Positions 1 through 64,000 of a stretch of DNA of 64,000 nt are shown in pieces. Source of the DNA: Caenorhabditis elegans. Taxonomy: Eukaryota > Nematoda > Chromadorea > Rhabditida > Rhabditidae. The stretch covers positions 17,795,501 to 17,859,500 of the forward strand of contig NC_003283.11 in assembly GCF_000002985.6 (NCBI RefSeq), given 5' to 3'. The position numbers were made by a program, and so were the translations under genes. Below the pieces are notes generated by a model. It did not search any database and had not been told where the DNA came from. It worked only from the letters and a program-made list of their open reading frames with translations. Within the stretch, counting starts at the first letter, position 1, and each line of letters starts with the position of its first letter.

Positions 1-255
1 ACAATGCAAAACTCCCATTGGGAACCCTACAAATGGAGCAGAAAGGAATGGCTGAGCAAAGAAACTCATGATTACATCCATTAGTGACGTCCAAATGTGA
101 ACATTGAATAGACTCCATTTCACTGATTTCATGACTTCAGGAGTTTTAAATAGGATACAGTAACAGCCGAATAGATGGACGGGAAGTGATATTACAGCAA
201 TTACAAATAGAACATTAGAGTAGATGTAAGGCGAGCTGAGTGCTGACAGGAGCAT
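1..255 (-). CDS. srh-family serpentine receptor, first exon only (runs off left edge)
   Basis: The reverse strand from an ATG at 255 encodes 85 residues that begin MLLSALSSPYIYSNVLF and include PVHLFGCYCILFKTP and MKSVKWSLF. These are the hallmark first-exon motifs shared by all srh loci in this window. The reading frame is open to base 1, so the rest of exon 1 and exons 2 and 3 lie outside. The closest relative here is the plus-strand gene at 7269-8423 (SSPYxYSNVLF, MKSVKWSLF). The family is nematode seven-transmembrane chemoreceptors in the Str superfamily, acting at sensory cilia; that role comes from the family and is not visible in this fragment. Whether the complete gene is intact cannot be judged. 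Confidence 0.88.
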   Translation of the reverse strand, partial: MLLSALSSPYIYSNVLFVIAVISLPVHLFGCYCILFKTPEVMKSVKWSLFNVHIWTSLMDVIMSFFAQPFLSAPFVGFPMGVLHC

Positions 256-652
256 TTTTGGCACTTGTTCCGAAAGCAATACGCTATATGTGTCAATATA
301 AAAAAGAAAAAGAGACAATAAGCAAATTGTGTTAAACATCAAGTCAATAACATGTGTCACATTTTGAAATTGGTTTAAACGTAATCCGTCTGGATAACTA
401 ATCAAAAAATATAAAATATAAAAAAATTCCGTTTTTCAAAGACCATGCTTATCTATAAATAACCATTAAACATAAGTATTCTGTGATTTTAGGTTTTGTA
501 CTGTGAATCTGTTCGACTGGCAGAAACACAACAAACAATTCATTAATTCTAATTATTGGTTTATTAAAAAAGGATATTACATCCGAACACAAAATTTTTT
601 TTGGGAAATTGTTAATAGAGATTCGCAATGTACGTCCTTGAAAACTCTAGAA
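256..652. other. intergenic, nothing recognised
   Basis: This AT-rich spacer lies between the srh start codon at 255 and the inferred srx stop codon at 653. It must hold the promoter of the partial srh gene and the 3' end of the srx gene. I see no repeat and no coding signal in it. Confidence 0.5.
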
Positions 653-3389
653 TCACGTGGACACAAATACGGCGGAAGATGATTCTGAAAGGTTTCGAAT
701 CAGAAAAGACCCATTAAAATAGAAAACTTACTGGATTTCAGTTTACACACTTCGAGCATCTCTTTGTTTGAAATTAGGATTATTAAGCTGAAAACTATAG
801 TTTAACGAATTTTTATAACTATGTATGAAAAGATCATAAATTTCATTGATTTTCATACTCCCACGCAAATAGGTTACCTTGTTTTGACTTTTTCGACCGG
901 CAATTTGTCGATTTGCCGAATTTGTCGCCAAAATTTTTAGGCAAATCGGCAAATTGGCGGAAATGAAGATTTCTTTTTCGACAAATCGGTAAATGAAAAA
1001 TTTGAAATGTTGAAAATGAAGATTTCCGGCAAATAGGCAAATTGCTGGAATTGAAAATTTCCGGGAAATCGGCGAACTGCCGGAAATGAAATCTTGAAAA
1101 ATTTAAGCAAATCGGCAAACCGGCAAATTGCCGATTTGCCAAATTTGTCACCAAAAAATGTTTTTTTTCCGGCAAATCGGCAAGTTACCGGAAATAAAAA
1201 TTTCCGGCAAATCGGCAAATTGCCGAAAATGAAAATTTTAGGCAAATCGGCAAAATTTGTTTTTCTGGCAAATCGGCAATTTGTCAAAAATGTCAAAAGG
1301 GAACAGTTTTATGTGTTTACGTCTCATAAAAAATGTATCCAAAAACTTCCAGGAAACGGCAAACCGGCGATTCGCCGAAAATCAGAATTTCCGGCAAATT
1401 GGCAAATCAGCAATTTGCCGATTTGTCAAATTTGTCGCCAAAAAAACATTTCCGACGAAAATTGCACACTGTGATCTACACTCTCTTTATGCCAATCTTA
1501 CCCATCAACGGCATGCATGAAAGCCCAAAGTGATGCCAAAAGGAACAAGAGCACGGGATTAGAAAGCAGTGGGGCAACGAGATAATATGTGAATTGACCA
1601 GCAAACATACTAATTCCTTGAAGAAATGTTTGTTTAATAAATCCCAGTTCCCGTTGTTTCTGTCTCCTTGACATTTGGATGCCGGCTGCATTCATCAAAG
1701 ATCGACTGTTTTTTCCTGCTTTGAAAGCTGTGAGCAGGTTGACTACTATTGTCACAATTATCATTACAGTATTCAAAATGAAATCTGTATACCATGTCAG
1801 TTGACTGCATTTTTGAGTTGTCAGAAATCCAAATGTCCATGTGACGTCATCATATGTGAATAAGCAACCAATAATTTCATAAAATAAAACACAAAATATG
1901 ATTGAAACAATCCAAATCGCTTGAATCATTATAATTGTTCCAATTTTCGAAAATAGTTTTTCGTAGTAAAATGGGAAGAATACAGCACAAAATCGATTGA
2001 GTGCAGTTAGAAGATGAGACAAATGAGAAATTTCATAGGCTGCCATTGCGGAAGCTCCGAGTATATGGGAATATTGGATGAAAATGGTGGAATCGCTGGA
2101 ATACATTTATAAGTACACACACTCGATTGGAAAATCGGCAATTTGCCAATTTACCGATTCCCCTTAAATTTTCAATTCCAGCAATTTTTCGGTTTGCTGA
2201 TTTGCCGGAAATTTTCAATTCCGGCAATTAGCCAGTTTACAGGTTTGCGGAAATTTTCAATTCCGGCAAGTAGCCAGTTTGCAGATTTGCCGGAAATATC
2301 AATTTTTGAGAAATTACCAATTCGCCCATTTGCCGGAAATTTTCAATTTCGGCAATTTGCCAGTTTGCCGATTTGCCGGAGATATCAATTTTGAGAAATT
2401 ACCAATTCGCCTATTTGCCGGAAATTTTCAATTTCGCCAATTTGCCAGTTTGCCGATTTGCCGGAAGTTTTCAATTCCGGCAATTTGCCAGTTTGCCGAT
2501 TTGTCGAAAATGTTTATTTTCGGCAATTTGATAGTTCGCCGATTTCCCAGAAAATTTCAATTCCGGCCAATAGCCAGTTTGCAGGTTTGTCGAAAATTTT
2601 CATTTTTGGCAATTTGCCAGTTTGCCGATTTCCCTTAAATTTCCAATTATGGCAACTTGCTAGTTTGCAAATTAGCCGGAAATGTTAGTATTTGGGAAAT
2701 TGCCGATTGCCGTTTGCCGGATATCAGATTTTCCGGAAATGTTGAGAGGGTTTTTTATCAGACGGAAACACTGAAAATTTAAATATTTTACCTTACTTCT
2801 CAAAACCGGCAAATTACCAACTTGCCGAATTTGCCGGAAAAACGGAATTGCCGAAAATTTTCGGCAAATGGTAGTATTGCACTACATTTGGAAATTTCAA
2901 AAATTTTATTTCAATCGGCAAAATTGTACGCATCCTTTAAATGAAATCGGCAATTTGCCAGAAATGAAACTTTCCGGCAAACCGTCAAACCCGCGCCGAT
3001 TTGCCGAATTTGCCGGAAAAAACGGAAATTGCCGCCCACTCCTGGTTTGCCTTACATGAAAGCTGACTGCTAAAATCTTAACAACCTTTTTTCTAACAGC
3101 CTTTAACAAGTTTAAACAAGCTAAGCTAAGCTTAAACAAAACAAACCTAAATTGCATTGGACAGACATACAACAGAAATATCAGACACATTATTGTATTG
3201 CACACTGCTTGATTTTTATTGATAGTTCCGAATGAACTTTTCATTGAGCTGATTTTAAATGTTGAAATAAAAACTGCAATATTAGCTAGAGTCCCAACAG
3301 ATGTGATCTGGAAATTCATCTATAATACTTTTCAGAAAACTAAAAAATACCAAGAACGTGATACCGGACACTATCAGCGGTTGATACAT
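653..3389 (-). CDS. srx-family serpentine receptor, five exons, about 293 aa
   Basis: Assembled by hand on the minus strand from exons 3389-3351, 3307-3147, 2095-1502, 787-732 and 684-653. All junctions are GT/AG and the phases agree (0, 2, 2, 1), giving 294 codons including TGA. The product starts MYQPLIVSGITFL, then GTLANIAVFI and SSFGTINKNQAVCNTI in the first two helices. The srx signature YEISHLSHLLTALNRFCAVF follows, and near the C terminus MHAVDG leading into LIILISN. These are srx (7TM GPCR Srx, Srg superfamily) features, a different family from the srh neighbours. Introns are 43, 1051, 714 and 47 nt; the two long ones consist largely of GGCAAAT-type repeat. No stop or frameshift is visible, so it may be functional despite the repeat load. 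The last two small exons are the least certain part. Confidence 0.82.
890..1460. repeat. GGCAAAT/ATTTGCC degenerate satellite in srx intron 3
   Basis: Dozens of imperfect copies of CGGCAAATTTGCCGAAA-like units in both orientations fill most of the intron at 788-1501. The units are self-complementary, so the tract could fold extensively. The long open frames here are repeat translations (recurring FRQFADLP-type peptides) and not genes. Confidence 0.9.
2110..3050. repeat. GGCAAAT-type degenerate satellite in srx intron 2
   Basis: About 640 bp (2110-2750) of near-tandem units reading roughly CGGCAATTTGCCAGTTTGCC with a 45-60 bp higher-order period is followed by scattered copies to 3050. It lies inside the 1051-nt intron between srx exons 2 and 3. 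The same repeat occurs in both copies of an srh intron (41330-41660 and 47825-48290). Confidence 0.9.
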
Positions 3390-3845
3390 GCTTTCTAAGC
3401 GGAGATATTTCAGAAATGACTAGGCTCCGACAAAGTCTAGAGTCCATGACAAATCGTGTACTCTCCATGCGAAATCAGAAAATTCCCGAAAACAAACGTG
3501 GGAAACTTTGTGTGGAGTAGACTCATAGTCAGTCTTTGATAATTGTCATGAAAAATGTTGATCTACGGGCTAATACTTTAAACTTTAAAAAACGAAAACA
3601 AGGATGCTCGGCAAAATATTTTTTGACAATTTTGGTAGCTGATCTTTTTGATAGTAAGATCACAAAAAATAAATAGGTTCATGAAGGGGGACACTTTCCC
3701 GTTGCCGGAAATGATAATTGCTGAAAATACGAGTCGGCGAAATCATTAATTGCTCCATGGGTCTCGAGACTCTGATTAACTTTGTTTTTAATTCGATTGT
3801 TTCAGGTATTTCCTGAAAACGTCGTTTTTAAACATAATCACACTA
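3390..3845. other. intergenic, nothing recognised
   Basis: This is the upstream region of the srx gene. It is AT-rich, with no coding potential and no repeat I recognise before the DNA element that starts at 3846. Confidence 0.5.
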
Positions 3846-4769
3846 CAGGGTGGCCCATAATTATGCGGACCAAGTTGCTCTCACGAATAGATGTTTTTTT
3901 CACCCCTGACAAATTTTTAGTGATTGCTTTATATGTTCATTGATAGCTGACATTTTTTCCTATTAGTTAATTTCAAAAAATGTTGGTTTCTTGAACTTCG
4001 CAATCTAAGCAGAGTCGTCAAACTAGCATCATCTCCCACACTGACGACTTTTTGGCACGCAACATATTTTTGAGTCTGGAAGTTTCAAAACCGATTTTTT
4101 ATACAGTAATGTATATATATTGGATGCAAAAAATATTTTTTCATAAATGTTGACGTATATGGAATTTGTTCCATATAATTCCAGCTCCTGCTGGGTGAGT
4201 GTTTGACAGTAACAAAAGCCGATTTTACAAGCAGTTTAGTATCTAATGACAGATTGAGGTGTATCTCAGCCATGAAATGAGATAAACGCATAATTTTTTC
4301 CACAAAAAACGTAAAAAATTAGTAGAACGTTATGACTTTCTATCGAAACATTTACTTTTTAAATAACTGATATGCCAAGTCGAACGTCGGCGTTCTGATG
4401 TTTTTGATTTGGCTTGTTTCAATCAATGTCCACTACATTGCCAGATGCAGGAAAGCATGAATTGTATTGAAAAACAAATTTTCAGATAATAATCAATCTA
4501 AATATCATTGCGAGAGTGCCCATATTTGCAACAGTACCTAGAAATGACAATAAAAAGAAAAACACCTATGAGTTGCGTGCCAACGCCAATGTTTTTTCGG
4601 AATGCCAGCAGGCCTGTAGAATTGCACAAGCGGATATTTTGAAAGTTTGACATCATATTTTGTTCCTTAGAAAATTTGGAATAAAATATGTGTTGTTATC
4701 ATATTTTTGAATGTTTAAATCAGATTTTATGAGCACGACTTGTGGTCCGCATAATTATGGTCCACCCTG
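3846..4769. mobile_element. non-autonomous Tc/mariner-like DNA element (924 bp)
   Basis: The left end is CAGGGTGGCCCATAATTATG and the right end, reverse-complemented, is CAGGGTGGACCATAATTATG. The match continues as CGGACCA on both sides and each end is flanked by a TA dinucleotide (3844-3845 and 4770-4771). TA target duplication plus CAG termini is the Tc1/mariner pattern. No transposase frame is present. A second short inverted match (GGCACGCAAC near 4050, GTTGCGTGCC near 4573) lies inside. Confidence 0.85.
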
Positions 4770-4771
4770 TA

Positions 4772-5337
4772 GTATAAAATTTGTATCATATGTTTTTGAA
4801 GTGAACTGTACATACAGGGGTGCCCGGCAATCGGAAATTTCCGTCAGTCGGCAATTTCGTCAATTTTCAAACCTAATTATGTTTTGGAAATCGACAAGAA
4901 AACATTGTTCAGTAAAATGCATTTTTAGGCTCATAAATCTACAAGAAGTATCACTTCCCATTTCTGGCAATCGCAAGTTCCAATTGACGGTTTTCAAAAT
5001 TTCCGGTAATCGGCAATTTCGGCAGTTGCCGAAATTGTAGAAGATTTGTAGAATTGTAGAAACTTTGATTGCTGAACGGCCGCGTTGTTATATTTTTTTA
5101 AGTCGGCTAACGATTAATTTGTATAATATTGGTCGATTGGGGTCAACTTGTCAGCATGATCAACCGTTGGTTTTCGATATCCTCCCAGATTTATTTTCCG
5201 TTTCCATTTTCCTAATTGGTCTGAAGCAACTACGCATGTATGTATGATGTTGCCATTATTTGTCTATTTTAATGAAGCCTCCATTTCCTCGTTTTCATAT
5301 TTCCCCCCATCCCTTTTCACACACACACACACAAAAC
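4772..5337. other. intergenic with GGCAATTTCGG repeat copies
   Basis: Spacer between the DNA element and the first plus-strand srh gene. It contains short clusters of the GGCAAT/CCG repeat near 4825-4865 and 4960-5035. A CA dinucleotide run (5319-5334) lies just upstream of the start codon at 5338. No gene is supported. Confidence 0.5.
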
Positions 5338-6406
5338 ATGTTTCTCAGCTCTCCTCACATCTATTCCCAAATCCTATATGTAATCGCTGCATTCTCATTC
5401 CCGATTCATCTATTCGGTGGTTATTGTATTCTATTCAAAACTCCTAAAGCGATGAGATCAGTTAAATGGACCCTGTTCATCATGCATTTCTGGGCGTCCC
5501 TCTTCGATTTGAGCATCAGTTTTTTCGGTCAACCATTTATCTGCACTCCTGTACTAGCTGGATTCCCGCTGGGGCTCTGGAGCTGGCTGGAAGTGGACAC
5601 TGGAATCGTGATGTTTCTTGGATTTACCACTGCTTTTTGTAAGTATTTGCAAAATTCTCAACATTAGTTAAGTTTATTGTTCAGTAATGCCGATTTCTGT
5701 CATCAAAACCTTCGAAAACCGTTACTACATCCTATTCGCCGATCGAACGGTTTGGAGATACTTTCGTTACCCATTCTTTGTTTTAAACTACATTTTATCA
5801 ATATCTTCTGGATTAACCACTTATTTTATGATCCCCGAACAGAGTTACGCGAGAAGTGTGATCTTTGAACGGAACCCTGATCTATTACAATTTGACTTTC
5901 CCGAGTCTCCAATACTCGTGTTGGCTATTGACAATACATTTAACAAGTATCGTCAGTTTGCATTAATAGCGATATTTATTTCTGAAATTATGATTTTTGT
6001 ACTGCTGATCAGGTGGAATACGAACAATGCCATGAAGGATATGAAAATCTCACCGAGCACTTTGAGGTTGCAAAAGAACTTTATGAGAGCGCTAAACTAT
6101 CAGGTAATAGATTACATTATCATAGGTATTCAAATAATGATATTCCAGATAGCTATCCCCATTATCCTTCTATGTATCCCTTCAGTAGCCGGCATTACAA
6201 TTCCGACACTAATCCAAGATCATCAGGCATTCAACAACTTTGTCTATGTCGTCGTGTCTTTTCATGGGGTCCTATCAACATTTATAATGGTATATCTACA
6301 GAAACCATATCGGGATGTGGTTTTGAAAATGTTCGGTGTTGATGTGACAAGTAATATCCGCGTGGCTCATTCCGTTGATAGAATCACTGGTTCTGTTTTA
6401 TTTTGA
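5338..6406 (+). CDS. srh-family serpentine receptor, intact, about 325 aa
   Basis: Exons 5338-5638, 5685-6103 and 6149-6406, with intron phases 1 and 0, give 326 codons including the stop. Exon 1 has PIHLFGGYCILFKTP at about residue 22 and QPFICTPVLAGFPLG near residue 71. Exon 2 opens with ISVIKTFENRYYILF, the conserved third-helix region. Exon 3 carries AIPIILLCIPSVAG and the terminal SFHGVLSTFIMVYLQKPYR motif. The start is the ATG that aligns with MLL/MFL starts of the sister genes. Both introns are minimal (46 and 45 nt), and the second has no in-frame stop, so its retention would add 15 residues. AATAAA lies at 6414. The expected role is a sensory-neuron GPCR of unknown ligand. Confidence 0.93.
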
Positions 6407-6689
6407 TTTATTGAATAAATGAATATTAATGAATAATTTTTACATACTTGTGATCTCTGTCTCTTGTTTCTGTAATTGCCGGAATCTGGAACAGGTGTTT
6501 TCTTTTATTGTTCTTCGGGATTTCTTTTTAGGCCGTAAAATTTAGTGATCAAAAATCTGGTGAAGACCAATTTGTGAATTTTTGTTATCGTCGTGGGGTT
6601 CATTACTTCATTACGTGATGTTTGAAGGTGTCATACCCATTCCTTATGAGAATAACATCAAGTATTCTGCAAGCTTCTGCAAATTAAGC

Positions 6690-6905
6690 TTCAGAATAGG
6701 GATTCAATGGAAGGCAGGCGTGGTTTCAGGGTCTGACGCCGGCCTCTCGCCTCATGGCAAGAAGTCAAAGGCTTGGTGTTCACACCACATAGTGCGAAAG
6801 GTGGTTCTTTCGACGCGGACGACACTTTTTGGTTTCCGCGCCGTACTATAGAGGATCCGCGGCGCGAAACAGGTGGACCGTGCGCCTACGTGGAAGCAAA
6901 ATAAA
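6690..6905. repeat. GC-rich dispersed repeat copy
   Basis: Contains GGCAGGCGTGG, CCTCTCGCC, CGCGGCGCGAAAC and a TTTCCGCGCCGTACTATA segment shared with the elements at 16563-16960 and 38225-38430. It is strongly GC-rich against the surrounding DNA. This copy looks truncated, because no matching terminal repeat is visible at its right end. Confidence 0.6.
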
Positions 6906-6909
6906 AAGA

Positions 6910-7119
6910 TCAACAGCGAAGTCCTTGGGCAACACCCAAATGATCCGCCGGATTGTGCCACAGTTTTTCCGGTTTGTAGGAAAAATCCTTGTCTCGCATT
7001 CCAGCTCTGAAGCCCATGAATCCGCCGAGAAGAATACATGTTGCTCCACCAATCATTGCTCCCATCATTAATCCCATTCGAATCTTTGTAAATGCTGCAT
7101 ATCTTGAAAGAACTGGCAT
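6910..7119 (-). pseudogene. ROMO1/Mgr2-like pseudogene, frameshifted
   Basis: From the ATG at 7119 the reverse strand reads MPVLSRYAAFTKIRMGLMMG with GGFMGFRAGMRDKD. This resembles the small inner-mitochondrial-membrane protein ROMO1 (yeast Mgr2): a short MPV start, a charged RxxMG segment and two glycine-rich helices. After about codon 46 the conserved continuation GKTVAQSGGSFG is found only in another frame. The family-typical end GLRC then returns in the first frame, with a few residues missing between FG and VAQGLRC. Two frame changes within 70 codons indicate decay. No introns are seen, so it may be a retrocopy or a fragment carried in by duplication. It lies between two srh genes on the opposite strand. 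The family assignment is from recalled conservation and needs a search. Confidence 0.7.
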
Positions 7120-7268
7120 TCTCAAATTTGGGTAATTAAAGAGAAAAATGAATAACTTTGGTTCAGAAATGAGACAACTGATGGAAAATGAGGAAAAAAA
7201 CAACGCAAAATTTGTTATTACCTGACTTTTTTTTAATGAATGAAACGTATTTCCAACCTCACACAAAA

Positions 7269-8423
7269 ATGTTACTAGAAGCTCTGAGCTCTCCTTATGT
7301 ATATTCAAACGTTCTATTTATAATTGCTGGTATCTCATTTCCCATTCACTTATTTGGCGAGTATTGTATCCTATTTAAAACTCCGAAAGTCATGAAATCA
7401 GTGAAATGGAGTCTATTTGATGTACACCTATGGTCATCACTAATGGATTTGTTCTTGAGTTTCTTCGTTCAACCATTGGCATTTTTTCCAGTGATGGCTG
7501 AATTTCCGATGGGTGTGTTGAATCGAATAGGCATGAAGACAGATGTATTGATGTGTTCTGGAGTTTTGATTGCTTTACGTGAGTGATTTTGGGTTACAAG
7601 TACTTCACATCAATATTCATTCCAGTTGTACTCGTATCAATCATTAAAATGTTCAAAAATCGATACTACATATTATTTTCCATGCATACATGCTGGCGCT
7701 ACATTCGTTATTCATTTTTAACGATGAACTACGTTTTGACTATTCTTTTTGTAATAACAGTGTATGTTGAGATACCTGAAGATCAAGAGTTTGCAAGAAG
7801 TGTGTTGTTTAAGAATAATCCTGAGCTACTACAATATGATATACCGGAATCGCCAATTCTAGTGATAGCATGGTCCAATTTTCGAATGATTTATCGACAA
7901 CTCCTTTTCACAGCCTTATTTCTCTCCGAGCTTATTGTATTTACAGTTCTTATCCGGTTGAATATGCAGAAAGCCATATCTGAGATACGGTCTTCAGCGT
8001 CTTGTAAAACGTTCAAAATACACAGGAATTTTATGAAAAGTTTGAATATGCAGGTAATACATAAAGTCATGTACTTCAACTCCAACAATCCCGGTATAAA
8101 ACAGATATAGGTTCAAAAAACGCACAATATTGCATAGATCCACATTTAAAGAGAAAAGTTTTCAAATTTAAATTTTTCAGATCGCTGTACCCATTGTGGT
8201 CATTTGTATTCCATCATTTTTCGGTTTAGCAGTACCATTCCTCCAAGGAAATACGCAGGGCGCGATTAATTTTATTTATATAATTGTATCAACACATGGA
8301 GCACTATCGACATTGATCATGGTATATTTACAAAAGTCGTATAGGGAAGCAGTTGTTCAGATTGTTGGTTGTAACAGGAAAATGGAGGAAAATATTAGAA
8401 CTGTGATGCCGAAGGCCTTTTAG
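7269..8423 (+). CDS. srh-family serpentine receptor, intact, about 326 aa
   Basis: Exons 7269-7578, 7626-8053 and 8181-8423 join in phases 1 and 0 to 327 codons. It begins MLLEALSSPYVYSNVLFIIA, with PIHLFGEYCILFKTP and MKSVKWSLF in exon 1. Exon 2 opens VLVSIIKMFKNRYYILF, so the usual FENRY is FKNRY here. Exon 3 has IAVPIVVICIPSFFG and STHGALSTLIMVYLQKSYR, where the common KPYR is KSYR. The partial gene at the left window edge and the Tc1-bearing gene at 9986 are close relatives. The poly(A) signal AATAAA is at 8483. The frame is uninterrupted. Confidence 0.92.
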
Positions 8424-8732
8424 CTAATGTTTTTATTATTTTATTTTTAATGTTAGTTACAAAACTGGCATAATGAAGGAGTAATAAATAATCACATCAA
8501 CGATTTTGTTTTTTAATCAGACAATATTTTTCCTACACCTATATATAATTTCGTTAACAAACAAGTCACAAGAAAACTCCACTGAATTTATTTTGTTGAT
8601 TTTTTTTTAACGTGCGCATCTTTGAATGCTCTCCCTGGGTTCAGTTCAGAAATTTTGCAGCTAAAAATTTACATGAACCGTTTCTTAACATGGGTTTCGG
8701 TCAAATAAATTGAATTTTAATTTTTGAAATAT
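8424..8732. other. 3' spacer, nothing recognised
   Basis: AT-rich spacer holding the likely poly(A) signal of the upstream srh gene at 8483-8488. No other feature is visible before the palindromic element. Confidence 0.5.
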
Positions 8733-9463
8733 TAAAGGTGGACTACACCCTGTGGGGAAATTGCTTTAAAACACGCCTATGGGGTCACAATGACCGAATA
8801 TCATGATAAAAAAATTCAAAAAAAATTTCTAGATATTATATGATTTTTTGAAAATTGAAAAAATCTCAGTTTTCCCCTAATTCCTATTTGAATTTCCGCC
8901 AATTGAACTCGTTCGTTGGAGCGCGCTTGCATTATTTTCATTAATTTTTTTTATTTGTTTTCATTATTTCACTGATTTTCTTCATTTTTTGGGGGTTTTT
9001 AATCGGAAAATAAAAGAAATAAACAAGAAAAATGCAAAATGTTTAGTAAAAAGTAACTGAAAATGCCTAAAACTCTGAAATTATGCGATCCGACGATGAA
9101 AAGCCTGAAATTAGTATTATTCAGAGTTTTAGGCATTTTCAGTTACTTTTTACTAAACATTTTGCATTTTTCTTGTTTATTTCTTTTATTTTCCGATTAA
9201 AAACCCCCAAAAAATGAAGAAAATCAGTGAAATAATGAAAACAAAAAAAAAATTAATGAAAATAATGCAAGCGCGCTCCAACGAACGAGTTCAATTGGCG
9301 GAAATTCAAATAGGAATTAGGGGAAAACTGAGATTTTTCAATTTTCAAAAAATCATATAAAATCTAGAAATTTTTTTTGAATTTTTTTATCATGATATTC
9401 GGTCATTGTGGCCCCATAGGCGTGTTTTAAAGCAATTTCCCCACAGGGTGTAGTCCACCTTTA
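8733..9463. mobile_element. foldback (palindromic) DNA element, arms about 346 bp
   Basis: A nearly perfect inverted repeat: left arm 8733-9079, right arm 9120-9463, with a loop of only about 40 bp. The ends are TAAAGGTGGACTACACCCTG and its complement, flanked by T/A as for TA-targeting elements. It contains no coding sequence. The arms are almost identical, which implies recent insertion or arm correction. The same terminal motif (AAAGGTGGAGTAGCG) occurs on the degenerate copies near 13165-14035, 25836-26252 and 27229-27600. Confidence 0.93.
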
Positions 9464-9985
9464 ATTTTGATGAAAGCTTTATTTATATGTTTTCCATGTC
9501 AAAACCCCATTTATCTATAATTGTTACTGACAATTTCAACTTTCTTGAAAACAGTAGTGTTACATATGCAAACAGATATATCTCAAAGAAAAAACATACA
9601 GTTTTGTTGAAAAAATATCAAAAACCTGTCCATAAATTTCACTTTCAGAAAATATGTTTAAAATTTTTGTAGCTAATCAAGCTCTAAAGTCACGTCAGTT
9701 TTGACCGGAGGTACCTTTTTAAAGCCCGTGTTAATTCAAGAAGCCGTCACGTATACGTTAAAATTGTTCCATTTTCCCCGTTACTTTGGAAAGTTCATGA
9801 AAAGTTCCTCGACACTCGAAGGAACATTCCCAAGAATTCACTCTTTGTTGATTATATTGTTATTGTTTTCTGTTTGCGGAAGTAATCATTTTAGACTTTC
9901 AACCTACTCAATATTTGATTTTGTTACACGCTTTGTTTTTCGCCTATGACACCCATGTGTTCATTAGCACCTCTATCACTACAAA
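9464..9985. promoter_or_regulatory. srh upstream region sharing sequence with the upstream region at about 26320-26480
   Basis: About 150-200 bp upstream of this srh gene aligns with the region upstream of the srh gene at 26605. Shared blocks are CATATGCAAAC, CATAAATT, GTAGCTAATCA/GTTAGCAATCA and a CTAAAGTCACGTCAGTTT/CTGAAGTTACGTCAGTTT box containing an ACGTCAG core (at about 9686). The ACGTCA core is CRE-like. Regulation by it is inference. Confidence 0.45.
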
Positions 9986-12900
9986 ATGTTCCTTTCGTCT
10001 ATCAGCTCACCTGATACCTACTCGACTATCCTATTCATAATCGCCGGATTCTCATTTCCCATCCATCTATTTGGTGGTTACTGTATCCTATTCAAAACTC
10101 CTGAAGTCATGAAATCAGTGAAATGGAGTTTGTTCAGCTTTCACTTTTTCTCGGCTTTAATGGACTTTTCTGTGAGCTTTTTTGTTCAGCCGTTCGTCTG
10201 TTTTCCTGTCATGGGTGGATTTTCAATGGGAGTATTGGAATGGCTAAACGTGAATATGGGGATTATGGCGTTTTTCGGAATGATTATTGTTGCATGTACA
10301 GTGCTGGCCAAAAAGATATCCACTTTTGGTTTTTTGTGTGTAACTTTTTTCTCAAGCATCCATTTGACTTGAATTTTTCCGTGTGCATAAAGCGAAATGT
10401 TACGCAAATTTGCGGACCAAACATTACATGATTATCGATTTTTTCTGAATTTTATTTCAATTTTTTGATTTTTTCGTTTTTCCAATTTTCATTATTTTTT
10501 TTGAATTATCAATAAAACGCACTCTGTTTGTTGCACTGGATTTGTTTGGTTGATAAATTATTTTTAAGGTATGGTAAAATCTGTTGGGTGTAAAAATCTT
10601 TCCTTGGACGTCAAGAAAGCCATTGTAGCTGGCTTCGAACAAGGAATACCCACGAAAATGCTCGCGCTGCAAATTCAACGTTCTCCGTCGACTATTTGGA
10701 AAGTAATCAAGAAGTACCAAACTGAGGTGAGTTCGAAAAATAGTATTTTTTAATAATAAATGTTTAGAAATCCGTCGCTTTGAGAATCTCGCCCGGCAGG
10801 CCTCGAGTGACAACCCATAGGATGGATCGCAACATCCTCCGATCAGCAAGAGAAGATCCGCATAGGACCGCCACGGATATTCAAATGATTATAAGTTCTC
10901 CAAATGAACCTGTACCAAGTAAACGAACTGTTCGTCGACGTTTACAGCAAGCAGGACTACACGGACGAAAGCCAGTCAAGAAACCGTTCATCAGTAAGAA
11001 AAATCGCATGGCTCGAGTTGCGTGGGCAAAAGCGCATCTTCGTTGGGGACGTCAGGAATGGGCTAAACACATCTGGTCTGACGAAAGCAAGTTCAATTTG
11101 TTCGGGAGTGATGGAAATTCCTGGGTACGTCGTCCTGATGGCTCTAGGTACTCTCCAAAGTATCAATGCCCAACCGTTAAGCATGGAGGTGGGAGCGTCA
11201 TGGTGTGGGGGTGCTTCACCAGCACTTCCATGGGCCCACTAAGGAGAATCCAAAGCATTATGGATCGTTTTCAATACGAAAACATCTTGGAAACTACAAT
11301 GCGACCCTGGGCACTTCAAAATGTGGGCCGTGGCTTCGTGTTTCAGCAGGATAACGATCCTAAGCATACTTCTCTTCATGTGCGTTCCTGGTTTCAACGT
11401 CGTCGTGTGCATTTGCTCGATTGGCCAAGTCAGTCTCCGGACTTGAATCCAATAGAGCATTTGTGGGAAGAGTTGGAAAGACGTCTTGGAGGTATTCGGG
11501 CTTCAAATGCAGATGCCAAATTCAACCAGTTGGAAAACGCTTGGAAAGCTATCCCCATGTCAGTTATTCACAAGCTGATCGACTCGATGCCACGTCGTTG
11601 TCAAGCTGTTATTGATGCAAACGGATACGCGACAAAGTATTAAGCATAATTATGTTGTTTTTAAATCCAATTGCTCATATTCCGGTACTTTAATTGTCAT
11701 TTCCTTGCAACCTCGGTTTTTTCAATATTTCTAGTTTTTCGATTTTTTTGAATTTTTCTGAAGTTTTTTCAAAATCTGTTGAACATTTTTGATGAATATT
11801 GTGTTTTTAGATTTTGTGAACACTGTGGTGAAGTTTCAAAACAAAATAACCACTTAGAAAAAAGTTACACACAAAAAACCAAAAGTGGATATCTTTTTGG
11901 CCAGCACTGTAAGTGATGTTTTTGGAATATTTTCATCCAGATTTTCAGAATCTGCGCTCGTGTATAGAGATGTAAAAAACGTTTAGCTTTTTCCATAATA
12001 ACACACCCCGGCCTCATCAATTATATTCCTTACTTTTGATTCAAAAAAATGTTAGAAAACAGCGTTAAACTCCCGTTACTTTCCCTTCCATACTGGCCTA
12101 TTTTTAAAATGCCAAACAAAAAAATGCAACCGACACCTTGTGGGTTGCAATGCCAATAGCCTGGCTTGGCCGGCATCAAGTACCGAGGTGCCAAAAAGTA
12201 TCTGGGGCTGCTAACAATATGAATACCACAGAAAGTAGAGCAAACACTAAAATCCTGAAAAAAGGAAAAAAAAACGACAAAAATCAGGAAAAATGGGATA
12301 TTCCAAAATCCGAAAAAGGGACCTAAAAAAGACAAAATTAAAAAAAAAAAGAAAAAAGTTTTGCACCCAATTCTCATCAAATAACAAATCATTTCAGTCG
12401 TACCTATTTCCATCATCAAAATGTTTGAAAACCGTTATTTTGTCCTGTTTGCAATGCACACTTGCTGGCGCTACACTCGGTATCCATTTTTAACCCTGAA
12501 CTACCTAATGGGAATACTTGCCTCTACCGCATCATATCTGGAGATCCCAAATCAAGAGTACGCCAGAACTGTGACGTTCAAAGTGTATCCAAGGATATTA
12601 CTTTATGATACCGCGGAACATCGGATATTTATTCTAGCTATTGACTTTTACTCGCTTATCATTCGCCAATCGTTCTTCACAGCATTATTTCTAATCGAGC
12701 TTATTGTGTTCGTAGTTCTCATCCGGTTGAACATGAAAAAAGCTCTATCTGGGATACGGTCTTCGGTTTCCAGTAAAACATTAAAAATGCACAAGACTTT
12801 CATGACGACTTTAAATATTCAGGTATACTAGATTTTGTTCGTTTTTATCAAACACCTGATTTCAGGTAGCCGTTCCCATAGTCTTCATCTGTATTCCATC

Positions 12901-13111
12901 ATTTGCCAGTATTGCAATACCATTGATCAATGCGGATAATCAAGGCACCAATAATCTTATTTATATAACTTTATCAACTCATGGAGCTCTATCAACATTA
13001 GTCATGGTGTATTTACAGAAATCATATAGGGAAACGGTTCTGCAAATTGTTGGGTGTAATCGGGATGTTGCTGAAAGAAATGTTCGAATTGTGATTCCAG
13101 TTACCTCTTAA
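9986..13111 (+). CDS. srh-family serpentine receptor with Tc1 in its first splice donor
   Basis: Exons 9986-10295, 12398-12822 and 12866-13111 keep the standard srh phases (1, 0) and total 327 codons with no stop. Exon 1 has PIHLFGGYCILFKTP and SVSFFVQPFVC. Exon 2 opens VPISIIKMFENRYFVLF. Exon 3 ends STHGALSTLVMVYLQKSYR. Without Tc1 the donor would read CAT|GTAAGTGATG. Tc1 has entered at the TA of GTAAGT and changed it to GTACAG while keeping the GT. The coding sequence is therefore undamaged, and the gene is inactive only if this weakened donor fails or transcription ends in Tc1. Intron 1 with Tc1 is 2102 nt and would be about 490 nt without it. AATAAA is at 13133. Coding integrity is certain; expression is not. 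Confidence 0.88.
10299..11909 (+). mobile_element. Tc1 transposon, full length (1611 bp)
   Basis: Begins CAGTGCTGGCCAAAAAGATA and ends with its complement. The terminal inverted repeats of 54 bp (10299-10352 and 11856-11909) match at every position I compared. They are flanked by the duplicated target TA at 10297-10298 and 11910-11911. Length and ends match the canonical C. elegans Tc1. The target before insertion, GCATGTAAGTG, agrees well with the known preferred Tc1 site CAYATATRTG. The internal transposase gene is complete, so the copy is potentially autonomous. Confidence 0.98.
10571..11643 (+). CDS. tc1a: Tc1 transposase (Tc1A), 343 aa, two exons
   Basis: Exons 10571-10726 and 10768-11643 are separated by a 41-nt GT/AG intron and give 343 residues, the normal Tc1A length. 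The N terminus (residues 1-50) is the paired-like helix-turn-helix that binds the terminal repeat (QIQRSPSTIWKVIKKY). A second DNA-binding helix-turn-helix follows, with the basic GRPR linker (GRPRVTTH) and SKRTVRRRLQQAG. The catalytic DD34E triad is visible as WSDESKF, QQDNDPKH and NPIEHLWEELE. The enzyme cuts and pastes Tc1 at TA sites in the nucleus. It is uninterrupted. The host srh gene is in the same orientation. Confidence 0.97.
11912..12397. other. remainder of interrupted srh intron 1
   Basis: Original intron sequence downstream of Tc1. It carries A-rich runs near 12260-12360 and ends in the acceptor AATCATTTCAG at 12397. No further element is recognised. Confidence 0.6.
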
Positions 13112-13164
13112 CCTCTTCTCACTTTTGTAATTAATAAATAGATTATTTTATGTGAACTGTCGGG

Positions 13165-14035
13165 ATAAGGTAGAGTGCGCCCAACTGCTATAGGGCATTT
13201 CCTGATGTAAGGGGTTTTGGATCTGCAGCGCATAGGGATTGAGAAACGGATCAGTTTTTAACTGATTAAACCTTTAAAACTAATTTTGGCATCGGACGTT
13301 TTGGTCTGAAACCACAAAAATTGACAGATAAAAACCAAACATTTGAAAAATCAACCGGGCAACTGCTATGGAACCCACGTCTGATTTGAAGGGCTTGGGA
13401 AATTTTTTAAATATTTTTCATAGAAAAATAATATCAATATTGAATTCAGCATACCAAAAAAACCTTTTGTGACTCTGCTTTTATTTTGATAATTCTAAAA
13501 GGGCAGAAAAGTTGGAAAATTCAACGGCCCACTCCTCCCTCTTGAGATTTTTGGGATTTTTCCAATCCCAAAATTAACTTACTAATTTTTTAAACAAAGT
13601 GTCCCAAAAATTTTTCCATGTTTCCGAAAAGTTGAAAAAATGGAAAATTTCGGGAAAATTTCGATTTTTAAACTTTTCTCTCTTTTTAATGGTGATGCAG
13701 TCTAAATTTAAACTCGAAATTGTTTGAAAACATTGAATTTCATAATAAAACTTATTGGAAACTAGTTTTTGCCACTCATCATTTTGGAAGTCGACCAAAA
13801 AAAAATTTTTTTCAACTTTTTTAATGTTTTACTTTTGTTCAAATTATTTGTATTAAAACATTGTAGGAGTCAAAACATGCGACATTTCTTTAAATTTCCT
13901 CAAAAGCTCGTATTTTTCAAAATTTTGGCAATTTGCCAAAACTTTGACCGGAAATTATGAAAAATCTAAAATTTTTCTGAGTGTTTTATTATGATATTCG
14001 GTTGTTTCAAAATCCCGCTACTTCACCTTTAAATG
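13165..14035. repeat. degenerate member of the AAAGGTGGAGTAGCG foldback family
   Basis: The left end AAGGTAGAGTGCGCCCAACTG and the right end GCTACTTCACCTTTA resemble the family termini. The segment 13780-13990 (GGAAGTCGACCAAAAA, ACATTGTAGGAGTCAAAACATG, TTTGACCGGAAATTATGAAA) is shared, in opposite orientation, with 25868-26110, and a shorter version is at 27360-27540. It is non-coding. Confidence 0.7.
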
Positions 14036-14852
14036 TACCTAATCGAATTAAAAACAAAATATATAATTAACTTGTATTCTCAAAATTAGACGGTAATTTC
14101 ACAAAAGTTAATTTCCAGCCGCTGCGTCATTGACAAGTTGGTCAAGTTTCAAACTTCCACTAATTTTGGTCATTTTTTGAGCCGCGATAACGTTTTTTAG
14201 AAGTTTTCAAGAAGTATTATATGAGTATTTTTTCAAAAATCGAAAAATCGAAAAATTTCGTTTTTCGAACAAATTTTCGATTTTCAAAAATTAACTTAAT
14301 ATTTTGGCCATTATTCTTCTTTTTAGAAACAATTTGTATGTCTTTCCTTGTGAGTACATCCAGAATTAGTTAAAAAATCATATTTTATGGTTAATTTTCT
14401 GAACTTTTTTTTTCGATTTTCCAGAAAATCAAAAAATCGCAAATTTGTCGATTTTTTGTTTTTTGAAAATCGAAAAATCGAAAAATTTCGTTTTTCGATT
14501 TTCAATGTTTCGATTTTTCGACTTTTACTGAAAAACATCGAAAAATCGAAAAATGACACCCTTGATCGGTAGAATCTCACAGTTTTTTTTTTTTTGAAAA
14601 TTTAGAATTCCCCACAAAATTGTATATCATTAAATATTATAGATACCATGATTAGAAAATTTTTTACAAATATACAAAATTTCGATATTATTCTTACAAA
14701 AACCCTGTCTTCTTCTAAACTTTTCAATTTGAACAACCAAACAATCACTGGTAATTTGGTTCAGAAAATATTAATTAGAATAGTTTTCCCTGTGAGAACA
14801 AAACAAGTGAAAAACCTAACTTCCCTCATTATTTTCTCCGATTTGTCACTCG
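14036..14852. other. srh upstream spacer with TCGAAAAATCG-rich tract
   Basis: 14220-14560 is rich in self-complementary TTTTCGATTTTTCG and CGAAAAATCGAAAAAT units, a common degenerate nematode repeat. The remainder is the AT-rich upstream region of the srh gene at 14853. No gene is supported. Confidence 0.55.
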
Positions 14853-17294
14853 ATGCTTCCCATCAGCTACCCGGATGTCTACTCCAACATTCTCTATGCA
14901 ATATCTGGATTTTCAATTCCAATTCATTTATTTGGAGGTTATTGTATATTATTTAAAACTCCTCTAGTAATGAAATCTGTTAAATGGACACTATTCAACC
15001 TTCACTTTTGGTCGGCTGCCTTGGATATATTACTGAGCTTACTTGCTCAACCATTCCTGTGCTCTCCGTTTCTAGCAGGATTTCCGTTAGGCATTCTGAA
15101 GTTTGCGCCTACAGATGTACTGGTATTGGTGTTGAAGACTGTATTCATGCGTAAGTTCTTGGCATGAGTGAAGGCATACGAAACCTTTAAAAATAGTTCC
15201 AAGCAGGGAGTACATAAAAATGACCGTTCAGATAAAGCTGAATTGTTTAAAAATAGCCGAAGACAACGGTTAAGCAGTCCAAGGTGTTTCCAGATGTTTC
15301 CAGATTTTTCCCAATATTTTAGAACTTTTTAAAAGTTTCCAAAAATTTATCTTTAGAATTCTGTATCTTTCCCGCCAAAATGTTTTCTGAGAAAATTTGA
15401 ATTTTCCGTCAAAATTGTTTTGATTATTGCGCCGATGAGCCTCAACAAGGATGACGTCACTTACAGTAATTTTACAGCAGTACTACACTACCCCGACCAT
15501 ATCCCCCTACTAACTTCAAGTCAATATTTCATCAAAAACAAAAATTCGAATTTTCTAAAACTACAGTAATCCTACAGTACTCCTACAATACCCCTACAGT
15601 ACTATTACAGTACCCCGACCATATCCCCGCACTAACCCCAAATCAATATCCCTTCGAAAGACAAAAACTTGAAATTTCTAAACCTACAGTACTCCAACAA
15701 TACTTCTACAGTACCCCTACAGTATTACTACAAAACCCCGACCATATCGCCTCACTAACCCCAAATCAATATCCCTTCGAAAGATGAAAACTCAAACTTT
15801 GTAAAATTTCAGTAATACTACATTACTTCTACACTACTCCCCTACAGTACTACCACAGTACCCGACCATATCGCCTCACTAACCCCCTTCAAGTCAATAT
15901 TCCATCAAAAACAAAAACTCAAATATTCTAGAACTACAGTACTTCTACAGTACTTCTACAGTACTTCTACAGTACTTCTACAGTACTCCTACAGTTCCCC
16001 AGCCCCTAACCCTCTTGAAAAGTGTCGCAAACTGAGTTTTCCCAGAGGTTTTTCCATTTTTGCACCATAGGACTGGATTTTAATAATTTCCCCATTTTCA
16101 GTGGTCCCGGTTTCCATAATCTCCATGTTCGAAAATCGCTACTTCATCTTATTTGTCGAAAATCGCCCCAGACGATGTTGGCGATATCTTCGTTATCCAT
16201 TCCTTATTATCAACTACCTTTTTGGAATAACCTACTTTATTCCAATTTTCTTGAATGTACCTAGTGATCAGGAGAATGCCAGGCGCATTCTATTCAATAT
16301 GTATCCAGATGCTTGCGAATACGTCTCTGACAAGAATCTGGTATTTGTGGTGGATATTGGTGACATTGCTTGGTCAAAGATACGAGAAAATGCTCTCACA
16401 TTTTTGCTTCTTTCGGAGATTATAGTGTTGGCAGTGGTGCTTAGAGTGAAAATGAGTCGGGCATTGAAAACAGCGATTAGTGGTGACACACTACGAATGC
16501 AGAAGAAATTCTTACGAGCGTTGAATATACAGGTATCATTGTTTTTTACGAATTGTTTTTTTCTAAGGGCTTCCATGCAGGCGTCTCCGCCTGCCTCGCC
16601 TTCTGTCTAGAGCGGCGCGGAACCCGAAAAGTGTCGGCCGCGTCAAAAAAACCGCCTTTCGCACAATGTGGTGTAAACACCAAGCCTTTGGCTTCTCGCC
16701 ATAGTGAAGAAAAGAGGCGAGAGGCTAGAGTAGGCCTTCCACGAAGGCGAGACGCTGGCAAGGGCACACCACGCCCGCCACACTCCCGCACGCCCGTGCG
16801 CCCGCACGATAACACTCTGTGTACTGCGGCCGACGCTGCGCGGGACCTTGCGGGCGGGCGAGAGTAGCGCCTTCGTGGAAGGCCTAGGTCAGAGTGAGGC
16901 GGGCCGGCAGGCGTCAGGCCCAGAAAACAACGTCTGCCTCCCATGGAAGCCCTAGTTTCTAGTCAGCTTACAAAGGAAAACTATGTTTTCTCAGTCTACG
17001 ATCCTCCAGGGCTTTAGAACTAACTTTTAAAAACTTCAGATCGCAATTCCGATACTCTTGTTCTTTGCCCCCGCCGCAACTGGAATCCTAACAAGCCAGC
17101 AGACGTCCAATGAGCAATTGGAGCACAACTTGTTTGTCATCACAACGTCATTCCATGGAGTTCTATCCACAATTCTTATGATCTATTTGCAAAAGTGTTA
17201 TAGAGATGTATTTATCGGGCTTTTTGGGTGTCGTAAGCCTGATCTTGCTATCAATACAGTAGTCTTACCATCAATTAGATTTAGTATTGCGTGA
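14853..17294 (+). CDS. srh-family serpentine receptor, intact frame, about 327 aa
   Basis: Exons 14853-15150, 16102-16532 and 17040-17294 give 328 codons including TGA. Exon 1 (MLPISYPDVYSNILYAISGF) is 298 nt, four codons shorter than its sisters, and carries PIHLFGGYCILFKTP and LLAQPFLCSPFLAGFPLG. Exon 2 opens VPVSIISMFENRYFILF and contains an unusual arginine-rich insert, NRPRRCWRYLRYPF. Exon 3 has IAIPILLFFAPAATG and SFHGVLSTILMIYLQKCYR, with KCYR replacing KPYR. Intron 1 (951 nt) contains the 123-bp tandem array and intron 2 (507 nt) a GC-rich transposon-like insertion, but the splice sites are normal and the coding frame is clean. Confidence 0.91.
15430..16010. repeat. tandem repeat, about 123-bp unit, CTACAGTA-rich
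   Basis: Four to five copies of a unit containing GACCATATCCCC, then CTAACCCCAAATCAATAT, then ACAAAAACT and CTACAGTACTCCTACAGTAC. GACCATAT recurs at 15495, 15617, 15740 and 15864, so the unit is about 122-124 bp. Inside each unit is a shorter CTACAGTAC(T/C)C(C/T) microrepeat that runs uninterrupted at 15940-16000. It lies in srh intron 1. Confidence 0.93.
16563..16960. mobile_element. GC-rich non-autonomous DNA element in srh intron 2
   Basis: The termini AGGGCTTCCATG and CATGGAAGCCCT are inverted repeats, and inner blocks GGCAGGCG, CCTCGCC and GGCCTTCC also pair. It contains the CGGCGCGGAACC and GTGTCGGCCGC blocks found in the copies at 6690, 24288 and 38225. It is far more GC-rich than the host gene. 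It sits wholly within the intron (16533-17039), so removal by splicing leaves the receptor intact. Open frames inside it are artefacts of GC content. Confidence 0.8.
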
Positions 17295-17399
17295 CACTTT
17301 TTTTCGTGTCTTATTTCTTGTTTTATTATCACACATAAACCTTGCTTTTGTATATGATTTATGGCAGAATGATCTCAAAGTATATGGAATTTTCTGAAA

Positions 17400-17705
17400 G
17401 TTTTTTTTTAATTTCCCGCCAAGATGTTTTTTCAGAAAATTTGAATTTCCCGCCAAAATTTTTTCTCAGAATATTTAAATTTCCCGCCAAAATTCTTTTC
17501 TCAAAAAATTTTTAATTTCCCGCCAAAATATTTTTTCAAAAAATTCAGATTCCCTTGTAAAGCTTTTTCTAAGAAATCTTGAATTTCCCGCCGAAAAACT
17601 TTCTCCAAAAAATTTGAATTTTCCGCAGAAATGTTTTCTCCGAACGTTTAAATTTATCGCCAAAAAAAATTTCTTTAAAATTTTGAATTTCATGTCAAAA
17701 TATTT
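17400..17705. repeat. TTTCCCGCCAAAA tandem repeat
   Basis: About nine imperfect units of roughly 33 bp reading TTTCCCGCCAAAATNTTTT then CTCAGAAAATTTGAA. It is the reverse complement of the longer array at 22205-22820. Confidence 0.88.
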
Positions 17706-18104
17706 TCGAAGGGTGTCACCACAAACGTGAGCGTTGAGTGTGACGTCACATACTACATAAACTACAAACTATTTTTATAGATAGACGTGTTGGATAGAAG
17801 AAACCTGAAAATAAGTGGCTCCGAGCTATGAAAATATGGGCGATCAGGAAAATTTTAAAATAAAGTAACGATCATGGCTTAAAACATAACCCGGAACTTA
17901 TTGGCCCACTGAATAATATTATGGCTATTATGATTTGGACATAAACACGACTATTCAACCTTCAAATAACATTACTTCAAAAATCAGTCAAGTCACCTTT
18001 TTGTTTTGTGTGTAGCGACACAATGCTTATATAATTCAGGAATTTAATTTACACCAGTCTCCCCACAAATATCACTTTCCAATTTCATTTCCAGTCTGTC
18101 TGAA
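17706..18104. other. intergenic spacer, nothing recognised
   Basis: AT-rich upstream region of the broken srh exon at 18105. No gene and no repeat is recognised. Confidence 0.45.
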
Positions 18105-18414
18105 ATGCTTCTAGACTTTATCAAGGATCCCTTTACCTATTCTATATCTTTCTATATAATTTCTGCATTCTCAATTCCAATTCACATATTTGGATCGTAT
18201 TGTATACTAGTTAAAACTCCAGTTATCATGAAGTCAGTGAAATGAGCGCTCTTCAACCTTCATTTTTGGTCTGCCGCCCTAGATATATTCGGTAGTTTAT
18301 TCGTTCAACCACTTCTATGTACTCCTGCATTGGCTGGATTTTCACTAGGACTATGTGGTTGGATGGGAATGCCCACGCCGATTTGGGCGATTGGTTATCT
18401 GGCGCTTTTTAGAC
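18105..18414 (+). pseudogene. srh pseudogene, lone exon 1 with nonsense codon
   Basis: A 310-nt exon of normal srh length with a good donor (C|GTGAGTTGG at 18415), including MLLDFIKDPFTYSISFYIIS and PIHIFGSYCILVKTP. Codon 47, the tryptophan of the invariant KSVKW motif, is TGA (18243-18245). The reading then continues ALFNLHFWSAALDI and QPLLCTPALAGFSLG in the same frame to the donor, so only this nonsense change disrupts exon 1. No exon 2 or exon 3 is found before the next srh gene. The downstream DNA is occupied by a tRNA-derived repeat, a hAT-like element and foldbacks. It is most like exon 1 of the gene at 29410. The locus is both nonsense-mutated and truncated. Confidence 0.92.
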
Positions 18415-18530
18415 GTGAGTTGGCACTTTACACAGAATAAATGCTCTTAATTTCCTTCACTATTACATGTGTACTCCAAACAGGTATCTACTGAAAACAT
18501 TACCTCTAAATAGTCCCAACAGTCTACGAC

Positions 18531-19489
18531 TTCAAAAAGGGATAGCTCAGTTGGTAGTGGTGGCCGCTAGCAATCTGGAGGTCCCGAGCAGACCTGTGCG
18601 GCATTTTGGATTTTTCGGCATTACGGCATAACGGCATTTTCGGCATGTGCCGTGAATTTTTAAATCGGCATTTCGGCATATGCCGCGCTCCAAAAACCGG
18701 GATTATGCCGGCATTCGGCATTCGGCATTTTAAATCATGGTTTTCCAGATTCAAAAAATGCATATAATTTTCATGTTTTTTTAACCAAAATTATATTTTT
18801 TACATTTGTAACGTCACACTACAGAAATAGGCAATGTTTGACTTTTGACAAAATATTGGGTTTTGGTTGGTGGAGGGATGTTGTTGGTGTATTGTAGAAA
18901 TACTTTAATAATGTATAGAGCATGCTCACTGCAAAAGTGTACTGGAATTTCAAATGTTGAATTTTGAAGAAATTTGGTTGATTTCTAAATTTTAAAAATT
19001 CTGGAGCCCCTGAATATTCTTTAAAAACGCTCTGAAAATAGGATACATATTTAGAAGATTTTAGAAAGAAAATAGTAAAAGTTTTGAAGGCAAAAAACTT
19101 TCCAAAAGCTTCCAGAAATCTTTAAAAAAATCATTCTGCAAGACATGCTTATAAATAATTTTTGCTGCAACGGAAACACGAAAATTACGAAAATTTGGAA
19201 CATAGAGAAATAGAAACCAAAGCCAAATTTAAAAAATATATACGGCATAGTGCCGGCATTATGTCGGCATTATGCCGTTATGCGGGTCATTTTTATTTTC
19301 GGCATATCGGCATTATGTCGGCATATGCCGCGAATTTTAAAATCGGCATAACGGCATATGCCGAGTGCCGAATGCCGCACAGGTCTGGTCCCGAGTTCAA
19401 GCCCGACCTCACACCCTAAGTTATTGGGAGCAATCCACGACTGGATTGGCCCCCGGCTAGGACGTGGCTTAAATTATAGGCCAGTGGGA
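18531..19489 (+). repeat. tRNA-derived SINE-like repeat split by a hAT-like element
   Basis: Left part 18531-18588 contains ATAGCTCAGTTGG, a good pol III A-box. The right part from 19388 contains GAGTTCAAGCCCGACC, a good B-box, then ATTGGGAGCAATCCACGACTGG and GGACGTGGCTTAAATTATAGG. Removing the 799-bp insertion and one target copy rejoins the two boxes at tRNA-like spacing. A second copy, on the minus strand, is at 28905-29081. Transcription by pol III is inference. Confidence 0.75.
18589..19387. mobile_element. non-autonomous hAT-like element, 799 bp, 8-bp target duplication
   Basis: The ends are CAGACCTGTGCGGCATT and its complement (TIR about 16-17 bp), flanked by an exact 8-bp direct repeat GTCCCGAG at 18581-18588 and 19388-19395. 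Eight-bp target duplications with short CAG-starting TIRs are typical of hAT elements. Sub-terminal CGGCATAACGGCATATGCCG palindromes are abundant. The interior is AT-rich with no transposase. Confidence 0.9.
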
Positions 19490-20581
19490 TCACCACCTCT
19501 AAATAGTCGCATTCTTAGTTAACAAGGAAAGGAAGTCAACGTAGTCTACAACTTCAATTCGAGACTAATTTTACTAGGTAATTGATGTTCTGACTGTGAC
19601 AAAAGAAATTTCCATCTGTAAGTTGATACTTTTGAGTTCCGCCACGGAATTTTTTGTAATGACCACCTGGTCAGAGCATAAGCTTCCTATTTCGACATGT
19701 GTCTTGTTATGAAGTCTGAGAGACAACATTAACTTCCTTTTCTTGTAATCTGTTTGATCTCTGCTCGTAAAGGCTCAAATTGAGGCTTAACACTATTTTT
19801 GATATTGAAAATAGCAATGGCTGCGGAAGGCAGTTATTTGAAAGCGGCCGACACATTCGGGGGCCGGCCTGGGTGTTCTTTTACCGTTTCTGAATGAGAG
19901 AGGTTTTGTTCAAATACACTCAAAATAATAAAACTGCGTGGCGTGAACGCAGAAAACCCAACTTTTAGGCCCTGCCTCCAAAACGCCCAAACACGAGGAA
20001 AAGGCAAAAGTCGGGACCCCAACCAATATCAGGCCGCCGACATCGTACGGGTTCCGCGCGCCGCTGCGTTTAACTCGTATCGGGCGTGGCGAGCTGTTCC
20101 TTCGAAGACTGTCTTCTATTTAGTGTATTTTGTATATTTTTTTTTTTATTTCCGTCCGTTTTTCTTCGATTCGTGGTGACATCCGCTCAAAGTCCATCGT
20201 ATTTTCTTCTATTATCATGATTTGGAGACTGAAAAAGTAGAATAAGAGTGAAAATAATAAGAGAAACGAAGAAAACTCGAAAAATAAGAAAAATGAAATT
20301 AATTAATATTAAATTAAATAAGTGTCGTTTTACGGTAAACAACGCGCGCTAGTGTAATTTCGGAGTGTCGTTGCTACAGAGAATACTTGAAAGTTTTCAC
20401 CATTTTTAAATCAAACAACTATATACATTTAAAACGCAGAAAAATGCGAAACGAATTGGAAGACATCAGTACTAGATAAAATAAATAAATTTCTTGGAAA
20501 AAACCAGAATTACTAGGCAAAGCCACAACGGCCCGCTTACGGTCCAATTACAGCTCGGGGATCCTGGAAGGGCTAGTTAAC
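19490..20581. repeat. intergenic with a partial copy of the TACACTCAAAATAATAAA foldback family
   Basis: 19915-20100 matches one arm of the complete foldback at 42909-43272. Shared blocks are ACACTCAAAATAATAAA, CTGCGTGGCGTG, TATCAGGCCGCCGACATC, GGGTTCCGCG and GCGTTTAACTCG. The second arm is absent. The rest (19490-19910 and 20110-20580) shows no gene; 20515-20560 has CGGCCCGCTTACGG blocks like those at 21470-22089. Confidence 0.65.
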
Positions 20582-21031
20582 TACCGTATATTCTCTATTA
20601 GAGCGGCATGCCGCACTAATTTCCGAGCTTTCCGCGGAATGCGCACTATTAGAGACTGCCGTTCTACTGGAGACTGCCGTACTAATTTTCGATAACGAAT
20701 TTTCATTTTGAGGTTACTACTTTCGAGAGTACTAACCTCAAAATTCCCTTATAAAAGCTCATATTTTATTTGAAATTCATGAAAATTGTGTATTTTTGCC
20801 TCCCAAAGACACTAAAGTTCAATGGTTAAATGAAAATTTATGAAACCATTGAAGAATGAACAAGAAAATCATCGAAGTAATCGAATATTTGAGGTGGCTT
20901 TCGCAACGGAAAAAAGGGGTGCCGCACTTAAAAGAAACTGCCGCTCTAAGTTTCGAAGAGCCAGTTAGGGTGCCGCTCTAATAGATACGCCGTACTATTA
21001 GATACGCCGTTCAAATAGAGAATATACGGTA
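20582..21031. mobile_element. foldback DNA element, TACCGTATATTCTCTA termini (450 bp)
   Basis: The left end TACCGTATATTCTCTATTAG and the right end CAAATAGAGAATATACGGTA are inverted repeats with TA at both outer edges. Interior GCCGCACTAATTTCC, TTAGAGACTGCCG and TTTCGAAGAG blocks are partly palindromic. A related half-copy starts at 28836. Confidence 0.85.
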
Positions 21032-21157
21032 TATGCAAAAAACCAGATAGAATGCAAATTTTTACGAGGATTTCCCGTAAATTTTTTGATGTATCGTTTC
21101 TTGTTGTTCAGAATTTTTCTCATTTTTCTCACCATCTGCCATATGTGTTAAATACAC

Positions 21158-21373
21158 CTACTTGCAAAACAGAAATGGTACTTCTATGTGTTCTACAAGA
21201 ATTTTACCACGTTTCTGAGAGTATAGACGGGACAGAAACGATAACAGAAATGATTTAAGAATGTATCGCCAGTAAAATATTTTATGCTATTTTAAAATGC
21301 TCACCTGAAAAAGACCAGCCAATAGAAAGAGAGTGAACGTTGCGTATATTTGGTATCTACTCAATTGAGACAT
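21158..21373 (-). CDS. possible small secreted peptide gene, 41 aa, two exons
   Basis: On the minus strand an ATG at 21373 opens a 23-codon exon (21305-21373) that reads MSQLSRYQIYATFTLFLLAG then LFQ. This is a good signal-peptide-like hydrophobic stretch ending at a strong donor, CAG|GTGAGC. An 88-nt AT-rich intron with acceptor CTCTCAG leads to 21158-21214, encoding KRGKILVEHIEVPFLFCK and a stop, with phase 0 preserved. A KR pair follows directly after the hydrophobic segment. I do not recognise a family, and such a short model could arise by chance. Its support is the coincidence of start, leader, strong donor, acceptor and frame. Confidence 0.3.
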
Positions 21374-21469
21374 TTCATCTTTTTTAATTGATATTTATAT
21401 AGAAGTACAGTAATACAACCTATTTTGATAACATTGAAAGCCACAATAACCAACCATCCTAATTAGACT

Positions 21470-22089
21470 CTGTTAGATCGCTTGCAATTACGGGCCGCCC
21501 ACGGATTAACTACGGATGATAGACAAAATGGTTATTTAGAGGAAAACATTTTTCATGAAAATTGAGTTTTTGAAGTACCGCTTGGCTAATTGCAGCCATT
21601 TGGCTAATTTTTTGCCTGATTTAAGGTTCAGTTTTAAAAAGTGCAGTTTTGCCGACCGGGACGGTTAATTTACGGACCATCTACGGACCGGCTACGGCCA
21701 AACTACGAGTGATCACCAAAATGGAGGATAAGACGAAAAAATGACCGCGACTGTTCATTTACGGTCCGTCCACGGACCGGCGACGGACCGTCTACGGACC
21801 GGTAACGGCCCAACTACGGCTCAGGAGCGATCTCGGTCGGTAAATAGGGGTTTCGCTCAAAATAAAGCTTTTAACGACGTAAAAATGCTTAAATTAGCCA
21901 AATGGTATCATAGGTATTAAAAAAATTTCGTTTTGATAAAATCCATTTTTTCCTCTTACAGTCCATTTTTCACGTTGCCCGTAGTTTGTCCGTAATTGGT
22001 CCGTCCCCCTTTTCATATCCGTATTTCATCCGTAATTGGCCCGTTCCGGTCCAAGATCCGTAAACGGGCCGTACCCGTTTTGCCTGTGT
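21470..22089. repeat. repeat rich in CGGNCCGNCTACGG units
   Basis: Many copies of GGACCGTCTACGGACCGG-like units in both orientations. The left end is ATTACGGGCCGCCCACGG and the right end CGTAAACGGGCCGTACCCGT. It is probably a degenerate inverted-repeat element; the exact ends are unclear. Confidence 0.65.
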
Positions 22090-22204
22090 TAAAGAGTGCG
22101 TTTAATTTTGTCTTTTGAAATTGAAATTCTGAAAAATAAAAAAGTGCAAAATTTTCGGCAAATCTGCAATTTGCCGGTTTGCCCCTTTTGAAGGCGGATT
22201 TTGT

Positions 22205-22820
22205 AAACCAAGCCCACTTGGCGGGACATTCAAATTTTCCGAGAAAATTATTTGGCGGGTATTCAGATTTTCTGAAAAAAAACTTTATCGGGAAATTCAA
22301 ATTTTCTGAAAAAAACATTTTGGCGGGAATTCTAATTTTTTTTAATCTGGCGAGAAATTCTAACTTTCTAAAAAAAAATTTTTGACGGGTATTCAAATGT
22401 TCTGAAAAAAAATTTGGCGGGAAATTCAAACTTTTTGAAAAAATGTTTGGCGGAAATTCAAATTTTCTCAAAAAACGTTTGGCGGAACTTCAAATTTTCT
22501 TTTAAAAAAACTTTGGCGGAAACTCAAATTTTCTTTTAAAAAAACTTTGGCGGAAACTCAAATTTTCTTTTAAAAAAACTTTGGCGGAAACTCAAATTTT
22601 CTTTTTAAAAAACTTTGGCGGAAATTCAAATTTTCTTTTTAAAAAACTTTGGCGGAAATTCAAATTTTCTTTTTAAAAAACTTTGGCGGAAATTCAAATT
22701 TTCTTTTTAAAAAACTTTGGCGGAAATTCAAATTTTCTCAAAAAACGTTTGGCGGGTATTCAAATTTTCTGAAAAAAAATTTTTGGCGGGAAATTCAATG
22801 TTTTTGAAAAAACGCTTTGG
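22205..22820. repeat. TTTGGCGGAAATTCAAATTTTC tandem array, 34-bp unit
   Basis: Imperfect units of TTTGGCGGGAAATTCAAATT with spacer CTGAAAAAAA flank a homogeneous core (about 22480-22740). In the core a 34-bp unit, TTTGGCGGAAACTCAAATTT followed by TCTTTTAAAAAAAC, repeats seven to eight times with little variation. It is the same family as 17400-17705 in the opposite orientation. Confidence 0.93.
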
Positions 22821-22829
22821 TTGATATTT

Positions 22830-23366
22830 TGAATTTCTTTTGATTTCTCTAAAACTAGCTTGAAATTTTTTAAAAATTTACTTTTTTTCAATGTGTATGA
22901 AAAGACGAATTTTATGGTTAATTACCAGATCGATTTTTTAGTAAATCGAAAATAGAAAATTTTTCGTTCTTCGAGTTTTTAAAAATCGAATTTTTAAAAA
23001 TAATTTTTTTTTGAAAAAATCGAAGAAGGACACCCTTACTATTGGAATATTGAATTCAAAATTTTAGAACAATGGTGTGCGGCAAATTTGCCTAATTTGC
23101 CGAATTTACAGATCTCGGCAAATTTTGAGATTTGCCGCACACCCCAGTTCTAGAATGCTCGTTCTGATTCAATAAAAGCTGACACTAAATTACATTCCCC
23201 TTTGTACACAAAATGCAATTTAATATTTAGCATGTCAATGTTAGTCTAGAAGTACGAAAACTCACTTTCGCCTTATTATCAAAAAGTTCTGTTGACTATT
23301 TTTCACATTTGGTTATTCAAAGAGCCTACCCCTCATAGATTTCACTTCCTTCATTTATTATTCATG
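22830..23366. other. srh upstream spacer with a GGCAAATTTGCC hairpin
   Basis: 22900-23035 holds degenerate AAAATCGAA tracts. At 23071-23145 GTGTGCGGCAAAT and ATTTGCCGCACAC form a hairpin containing GGCAAATTTGCC units. The final 200 bp is the AT-rich upstream region of the srh gene starting at 23367. Confidence 0.55.
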
Positions 23367-25503
23367 ATGCTGCTAACAAGCATCAGTGATCCCCAGGTCT
23401 ACTCTATTATTTGCTATGTAATAGCAGGATTCTCACTCCCTATTCACTTATTTGGAGGTTTTTGTATATTATTTAAAACTCCAGAAATTATGCATTCAAC
23501 TAAATGGGCCCTATTCAATTTACACGTTTGGTCTTCCATCTTGGACCTATCCCTAAGCCTATTCGCCCAGCCATTCTTCTGTACTCCGACATTTTCTGGG
23601 CTTTCTCTAGGAGTGCTGAAATGGGTTGGAATACCTACGGAGGTGCTGGTTTTGGTGATCTCGACAATTTTTATGCGTGAGTTCTTGGTTCTAACAACGT
23701 ACTTTTGATTGAATATTGGAAAGTGTGTACAGCTGGCGGGAATTTATCAAACGGCAAAGTAGACTCAGAAACTTTGAAAAAAAAGAATGATTTTTTTGGT
23801 GGTTAAACATTTCAAAAAAAAAATACACCGATTTTAGCTGAATTTTCGCATATTCGCCACTTTTCTGTGTCACATCTGTGTATCTCATTTAATAACGTTG
23901 ATTGAGGTACATTTAAAGCAAATTTCGATGATTTTTAGTTACCTATCGGTTTTAAATGTATCTTAACCGACCAAATTAGATGAGATAAACTACCAAAATG
24001 AGCAATGATAATTCTAAAAAAGTCAACTTCAATTCGTTTATTTGAGCCTATTTTGGGCCGACTTTGAAAATTTCCGGCTCACGCCCCATATTTCAAAAAC
24101 CTGGCTGATATACGTCGGCTGAATTATATTTTTTCGATAAGCAAACTTAGCAACAGAAAATAACGTCTTTTCGTATAATATTTCTTCAAAAAGTTGTGTT
24201 AGCCAAATCACCCGAAAAAGCCAACTAGAAATCTTCATTAATATCCGACAAAATCGGCTCCCGTCTTATGGCAAATTCGGCAAAAAGTAGGGCTCCCATG
24301 AGGCCGCGCGCAACGGTGCCTCCACCGGTCCAAGAGGTCCCTGCGCCGGCCTCACTGCGTCACACACGCCGCATGTATAGTGCGGCGCGTGGCCCCGTAC
24401 TTGCCGGCTTCTAATAACTACGTTTCCGTGCTACGTTGCGCACACACCAAGCTACTCATTTCACGCCAAACTGCGGAACCCCGAACGTGTCGGCCGCTTC
24501 CGAACTACCATCTTTCGCACTTCGCTGCACACACACACACAGCGGCGTCGGCATGGGGCCCGAATTTCGCGGCTCACACAGCTGGGAGCCCTAGTTAAAA
24601 GTACTTAGCCAAACAGCAAATTCAGCTGAGCTATATAGCCGCCCACCCCATGGCTTGCACGTCACAAAAAATATTTGTGTGACGTCATTGAAACACACAT
24701 CTCTTTCAGATGTTAATGATGACGTTCATTAATAAAGTCACAATACCAAAAACAAAAATATTCTTTTCAGTGGTACCTATCTCAATAATCTTAATGTTCG
24801 AAAACCGCTACTTCATCCTTTTTGTCAGGAACGATTCCTGGCGATATCTTCGTTACCCATTTCTAATAATCAACTACATTATTGGAATAACTGTTTGCAT
24901 TCCGGCCTACTTGAACATCCCGAAGGATCAGAATAGTGTTCGGCGTATCTTATTCGATATGTACCCACAGGCATGTGAACAGGTTACCGACAAGTCAAAG
25001 ATACTTGTGATGAGTCTGGTTGATAATACATCAGCGGTGCAAAATTCTCTTACATTAATAGTATTGATCGAGATTATAGTATTTGCTGTTTTGTTAAGAG
25101 TGAAAATTAACAAAGCCATCAAGAATATTCATTCATCAGTTTCTCGAGATACCTTGAAGAAGCAAAAAAGGTTTATGAACGCTTTAAAGATACAGGTATG
25201 GCTGGGTATTCTCCGTTTATATAAAAAGTTTTAAAAATTTCAAATAACATCTAGATCGCTATACCCATTGCTATCATCTTCTTCCCAGCAGCCGGTGGAG
25301 CTATTCTAGCATCCCAGAGCTCCAGTCAACAAGGCGTGGATAATCTGTTAAACCTTATTACATCAGTTCACGGAGTACTATCCACTATACTAATGGTTTA
25401 TTTGCAAAAACCGTATCGAGAAGTGTTTCGATCAATGTTTTGTGGTTGGAGGAAGCAAGTAGAGATGAAAAGTCCAAGGATATTTTCGGCGTCAAGGCAT
25501 TAA
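23367..25503 (+). CDS. srh-family serpentine receptor, intact, about 327 aa
   Basis: Exons 23367-23676, 24771-25195 and 25255-25503 total 328 codons with phases 1 and 0. A second in-frame ATG at 23364 would add one residue; 23367 matches the sister genes. Exon 1 has PIHLFGGFCILFKTP and an atypical MHSTKWALFNLH where most paralogues have MKSVKW. Exon 2 opens VPISIILMFENRYFILF. Exon 3 has IAIPIAIIFFPAAGG, a SSSQQGVDNLLNLITS loop typical of the genes to its right, and SVHGVLSTILMVYLQKPYR. Intron 1 (1094 nt) carries a GC-rich TIR element. No lesion is seen. It lies between the repeat-dense 17-23 kb zone and the next srh gene. Confidence 0.92.
24288..24593. mobile_element. GC-rich TIR element in srh intron 1
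   Basis: The ends TAGGGCTCCCATG and CTGGGAGCCCTA are inverted repeats. The interior is GC-rich, with GGCGCGTGGCC, GTGTCGGCCGC and a CA run. It shares blocks with 16563-16960, and 27062-27225 looks like a partial relative (TAGGGCTCTCAGCTG end). Confidence 0.78.
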
Positions 25504-25835
25504 TTGTAAGGGAAGAACTTTCAACGCGCAACCAAACACATTTTCATTATATGGGCAGGCAACTCGGCTTTTAGAGTCTAATTTTTGTTGAACCGTTTAG
25601 ACTGTCCTATCCCAGATTGACCTCTGGAAATTGGGACGCCACGTGGTTTTCACGTGATGACGTCACGATAGTTTTTCCAATATAAACATCCGTGACGTCA
25701 GATAAAAAAAAATTTCAGTCCATGTATTGAAACGGCTTCCAAATTGTTGATTGTTGGTTGTACATTATTTTTTGTTTTGTCAAGTTCAAACTCATTCAAA
25801 TGGTTTTTATTTACAATATTTTCGTTTTTAATAAT
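25504..25835. other. 3' spacer with CACGTG and TGACGTCA motifs
   Basis: Contains CCACGTGGTTTTCACGTGATGACGTCACG (25639-25668, described here by its parts CCACGTGG, TCACGTGA and TGACGTCA) and GTGACGTCAG near 25691. These are E-box and CRE-like palindromes, but they lie downstream of one srh gene and about 0.9 kb upstream of the next. A regulatory role is speculative. Confidence 0.3.
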
Positions 25836-26252
25836 TAAATACGGAGTAGCGCCAGTAGAGATTTTGTCTAAATGCACTTATAATATTTCAAAACAAAACA
25901 ATCATAATTTTTGATTTTTCGTAATTTCCGATCAAAGTTTGAGCACATTGCCAAAATTTTGAAAAATACTAGCTTTTGAGGAAATTTAAAGAAATTTCGC
26001 ATGTTTTGACCCCTACAATGTATTAATACAAATAATTTTAAAAAAATTAAAACATAAAAAATGCCGAAAAAAAAATTGTTTTTTGGTCGACTTCCAAAAT
26101 TATGAGTGGCAAAACTGAGTAATTGCCACTTTTTGACAGTAAATAAAAAAAATTTTATAAACTTTTTGAAAAGTTTTATCATGATATTCGGTCTTTTTGG
26201 GACCAAAGGCGTAATTTTTAACAATTTCTCCACTGGTGCTACTCCACCTTTA
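25836..26252. repeat. degenerate foldback, AAAGGTGGAGTAGC family
   Basis: The ends TAAATACGGAGTAGCGCCAG and CACTGGTGCTACTCCACCTT are inverted repeats with outer TA. The interior is shared with 13780-13990. It lies upstream of the srh gene at 26605. Confidence 0.8.
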
Positions 26253-26604
26253 AAATAAATTAAAAATAAATATTTTTATTCGAATGAATTTCAAAAGATA
26301 AATTAGTTAAATTAGTAGTTTTGCATATGCAAACTGTTGTATCTGAAAGAAAAAAACAGAAAATTATATTGAGAACATACCAAACAATTTCCATAAATTC
26401 AACTTTTAGAATATCCCTTTTACATACTGTTAGCAATCAGGTTCTGAAGTTACGTCAGTTTCGGCCCGTAGGGAGGAAGTTGAAAACAAAAAATGGGCGT
26501 GGGGTATTCTGTGTCATAACAATTGCTAGTAATGGAGTTTTTATTTAATAGTCACACAACTACCCCACTAAAAACACATACCTCACTATTGCTAACTTTA
26601 ACAA
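26253..26604. promoter_or_regulatory. srh upstream region, conserved with that at about 9500-9720
   Basis: Contains GCATATGCAAAC, CATAAATTCAACTTTTAGAA and GGTTCTGAAGTTACGTCAGT, in the same order as upstream of the Tc1-bearing srh gene. It may simply reflect a duplicated promoter. Confidence 0.4.
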
Positions 26605-28389
26605 ATGTTTTTCACATTCATAAGCTATCCGAATGTGTACTCCAACATTTTATATATTACTTCCGCATTTTCACTTCCAATTCACATATTCGGAGGATGC
26701 TGTATACTGTGTAAAACTCCCACTGCTATGAAATCAGTGAAATGGGCGCTGTTCAATCTCCACTTCTGGTCCGCTTCCTTGGATTTATCCATAAGCTTGC
26801 TTGCTCAGCCATTCATGTGCACACCGGCGTTTGCCGGGTTTTCACTTGGTATTTGGGGTTTGATAGGAGTGCCCACAGTTGTCTGGAGTTTGGGTATTAT
26901 TGCGGTGTTTAAAAGTGAGTTTTTTATGCGGGTTGTGGCTTTTCAAGTTAAAAGAAAGGGCGATCTAGGCCTATATGAAGAATTCTCGGAACAGGGTGTG
27001 AGTCACGGACGTAGAGGTAAGAGTCCCTGCCAAAATACTGCATGATGCCGCGCAGCTCTTTTCTAGGGCTCTCAGCTGAGTGAGGCGCCAATGCCGCGCG
27101 CTGCTGTGTGTGTGTGTGCAATGAAGTTCAAAAATAAGTTATTTGGAGCTGTCGACACGTTCCGCGCCGCACTATACATTCGGATACATGCTGGTGAGTG
27201 ACGCCGTGAGGCAGGGGCCATTTGATTTTAAAGGTGGAGTAGCGCCAGTGGGGTAATTGTTGAAAACCACTCCTTTGGTCCCGAAATGACCAAATATCCT
27301 GATAAAACTTTTCAAAAAATGTTTGAAAATTTTTTATTTACTGTCAAAAAGTGGCAATTTTGGAAGTCGACCAAAAAAAATGTTTTCGACATTTTTGTGT
27401 ATTTATTTTGTATAAATTAATTGTATAAAAACATTGTAGGGCTCGAAACATTCGTATTTTTCAAAATTTTGGCAATTTTCCAATACTTTGACCGGAAATT
27501 ATAAAAAACATAAAATTTTTTGGAGTGTTTTATTATGATATTTTGTTGTTTTAGATAAGTGCATTTAGACAAAATCCCCACTGGCGCTAGTCCACCTTTA
27601 AGTTTAAAGTCCAAATTAAAAAGGAATTTATTTCAGTGGTCCCGATCTCCATAATTTCCATGTTCGAGAATCGCTACACTGTCCTATTTGTCACAAATAA
27701 CGGCGCTTGGAGATATCTACGTTACCCTTTCCTTATTTTAAACTACACGCTCGTACTTGCCTATTGCATTCCAGTATATCTAGATGTTCCGGAAGATCAG
27801 GAAAATGCCAAGCGTGTCATGTTCGAGATGTATCCTCAAGCCTGTGAACTTGTCGTCTCCAAGTCTGTTATATTTGTGATGACGCTTGGTGATGATTATT
27901 GGTCGAACTTACGGGAAAATGCTCTGACAGTGTTGGTGTTAGTGGAGATTGTTGTCTTCGTTGTAGTGATAAGGGTGAAAATGAATAGAGCTACAAAGGA
28001 TATTCAAACATCAATATCACGTGATACATTTCACAAGCATAGGATGTTCATAAGAGCCTTGAATCTTAAGGTACTTACTTGCCACGTCAAAAAAAGTTAG
28101 CGAAAAAATCAATATTCAAATTCAGATCGCTATTCCGATTGCGATCATCTTCATCCCGGCGGTCTTTGGTGCGTATCTAGCTTCACAAGATTCCGTTCAA
28201 CAAGGTGTTGATAACTTACTGAACACTGTAACATCACTCCATGGATTATCAGCTACGATTCTGATGATATATCTGCAAAAACCATATCGTGAAGTGTTCC
28301 TGGCAGTGGTTCTTCGTCGAAAAAAGCCAGTTGAACTTAAAACTGTTCGAATCTTTTCTGCAACTCGAATTACTAAGAGTTTTGTGTGA
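26605..28389 (+). CDS. srh-family serpentine receptor, intact, about 335 aa
   Basis: Exons 26605-26914, 27637-28070 and 28126-28389 total 336 codons. It starts MFFTFISYPNVYSNILYITS, with PIHIFGGCCILCKTP (two extra cysteines compared with the usual GGYCILFKTP) and MKSVKWALFNLHFWSAS. Exon 2 opens VPISIISMFENRYTVLF and has the acidic loop MTLGDDYWSNLRENAL. Exon 3 has IAIPIAIIFIPAVFG, SVQQGVDNLLNTVTS and SLHGLSATILMIYLQKPYR, then a basic tail VLRRKKP. Intron 1 (722 nt) is largely two transposon remnants. AATAAA is at 28439. The frame is clean. Confidence 0.93.
27062..27225. repeat. partial GC-rich TIR element in srh intron 1
   Basis: Starts CTAGGGCTCTCAGCTG, then GCCGCGCGC, a TG run and GACACGTTCCGCGCCGCAC. 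It resembles part of 24288-24593 but lacks the other end. Confidence 0.55.
27229..27600. mobile_element. foldback element, AAAGGTGGAGTAGCGCCAG family
   Basis: The ends TAAAGGTGGAGTAGCGCCAG and CTGGCGCTAGTCCACCTTTA are inverted repeats with flanking TA. The interior contains the family blocks GGAAGTCGACCAAAAAAA and TTTGACCGGAAATTAT. Confidence 0.88.
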
Positions 28390-28835
28390 TTATCAAGTAA
28401 CACTTATTTGATCTTATTTTAAAAAAAGTGAACACTGAAATAAAGTTAATATCATTCGCATGAACCAACCTGGAACCGGGAACAAAAAAAATTGAAGATG
28501 CTCATAAAATGCATAATTGAAATAATAGAAAACTATAGAATACAAAATCGATCGAACGTATGTATTATATTTCTCTCTTTTTTTTTAACTTGGAGACATT
28601 TCCTTTTAAAAAATCAGACAAGACATCGTTTTTGACTTTTATTTTACGTTTATTCGAATAATTCACTATGTAGTTCCTTCTTCTAACAAAGTCGCAATTT
28701 CAAATAGTCTATTTTGTTACAAAAAAGATATGAATTTTGATACAAAACTTCTTGACACCCCAAATATGCTAATCTTTTTGAATGTGTTACTAAACCTTAA
28801 AAGTTACCTTTTTTCAATGTTTTTTTTTGATTACC

Positions 28836-28904
28836 GTATATACTCCGGAGTTCCGCACTAATCTCCGGGTTTTCCGCGACTTGTGCACTATTAGAGACTG
28901 CCGC
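28836..28904. repeat. half-copy of the TACCGTATA foldback family
   Basis: TTACCGTATATACTCC, GCACTAATCTCCGGGTTTTCC and TTAGAGACTGCCG match the left arm of 20582-21031. The copy is interrupted where the tRNA-like repeat begins. Confidence 0.6.
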
Positions 28905-29081
28905 GGTACTCCCACTGGGCTATAATTTAAGCCTAGCCGGGGACTGTGGCCGAAAATCCAGTCATGGATTGCTCCACTTCCCAATAGACCCTGGTTGAAC
29001 CTAGGAGGTAAGGCCGGACTTGAACTCGTGACCTCTAGATTACTAGCGGACACCACCACCGACTGAGCTATCGTGTCTCCG
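28905..29081 (-). repeat. tRNA-derived SINE-like repeat, second copy
   Basis: On the minus strand it reads GATAGCTCAGTCGGTGG (A-box), then GTCACGAGTTCAAGTCC (B-box), then GGAAGTGGAGCAATCCATGA, and ends GCTTAAATTATAGCCCAGTG. It matches the split copy at 18531-19489. It may be transcribed by pol III, but the tRNA stems do not pair, so it is not a tRNA gene. Confidence 0.75.
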
Positions 29082-29409
29082 TGTATTAAAGCTACACGGG
29101 TCTTCTTAGAAAAGTTCATCACCTATTGAAACCACAAATAGCTATATTAAAGTGGAGTAGCGACTACGAATTGGATAAAACAATTCCACGAGTGCTAATG
29201 TGAACAAATATCATAGTTAAACTTGTAATTCGCACAAATTAGTTGTATTCAAGGAAATGTCAATCAATGAAGTCTGAACTTTGTTTTGTTTGTGTGCATT
29301 TGCGTGTTAGGACAATGCTTGCTCGAGTAATTTCATTTTCCTTCCAGTCGTTCTCCAAAACAGCGCACAATTACTTTTACTTTTCTCATTTAATCTCGGC
29401 TCGCCTAAC
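29082..29409. other. srh upstream spacer
   Basis: AT-rich upstream region of the srh gene at 29410. No element is recognised. Confidence 0.4.
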
Positions 29410-32274
29410 ATGCTTCTAACAATTCTCAAGGATCCATTTGTCTATTCCATGTGCTTCTATATAATTTCTGCATTCTCACTTCCAATTCATATATTCGGAG
29501 GGTACTGTATTCTGTATAAAACTCCAGTTATCATGAAATCAGTGAAATGGGCGCTGTTCAACCTTCATTTCTGGTCTGCCGCCCTGGATATTTCGATTAG
29601 CTTGTTCGTTCAGCCATATCAATGTACTCCAGCGTTGGCTGGGTTTTCAATGGGGCTCTGGGGTTGGATGGGAGTTCCACCACCAATTTGGACCCTTATT
29701 CATTTTGTTATTTTTAGATGTGAGTTTATTTTTTTGAAAATAGTGAACGAGAATAACCCCGTGCTCATATACTATGGTAACATTAAATTCGTAGCGAAAA
29801 CTACTGTAGCAGCGCCAGTGTCGATTTACGGGCTCGATTTTCTTGATTTTTTTTTTTCAAATTTTCTTTAGTTTTACTGTAGTTTTTGCTACGAGAAATT
29901 TCGCGCGTGCCAGAATTCGTTGCGTGTTTTACAGAAACTAGGACCAAAACTTCAAAAGTTCACCGGGTTATATTTGGTGTTCGGTAGAGCGTATTTGCAG
30001 TTGAGTACAACTTGCCATGGTACAAACTAAATAACCTCGCTCATGATACTCATTCTGAAATCTTATATTGATATCTCAAAAACTTTCTATCAGAGAAAAT
30101 GTTAAGTTGAGACATCCCCAAACTGGCTATACACGTGGCGTCATAGTGTCCCATGTCGGTTTGATTTACTTACAAGGGAAGACTTTCAGCTCGTCCTCGG
30201 ACTTCCGAATGAAACCTATTATAATTGAAAGAGGACCTTAATAGAAGGTCACTCCAAAATTTTTAGTCTCGGAGGAGCACTTTGAAGTGGGTAAACATCG
30301 ATCTGAAAAGCCCTATGCTCGAAAAACGCATGATCTTTGGATACCTATATCTCCGTGAAAAAAATTTTTATGGCCAAGTGATCAATTACAAAGCTGTTTA
30401 TCATAACTTAAAGTACAACTTTGTAGTTAATTGTTTTTTATCAAAAAATTTGTTGGTCGTGATATGAACAGGAAAAGAAGATAATAATTCGAGCATGAAT
30501 GTGACGAACTTTACACAACTTTATCTCGACCAACAAATTTTTTGATAAAAAACGATCAACTACAAAGTTGTACTTTAAGTTATGATAAACAACTTTGTAG
30601 TTGATCACTTTGCCATAAAAATTTTTTTCACGGAGATATAGGTATCCAAAGATCATGCGTTTTTTGAACATAGGGCTACTACTATACCTCAATTTTGGAT
30701 GTTAAACTCGTTTTTTAACATTCTAACTATAGAAACATCCAGTTTTGCATGGTTCTATAACATCTGGTCACTTTATAGAAAGTTTTCGGAAAAAAATGCG
30801 CACAAAAATCATTGAAAATTGAAAAAAATATATATTTCTAAAAGCGAACGACTTGACTTGTACATGCACGGGAATGAATGTATTAACCCTAAAAGTTGGA
30901 AAATGTGCATTTTCAGAATGCTTCCAGACTTCCATGAGCGCAAGAAAAATTCGAAAAAAAAAATTAACCATGTCGGAAAACGAACCTACATCTATCATCT
31001 GATGGGCGAAGTGTTTACCACTGCGCCACCCATCTTCGATTTAAATTGAAATTATGTCGTTACTTATTATTTATGTTCTTCAAACTTCCCACTAATGCAA
31101 AATTAGTGCTTTTGAGTGAGGGTGTAGAGGCATATTTTCAGATCGCCGTTTACCCACTTCAAAGTGCTCCTCCGAGACTAAAAATTTTGGAGTGACCTTC
31201 TATTAAGGTCCTCTCTCGAATAAAATAGGTCTCATTCGGAAGTCCGAGGACGAGCTGAAAGGCTTCCCTTGTTAGATTTATAGAAAAAGCGGGAAATGAA
31301 ACGCAGAGTTCTCAACTGACCTCACATGTTTCTGGGCAAAAAATTTCCGAATTTTTTGTAGATCAAACCGTACCCGTTTGTTCGGTGTAGCGCGTTTGCA
31401 CTCATCTAGCTGCTGTACCACCGAATTTCTTAAAAGTCGGGCATCATATGTATTCTACCACTTTTCGCGAAAAAACTATTCCCCCTCAAATCAAAATTAT
31501 TTCAGTAGTCCCGGTCTCCATAATCTCCATGTTTGAAAACCGCTACTTCGTCTTATTCGTCGAAAAGGGCGGCCCCTGGCGATATCTCCGTTATCCTTTT
31601 CTAATATTAAATTACACACTTTCTTTGGCTTTTTGCATTCCAGTTCACCTAGAAGTTCCGCCAGATCAGGAGAAAGCCAGGCGCATGTTATTCGAAATGT
31701 ACCCGCAGGCTTGTGATAGCATAACTGATAAATCGTTAATATCTGTTGCAAATTTTGGTAACAGCGGTTGGACGAACATACGGGAAAATTCTCTGACATG
31801 CTTTGTGCTACTCGAGATTATATTTTTTGTTGTATTGATAAGGGTGAAAATGAATAGAGCCCTAAAAAATATCAGATCATCATTATCTCTTAACACACTT
31901 GAAACTCAAAAGAAATTCATTCGAGCCTTGAAACTACAGGTATTCATAATGTTTGGAAAGCCTTCAATAATCTGATATATTTTCAGATTGCTATTCCAAT
32001 TCTCATTATATTCCTCCCAGCCACAATTGCCGCTGTTCTAGCCATGCAAAGTTCCAGCCAACAGGAAGTTCATAACCTAATAACCTTACTCATATCTCTT
32101 CATGGAGTATCCGCTACAATCCTTATGATATATCTACAGAAACCATATCGCGAAGAATTCCTGAAAACCATTTGTTGTAGGAAGCCGGCTGAAGGGGAAA
32201 TTTTCAAAGTTTTTTCCGCGGTACTGGCCATAAAAGTATGGAAAAAAGGTGTGGTGGGAAATCAAGCACTGTAA
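29410..32274 (+). CDS. srh-family serpentine receptor, intact, about 343 aa
   Basis: Exons 29410-29719, 31506-31939 and 31987-32274 total 344 codons, the longest srh product here. It begins MLLTILKDPFVYSMCFYIIS, close to the pseudogene exon at 18105 (MLLDFIKDPFTYSISFYIIS). Exon 1 has PIHIFGGYCILYKTP and MKSVKWALFNLHFWSAA. Exon 2 opens VPVSIISMFENRYFVLF, with NSGWTNIRENSLTCFVLLE. Exon 3 has IAIPILIIFLPATIA, QQEVHNLITLLIS and SLHGVSATILMIYLQKPYR, then a C-terminal extension of about 20 residues ending VVGNQAL that is absent from paralogues and may come from loss of an earlier stop. Intron 1 is 1786 nt and is dominated by a nested foldback element. Confidence 0.91.
29955..31430. mobile_element. 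large nested foldback element in srh intron 1
   Basis: Outer arms pair 30170-30295 with 31147-31275 (CTTCAAAGTGCTCCTCCGAG, GGAGTGACCTTCTATTAAGG, CGAGGACGAGCTGAAA). Inner arms pair 30317-30466 with 30525-30669 (CATGATCTTTGGATACCTAT, TTTTTATCAAAAAATTTGTT, ACTTAAAGTACAACTTTGTA). Weaker similarity extends outwards to about 29955 and 31430. Related segments occur at 35070-35640 and 44583-45290. Confidence 0.85.
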
Positions 32275-33109
32275 TGGGGAGTCATCAGGACGAATATGAA
32301 AGCAAGGAGCGTTTAAAAGTGGTATAGTCAAATTTTTTAATGGCTTTGTTAAACTCAAAACTGTCTGAAACACCGAATTTCATAATGAAACTTCTTGAAA
32401 AAACTAGTTAAGATTTGAAGTTTGGCCATCTTGTTAATGTCTCAGTGGCTGGAAACTATCTTTTTTGTTAATTATCTTGCGTTTTCAATTAGATTTAGGT
32501 GCCATAACCTTTTTTGAGAAGTTTTTAAGAAAAATCATTGTAAATTTCGGCTCTAATAAAGCAATAAAAAATCGACTACAACACCAAAAAAAAACTAGGC
32601 AAGTTATGAATTTTGAGAAGTATTCTTGGCATTCCTTTTTTTTTAAATCGGCATGTTGAAAACACCGGACAAACTTAGGAATAAATAAACAAAAGAATTG
32701 CAAATATTTAGTACAAAAATTTTTTAATTTCGGAGATTTTTGACATTAAAAAAAAACTTCCAACCAGATATCAATCTAATAGTTACGACTTTGCAACTGA
32801 AACATCCAATTTGAATTCAATGTGAATTTAGTCGATGAGTTTTTGTTTGAGAGAAAATTTGAACCTGTTTTGAGGATAAGTTTAAAGAAATGCTCATTAA
32901 AGCCATATGCAAGGTTACTTCGTTCAAGCCTCAAACAGATCAAAAACTTTCTTTTGAGTCCAACGGATATTAATTAATTAATTCACATGCCTTATTCTTG
33001 TTATGAACACTTCCTTGTAAGTATACGAAAAATAACATATATTTTCTCTCATTATTCTCAAACTTTTAATTTTTCAATTTGACGTTCTTTCAGCTCAGCT
33101 CACACTGCA
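32275..33109. other. intergenic, nothing recognised
   Basis: AT-rich spacer. The final 20 bases before the srh start contain TTCTTTCAG followed by CTCAGCTCACACTGCA, a possible spliced-leader acceptor. A similar TGTTTCAGCTCACACTG lies before the srh gene at 36150. Confidence 0.45.
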
Positions 33110-34483
33110 ATGATTCTAGACTTCATAGAATCTCCACAAGTCTACTCTAACATTTTGTATATTACTTCCGCATTCTCACTACCAATTCACATATTTGGAG
33201 GGTACTGTATACTGTATAGGACCACAGTTTTCATGAAATCAGTTAAATGGTCATTGTTCAATCTCTACCTTTGGTCATTTGCATTGGATATATCTTTGAG
33301 TCTATTCATTCAACCGTACTTTTGCTCTCCAGCTTTTGCTGGGTTTCCCCTTGGAATAGTGCAATGGGTAAAAGGGATCCCCATGGATGTTTTGGTTGTA
33401 TGTGCTACGGCGATTTTTAAAGGTGATCAGTTGTATGTCCTGTTGTTAAAATTCTTATTAAGTAGTATTAGCAAATTGTCAGAACCCAAAAACTCGGCGT
33501 TTTTAATTGGAAAAATCATTGTTTCTATCTTTATTCAAATTGCATAATTTTGATGATGACTGTCTGCAAAAATAGTGTAAAATATACTAAGCCTGAACCT
33601 AAGCCGTAGCTTAAATCTAAGCTTTAGCCTAAAGATGTAAGACTCAATATTAGATGCGTTTTACTACATCTACTGTTGAAAAGCTTTTCGCCAACAATGA
33701 ACCGGCTTTACAAGCTCTCCAAGATCTCAAAAATTTCTAAACTTTCAGTTGTGCCCGTCTCCATAATCTCCATGTTTGAAAATCGCTACTTTGTTTTATT
33801 CGGTAACAAGGGACTTTGGCAATATCTACGTTATCCGTTTCTAATGCTCAACTACGCACTTGCACTGGTCTACTGCATTTCAATTTACATAGAAGTTCCG
33901 GTAGATCAAAATAAAGCCAGACAATTTCTGTTTAAATCTCATCCTCAAGCCTGCAAGGTGATCACTGATAAGTCTAAAATATTCGTGATGAACTTTGAAG
34001 AGGATATTTGGCCGGCGATACGGCAGAATGCGCTGACCAGTTTTGTCTTGGCAGAGATTATATTGCTCGGTGTGTTGATAAAGATGGAAATGAATAGAGC
34101 GATTAAGAACATCCAGTCGTCATTATCACTAGATACCCTCCAAAAGCAGAAAAAGTGCATTAGAGCCTTGAATCTACAGGTACATACGTTAAACTTTTTG
34201 TTTCGTGTAAAAACTGAAACTTGTACAGATCGCCATTCCAATTGCAATTATCTTCTTACCAGCCGTAATTTCCGCAATTCTAAAAATGAAAAGTTCCAGC
34301 CAACAAGGTGTTGATAACCTTCTAAACCTTACTACCTCACTTCACGGAGTATCTGCAACAATTCTAATGATATATCTACAGAAACCATATCGATCGGCAT
34401 TTCTGGAAATTTTTTGTCGTGGAAAACGAGTGACATCGAAAAATGTCCACATGATGATTCCGTCCAGGTTGAGCCAATTCTGA
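33110..34483 (+). CDS. srh-family serpentine receptor, intact, about 332 aa
   Basis: Exons 33110-33422, 33749-34179 and 34229-34483 total 333 codons. It starts MILDFIESPQVYSNILYITS and carries PIHIFGGYCILYRTT (proline of the usual KTP lost), MKSVKWSLFNLYLWSFA and a GIVQWVKGIPMDVLVV loop. Exon 2 opens VPVSIISMFENRYFVLF and has QNALTSFVLAEIILLG. Exon 3 has IAIPIAIIFLPAVIS, SSSQQGVDNLLNL and SLHGVSATILMIYLQKPYR. The first donor reads G|GTGATC where the sister gene at 36150 has A|GTGAGT, so splicing may be weaker. Intron 1 (326 nt) contains CTAAGCCTGAACCTAAGCC, a degenerate telomere-like run. AATAAA is at 34519. It pairs with the gene at 36150 as a recent tandem duplicate. Confidence 0.9.
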
Positions 34484-34611
34484 AAATGTTTTGAATTTAT
34501 TTTTGGCGGACAACTTTTAATAAATATATAGAACACGGGGCATTTGAGGAATTAATCGATTGCTTAAAAGTACACCTCAAAAATTATTTAACTGCTAGTC
34601 GGCCCGTCTAT

Positions 34612-34797
34612 AATTTGGCGGTTCCAGACATTATCGAACTTTTCAAGGGAACATTAATGTTGGCATCGGATTCAATATTATTTTTATACCAGCCGTTCGC
34701 ATGCGCTAGGCGCGTGCTGCGACTGGCGGAAACTGCCGATATCAATGTCAAACATTTTGTAGCTCATAAAAAAGCATTCAGAGAACTTGAAAAATGA
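34612..34797 (+). other. unassigned open frame, possible terminal exon
   Basis: An open frame of about 60 codons ends at 34797 and includes IIELFKGTLMLASDSILFLY, CARRVLRLAETADINVKHFV and KKAFRELEK. Its composition is more protein-like than the surrounding frames. It follows a plausible acceptor, GGCGGTTCCAG at 34628, and is followed by GAATAAAA about 20 bases after the stop. I see no upstream exon in the same frame and recognise no family. It could be the last exon of a decayed or unpredicted gene, or chance. Confidence 0.25.
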
Positions 34798-34899
34798 TAA
34801 CATTTCACTGTAACTGAATAAAACCATCATATTATTTCCAAACGTTCAAAAATATAATTTAAAAAAAAAACAAAAAAAACGTTGAAACCTGTCTGCCGA

Positions 34900-36149
34900 A
34901 AGGTTTCCGAAGTTGCCGGTTTCTAAAAATCTCGGTTGCCGCACAGCCCTGGTGTACCTCTTTGAAAATTTTAAAGTACTAAGAGTAGCCATTTGTATAG
35001 TCACATATTTTCAGTGAATTTTGCGGATGTTTAAGAAAAGAAAGTTCTTAAAGCTTTCAAGGTATTCTAGAAAGTTGCATCTACAACTTTTCAGTTGATG
35101 ACTTTTCTGTAAGATTTTTTTCAGCGGAGCTGCATAGCTTCAAAGACAAGATGTTTTGCAACATTGATATGGTAAAATGTCTCGAAAAGTCATGAGAAAT
35201 AGTGTTTCGGTCATTGAAAACAATGGAAAATAGAATATTTGTGATACTCTTCAATGTTTCATACGTGCTTGATAAAGTTCCAAAAAAAAAATTTTTTTAA
35301 TTTTTTTACTTAAAATTTTTGCCATAGATTTGGCCAAAAAATTTCTGATTTTTTTTCAGAAAATAAAATTTTTCAAAAAGCTCCCAGAATGTTTGACTAA
35401 CCCTAAACATCTGTGAAGTCATCAAAAACGTGCAAAAATCCTCTTTTAAAGAAATGTTACAGACCCTCAAAGTAGTGAAAAAATGTACAGAAAAAATTTT
35501 CAGAGCGATTTTTTTCAGGTTCAAAGTGCTCGTCTGCCAATAAATTTTTTGTAGGGCCTTATTTAAACGATTCTCTTTCGAATGGCATAGGTCTCATTCG
35601 GACGCCTAAAAGTGAGTTGAAATACTTTCCTTGTGAGAATTCGAATTTTCGGCCAAAATTTGTTTTTTTTCCAGAAAAATGAAACAGTTAAAAAATAGAC
35701 CAAGGTTATTTGGTATTCTGAATCCGATTCCAATATGATTTTTTGGCACAAAAAGCCCGAAACTGTCAGAAAAGTTGGTTATTGAACCTCTGATACACTA
35801 TTTGTGAATTCATGTTCTCGACATTCCCGTTAGACAAATTTAATTTGGAGTTGGCTTTTTTTTTGTTTTTGTCTACGTGTTATTGGGTGCTAATAAGTTC
35901 CGGGTCAAAAAATTGACACTACTTTCTGTTCCAATCGATTATGCTTAATCTTTTAATGCCAAAAGTCATTTTTCAGTGGTTCTTCGTTGTTATTCTAGAT
36001 CATTCTGTATTGATAGATAAAATGTTTCAGTATTGACGAAAATTCGGTGTTTTTGTTGCTTCCTAATAAGGTCTACAAAATTTACAACAACATGTTTTTT
36101 CTCATTATGCTCTTATCTCAGTTTCATTCTTGTTTCAGCTCACACTGTA
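34900..36149. repeat. intergenic with remnants of the 29955-type foldback
   Basis: 35070-35140 and 35520-35635 contain ACTTTTCAGTTGATGACTTT, GAATGGCATAGGTCTCATTC and AGTGAGTTGAAATACTTTCC, related to the arms of the elements at 29955 and 44583. 35640-36149 is the AT-rich upstream region of the next srh gene. No gene is supported. Confidence 0.55.
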
Positions 36150-37918
36150 ATGCTTCTAGACTTCATCGAATCTCCACAAGTCTACTCTAACATTTTGTAT
36201 ATTACTTCCGCATTCTCACTACCAATTCACATATTTGGAGGATATTGTATATTGTATAAGACTCCAGTTATCATGAAATCAGTTAAATGGTCGCTGTTCA
36301 ACCTCCATTTCTGGTCATTTGCTTTGGATCTTACATTGAGCCTATTTGTTCAGCCGTATTTCTGCTCTCCAGCTTTTGCCGGGTTTCCACTTGGAATTGT
36401 GCAATGGGAAAAACGTATTCCCACGGATATTTTGGTTATATATGTTCTGGCTATTTTTAAAAGTGAGTTTTTGAGTTTAAACCCTAGTAGCTTTCAGTAG
36501 TCTCGTGAAGGTCAACACTGTTATTATAAAGCCGGATTTGAACTAACATATACCGTATTTCCAATATCAGTCTTGCATCCCTACGGACCAATCTAAAATT
36601 GATTATGCATACAAGAATAATATAGGAAATACGGTAATTTTTAAACTGTGAAAATGTCTTCGCTAATGGATCAAACTTCGACCCTGGGATCTTTTAATGG
36701 AAAATTAACTCAAGTAGAGTGTTTAATGGGGTTATTCAAGTAGTGTCGTGAAATTAAAAAGTGTATTTCAATACACATTTTGCCTTATTCAAGTAACTTC
36801 AAAAACATGTATTTCAATACAGTTTGTGACGTAATTTCGCGACATTTTTCGACATTTCACGACACTTTTTCACACGGTAAAAAATGAGAGACGCAGAACC
36901 ATGTGTCCCCACAGGGTGGTAAGGCTCATTTGTTATGTTGTAAGTGCGGTGGGTGGGCGGAGATTCCTGCGGGGACACATGTCTCTGCGTCTCTCATTTT
37001 TTACCGTGTGAAAAAGTATCGTGAAATGTCGAAAAATGTCGCGAAATTACGTCACAAACTGTATTGAAATACATGTTTTTGAAGTTTCTTGAATAAGGCA
37101 AAATGTGTATTGAAATACACTTTTTAATTTCACGACACTACTTGAATAACCCCATAAGTTGTATGAAAAAAGAAAAAATATTTCCAGTTGTACCGATGAC
37201 CATAATCTCCATGTTTGAAAACCGCTACTTTGTATTATTTGTCAAAAAGGGTCCCTGGCGATATCTGCGTTATCCGTTCCTACTCTTCAACTACACACTT
37301 GCACTTGCCCTCTGCATTCCGGTCTACTTGGAAGCTCCCATCGATCAGGAGAATGCCAGACGTGTTTTATTTGAAACACATTCACAGGCCTGTAAAGTGG
37401 TCGTCGATAAGACTCGAATATTTGTGATGAATTACGAAGAGAATATTTGGCCATCACTACGTCGAAATGCGCTGAATTGTTTTGTCTTGGCGGAGATTAT
37501 ATTTCTCGGTGTGTTACTGAGAGTGGAAATGAATAGAGCTATTAAGAATATCCAGTCGTCAATATCACTAGATACCCTCCAAAAGCAGAAAATATTCATT
37601 AGAGCCTTGAATCTACAGGTACGTTGAACTTTTTCTAATGGATTATAGAAACTGCAACCTGTACAGATAGCTATTCCAATTGCAATCATCTTCATCCCAG
37701 CCGCAATTGCCGCAGTTCTAAAAATGAAAAGTTCCAGCCAACAAGGCATTGATAACATTCTGAACATTATCACATCGCTTCATGGAGCATCTGCAACAAT
37801 TCTAATGATATACCTACAGAAACCTTTCAGAAAGGTTTTTCTCAGCATTGTTTGTCGTGGAAAACAAGTGGAATCTAAAAATGTCACAGAGATGATTCCA
37901 TCCAGATTGAGTTCATAA
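36150..37918 (+). CDS. srh-family serpentine receptor, intact, about 331 aa
   Basis: Exons 36150-36462, 37188-37618 and 37667-37918 total 332 codons. It is very close to the gene at 33110, with MLLDFIESPQVYSNILYITS, PIHIFGGYCILYKTP and GIVQWEKRIPTDILVI. Exon 2 opens VPMTIISMFENRYFVLF, where SII has become TII. Exon 3 has IAIPIAIIFIPAAIA, SSSQQGIDNILNIITS and SLHGASATILMIYLQKPFR. The start is the first ATG after TGTTTCAGCTCACACTGTA. Intron 1 (725 nt) holds two MITEs. No lesion is present. Partial copies of its exon 3 end lie just downstream at 37981. Confidence 0.93.
36551..36636. mobile_element. short MITE, TACCGTATTTCC termini (86 bp)
   Basis: The ends TACCGTATTTCCAATAT and ATATAGGAAATACGGTA are inverted repeats. 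Inverted similarity continues inward as TCTTGCAT/ATACAAGA. It is flanked by TA and lies in srh intron 1. Confidence 0.8.
36727..37154. mobile_element. PIF/Harbinger-like foldback MITE, TAA target duplication (428 bp)
   Basis: Arms of about 175 bp begin TGGGGTTATTCAAGTAGTGT and end with the complement. Direct TAA repeats flank it at 36724-36726 and 37155-37157. Three-bp TWA duplications are typical of PIF/Harbinger elements. The central part holds GTGTCCCCACAGGG and GGTGGGTGGGCGG. It lies entirely in the intron of the srh gene at 36150. Confidence 0.88.
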
Positions 37919-37980
37919 CATTTTTTTTTCCTGCGTGTTAATCATTGCTTAGTATATCACTATAATATATATCTATGTAC

Positions 37981-38067
37981 ATGTTATGTCTACAGAAACC
38001 ATATCAAATGGAGCTTTTTAGAATAGTTTACCGTTGGAAGTATATTGAATCTGAAAGGTTAAGGTAA
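37981..38067 (+). pseudogene. srh exon 3 terminal fragment
   Basis: The frame from 37981 reads LCLQKPYQMELFRIVYRWKY then IESE and ends at TAA. It matches the last part of exon 3 of the gene just upstream (IYLQKPFRKVFLSIVCRGK then VESK). Only about 27 codons remain, 60 bp beyond the stop of the intact copy. It is a decayed partial tandem duplication. Confidence 0.8.
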
Positions 38068-38224
38068 TAAATAATGTGTATCATTTTTATTTGTGACACG
38101 TTTTTTACCCTTAATTAGGTGGTTTAAAAATAATAAATCCTTGATATCGGTGGTTCACATATCGTTCACCTCGACTATGTTCCCACGAAATTTGAATTAA
38201 TTTTGAAAAAGTTAATGAAATTTG

Positions 38225-38430
38225 CCGAAACGCGTCTCGCGCCGCGCCTCCCAAATAGTACGGCGCGGAGATCGAAAAATGTCGGCCGCGGCGAAAAAAC
38301 CGTTTTTCGCACTATGTGGTATGAATGCCAAGCCTTTTACTTGTTGCCGTAGTGTAGAAACAAGGCGAGAGACCAGCTTGAGGCGGGCAGGTTGGAGGCA
38401 GGCGCCAGGCCCTTGGTTGGAGAGGCAATC
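38225..38430. repeat. GC-rich dispersed repeat copy
   Basis: Blocks GTCTCGCGCCGCGCCTCCC, GTACGGCGCGGAGATCG, TGTCGGCCGCGGCG, TTTTCGCACTATGTGGTATG and GGCAGGCGCCAGGCCC match the elements at 6690 and 16563. Confidence 0.75.
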
Positions 38431-38481
38431 GTTTTAGTTCACACTGACGGTTCAAAGGTTAAAATTCAAAGGTTCAAAGGT

Positions 38482-38676
38482 TCACAGGTTATTATAATAA
38501 TCAGTAGTTAAAACAATCCCATCGATGTATTCTGTGCGATTAGCGTCACGCGCAAGGGCAAACATATCTGCACGTGCTGCGGTGAAAATCCTCTTGGCAA
38601 ATTCAAATATTTTTTCCCGCTTTTTATCAACATTTTTTAGGCATGGGTCGAGCTGAATACACGTGTTGCGTAACAT
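38482..38676 (-). other. unassigned open frame
   Basis: The reverse strand from 38676 reads MLRNTCIQLDPCLKN, FEFAKRIFTAARADMFALA and DANRTEYIDGIVLTTDYYNN before a stop. The codon content looks protein-like. It lies about 100 bp downstream, on the same strand, of the frame at 38776-38958, so both could belong to one gene, but no clean intron joins them. I do not recognise the family. Confidence 0.28.
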
Positions 38677-38775
38677 TAATTAGTGTAATGGTTTTTTTTA
38701 AGTTTAAAAAAAGTGACTTTGAGTTAGGGCACTTGCGTTGGTCAAACATTTTCGTGATTACCGTTCAATGAAAAA

Positions 38776-38958
38776 TCATGGTTGATCACACCCGCATACA
38801 CCAGTGAAGATAAAACAGTGCGAAGCATAAGTCACAACAAATGCTGTCGGTAGTAATATATTGATAATTGTTATATGTGCAAAAGCGGACGCTTTCCAAT
38901 TATCGGATAACATCTTATTAACTACAAAAGTTTGAGCAATCAAAAACGAATGCATCAT
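38776..38958 (-). other. conserved divergent open frame, membrane-like (copy 1)
   Basis: The reverse strand from 38958 reads MMHSFLIAQTFVVNKMLSDN, WKASAFAHITIINILLPTAF and a hydrophobic VVTYASHCFIF. It is transcribed away from the srh pseudogene at 39142. A paralogous frame at 45861-45986 stands in the same position relative to the paralogous srh pseudogene and differs by substitutions plus one in-frame 3-nt indel, which hints at past coding constraint. The family is unknown. It may be a first exon with one transmembrane helix. Confidence 0.35.
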
Positions 38959-39141
38959 TGTCTATTCCCCCGCTCAAAGCTCTTCCCGAAGCTGTTGGCT
39001 CAGTGTGTATATGAATTAAAAGTTTTTCCCAATTTTCGTTCCTGGACAACTTTCACACAAACAAATTATTCTTACAATTCTTCCACAACACGAATCTATA
39101 ATTTTTACTTTTATTTCGTCAGTCTCTCATATTAACCAGAA

Positions 39142-40356
39142 ATGCTCCTGGAATTCATTGAATCTCCTCAAGGCTATTCTAACATTTTATATGTTGTCTT
39201 GGCTTTCTCAGTCCCAATTCACATTTTTGGAAGTTATTGTATATTATTTGAAACTCCAGTTGTTATGAATTCAGTCAAGTGGGCCCTACTCAACCTTCAC
39301 TTTTGGTCGGCAGCTTTGGATTTATCATTAAAGTAAGCCTAATTTTTCAACCGTATTTCTGTACTCCAGTTTATGCTGGGTTTGCAGTCGGTTTAATGCG
39401 ATGGGTTGAGGTTGTTTCAACGGATGTTCTCGTCATTGGTGCCACCCTTATTTATAAAAGTGAGGTGTACATTTGAGGGCTTAGGCTTAGGCTTAGGGGA
39501 GAAAAAAGGAGAAAAAAAAGAGAAATTCTCAGAAATTCCTAACAATTCATTTTTGAATTTAGGAAAAATGAGACATTTCGAAGTCGGGCCAGGAAATCCC
39601 ATGGAGAGTTGAACAAGTTCAAGTTACAAGTATTTTAAATTTTTTGTACAAATCCCAAATCACAAATTTCCAGTTTTACCGGTCTCTATAATCGCCATGT
39701 TTGAAAATCGCTTCTTCGTGTTATTTGGTGAGAAAAGTGTCTGGCGATATCTTCGCTACCCATTTTTAGCATTCAATTACATACTTGCTATCGCTTATTG
39801 CACACTACTCTACTTAGAAGTACCTGTGGATCAGGAGAAAGCCAAGCGTATCATGTTCGAGGCGACTCCTGAGGCCTGTGAAATTATCGCCGATAAATCG
39901 ATAGTATTCGCGATGAATTCTGGATACAACTACTCTCTAAGGGAGAATGCTCTCACATGTTTTGTCTTGGTGGAAACTATAGTTCTCGTTGTATTGTTAA
40001 GGGTGAAAATGAACAGAGCTATCAACAATATTCAATCATCAGTAGTATCACTAGAGACCCTCCAAAAGTAGAAGAAGTTCATGAGAGCCTTGAATCTACA
40101 GGTACTTCACAATAATATTCTTAGTTTACTAAAATAACTTCAATCTTTTCAGATTGCCGTTCCAATTCTTGGGATATTCATCCCAGCAACCGTTGGCGCG
40201 GCAATTGCAATTCAGGGTGTTAGCCTACAATTTGTGGATAACCTAATGAACATTATTACATCACTTCATGGTGTATTTGCAACAATTTTAATGATATATC
40301 TACAGAAACCGTATCGAGATTCATTTTTGGAAGTTATTTGTTGTAGGAGTCAGTGA
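39142..40356 (+). pseudogene. srh pseudogene with frameshift and nonsense codons
   Basis: All three exons are recognisable: 39142-39459, 39674-40101 and 40153-40356. Exon 1 (MLLEFIESPQGYSNILYVVL, PIHIFGSYCILFETP) has a 4-bp insertion at about 39330 relative to its paralogue at 45688, giving TAA at 39334. The FQPYFCTPVYAGFAVG segment continues in another frame. Exon 2 (SIIAMFENRFFVLF) lacks two codons in NYWTSLREN and has TAG at 40069 in place of CAG. Exon 3 ends early at TGA 40354 after CCRSQ, where the paralogue reads CCRKQVESRSILV. Three independent lesions mean the gene is dead. It forms a pair with the minus-strand locus at 43331-45688. Confidence 0.95.
39476..39500 (+). repeat. short interstitial telomere-like run
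   Basis: Three or four copies of GGCTTA (GGGCTTAGGCTTAGGCTTAG) lie in the first intron of the srh pseudogene. The nematode telomere unit is TTAGGC. The paralogous intron has longer degenerate tracts. Confidence 0.85.
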
Positions 40357-40905
40357 AGAGTAGAAGTATCCTAGTAAAGTCACAATCTGTAATACGCCGT
40401 AAAACTTTGCAGAATTAGAAATAAAGAATTAAAGAAATAAAGAAGAAAGAATTAGAAATAGAAAGTGTTATATTGTGTTGTTTTCTAAATTTGTTTCGCC
40501 ACGATCAGTCTAAATGATCTCAAATCTGCCAAGTCGCACAGCGAGAAATATAATCAGAAATTACCTAATTTTACCAAAAATCTGGTGATCCATCGACCTT
40601 AAATCTACCTAAATCGAGTTGAAAACGCAAGATAATTGATTTGTACACCAAAAATTAAAAAGTCTTTTCAAAAAAAAAATTTGAGCAGAAACAGATAAAC
40701 AGAATTTTTCGAAAATACACTTGATAATTTTAAAAGTACCACACCTACAAAGCATTTAGCATACCAAAGATCGTTGGTGTTCCGTTTTCTCAGGTGCGAT
40801 AACAAAAAACACCTAATTATGCCTAACATTGTTAGTTATGAGACCTTTTTCATTTCCCTGTAACCTTTTTTCATATGCTTTTGCTCACACTTCCCTTGAA
40901 CTCCA
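40357..40905. other. intergenic between two srh pseudogenes
   Basis: 40420-40465 is an AAAGAATTAGAAATA microrepeat. 40735-40905 matches the region upstream of the paralogous gene at 48706 (GGTGTTCCGTTTTCTCAGGT, ACACCTAATTATGCCTAACA), showing that the duplication includes the promoter. Confidence 0.6.
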
Positions 40906-42619
40906 ATGCTGCTTCCGGTTCTTCGATCACCTCGAGTTTTCTCAACAATTCTCTATGTAATCTCAGGATTTTCACTTCCGATTCATATATTTGGAGGTTA
41001 TTGTATATTATTCAAAACTCCGGTGATCATGAGATCCGTCAAATGGAATCTGTTCAACTTGCACTTTTGATAAGCAGCTCTGGATTCAACGATAAGCTTT
41101 TTTGCTCAACCATTCATATGTACTCCGGCACTTGCTGGCTATGCAATGGGATTTTTGCCATGGTTGGGAGTTAATATGTACGTTCTTGTGTACATTGGAA
41201 TTACACTTTTTATATGTGAGTTATAGAATTTTGCTATTGTATCGTGAATTTGGGGAGTCGGGGAAATTTCAGCGGAACTATTTTTCCAATAACTTCATTA
41301 TTTTAAATGTAGTGATCAGACCAGGGGCGGCAATTGCAGTTTGGCAAATTCGGCAAATCGAAAATTTGCCGATTTGCCGATTTGCCGGAAATTTTCATTT
41401 TCGGCAATTTTTTGGTTTTTATGAAAATTCGAAAAAAAAACTTTTTTTTTTGGACGAAAATTTTTTTTGCAACAGCCCTGGTGGGCGGAAATTGTTTTTT
41501 TTTGCCGATTTGCCGGGAATTTTTAGCTGCTTAAATGCCTATTTACTGCCTTAAATATTTAATTTTTATTTAAATTGCCTAAAATTGCCTAAATTTAAAT
41601 GCCTAAAATGTCTATTTGTCGTTTGCCGGATACCAATTTGCCGGAACCTTTTAAAGGGATTTCTTATCACACGGAAACATTTAAAACTGTGCCTTTTTGA
41701 AATTTCCTTCCCGTTTTCTCTATATGTTTTTATAAAATTGACTTTTCATATATGTAGGGAAATGTATAGAAAGCATGCAATTTCGCAGATTGAAATTGAA
41801 ATTCCGACAATGGCAAATTGCCGGTTTGCCGATTTGCCGAATTGTACAAATTTTCAGTTGTACCTGTCTCCATCATCGGAATGTTCGAGAATCGTTACTT
41901 TCAAATCTTCGCACAACAAAGCCAATGGCGGTACTTCCGATATCCATTTCTCATTTTCAACTACCTATGGGCAATTCTCTATTGTGTTCCTGTTATCAAA
42001 GATATTCCAAATCAAAAATATGCTCGAATTGAAGTATTCCATAAATATCCTCAAATCTTTGACTACGAGTCTGTCGAATCAAAAATCTTTGTGATCACCT
42101 TGGGCTTTACTAGAATTGCAGTACAACAAGTTATTTTCACAGTTTTGGTTCTTGTAGAGGCTTGTGTTTTTGTGGGGCTTATTCGGGTTAATATGAATAA
42201 GGCTATGAAAGAAGTTCATTTGTCACTATCGAAGCATACCATTCACATGCATAAAGCTTTTATTAAAGCTTTGAATTTACAGGTGCATTTTTTTTTTCGA
42301 AACCCTAATTTACATTGTAACCAATAACCCTTAAAACTTCCAGATCGCAATCCCCATGATAACCCTGTGTGCTCCCACCATCATTGGTGTTTTATTCGGA
42401 TCAATCATCATCAACCATCAAGGTTTCAACAATGTTGTATACATTTGCTCATCACTTCACGGAGTCTTATCAACACTTATCATGATTTATCTACAGAATC
42501 CATACAGAGCTGTGGTGATGAGAATATTTTGCTCAGGATGTCAGAGTCTGCAAGGAAGTCAGAATATTGTATCGAGCACGAAGCGGAGGAAGGCGGAAGG
42601 CGTTGTTACGTTTTTCTAG
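40906..42619 (+). pseudogene. srh pseudogene, two adjacent stop codons in an otherwise intact frame
   Basis: Exons 40906-41215, 41858-42282 and 42344-42619 keep normal lengths and phases (337 codons). The only lesion seen is in exon 1. After FNLHF, the conserved WS of the paralogue (TGG TCG) is TGA TAA at 41068-41073. Downstream reading is normal: FFAQPFICTPALAGYAMG, FVPVSIIGMFENRYFQIF and SLHGVLSTLIMIYLQNPYR. The paralogue at 45983-48706 is intact. Intron 1 contains the GGCAAAT repeat, also present in the paralogue, so the repeat predates the duplication. AATAAA is at 42642. Confidence 0.93.
41330..41660. repeat. GGCAAATCGG/TTTGCCG repeat in srh intron 1
   Basis: GGCAAATTCGGCAAATCG, GATTTGCCGATTTGCCGG and GTTTGCCGGATACC units. 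It is shared in position with 47825-48290 in the paralogous gene. Confidence 0.85.
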
Positions 42620-42908
42620 ATGATTTTTGTGTGTTTTGAAAAATAAAAGATTTCAGTTTAGGGAAAGTAGCATTCTGAATTGAGATTCAAGAAATATCAT
42701 CAACTATATATAAAGTGCTGATGTCTGTCCCTATGTAGTTTGATCTTTGATCTCTGATTAAAAAAAACTGGGATTTCCTAGATCTTATGGTGAATGCGCA
42801 GCCGACATTGATCAAGGTCTGCGATAAAAACCGTACATCTTATGTCTTCCGCGCCATAGGTGCGGTCCACGGCTGGTTATACTAATAAACAGTTATTTTT
42901 AAATTGTG

Positions 42909-43272
42909 TACACTCAAAATAATAAACCTGCGTGGCGTGTACTGCAGAAAACCTAATATTTAGGCCCCGCCTTTTTCTCGTCCACTCACGGAGAAAAGGT
43001 AAAAATTTTGACCCCAACTAATATCAGGCCGCCGACATCTCACGGGTTCCGCGTGCCGCTGCGTTTAACTCGCTGTGGGCGTGGCGAGCTGTCTCGGCCT
43101 GCTGTGAGTTAAACATAGCGGCGCGCGGAACCCGTGAGATGTCGGCGGCCTAATATTGGTTGGGGTCAAAATTTTTACCTTTTCTCCGTGAGTGGACGAG
43201 AAAATGGCGGGGCCTAAATATTAGGTTTTCTGAAGTACACGCCACGCAGTTTTTTTTTTAATTTTGAGTGTA
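42909..43272. mobile_element. foldback DNA element, TACACTCAAAATAATAAA family (364 bp)
   Basis: A nearly perfect palindrome with arms of about 165 bp. The ends are TACACTCAAAATAATAAACC and the complement ending ATTTTGAGTGTA, with outer TA. The interior has CAGGCCGCCGACATCTCACG. It sits at the turning point between the plus-strand and minus-strand srh pairs. Confidence 0.92.
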
Positions 43273-44261
43273 TGATTAACAACATCCGCTCAAAATTGCG
43301 ATAATTTAGAAATTCTGTAACACTTTATTTTTAATTCTGCAAAGTTTTACGGCATATCATAGACTGAGACTTCACTAGGATACTTCTACTTTCCACTTGC
43401 TTCCTACAACAAAAGACTTCCAAAAATGAATCTCGATACGGTTTTTGTAGATATATCATTAAAATCGTTGCCGTTACTCCATGAAGTGATGTGATAATGT
43501 TGAATAGAATATCAACAAATTGTAGGCTAACACCCTGGTTTGCAATCGCAGCGCCAACTGTTGCTGGGATGAATATCACAAGAATTGGAAGTGCTATCTG
43601 AAATGATCGAAGTTTTGTGAACTAGTGAATCACTACAACTACTGTGAAATACCTGTAGATTCAAGGCTCTAATGAATTTTTTCTGCTTTTGGAGGGTATC
43701 TAGTGACACTAATTATTGGATATTGTTGATAGCTCTGTTCATTTTCACCCTTAACAATACAACGAGAACTATAATTTCCATCAAAACAAAGCATGTGAGA
43801 GCATTTTCCCGTAGAGATGTCCAATAGTTGTATCCAGAATCCATTGCGAATACTTTGGATTTATCAGGGATAATTTCACAAGCCTGAGGATTCGAATTGA
43901 ATATAATTCGCTTGGCTTTCTCTTGATCAACAGGTACTTCTAGATAGAGTAGTGTGCAATAGACGATAGCAAATATGTAATTGAATGCTAGAAATGGGTA
44001 GCGAAGATATCGCCAGGAACTTCCATTGACGAATAATACAAAGAAACGATTTTCAAACATGGAGATTATGGAGACCGGTACAACTGGAAATTTGTGATTT
44101 GCAAAAATATACTTTTTCACTATTTTTGCCTTTTTTGTTGTTTTTTTAGCCGTTTTTATTGGATTTTGGGATATTTTGACCCGACTTCGGAATGTCCCAT
44201 TTTTCCTTGTTTTTAGAAATTTGAAATTTTAGGAATTTCTGGTAGTTTCTCTTTTTTTTCT

Positions 44262-44582
44262 CCCCTAGGCCTAAGCCTAACAAATTTTGAAAAAGTCTTG
44301 AGGGTCATTTTGAAAACACCTTAAGCTCCATAACTCGGCGAGTTTTTATCGAATCAATCTGGAACTTCAGACTTTAGCTTCTTGGTGGCCGTTACGTCTC
44401 TCTGTAAAATTTCGCCTTGATCGGCCAACTGGAACCGTCTCAAAAATCAAAAAAACCGGAAAATCCTCAGCCTAAATAGCGTCAGTAGTGAGCTCACGCT
44501 CGCCACTGACGCCAAGCTTAAGCGTAGGTCTAAGCCTAAGCTTAAACCTAAGCCGTAGTCTAAGCCTACGCCAAAGCCTAAC
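44262..44582. repeat. degenerate telomere-like AAGCCTAAGC tracts
   Basis: CCCTAGGCCTAAGCCTAAC (44262-44280) and 44515-44582, with repeated AAGCCTAAGCCTACGCC- and AAACCTAAGCC-like units. They continue on the far side of the foldback at 45291-45358, so the foldback probably inserted into one tract. Confidence 0.85.
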
Positions 44583-45290
44583 TAGGGAACCGTCAGAAGG
44601 TGCCCATCGGATTTGCATATGAAATCTATGCCATTCGATAGCTCATGACTTAAAACGGTTACTCGCGAATTTTTTGCGGCAAAACTCCAGAACCAAGCTC
44701 AGGGCGGGCTTTCAAATGTCCTAACGTAGCACTCTAATGAATCACTGTAACGATTTAACGAAGAATTTTCCGATTTCACTTTGGTAGCTCATATCTCCGA
44801 AGATAAATTTTTTACAGAAAAGTCATCAACTGATAAGTTGTTGATATTGTTGTAAAGAACAAGTTTTTAGTTGAAAGTTTTTTACCGAAAAAAATTGTGT
44901 TTGAGATAAAAGCATTAGAATAGCAATAACAGCATAAAAATAACATCAACAGTTGCCGCACTTCACGCGCTTTTATATCAAACAAAAAATTGTTGGTAAA
45001 AAATTGTTTATCTAAAAACTTGTTTTTTACAAAAAGGTCAACAACTTTTTAGTTGATGACTTTTCTGTAAAAAAAATATCCACGGAGATATGAGCTACCA
45101 AAGTGAAACTGAAAAATTGGTCCTTCAAATCTTCATTACAGTGCTATTTTAGGACATTTGAAAGCCCACTGTGAGCTTGGTTCTGGAGTTTTGCCGCTAA
45201 AAATTCACGAGTAACCGTTTTAAGACATGCACTATCGAATGGCATAGGTCTCATATGCAAGTCCGATGGGCATCTTCTGACGGTTCCCTA
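44583..45290. mobile_element. foldback DNA element in srh intron 1 (708 bp)
   Basis: The ends TAGGGAACCGTCAGAAG and CTTCTGACGGTTCCCTA are inverted repeats bounded by TA. The inverted similarity runs over 200 bp inwards (GAACCAAGCTCAGGGCGG with its counterpart, TTTCACTTTGGTAGCTCATA with TATGAGCTACCAAAGTGAAA). The centre holds AACTTTTTAGTTGATGACTT and its complement. Confidence 0.9.
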
Positions 45291-45358
45291 ATAAGCCTAA
45301 GCGTAACCTCAAGCCTAAGCTCAAACCAAAGCCCAAACCTTAAGCTAAGCCTAAGCCC
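45291..45358. repeat. degenerate telomere-like tract, right side
   Basis: AAGCCTAAGCGTAACCTCAA and GCTAAGCCTAAGCCCTC. It continues the tract interrupted by the foldback at 44583-45290. Confidence 0.8.
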
Positions 45359-45860
45359 TCAAATGTACAACTCACTTTTATAAATAAGTGTGGCACCAAC
45401 GACTAGAACATCCGTGCGAATAACTTCAACCCATCGCATCAAACCTAATGCAAACCCAGCATATACAGGAGTACAAAAATACGGTTGAAAAATTAGGCTC
45501 AATGATAAATCCAAAGCTGCTGACCAAAAATGAAGGTTAAGTAGGGCCCATTTGACTGACTTCATAACAACTGGAGTTTTAAATAAGATACAATAACTTC
45601 CAAATATGTGAATTGGGACTGAGAAAGCTGAGATAATATATAAAATGTTGGAATAGCCTTGAGGAGATTCGATGAATTCCAGGATCATTTTTTTGTTAAT
45701 ATGTGATACTGACGGGAATAAAATTAAAAATTATAGATTCCTTTTGTGGGAGAATTGTAAGACTAGTTTGTCTGTGTGAAAGTTGTCAAAACAACACGGA
45801 ACGAAAAAATTTACACACTGAGCCAACAGCTTTCCAAAAAAGCGTTCTTCTTGTTAGACA

Positions 45861-45986
45861 ATGATGCATTCGTTTTTGGTGGTTGCTCAAAAATTTGTAT
45901 TTAATAAGCTGTTATCCGATAATTGGAAAGCTTTCACTTTTGCATATATAACAATTATCAGTATTACAGAAATAAAAATCATCTAG
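45861..45986 (+). other. conserved divergent open frame (copy 2, truncated by rearrangement)
   Basis: Reads MMHSFLVVAQKFVFNKLLSD then NWKAFTFAYITIISI, paralogous to the frame at 38958-38776. Homology stops at about 45967, where the sequence becomes the 3' end of the minus-strand srh gene ending at 45983. The junction is a rearrangement breakpoint. Confidence 0.4.
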
Positions 45987-48706
45987 AAAAACGTAACAAC
46001 GCCTTCCGGTTTTCTTCGCTTCGTGTTCGATACAATATTGTGACTTCCTTGACTACTTTGACAAAATATTCTCTTCACCACAGCTCTGTATGGATTCTGT
46101 AGATATATCATGATAAGTGTTGATAAGACTCCGTGAAGTGATGAGCAGATGTACACTACATTGTTGAAACCTTGATGATTGCTTATGATTGTTCTGAATA
46201 AAACACCAATGATGGTGGGAGCAAAGAGGATTATCAGGGGGATTGCGATCTGGAAATTTTAAGGCTTACTGGGTGAAAAACGTAAAAACTTCGTTCGCTG
46301 GGAAAATGTTCACGGCGATTCTAAAAAAAATGAGACCTAGAGATGTCTAAAGCTAAGTGAGCGCTTAATGGACCAACCTTATGGTAGTAGGTAAAGCCTG
46401 AAGCCCTAACAAGGGAAGTCGAAAAACTGTACTCCGGACTTTGTCATGCTATAGTTATTTTTCGATAAAAGAGTGAAAATAATGATACCTCCAAAAAATT
46501 TAGCTGCCGCGGACCAGGTTCAGCAAAGTTATGACGTTTTGAAAGTGGCTGAAACACCCTTTTAAAAAATTTCAAAAATTTCAAAAAAAAAATTTTTTTC
46601 TGAAAAGAGGAAAAAATATTTGTAAAGTATTAAAAACAGTGAAAAACATAAGCCATGCAAGTTTTAGCTCATAACTCTCAAGAAAACCCAAAAATTAATC
46701 TACAAGAAAAAGTAATTTTTGGAATTTTGCTCAAGATATGTAGATCAAGCAATGTGGTTTTTTGTCCGTGGGGAGAAAAAACGTGTATGATATATGTTTT
46801 TTTACATTTTTGAATAAGTTACAATAGTTTTTATCAACTTTCAGAATTTTTTTTTTTTTGAAAATTCGAAAGTTTTTTTGCTATGGTTTAATGTTTTTTG
46901 CTATGGTTAATGGTCAATGAATTTTTTTCGGCACTTTCAAAACGTCATAACTTTGCTGAACCTGGTCCGCGGCAGCTAAATTTTTTGGAGGTATCATTAT
47001 TTTCACTCTTTTATCGAAAAATAACTATAGCATGTCAAAGTCCGGAGTACAGTTTTTCGACTTCCTTTGTAAGCTTGAAACTCAGCCTGTGGGCCAATCC
47101 TAGCTGTCTCTAATTTTTAGAGAGGTGATATTAAATTCTATTTTTGCTGTTTCAGCTAGGTCGGCGCCGCAATCCAAAATCTTTATAGAGACAAAATCTT
47201 TATACGGAATCCCAAAAAGTGTCGAACGCAGAGCCAAGTTTGCACCAAATAGTGCGATAGGGTATAGAACTATTTTCGCATCGCTGTAAAGATTTCGGAT
47301 TGCGGCGTGAGAGATGGGAACCCTAGTTTAAGCATAAATGCGAGCAGTTAGCAAAAAATATTGTCAGTTTAAAATAAACTGCACCTGTAAGTTTAAAGCT
47401 TTAATAAAAGCTTTATGCATGTGAACTGTGTGTTTCGATAGTGACGAATGAACCTCCTTCATAACCTTATTCATATTAACCCGAATAAGCCCTACAAAAG
47501 CAAAAGCCTCTTCTAGAACCAGAACCGTGAAGATGCTCTGCTGCAGTGCAGTTCTAGTAAAATCCAAGGTGATCACAAAGATTTTCGATTCGACAGACTC
47601 GTAGTCGAAAATCTGAGGGTATTCGTGAAATACTTCAATTCGTGCATATTCTTGATTTGGAATATCTAGGATAACAGGAACACAATAGAGAATTGCCCAT
47701 AGGTAGTTGATAAAAAGAAATGGATAGCGAAAGTACCGCCATTGACTCTGTTGGGCGAAGATTTGAAAGTAACGATTCTCGAGCATTCCGATGATAGAGA
47801 CGGGTACAACTGAAAATTGTTATAACTCGGCAAGTCGGCAAATCGGAAATTTGCCGAATTTGCCGAAAATTTTTGACATTTTGCCATTGTCAGACTTTCA
47901 ATTTTAATTGGCAAAATTGTACGCATCCTATAACTGACCCTACATATATTTTGAAAAATCAGTAAATTCTGAGAAAATATCTAACATAAAGAAAACAAAT
48001 TTCAAAAGGGCACAGTTTTAAGTGCTTCCGTGTTATACAAAATCCCTTTAATAGGTTCCGGCAAATTGATATTCGGCAAACCGCAAATAGGCAATTTCTG
48101 AAGCTGAAAATTTCCGGCAAATTGGCAAAAAAATACAGGGTTGTTGCAAAAAAAAATTTGTCCAAAAACAATTTTTTTCGAATTTTCATAAAAACCAAAT
48201 AATTGCCGAAAATGTAAATTTCCGGCAAATCGGAAAATCGGCAAAGTGCCGATTTGCCAAATTTACCGAACTGCAATTACCGCCCCTGGCCTGATTACTG
48301 TACTACATTTAAAATAATGAAGTTATTGGAAAAATAGCTCTAAAATTTCTCCGACGTCACAAAATTACGATATAATTGCAAAATTTAAAAACTCACATAT
48401 AAAAAGTGTAATTCCAATGTACACAAGAACGTACATATTAACTCCCAACCATGGCAAAAATCCCATTGCATAGCCAGCAAGTGCCGGAGTACATATGAAT
48501 GGTTGAGCAAAAAAGCTTATCGTTAAATCCAGAGCTGCCGACCAAAAGTGCAAGTTGAACAGGCTCCATTTGACGGATTTCATGATAACCGGAGTTTTGA
48601 ATAGTATACAATAACCTCCGAACAAATGAATTGGAAGTGAGAATCCTGTGATTATGTACAGAATTGTAGAGAAAACTCGAGGGGATCGAAGAACCGGAAG
48701 CAGCAT
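45983..48706 (-). CDS. srh-family serpentine receptor, intact, about 333 aa
   Basis: Exons 48706-48397, 47809-47385 and 46249-45983 give 334 codons with normal phases. Exon 1: MLLPVLRSPRVFSTILYIIT, PIHLFGGYCILFKTP, MKSVKWSLFNLHFWSAA, FFAQPFICTPALAGYAMG. Exon 2 opens VPVSIIGMLENRYFQIF, the conserved F of FENRY being L. Exon 3: IAIPLIILFAPTIIG, SLHGVLSTLIMIYLQNPYR, and a basic tail NTKRRKPEGVVTFF. It is the only undamaged member of the four-gene rearranged block. Both introns carry repeats (GGCAAAT in intron 1, a foldback in the 1135-nt intron 2), unlike its paralogue, whose intron 2 is 61 nt. The intron 2 insertion therefore postdates the duplication. Confidence 0.92.
46340..47125. mobile_element. 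foldback element in srh intron 2
   Basis: 46410-46560 pairs with 46935-47075 (GGAAGTCGAAAAACTGTACT, CTGCCGCGGACCAGGTTCAG, CAAAGTTATGACGTTTTGAA and complements). A looser flank, GCCCTAACAAGG, extends outwards. The centre is AT-rich. It is absent from the paralogous intron at 42283-42343. Confidence 0.85.
47150..47335. mobile_element. short TIR element, GCGCCGCAATCC termini
   Basis: CGGCGCCGCAATCCAAAATC at the left pairs with GATTTCGGATTGCGGCGTG at the right. The whole is bounded by CTAGG and CCCTAG. It lies inside the same srh intron as the preceding foldback. Confidence 0.65.
47825..48290. repeat. GGCAAATCGG repeat in srh intron 1
   Basis: Same repeat and same relative position as 41330-41660. 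It includes CTCGGCAAGTCGGCAAATCG and GGTTGTTGCAAAAAAAAATTTG, also found at 41465-41475 in the paralogue. Confidence 0.85.
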
Positions 48707-49139
48707 TGAAGTGTGAAGGAAGTGTGAGAAAAGGATAATAAAAAAAGTTACAAGGAAATGAAAAAGGTCTCAGAGCTAACAATGTTAGGCATAATTAGGT
48801 GTTTTTTGTTATTGCACCTGAGAAAACGGAACACCAACGATGCTTGGTGTGCTAAATATAAGTATACTTTGCAGGTGTGGTGATCTTCCAGCGCAAAATG
48901 TTTTAATTTTCTAAAATTTCGTTTTCCACCTTTCAAATTAAAAACGTGAACAAAAGTACAGAACGAAGCATTCATTGTTACAAGTTCCTACAAATCGTTC
49001 CAAAATTCACGCTTTTGTGCTTAATTGAAATTTAGAGAATTAAAACATTTTGGGGAAGAACGAAACCCATAAGAGTACCTCAATTTTCAAATTTCCAACT
49101 TAGTTTTTGAGGAGGGGACGAAACCTAGGTTAATAATGG
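48707..49139. promoter_or_regulatory. upstream region of the minus-strand srh gene, conserved with 40735-40905
   Basis: 48720-48890 matches the upstream region of the plus-strand paralogue, including TTGCACCTGAGAAAACGGAA and TGTTAGGCATAATTAGGTGT. Similarity ends at about 48890. The remaining 250 bp shows nothing recognisable. Confidence 0.5.
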
Positions 49140-49365
49140 AGTATCCACGAGTAATCAGCTAGCGTGGTTTCCCTCATAAATCGAAATGGCAGAGTTTGCC
49201 GAACTAGGCCATTTTGGGTCGGAGAGATTTTGTGTAGATTTACGGCGCGTTGCGTGTCGCGTCGCGGCTCGATTTTAGTTGTAAAACTGAATGTATTTGC
49301 CCGTGTGGAGTACACGGCACTTTTCCACGCGTTGTCCGGCAGGCGATTGTCAATGGAGCGCGAAA
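49140..49365. repeat. dispersed repeat containing GCGTTGCGTGTCGCGTCGCG
   Basis: A GC-richer block with GATTTACGGCGCGTTGCG, GTGGAGTACACGGCACTTTT and GGCAGGCGATTGTCAATGGA. I recognise the style as a high-copy C. elegans dispersed repeat; the name is not recalled. Confidence 0.7.
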
Positions 49366-49737
49366 ATTCAAAAATTAAATTTTAATTTTGAAGAAAACTT
49401 TATTGATCTGTTTTCGATATCAGGATTCTATCTAAAATATATTATTATTACAGAGAATTTCAAAAAAAGTGAAGTAAAATTAGCGTTTTTCAGTTGAAAA
49501 CAGTAGTTGTGCATTTATAATTTTGTTGAAAAATTAAATTATTTTGTTCCTAAAATTTCCAAATAAAATTGGTTGCATCCTTTAGTTTTTTGCAAAAAAA
49601 ACATATTTTTAATGAAAAATCGATGAAAATTTACAGAAATCTATTCTAAAAGGGATGAAAACCAAAAAAAAAACATATATTTTTTAATGAAATTGTAATC
49701 ATGGTGCATCGAAAAACTTTGAAAGTTATTAAAACTC
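49366..49737. other. AT-rich intergenic, nothing recognised
   Basis: Low-complexity A/T sequence with no coding signal or repeat family recognised. Confidence 0.5.
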
Positions 49738-50045
49738 CACGTGCTCGCTGGCTGTCTCAAAATTCACGTTTTCTCGCGGAGGAGAAAACTTGAGAAATGT
49801 GAGAAAATGGCCTAGAAAATCCTGGAAGAAGAGAATTCCTCGTCCACAGCCAAAACAGCGTGTGAAAGAAGAGATGCAGACGGCAAAACGGTTATTCTTT
49901 GCGTTTTTCACGTCCAGAGATAAAAGTAGTATCTGCGTCTCTCACGCCCAATGGATAGCGAGAGTTGGCGCCAACGTGAATTCTCAATGAGGCGCGTTTG
50001 CTTCAAAATTATGCAAAAGGACAGCCAGCGACCACGTGAAACTCG
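49738..50045. repeat. inverted-repeat element, CCACGTGCTCGCTGGCTGTC
   Basis: The left CCACGTGCTCGCTGGCTGTC and the right GACAGCCAGCGACCACGTG pair, and AAAATTCACGTT has a counterpart AACGTGAATTCT. The interior has ordinary GC content. Weak inner pairing suggests an old element. Confidence 0.65.
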
Positions 50046-50158
50046 GTCAACAAAATTCGCCGAGCTCGGCAAATTCGGCAAATTTGCCGAACAGCCCTGA
50101 TTCATTTCTTAACTCTCTTCTTAAATTTTCCCTTTGCTCTCTGCTTCCACCCAAATAT

Positions 50159-50228
50159 CCGGTGGCTCAATCGGTTAAGCATCCACCATCCACTCAAAAG
50201 GCCACGAGTTCGACTCCCCTATGTGGTT
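50159..50228 (+). repeat. tRNA-like sequence with A- and B-boxes (pseudogene or SINE)
   Basis: GGTGGCTCAATCGGTTAAGC fits the pol III A-box and GAGTTCGACTCC the B-box, at tRNA-like spacing. The acceptor and T stems do not pair well, so I do not call a functional tRNA. Confidence 0.4.
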
Positions 50229-50686
50229 TTTAAAATTTGCCATTCAAATATTCATTTCACAAAGAAATTTGGTGGGGGAAAGAACTTATTCACTGCAAGT
50301 ACCGAAAATCACAAATTATGACGTCACACAAAGTGCATGACGTCATAAAATTGGAATTTCAAGTCCATTTACAGCGAAATTAAGCGGTAAAACATGGGGG
50401 GAAAACAATAAAAGTGGCAATAATAAATAAATATTTGTGGGGGAAAGGAACACAATTAGTACGGGGGGGTCTCCAACGGGGAAATTTCGACAGGATGTGC
50501 GGGGGCGGCGGATCACAATATTTTTTGGTGTTCGAAGGGCGGCGGAAAAACGGAAAGAAAATGATTATTTTTCTATTCTCTCACAAATAAAATTCCAAAT
50601 TAAAAAAAAAGAAACGGTGGGGGAGGAATAGGAAATTCAAATGAAGCGAGTAGGAGGTATTGAAGGAAATCTGGAGGTGAAGCTTC
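50229..50686. other. 3' flank of the coiled-coil gene
   Basis: Probably contains the 3' UTR of the minus-strand gene ending at 50687. It is G-rich on the plus strand around 50440-50640. A short inverted TGACGTCA-like pair lies at 50320-50345. No other feature is seen. Confidence 0.4.
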
Positions 50687-53600
50687 TTATGCCAATTGTG
50701 CTCTCAGAGCATCCAACTCTTCCTGATGACGGCGTTCTTGTTCGTCATTCAGTTGGTCGATCAGCTCGAGATGGTCTTTCTGCAAAATTTCGAGAGTTTT
50801 TTTTGGGGGAAAAATCGGAATTTTTCTCTAAATAATTCAAATTTTTAGTTTTTTGTCACGAAAATAGGTAACTTTTTCGACAAAATTTTAGGATTTTTTT
50901 TTAAAGTTTTTTTAGTCAAAAATCTGCATTTTTCGTGAAAAATGAGTGAAAATTTAGAATTTTGGCATAAAAATTGGAAAATTTCCTATTTTTATCGAAT
51001 TTTTTTTAGCTTAAAAACCAAGATTTTCGGCCAAAGATGAAAATCTCAGTTTTTTTTTTCGATATTTCAGAAAAATTTATAAAATTTGGTCAGAATGCCA
51101 ATTATTTTGTGAAAATATTGAGAAATTCGTAGCTTCCGGTCTCATAAATTTTTTTTCCAAGGTTTTTTTAAAAAAATGAAAGCCTCAATTTTACTAAAAT
51201 TCTAGAAATTCTATTTATCGGCTAATTTCAATTTTCACGCAAAAAAATCAAGAAAATTCTACTCGAAAGTCACAAAATTCGTCAATTTTCAGCTTTTTCG
51301 TTATGAAAACCTCCAATTTTGACATTTTTCGATCGAAAAACTATTGCTTCAGTAAAATTTAGAGCATTCCGAGTTTTTTGGGCCAAAAATGAAATTTCGA
51401 GCATTTTATATCACTTTTTGAACTGAAAACCGGTTTTTCTAGCTACATTTGCCAGTTTTTCAGCGAAAAATGACAAATTTGAGCTGAGGTGGTCTTTCTG
51501 CAAAATTTCGAGAGATTTTTGGGGGAAAAATCGGAATTTTTGGATCTTTTCCATGAAAAATTCTGAAAAGTTTTTTTTATGGGAAAAAAAATTGAATTTT
51601 TAGCCATTTTAAGCCAATAAAACTGTAAAATTTCAACATTTTTTGGTCCAAAATAGTCGGAATTGTATGTTTTTTTCAAAACATTTTTCAGAAAATTTTT
51701 GAAGATTCCGAGTATTTTGAGCTGAAAATCAACTTTTCGTTGAAAAATTCGAAATTTTTTAGCTTTTGGGGCTAAAAATCAGAATTTTTCAGTTTTTACA
51801 AATAAAAATCGGAATTTTTTCACGAAAAAATTGAATTTTGAGCCAAAAACAGTAAAATTCCGACAAGAAAAAATTAAAAATTTGAGGAATTTTAGGAATT
51901 TTGCACTTTTTTCTAAATAATTTTTGGAGATAAATTTCGGAAATTCCGAATTTTATGGGTTTAAAATCGATTTTGTTTTTTATCAAGTTTTTCGGCTAAA
52001 AATGAAAATCGCAGCTTTTTTGTTCAAAATTTAAAAAAAATTATAGATTTCGGCTTAAAAAATCATTTTTCCTAAAGTTTTCAATTTTTCTCGAAATTTT
52101 GAGAATTTCTGTATAAATTGAGAGAGAGCTTTACGTCCGAAAATCTTTATCATTATTTTTAAACAACCAAAAAGCTGCTTTTCGGCTCAAAACTGATATT
52201 TTTGCGCAAATTTATTCGATTTTTTTGTTCTATAATCAAATTTCAGTGCTTTTTGGGATAAAAATCATCAATTTTTCACAAAAAATATGCAAAAATTGCT
52301 TCAATTTTCTCAATTTTTAAGCTTTTTCAATCGAAAAAAAAAAACAATTTTTCAGCGAAATTTTCACATTTTTGACGAGAAAATCTCAATTTTCAGTGAA
52401 AAATGACAAATTTGAGCTGAAATTTCCAAATTTTCAGCCATTTTTCATCCAAAAAATCCGTGCAGTACCATAGCTTTAAGAGCCTTCCAGCATTCTCCTT
52501 CATTTGTGGATCGAGCAGCAGCAGTTGAAGCCGCTGGAGCAGCAGCCGTACATTTTGGTGCTTTTTGAGCTTTTGTTGGAGCAACAACTGAAGCCGCTGG
52601 AGCAGAAGCTTTCGAATCCAAATCCTTCTTGATTCCGCTTACCGATTCGTTCAACCATTCGTAGTAACGCTGAAAATTTAAGAATTTTCAAATTTTTCGG
52701 TGGAAATCGTCAAAAAATCCTTTTTTTTTTCAGCGAAAATTGCACAATTTTCATGGATTTTAGTGTTTTTAAAATGGAAAGATTTTATAGGAAAATCGGC
52801 AAAAATTTGAGATTTTCATTGAAAATTCGATATTTCAGCGATTTTTGAGACTTTTATGTGAAAATCGATGAAAAAATCGATATTTCTAGGTTTTTACATA
52901 AAAATTTTGAAATTTCCGTTAATTTTTTGAGCCCAAAATTTCAAGCTTTTCCGGACAAAAAATCTCAGTTTTCAACATTTTATGCTTGAAAATGCTCCGA
53001 TTCCCATGAATTTCGAGGTGTAATTTCTTAATTTTCCCGGAATTTTGTAGAAATTGGCAAAAAAAAAATCAGATTTTCCTGCGAATTTCAGCGCGAAAAT
53101 TGCACAATTTTCATGGATTTTGATGGAAATTTTCAAATTTTTGGCAATTTTGAGCCCAAAAAATGTCTGAAATAATCAGAAATCGCCCGGATTTTGCAAA
53201 TTTTCATAGAAATCCACAATTTTAATGTAAAATCTCGCGATTTTTCAATAATTTCCATCAGATTTTGCTGAAAATTGTGCAATTTTCGCGCTGAAATTCG
53301 CAGGAAAATCCGATTTTTGCCGATTTCTACAAAATTACGGGGAAAATTAAGAAATTACACCTCGAAATTCATAGGAATCGGAGCATTTTCAAGCATAACA
53401 TGTTGAAAACTGAGATTTTTTGTCCGGAAAAGCTTGAATTTGAAATTTTGGGCTCAAAAAGTTGCGGAAAATTTCAAAATTTTCATGTAAAAACCCAGAA
53501 ATATCGATTTTTTCATTGATTTTCACATAAAAGTCTCAAAAATCGCTGAAATATCGAATTTTCAATGAAAATCTCAAATTTTTGTCGATTTTCCTATGAA

Positions 53601-56600
53601 ATCGTTCCATTTTAAAAACACTAAAATCCATTAAAAACTTGCAATTTTCGCTGAAAAATGCATATTTCATGGTTTTCTAGTGAAAATTCATCAATTTTCA
53701 ACATTTTTAATCAAAAAATCGCGATTTTCAATGTTTTTCGGGTGAAATTTTCTCCAATTTGCTTTTTTCAGCTTAAAAGACGCGTTTTTCAAAGTTTTTC
53801 GGGTGAAAATTCATTAATTTTCAACATTTTTTGGCTAAAAAATCGCGATTTTCAATGTTTTTCGGGTGAAATTTCCTCCAATTTTCTCTGTAATTTTGCA
53901 ATTTTCCGTTCCCGTACCGATTGATCGTCAAATGTCTTGAATTGTTTCTTAACAAGTTTTCCCATCTCTTCGGCAACTCTTTTTCTCTCACAAATCACCA
54001 ATCCCGGTTCGGCTTCTGTCTTTTCCAGAATTGTCATATTACGGCGGCGGAGCTCCTGCAAAATATGGGAATTTTAAATATTTTTACAGAATATTTCAGA
54101 GGGAAAAGCTCAAAAATCAATCGATTTTGCACAGAAAATGGAACAAAAATTTGAAAATTTTAAGAAAAAAAAAAGGCTGAAGAAGCACAAAATTTTAGCA
54201 AAAATCCAATTTTCAAACGAGTTTTTGAGAAATTTTCGAAAAAAAAAATCGGATTTCTAGCGAGAAAAGCCAATTTTTGACTAATTTTTGATGGTTTTCA
54301 GCCGAAAATGCGAAAATTTCACCTATAAAGATTAAAATTTGCAGAAAAATTCTAGTTTTGAGAGCCAAAAATTGATTTTCAACGATTTTGGCTTTAAAAA
54401 AATTCAAATTTCCAGTGTAAACTTTAAATTTTAAGTAGATTTTTACGAAAAATTCTGAAAAAAATCCGAATTTTCAGTGGAAAATCTCAAATTCACTGTG
54501 AAAATTGCAATTTCGAGTCAATTTTCAAAAGTGGAAAATACGAAAAAAAAAAAATGGGGAAATTTCCACAACAAATTAAGATTTTAAGTAATTTTTTACG
54601 AAGAATTGTGAAAAATTAAAATTTTCAATGGAAAAATTAAAAATTTCCAGTGTAAACTACATTTTTAAGTGGATTTTTGCAAAAAATTCTGAAAAATTCG
54701 AATTTTTAGTGATTTTAAGCTAAAAATGTTAATTTCAGACGAGTTTATGAGCAATTTTCGACAAAAATAGTCTTTGGAAGCAAAAAAAAAATCGGATTTC
54801 TAGCGAGAAAAGCCAATCTTTGACTAATTTTTAATGGTTTTCAATCGAAAATGCGAAAATTTCACCTATAAAGATTAAAATTTGCAGAAAAATTCTAGTT
54901 TTGAGAGCCAAAAATTGATATTCAAAGATTTTTAAGAAAAAAAAATTCAAATTTCCAGTGTAAACTACATTTTTAAGTGGATTTTTGCAAAAAATTCTGA
55001 AAAATTCGAATTTTTAGTGATTTTAAGCTAAAAATGTTATTTTTTCACTGAAAACTGAGTTTTGAAAGCTAATTTTCACGCAAAATCCAAATTTAAGTGA
55101 ATTTTCACGAAAAAAAAACGATTTTTCACTTTGAAAAACGAAAAATAGTCTGAAATTTCTGAAATTTTTGAGTAGAAACCCCAATTTTCGATAGTTTCTC
55201 ACACATTTTGAGGAGCAAAAATTCCGAAAAATCTCGGTTTTGGCATCTAAAAATGCGTCAAATCCGGATAAATAACATGGTTTCAGTCAGTTTTCGAAAA
55301 ATCAATACATCGGAATCAAAAAATTCAATTTTTATCGTGAAAAGTCACATTTTGAGTGATTTTTATGAGGTTTTCAGCCGAAAATGCGAAAATTCCAATC
55401 ATAAACAAAAAAAAAAAGTTATGTTTTATCGTAATTCCCCAAAAAATCTAAAAATTTCCGAAAAACTGTGATTTTCAGCCAAAAAAGTTACATTTTTCCA
55501 CGAAAATTTCTGATTTTCAGGTAAAAAAAATGCAATTTTTCAGCTGAAAATCAGAAATTCACAGAAAAAAAAATGCAATTTTAAGCCAATTTTCACGCAA
55601 AAAATCCAAAATTTCAGATGAAAAGTGATTTTCTCACTGAAAACTATAATAATAATTTTAAGTAGATTTTCCGGGAAAAACCTGGAAAATCTCAATTTTT
55701 AGTGATTTTCAGCTAAAAATGTTAATTTTTCACTGAAAACTAATTTTGAGAGCCAAAAATTGATTTTCAACGATTTTGACTAAAAAAAAACTCAAATTTC
55801 CAGTGTAAACTTTAAGTGGATTTTTACGAAAAATTCTGGAAAAAATCCGAATTTTCAGTGGAAAATCTCAATTTCGAGCCAATTTTCAAAAGTGGAAAAT
55901 ACGAAAAAAAAAATGGGGAAATTTCCACAACAAATTAAGATTTTAAGTAATTTTTTACGAAAAATTGTGAAAAATTAAAATTTCCAGTGTAAACTACATT
56001 TTTAAGTGGATTTTTTCTGAAAAATTCAGAAAAATTCGAATTTTTAGTGATTTTTAGCTAAAAATGTTATTTCTTCACTGAAAACTAATGTTTTGAGCCA
56101 ATTTTAAAGGAAATTCTGATAATTTCCGAATTTTATTGGGAATTTCAGCTGAACATCCGAAATTCACGTTGAAAATTGCAATTTCAAGCCAATTTTCACG
56201 AAAAATCCAAATTTTCAGCTGAAAACTACAATTTTAGGTAGATTTCCACGAAAAAATCAATGTTCCACACTAAAAAAAAGGCGAGAAATCCAATATTTCT
56301 ACCTCATTTTTCTCGTGCAACTGGGCATTTTCAGCTTTAAGCTTCTCAGTTTCCTCGTCTTCTTTTGAAGCTCCAGAAGAAGTACTCGGAGCAGCAGCTG
56401 CCAAATTAGCATTCGTCTTTTTAAGCTCAATAACCTCCTCAACCACCAGTGGCTGATTCAACGGAATTTCGACAATTTTCGACTTTTCCGCGTCCAAAAC
56501 CACTTGAAGCTCTGCCAATTTGCTCTTTTCGATGGAAATTTGCTCACGGAGTTGCTCAATTGTATCCAAATGAGCTTTTTCACGATGATTGAGCTCATTC

Positions 56601-59600
56601 ACAATCACTTCTTGTTGCTTTTTGCTGCAAAATTACGAGAATTTGAGCGTTTTTCCTTGGATTTTTAGTTTTTTTTTAATTTAAAATTTGCCTTTTTTGC
56701 CTTTTTCCGGGTAAAAAATGATAATTTCTCAATATTTCACCTTTCCAGCTCAAAAAAAAATCGTTTTTGATCGAAAAAAAAAATGCATTTCAATTGAAAT
56801 CCGTTGATTTTCCCAGAATTTACGGAAAAAATCGGGTTTTTCGTGGATTTTTGGTTAAAAAAAAAGTTTTTCAGGTGAAATTCTGCGATTTTTTCAATTT
56901 TATAGTGGAAAATCGCCAATTTTCCACAGAAATTTGGCCTTTTTTTTTGGCGAAATTTGAGAAAAATCCGGCCATTTTTGTCGATTTTCTTCGAGTTTTG
57001 GCTTTCAATGGAAATTTGAGTTTTTCTCGAGTTTTTTTAAAGCAAAATTAATCAATTTCCGACTGAAATTGCCCATTTTTGAGTGAAAAAACGAATTTTT
57101 TTGCAAAAAAGCACAATTTTATAGATTTTTAAGGGAAAATCAGCACTTTCCGTTAGAAATTACAAAATTTTCAAATTTTCAGCACTAAAATTGCCTGTTT
57201 CCTATAATCGAGTAGAATTTCGAGCTTTTTCTCACATTTTCTCCAAAATTGTCTCCTTTTCAGCAGTTTTTAGGTAAAAATCAGTGAAATATTGGTCAAA
57301 ACGTGCATTTTTTTTTCAAATTATTCAGTTTTTTCATGACTTTGCTGCTCATTTTTGACCGATTCTAGACCAAAAATAGGGTGGAAAAACTCGAAATTTT
57401 CGGTTTTTCAGCGCAAAAATTGCCTGTTTTCTCGATTTTAACATAAATTTCCGTTTTTCTGAAAATTTTCAGATTTTCCTCGAAAATTGTTCATCTACTC
57501 ACTATTCGTGAAACTCTGAAATATCTCGATTGAGCTCCCCGATAAGTGCCTCCAATCGCGTATAATTCTCAATCATCTGAGCTTTTTCCATCGTCCATTT
57601 CTGAGCTTCTCCGTCTTGATCTCGAGCTTTTGCCACTGAAAGAGCAGCTTCCAACTCTAAATTGTGTTGTTTCAATGTTTGATTGTGTGTGCTCAATTGA
57701 ATCCATTCTTTTCCTTGCTTTTCAAGTTCAGCTTCAACATTTTCAACAGCTGCCGCCAGCTTCAAATGTGTCTGTTTTGCGTGCTCTTTTTCCGAAATAA
57801 GCTTCTCCTTTTCTTGCTCCAACTGCTCATGTAGCTTCTTCCATTCTTCTTGTTTCTTCTGTAACTGAGCTTCATGTTCCTTTCGAATCGTCTTCAGCTC
57901 TGTTGAAAAACTCGAATTCGTGCTTCTCAACAGCTTCAGCTCTTTCTCATGCTCTTCATTATTTTTGACAGCTTTTCCTGCGGCAACAAGTTCTTGCTCT
58001 TTCACACGAAGTTTTCCTTCAATTCCCTGAATTTGACGAGCCAATTCTGATTCGTGAGCCTGATTTTGAGCCACTTTTTGCAAGAGTTGTTGGCGTTGAG
58101 CTCTGAAAAACAGGAGAAAATTCGGATTTTAGGCTCAAAAGTGCAATTTTTTGGGTTTTTTCACATTTTTAGAGCTTTTTTTGGCGTTGAGCACTGAAAA
58201 ATTGCAGGTTTTTAGAGAGATTTTAAGCGGAAAATTGAAAATTTTTCCAGCAATTTCAGCGTTTTTTTAGCCGATTTTTAAGACCAAAAGTTGAATTTTT
58301 TGCTGGAATTTGTAATTTTTGGCGAATTTCTTAAAATTCACCGTTTTTTGAAAGGAATGCCTGCTCGGACTCTTTGAGCTCAATTTTAAGAAGTTTTTAG
58401 GGATTTTTCACAAATTTGGAGCATTTTTTTGCGTAAAACTGTCGGTTCTCAGCCCGATTTTCAAGACAGAAAAGTTAAATTTTTGAATAAATTAGGGTTT
58501 TTACCGTTGTACAACAATTTAGGCTGAAAATAGTAATTTTTAAAACAAAATTCTACAATTTTCACGGCCAAAATGTCGTTTTTCAGCTGTTTGCTAACGA
58601 AAAATCGTCGAAAAGTCAAATTTCGGCGGGAAATTGGAAATTTTCAATCGATTTTGCCTAATTTCCGTCAAAATTGACTAAATTATGGTGCATTTCGACT
58701 GAGAAAACGATTTTTCATCAAATTTTGGAGAAAATTGCCTCTTTTTTTGTCAGAAATGCGTGGTCAGCAATTTTAGTTCAGAATTTTTAAATTTCGGACG
58801 AAAAAATATCATTCTTGGCCCAATTTTCATGAAATTTCGTGATTTTTCCACGTTTTCCATCGAAATTCTTGAATTTTCGCACAAAATTATCATTTTTAGA
58901 CCAATTTTCATCAATTTTCACGATTTTTCTCAATTTTCCGCGTAAAAAATCGACATACTGCTCGTGTTTCTCGCGTTGTTCCACAGCCATCTTTTCTTTA
59001 TTCAATTTCTCAATTTTCACAGCAGATTCCGTCATCTTCTTGTTCAAAGCCTTAACTTCCAGACTCAAATTATTCTTCTGAGCATCAGAATCACGGAATG
59101 CTCCAGCCAAGAATTGAATATAAGCTTCATCGAGTTCTGGGAGTCCGGAGAGCTTGTTGAGCACCTTTTTCTGATCCAAATCCTTCAAATTCACCGATTT
59201 TCGCTCTTTTGGAGACGATTTTTGAGTTGTTGGAGCTGCTGGAGCTGGAATTGGAGCAGAAGCCTGAGTAGATTCCACTTTTTGGACTTGAATTTCCGGT
59301 TTTTCTGGAATTGGAGCAGCAGAAGCTTTTGGTGATGGTTGTTGCTGAGCCGTTGGAGTTGGAGCATTTGGAGCAGCTGGAGCAGCTGAAGCCGGAGCTG
59401 GAGCGGCATCTTGTGCTTTTTTGCCCGTTTGCTGTTGCTTCTTTGTCTTATTTTTTGGCTGTTTCTTCTTCTCGTTGTTGTCAGTCAAAAGAGCCAATGC
59501 GTCGCGGTTGTAAGCCTGAAAATTTGAAAAATTTATAGATTTTTACAGTTTTTTTTTTGACTGAAAATGCCAATTTTCAGCACACAAAAATCCTTCTTTT

Positions 59601-60486
59601 TGGAGAAATTCCTTGGAATATTTGTTTTTTTTTTTTGAAAATATAATCGTATTTTATTCAGAATTTCCCCCAAAAAACGACATTTTTGTGCCTAAATTCC
59701 CATTTTTTAAACCAATTTTTATCAGGAAAACCGAATTTCAGCGAAGATTTCATCGAAAAAAACAAAAAGACGATTTTTGTGTTGAAATTTTAAATTTACA
59801 CCTGAAAATTGGCATTTTTGGCCTGAATTTGTTCATTTTTGCCTTAAAAAACCGAAAGAAGCCAATTTTGAACCGAAAACCTTCTTTTTTTGGGAAAACT
59901 TCGATAAAAATCCAATTTTTGATAGGAAAATTGTTTTTTTTAAGTGAAAAAGAGCAATTTTGCTCATTTCAAGTCAAAATTCTCGGAAAAAATATCGAAT
60001 TCCTCGTTAAAAATCGTCTTTTTTAGAATAAAAGTTTGCTGAAAATGCCGTTTTTCTGATAAAAATTAATTTTTTTCAACAATTTTCAGGCACAAAAAGG
60101 TATTTTTCGCAGATTTTCAGTCAATTTGATGAGAAAATCCGAGGAAAATTGCCTTTTCAGTCAGAATTCTCTGAAAAATATCCACTTTTCTCGTAAAAAT
60201 TTAGTTTTCCTGGTTTTTTCGCGGGGAAAAAAAAGTTTTAGGCCAATTTTAGGTCAAGGAAAATCCGGTTGTTAAGCGAAAAAAGTCGATAATCTCTTGA
60301 AATTTCACTCTTCTGATCAGAATTCGTGTGAAAAATCTCAATTTTTCCACGAAAATCGTTCCGAACCTTGTCAAAATTATCCTCTTGTCGATTCATGAAT
60401 ATCATATAATAAATTGCAAACACAAATACACCAACACCACCGAGAATGCCGAGAGCTGTTGATGGATCGACGAATGACGAGTCCAT
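50687..60486 (-). CDS. RRBP1(p180)/kinectin-like ER membrane coiled-coil protein, 676 aa
   Basis: Seven minus-strand exons inferred by hand: 60486-60367, 59515-58959, 58102-57503, 56624-56303, 54055-53918, 52669-52469 and 50779-50687. All phases agree (0, 2, 2, 0, 0, 0), giving 677 codons. The N terminus, MDSSFVDPSTALGILGG then VFVFAIYYMIFM, is a short luminal end plus one membrane anchor (residues about 15-31). A basic KKKQPKNKTKKQQQ segment and an Ala/Pro/Gln-rich stretch (about 70-130) follow. Then come some 400 residues of heptad-rich Glu/Lys/Leu sequence such as EKEKLISEKEHAKQTHLKLA, a second Ala-rich part in exon 6, and a charged end reading ALRAQLA. Anchor, basic region and coiled coil resemble the ribosome receptor RRBP1/kinectin family of rough ER. 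This is assignment by architecture. The first donor (AAG|GTTCGG) is weak. Introns are 0.85-2.2 kb and very AT-rich. Confidence 0.8.
50830..52440. other. AT-rich last intron with a duplicated acceptor segment
   Basis: The intron between exons 6 and 7 is made of AAAATTTTC/GAAAATTT low-complexity units. At 51488-51540 a block GGTGGTCTTTCTGCAAAATT repeats the exon 7 acceptor region at 50771-50820, including the CTGCAAAAT splice site and the start of the exon. This gives a decoy acceptor. Confidence 0.7.
52731..53653. repeat. intronic palindrome, arms about 400 bp, spacer about 130 bp
   Basis: 52731-53126 pairs with 53255-53653: CAGCGAAAATTG with CAATTTTCGCTG, CTTTTCCGGACAAAAAATCT with AGATTTTTTGTCCGGAAAAG, AATGCTCCGATTCC with GGAATCGGAGCATT. 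It occupies most of the 1248-nt intron between exons 5 and 6. The transcript would fold into a long hairpin next to exon 6. Confidence 0.92.
54180..56080. repeat. direct repeats in the largest intron
   Basis: 54235-54400 and 54780-54945 are about 165-bp direct copies (CGGATTTCTAGCGAGAAAAG, TTTCACCTATAAAGATTAAA). A CAGTGTAAACTACATTTTTA block recurs near 54655, 54960 and 55985, with shortened copies at 54415 and 55800. The intron between exons 4 and 5 has therefore grown by segmental duplication. Confidence 0.85.
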
Positions 60487-61110
60487 TGGCTGAAATTATT
60501 TAGCATTTTTAGAAATTTTATAGAAAAAAGTGGGAAAATGGAGAAATTATCGAAATTCGGAATTTTTAATCGAAAAAATCGAGTTTTTGAGTAAAAAATC
60601 TCTATGAAAACGTGTAAAATTCGAAATTTTCGAAAAAAATGGCACTTTTTCAGTGTAAAACCCTGAAAAATCGATTTTATTTCGAAAATATCAAATTTCC
60701 CACATTTTCATAGAGATTTTTTACTCAAAAACTCGTTTTTTTCGATTAAAAATTCCGAATTTCGAGCTATTTTCAATGGATTTCTCGTTTTTAGTGGAAT
60801 TTTCTATGTTTCTTCTCTGAAAATTATCGATATTTCAGCTTTAAAATATCTGAAAAGTTGAAAAATGACTCCTGTGTCGATTTACGCGGCTCTTGTGTAC
60901 TCCTCGTGGAGAAGAGTTACAATTTTAGTAAAAATATCCAAAAATGCCGCATTTTTACTATAACTGTACAAATCTTCTCTTCTCCTCGAGAAGTACACAA
61001 GAGCTGCGTAAATCGACAAAGGAGTCATTTTTCAACTTTTCACATATTTTTAAAGCTGAATATCGATAATTTCCAAGAAAAAATATGGGATTTAATGTGA
61101 AAAATTGAGT
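60487..61110. repeat. two foldbacks upstream of the coiled-coil gene
   Basis: 60553-60615 pairs with 60705-60770 (TTTTTGAGTAAAAAATCTCT with its complement). 60827-60930 pairs with 60975-61075 (AAAAATGACTCCTGTGTCGA with TCGACAAAGGAGTCATTTTT, CTCTTGTGTACTCCTCG with CGAGAAGTACACAAGAGC). Both lie within the probable 5' flank of the gene that starts at 60486. Confidence 0.85.
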
Positions 61111-61624
61111 TTTCAATAGAAAATTCCACTAAAATACCTCGAAATTTGAATTTTTTAATAAAAAAAAATCGAGTTTTTGAGTAGAAAATTCCACTACAAC
61201 CGAGAAATTTCTTCGCTGAGATGCCAGTTTTTCGGGAAAATCCATTTCAAAGTTGAAAATTCTTCCAAAAAAAAAAAAGTGGCATTTCGAGCACTTTTCT
61301 TTACTTTCGGGGACGGCAACTGAGAATTTCACACAGAGATCGGCAAAGTTGAAATGGTGGTGATAAAAATGACAATAATAATTGCATTTCCGTTGGGGTA
61401 AAGACAATTGCGCGGGCCGCGGTGGAGACAACTTTTATATTAAAAAAAAAGTTTTCGCAGCCCGCGCGCGGGGAACGACAAAGTACACCCGAAATTCCGA
61501 AATATCGAGGTCAAATAGAAAATCATCAAGAGAGGGGGTGTATCCCTGTGTTAATCAATGAAAAACTTTGATACTTGAGAAACCTAATAGGAAGAGAAAT
61601 TGTAGGCTTTTTGTCGTTTAGGAA
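61111..61624. promoter_or_regulatory. possible promoter region with GC-rich palindrome
   Basis: At 61413-61470 GCGCGGGCCGCGG and GCAGCCCGCGCGCGG flank an AT-rich TTTTATATTAAAAAAAAAG core. It is about 0.95 kb upstream of the coiled-coil gene start and is the most GC-rich block nearby. That it acts as a promoter is inference. Confidence 0.3.
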
Positions 61625-61825
61625 CACACTTCTGTAGGCCCACGTGGTCCCCAGGTTGTCCCATTACGGTTTGATCTACAAAAAATGCGGGAATTTTTTG
61701 CCCAACAAAAAATGTGACGTCAGCACGTTCTTAACCATGCAAAATCGGTTGAAAACTCGCGTCTCAAACTCTCCCGCATTTTTGTGTAGATCAAACCGAA
61801 ATGGGCAGCCTGGCACCCCTGGTGT
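61625..61825. repeat. inverted repeat with CGGTTTGATCTACA/TGTAGATCAAACCG
   Basis: CCCATTACGGTTTGATCTAC and GTAGATCAAACCGAAATGGG, with inner AAAAATGCGGGA and TCCCGCATTTTT, form a hairpin around TGACGTCAGCACG. The motif belongs to a very common C. elegans foldback family; similar words occur at 31360-31370. Confidence 0.85.
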
Positions 61826-61834
61826 GTAGGCCTT

Positions 61835-62045
61835 GAACGTAGGCCTACCTGCCTGTCTTTGAGGCGACCGACTCCGCCTGACTCTCGCCTCAATACGTGT
61901 TACGTGTAATTTGATTTTTTAACAAATTGATAGAAATGAGAAAATTTGAAAACTCATGTCAAAATGCAGCAAAGAGGCGAAAGGCAGGCAGATTTCAGGC
62001 AGGCATCATTCTCTGAAGCCTTGCCTGCCTACCGGCGGTGTCAGT
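61835..62045. repeat. GGCAGGCAGGC repeat
   Basis: GTAGGCCTACCTGCCTG, CTCGCCTC, AAGGCAGGCAGATTTCAGGC and GCCTTGCCTGCCTACCGG form a loosely inverted GC-rich dispersed repeat. Confidence 0.65.
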
Positions 62046-62299
62046 GGGAATTTTGCTTTGAAACACTCGAAAAAATAGACTAAAACAGTCAGTAAATTCG
62101 AAAATTTCAGGTAAAATCCAGTTTTTTTTTTCCATAAGATTAATTTTCTAGGAAAAAAAATTTGGTTTTACCGACCAAAAAAATCCCAAAACTGGGCAAC
62201 ATTAAAGTCAGTTAGAAACCCTGGTTAGGCACCAATTTTCAGAGAAACCTGGCCCAAAACCGGTCGATTTCCTCGATTTTCAGTTCAAAAAACTAAATT

Positions 62300-62760
62300 T
62301 CTTGGAACAAAATCTCAAAATACGGACGTCAAAGCTTCAAAAATTCCAGATCGCTGCTGGAAAAGCTGGAAAAAAGTGGGCGGCGGCGGAAATGCGAAAT
62401 TCGAGGAATTTCGGGATCTGCTGCAAAGGAGAAGAAACCCCCCAAAAAAAGTACGGGAAATACCGCAGAGACACAGAGAAACAGGGGGCACTGCAGCCAC
62501 GTCCTCTCATCCCTCCCGATGCTTCTGGACATTCCCTATTGCTCTGTCTGGTGACTCTCCACTCCACGTACACTATCTATTCGTGGGCAGCGCCAATGAC
62601 AGGCGCTGGGCGCCAACGAGAGATCACGGGAAGCCACAGAGACTCAGAGAACGGACAGAGTGTCTGGTGTCTCTTGTGTCTTCAGTGTGCAAGTGTCTGC
62701 GTCTTTTGTGAAGAAGAAGAAGAAGAACTGCAAACGAAATTAGTTGCTCCGTGCGTGTTG
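62300..62760. promoter_or_regulatory. GC-rich, CT-repeat region; possible promoter or 5' exon, unassigned
   Basis: A sharp rise in GC content with ACAGAGACACAGAGAAACAG, GTGTCTCTTGTGTC, GGCGCTGGGCGCCAACG and a GAAGAAGAAGAAGAA run. A 230-codon open frame spans it but looks like composition bias. The region could be the promoter or first exon of a gene outside the window. No decisive splice signal is seen. Confidence 0.3.
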
Positions 62761-64000
62761 GAGCTCCGTCTGGCTTTACGTCTTCATGTTTATTTGTTTA
62801 TTCAGAAGCGTTTAATGAGCAAATACTCGGGCTCCATAGAGCGTTTTACTGAAATTCTGACCTTTTTTCAGCTGATTTTCGAATTTTCTGATGAAACCGG
62901 GCTCCGTGGAGCTCCTTTTGGGCTTATTTCTGGATTTTCAAAGCGGGAAATTTCAAAACTTCGAAAAAACATTGGAAAATGTGGGAATTTTTGAGAAAAT
63001 CCCCGGAAAAATGTGCCAAATCGGAAGAAACTACTTCGAAAATATGAAAATCGAGTTTTTGTGCTCATTTCTGGTTTTCAGAGCAGATTTCACAGATAAA
63101 TCGGAGAAACTTGAGAAAATGCCCGGAAAACCTTGAACTTTTGCGAAAATGGGCGAATTTTCGAGAAATCGCCGAAAAAAGTGCCAAATCGGAAGGAAAA
63201 GCTTCAAAATGCCAATAATCGAGCGAAAATTCAGTTAAAGTCGCTGGAAAATCCTAAAATCTGCTGAAACAACTGAAAAATCATTAAAAATAGCAGGATT
63301 TTCTCAAAAACCAATGAAAAACGCTGAAAATTGGAGAAAAATCTCTAAAAATCGACAAAATCGTGCAAATTCGAAGGAAAACGCTGGCACATCGACAGAA
63401 ATCCAAGAAATTGCGAGAAAATTGCAAAAACCTCAGAAAAAACCTTAAAATCTGGAAAAAAGGTGGCAATTTCGAAAAAATCGCTGAAAATACAGCTTGA
63501 ATTATCTGAAAATCCGGCAAAAAATCCAATGGAAAGCTGAAAAAACCGGGAATTTCCTGCAATTCCGGCGTATTTTTGCCAAAAACTGTTCCAAATAGAA
63601 GGAAAAACGACGAAAAAAGTGAAAAACGAGCGAATTGAGTGCGAAAATGACCTTGAAATGATGAGAAAACCGAACGAATTAGGCGAAATTCGCGCTCACC
63701 CGGCTGTGTGTAGGTCAATAACAGAATTTCGTGGGAAAATGCGATTTTTCGCGCGGAAAACGAGGAATTTCGTCAGATTTCATCATTTTCACGGGAATTT
63801 GACATGTTTTTGATGGGAAAAAGGCGCGAAAAATGTTTTGAATAAGAAAATGGTGAAAATTCTTTTTTGGATTTCCCGCCAACTTTAGGCAAAAACTTGA
63901 TTTTTAGGATTAAATATGCGAATTTTAACCCAAAAATATCGAAAAAAAAACCGATTAAAAACTCGCTTTTAGCAGTGAAAAACGTCAAAATTCACTCCAA
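62761..64000. other. AT-rich low-complexity region, no gene supported
   Basis: A-rich GAAAATTTCAG-style sequence like the introns of the coiled-coil gene. It is probably intron or spacer. At 63700-63716 the minus strand reads TTGACCTACACACAGCCGG followed by GTGAGC, a good splice donor, but no start codon fits. Confidence 0.45.

Follow-up and report, generated by a model that had tools for sequence, protein, structure and literature searches.

The window, a 64,000-nucleotide stretch of the Caenorhabditis elegans genome (C5:17795501-17859500), holds a chemoreceptor gene of the srh family within a tandem array of related exons. The gene is interrupted in its first intron by a full-length copy of the transposon Tc1. 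The features of the gene, the element and their junctions are listed below, with positions counted from the first letter of the window and a slash in a motif separating exon from intron letters.

9986..10295, + strand: srh exon 1, from the ATG to the first base of codon 104, followed by a phase-1 intron (from frame, domain and paralog alignment)
10296..10301, + strand: left-junction donor remnant GTACAG, in the context CAT/GTACAG
10297..10298, + strand: TA target-site duplication, left copy
10299..11909, + strand: full-length Tc1, 1611 bp (from flanks, terminal repeats, genome-wide matches and transposase domains)
10340..10345, + strand: candidate cryptic donor TGT/GTAACT in the left terminal repeat (usage suggested by the 48-nt rsd-3 arithmetic)
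10370..10372, + strand: first in-frame stop once exon 1 reads into Tc1
10571..11643, + strand: Tc1 transposase gene, 10571-10726 joined to 10768-11643, 343 aa
10727-10767, + strand: transposase intron (from splice motifs)
11899..11904, + strand: candidate cryptic acceptor GGCCAG/ in the right terminal repeat (putative usage)
11909..11914, + strand: rebuilt complete donor GTAAGT, made of the last Tc1 G, TA and AGT, in the context CACT/GTAAGTG
11910..11911, + strand: TA target-site duplication, right copy
11912..12397, + strand: rest of srh intron 1, ending TTTCAG
12398..12822, + strand: srh exon 2
12866..13111, + strand: srh exon 3, including the stop

Joined together, the three srh exons form a 326-aa frame with zero internal stops. 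The spliced frame covers positions 1-301 of 302 of the Pfam profile PF10318 (7TM_GPCR_Srh) with an E value of 2.5e-95, which identifies it as an Srh gene and bears out the first-pass annotation that the frame is intact on both sides of the element. With Tc1 subtracted, intron 1 measures 489 nt, a length that is not unusual because the gaps of paralogs at the same intron span 47 to 1788 nt. The part of the intron downstream of the element (11912-12397) has just two short partial matches elsewhere in the genome, and its sequence is explained by no repeat family.

Tc1 is an autonomous element. The copy in the window has the properties that define it, namely a length of ~1.61 kb, inverted repeats at both ends, and a DDE transposase. 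The transposase gene was modeled from open frames and splice motifs, with the start codon and total length derived by hand, and the Pfam domains HTH_Tnp_Tc3_2 and DDE_3 match its second exon only. In a search of 100,286,401 bases on 7 contigs, in which copy counts are lower bounds, at least 24 other genomic places are 100% identical (rounded) to the window copy over ~1.61 kb, one more is 99% identical, and additional copies elsewhere carry length changes or deletions. A TA duplication flanks the window copy and 29 other counted copies. Strain N2 is reported to carry about 30 copies of Tc1, and the same study covers 1,659 Tc1 insertions of Bergerac (PMC9635669). The copy in the window appears to be a recent, ordinary cut-and-paste insertion, its recency being judged from its identity to the other copies.

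When the flanks of Tc1 are rejoined, the empty site reads ...ATTGTTGCAT/GTAAGTGATG..., that is GCAT/GTAAGTGATG, and the TA used for insertion forms positions +2 and +3 of the intron-1 donor in a complete srh gene. Paralogs place a donor at the same position. Among 17 paralogous exon-1 matches, drawn from the window and six outside loci with alignments reaching codon 89 or further, 14 have GTAAGT or GTGAGT at the identical phase-1 position, another 2 carry GTGAG shifted downstream by one codon, and the last lacks a donor; a stricter list places the donor at the srh position in 11 of 12. Owing to this agreement, the empty site is supported as a real splice donor and a chance resemblance to one is rejected. 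The first-pass annotation described Tc1 as lying exactly inside a GTAAGT donor, with CAT/GTAAGTG as the empty site and GTACAG as the left remnant. The placement is confirmed by the junctions, the TA duplication and the paralogs, and both sequences by the joined flanks. An empty allele without Tc1 should read CATGTAAGTG.

Because Tc1 begins with CAG and ends with G, its insertion leaves GTACAG at the left junction and GTAAGTG (11909-11915) at the right. The ends of the element are inverted repeats, so by sequence logic either orientation of Tc1 in the TA at donor positions +2 and +3 gives the same pair of junctions. The terminal G plus TA is a simple geometric reason why a Tc1 insertion at G/TA keeps a copy of the donor. 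The claim that damage is limited to donor positions +4 to +6 is not quite right in this respect, for the right junction holds a complete rebuilt GTAAGTG that had gone unmentioned earlier, and the splicing to be expected changes with it. Tc1 junctions in general resemble donors because the element ends in G and favors T at TA+3: 8 of 60 Tc1 junctions carry GTA[AT]GT versus 1.6 expected (P 0.0002), among them 6 with GTATGT versus 0.9 expected (P 0.0003) and 2 with GTAAGT itself versus 0.7 expected (P 0.15).

The strength of the competing donors can be gauged from the srh family. A table of 32 family donors, each with a confirmed following exon, comprises 13 from intron 1 and 19 from intron 2, including the intron-2 donor of the gene itself. 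Left out of the table were 26605, 39330 and 45688 (no GT at the expected place), L048:1702 (zero gap), and 18105, L072:3218 and L076:2004 (no following-exon match). The tabulated donors split completely by intron. Those of intron 1 have G at +5 in 13/13 and G at -1 in 0/13, and those of intron 2 have G at -1 in 19/19, G at +5 in 4/19, and mostly poor +4 to +6 bases. Donors with neither G number 0 of the 32; the dropped row L076:2004, TCAA/GTTACT, has neither and, provided that it is a real donor, would break this rule. At the interrupted gene, the left CAT/GTACAG and the internal TGT/GTAACT lack both -1G and +5G, and the right CACT/GTAAGTG has +5G. An additive score derived from the 32 donors gives 5.7 for the left GTACAG, 4.9 for the rebuilt right donor, 3.8 for the internal one, and 10.9 for the donor of the empty site, with about 3 of the 32 real donors scoring below either the left or the rebuilt right donor. 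As the additive score ranks the left donor slightly higher, it is the -1G/+5G rule, not the score, that speaks for the rebuilt donor.

The rebuilt right donor would be used most, since it alone of the three candidates has the +5G on which this class of intron relies. Its use would retain Tc1 in exon 1, bring translation to a stop at 10372, and expose the mRNA to decay. Minor products may include a transcript from which 10340-11904 is removed before the rebuilt donor is used, which would carry exactly +48 nt in frame, and a transcript from low-level use of GTACAG. Joining the 10340 donor directly to exon 2 shifts the frame and gives a stop within exon 2. The mRNA is thus predicted to be mostly Tc1-containing and prematurely stopped, and not cleanly spliced with Tc1 as an intron. 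Retention of the element through the rebuilt donor, with loss of the mRNA and reduction or loss of srh function, is the probable outcome, and the gene in this strain is most likely a reduced or null allele. Weighed against this reading is work by Rushforth and Anderson from 1996, whose title, as cited in PMC4910058 and PMC2586383, reportedly concerns removal by splicing. An annotation of this srh gene should carry the warning that it is probably not normally expressed in N2.

Two other fates of the transcript have to be weighed against retention. As the first-pass annotation suggested, Tc1 could be carried within an intron, here one of 2.1 kb running from CAT/GTACAG to the normal acceptor at 12397 and yielding wild-type srh mRNA. 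This donor keeps its GT and an exact frame, the additive score of GTACAG does not fall under those of all real donors, and the family donors of intron 2 include GTACAT and GTGCAG after an exon ending in CAG. However, the weak donors of the family all have -1G, whereas at the srh site position -1 is T and position +5 is A, a state seen in 0/32, and the complete GTAAGTG downstream competes for use. Clean removal of Tc1 as part of the intron is therefore unlikely. More doubtful still is splicing of only the interior of Tc1 (10340-11904), followed by joining of the rebuilt donor to exon 2, to give a receptor that stays in frame and gains 16 residues, CTVLAKKISTFGFLCH, placed before FVPISIIKMFENRY and ahead of the ENRY motif. 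The 48-nt insert keeps the frame, has no internal stop, and equals in length the insert reported for rsd-3(pk2013), in which 48 nt were kept in frame at the Tc1 site in 3 of 5 cDNA clones (PMC4910058). Counted from the ends of Tc1, the 41 nt up to the 10340 donor, the 5 nt after GGCCAG, and the TA also sum to 48 nt, which suggests that the rsd-3 insert uses the 10340-type donor with the GGCCAG acceptor. Against such a product in srh, the donor required has neither -1G nor +5G, an exon piece of 4 nt would have to lie between acceptor and donor, and the use of the same sites in rsd-3 follows from arithmetic only. The retention of Tc1 through the rebuilt donor remains the preferred reading.

A second Tc1 copy, L015 (C5:10187651-10189272, in the region C5:10187150-10189800), lies in a donor, CAG/GTAAGTG, of a gene on the opposite strand. 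Read on the strand of that gene, its junctions are CAG/GTACAG and CACT/GTAAGTG, the same pair as in srh. The flanking exons, whose joins were picked from open frames and splice motifs, encode an acid-sphingomyelinase-like phosphodiesterase (Pfam Metallophos, E 2.1e-7). They align with PDB 5kar (E 8.3e-26), gapless across the exon junction, which falls within the codon for the arginine of LLFSRFPNQ. At L015, where the interrupted exon ends in CAG, clean splicing is more plausible than at srh. The reference strain thus carries two natural alleles that are both split at GTAAGTG and differ at the last base of the exon, and different splicing is predicted for them. The pair could show whether a donor that has lost its original bases at +4 to +6 is rescued by -1G.

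How often Tc1 is expected in donors depends on its target preference, for which 30 sites were compared: the window copy and 29 copies with clean TA flanks. These include L034-L036, which have internal length changes, and L037 and L038, which have large deletions; the L018 pair (no TA at the outer junctions) and L039-L046 (Tc1-like or single-ended matches) were excluded. The background consists of 6,962 TAs in 110,178 bases from the window, Tc1 flanks and some srh loci, and is not a genome sample. The first-pass annotation held that the srh site fits the published consensus CAYATATRTG (from Korswagen et al. 1996, quoted in PMC9635669), and 8 of the 10 positions do match. A match of at least 8/10 is found at 11/30 Tc1 sites versus 1.9% of 5,882 background TA sites, and a site model trained without the window site places that site at the 98.6th percentile of the 6,962 background TAs. 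Across the 30 sites, A at TA-3 or T at TA+3 is present in 52 of 60 symmetrised half-sites, and 22/30 sites carry ANNTANNT; it occurs at 10.4% of background TAs and at 7 of the 21 family donors with GTA.

Donors are moderate, better-than-average targets of Tc1 because the A at TA-3 and the T at TA+3 coincide with A at -2 and T at +6 of the donor. The proposal that the Tc1 preference overlaps the donor consensus holds to this extent. Not every donor is attractive, however, as the five scored GTAAGT donors of family intron 1 range from the 21st to the 89th percentile as Tc1 sites; CAG/GTAAGTT stands at the 97th and AAG/GTATGTT at the 98th. The further proposal that donors preceded by CA may be natural Tc1 hot spots stands only in the moderate sense. 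A strong hot spot at GTAAGT is not upheld, given that a site model trained without both GTAAGT sites assigns this motif a share of 0.41%, below its 0.56% share of background TAs, which is due to A being disfavored after TA (6/60). GTAAGT is the target at 2/30 sites, a nominal excess over both the background share (P 0.012) and the model share (P 0.007) that is treated as post hoc because the window copy prompted the test. The broader motif GTA[AT]G is found at 7/30 targets, mostly as GTATG (5/30), versus 2.9% of background or ~0.9 expected (P 1.9e-5), and 2 of the 7 are at confirmed exon ends.

The genome contains about 110,000 introns. With this total, the 21 of 32 family donors that have GTA, and a TA content of 6.3% of bases, a hand estimate puts ~1.1% of TAs in donors. 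Without weighting, 0.34 donor insertions are expected in 30, with a probability of two or more of ~0.05. With a ~2.5-fold weighting by the ANNTANNT preference, which includes both donor sites and is therefore slightly generous, ~0.9 are expected and the probability of two or more is ~0.2. At least two of the 30 examined copies, those in srh and L015, are in real donors. GTA stands at the target in 16 sites, of which the 15 other than the window copy were inspected by eye in flanks of 500 bases, and the count of two is a lower bound because L030, L013, L024, L026 and L029 may also be donors. On these figures, about one donor insertion is expected in 30, extra attraction beyond sequence is not needed, and the test on the GTAAGT motif disagrees with the one on donors.

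A biological attraction of Tc1 to donors or to transcribed gene starts, over and above local sequence, would also account for two or more copies in real donors, the GTAAGT P values and the seven GTA[AT]G targets, and it would be in keeping with the report that the Tc1 copies of N2 lie only between genes or in introns, the latter being over-represented (PMC9635669). Yet the test was prompted by the window copy, the weighted donor-level expectation lies close to one, just two of the seven GTA[AT]G sites adjoin confirmed exons, and the background spans 110 kb and not a sample of the genome. Such an attraction is quite improbable, and the preference of Tc1 for its local target sequence is the reading retained here.

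Several other copies have features of their own. L022 (C5:18441800-18444500) is apparently just inside a possible exon start, TTGTAG/GTATGTGACC, in a frame without a Pfam match; this impression is at odds with the 'none in exons' of PMC9635669. At L030 (C2:783850-786500), an open frame of 90 aa without a Pfam match runs to a donor-like CAC/GTATGT at Tc1. The frames at L013, L024, L026 and L029 gave nothing above Pfam cut-offs. L018 (C5:1833800-1838200) consists of two Tc1 copies in opposite orientation, one of them truncated. Their outer flanks repeat each other in inverted form (ATCTTCGTAATG and CATTACGAAGAT), TA is missing at the outer junctions, and the pair looks like an inverted duplication. 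At L028 (C2:6570700-6573350), Tc1 adjoins an exon of a Sra/Srab-type chemoreceptor on the opposite strand. L039, L041, L042 and L044, elements 878-923 bp long, are flanked by TA and have terminal repeats like those of Tc1; they apparently belong to a related non-Tc1 family.

The srh locus is itself ordinary, and its usefulness is in the donor-rebuilding geometry and the contrast between the two natural cases. A wider view can be offered tentatively, in which Tc1 has an affinity for donors as well as a pre-adaptation to them, donor insertions are recurrent and partly tolerated, and the final G of the exon decides whether splicing is clean. If this were true, the core A..TA..T would overlap AG/GTANGT, the terminal G would rebuild the donor, and the left GTACAG would still work after an exon-final G. 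Exons ending in G, like that of L015, would splice Tc1 away cleanly, and others, like that of srh, would not. Natural Tc1 copies would then test the trade-off between -1G and +5G, and would point to one way for Tc1/mariner elements to hide within introns.

Among the literature matches listed, judged by titles and abstract openings with the subscription literature mostly outside their coverage, there is no report of Tc1 within a splice donor, and in three of them that mention both Tc1 and donors the two mentions are unrelated. The word 'splice' has 0 occurrences in PMC9635669. The gene resembles the Srh chemoreceptor family of C. elegans in its full Srh domain, its tandem array of paralogs and the conserved position of intron 1, and differs in that this intron harbors Tc1. 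A broader likeness is to introners, DNA transposons reported to create introns by recruiting splice sites from target duplications (PMC9860276). In both, a terminal-repeat transposon and its target duplication supply part of a splice site at the junction. Introners, however, are present as many copies forming new introns, whereas 2 of 30 Tc1 copies are in donors with none demonstrated as a new intron, and in srh it is an existing donor that has been displaced.

The closest cases are insertions of the same element in rsd-3(pk2013) and dpy-19(unk88). In the latter, Tc1 in exon 7 is reported to be removed from the pre-mRNA, likely through a cryptic site, and excision left a footprint of 4 nt (PMC12405876); a +4 scar is described as the typical somatic Tc1 footprint, at 78% (PMC13148408). 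Such a scar at the srh site would lie within the intron. For both genes, processing of the host pre-mRNA through sites at or near Tc1 is reported or suggested (PMC4910058, PMC12405876), as is predicted for srh. The difference is that their insertions are exonic, whereas in srh, in the reference strain itself, Tc1 has divided a genuine donor and recreated a copy of that donor.
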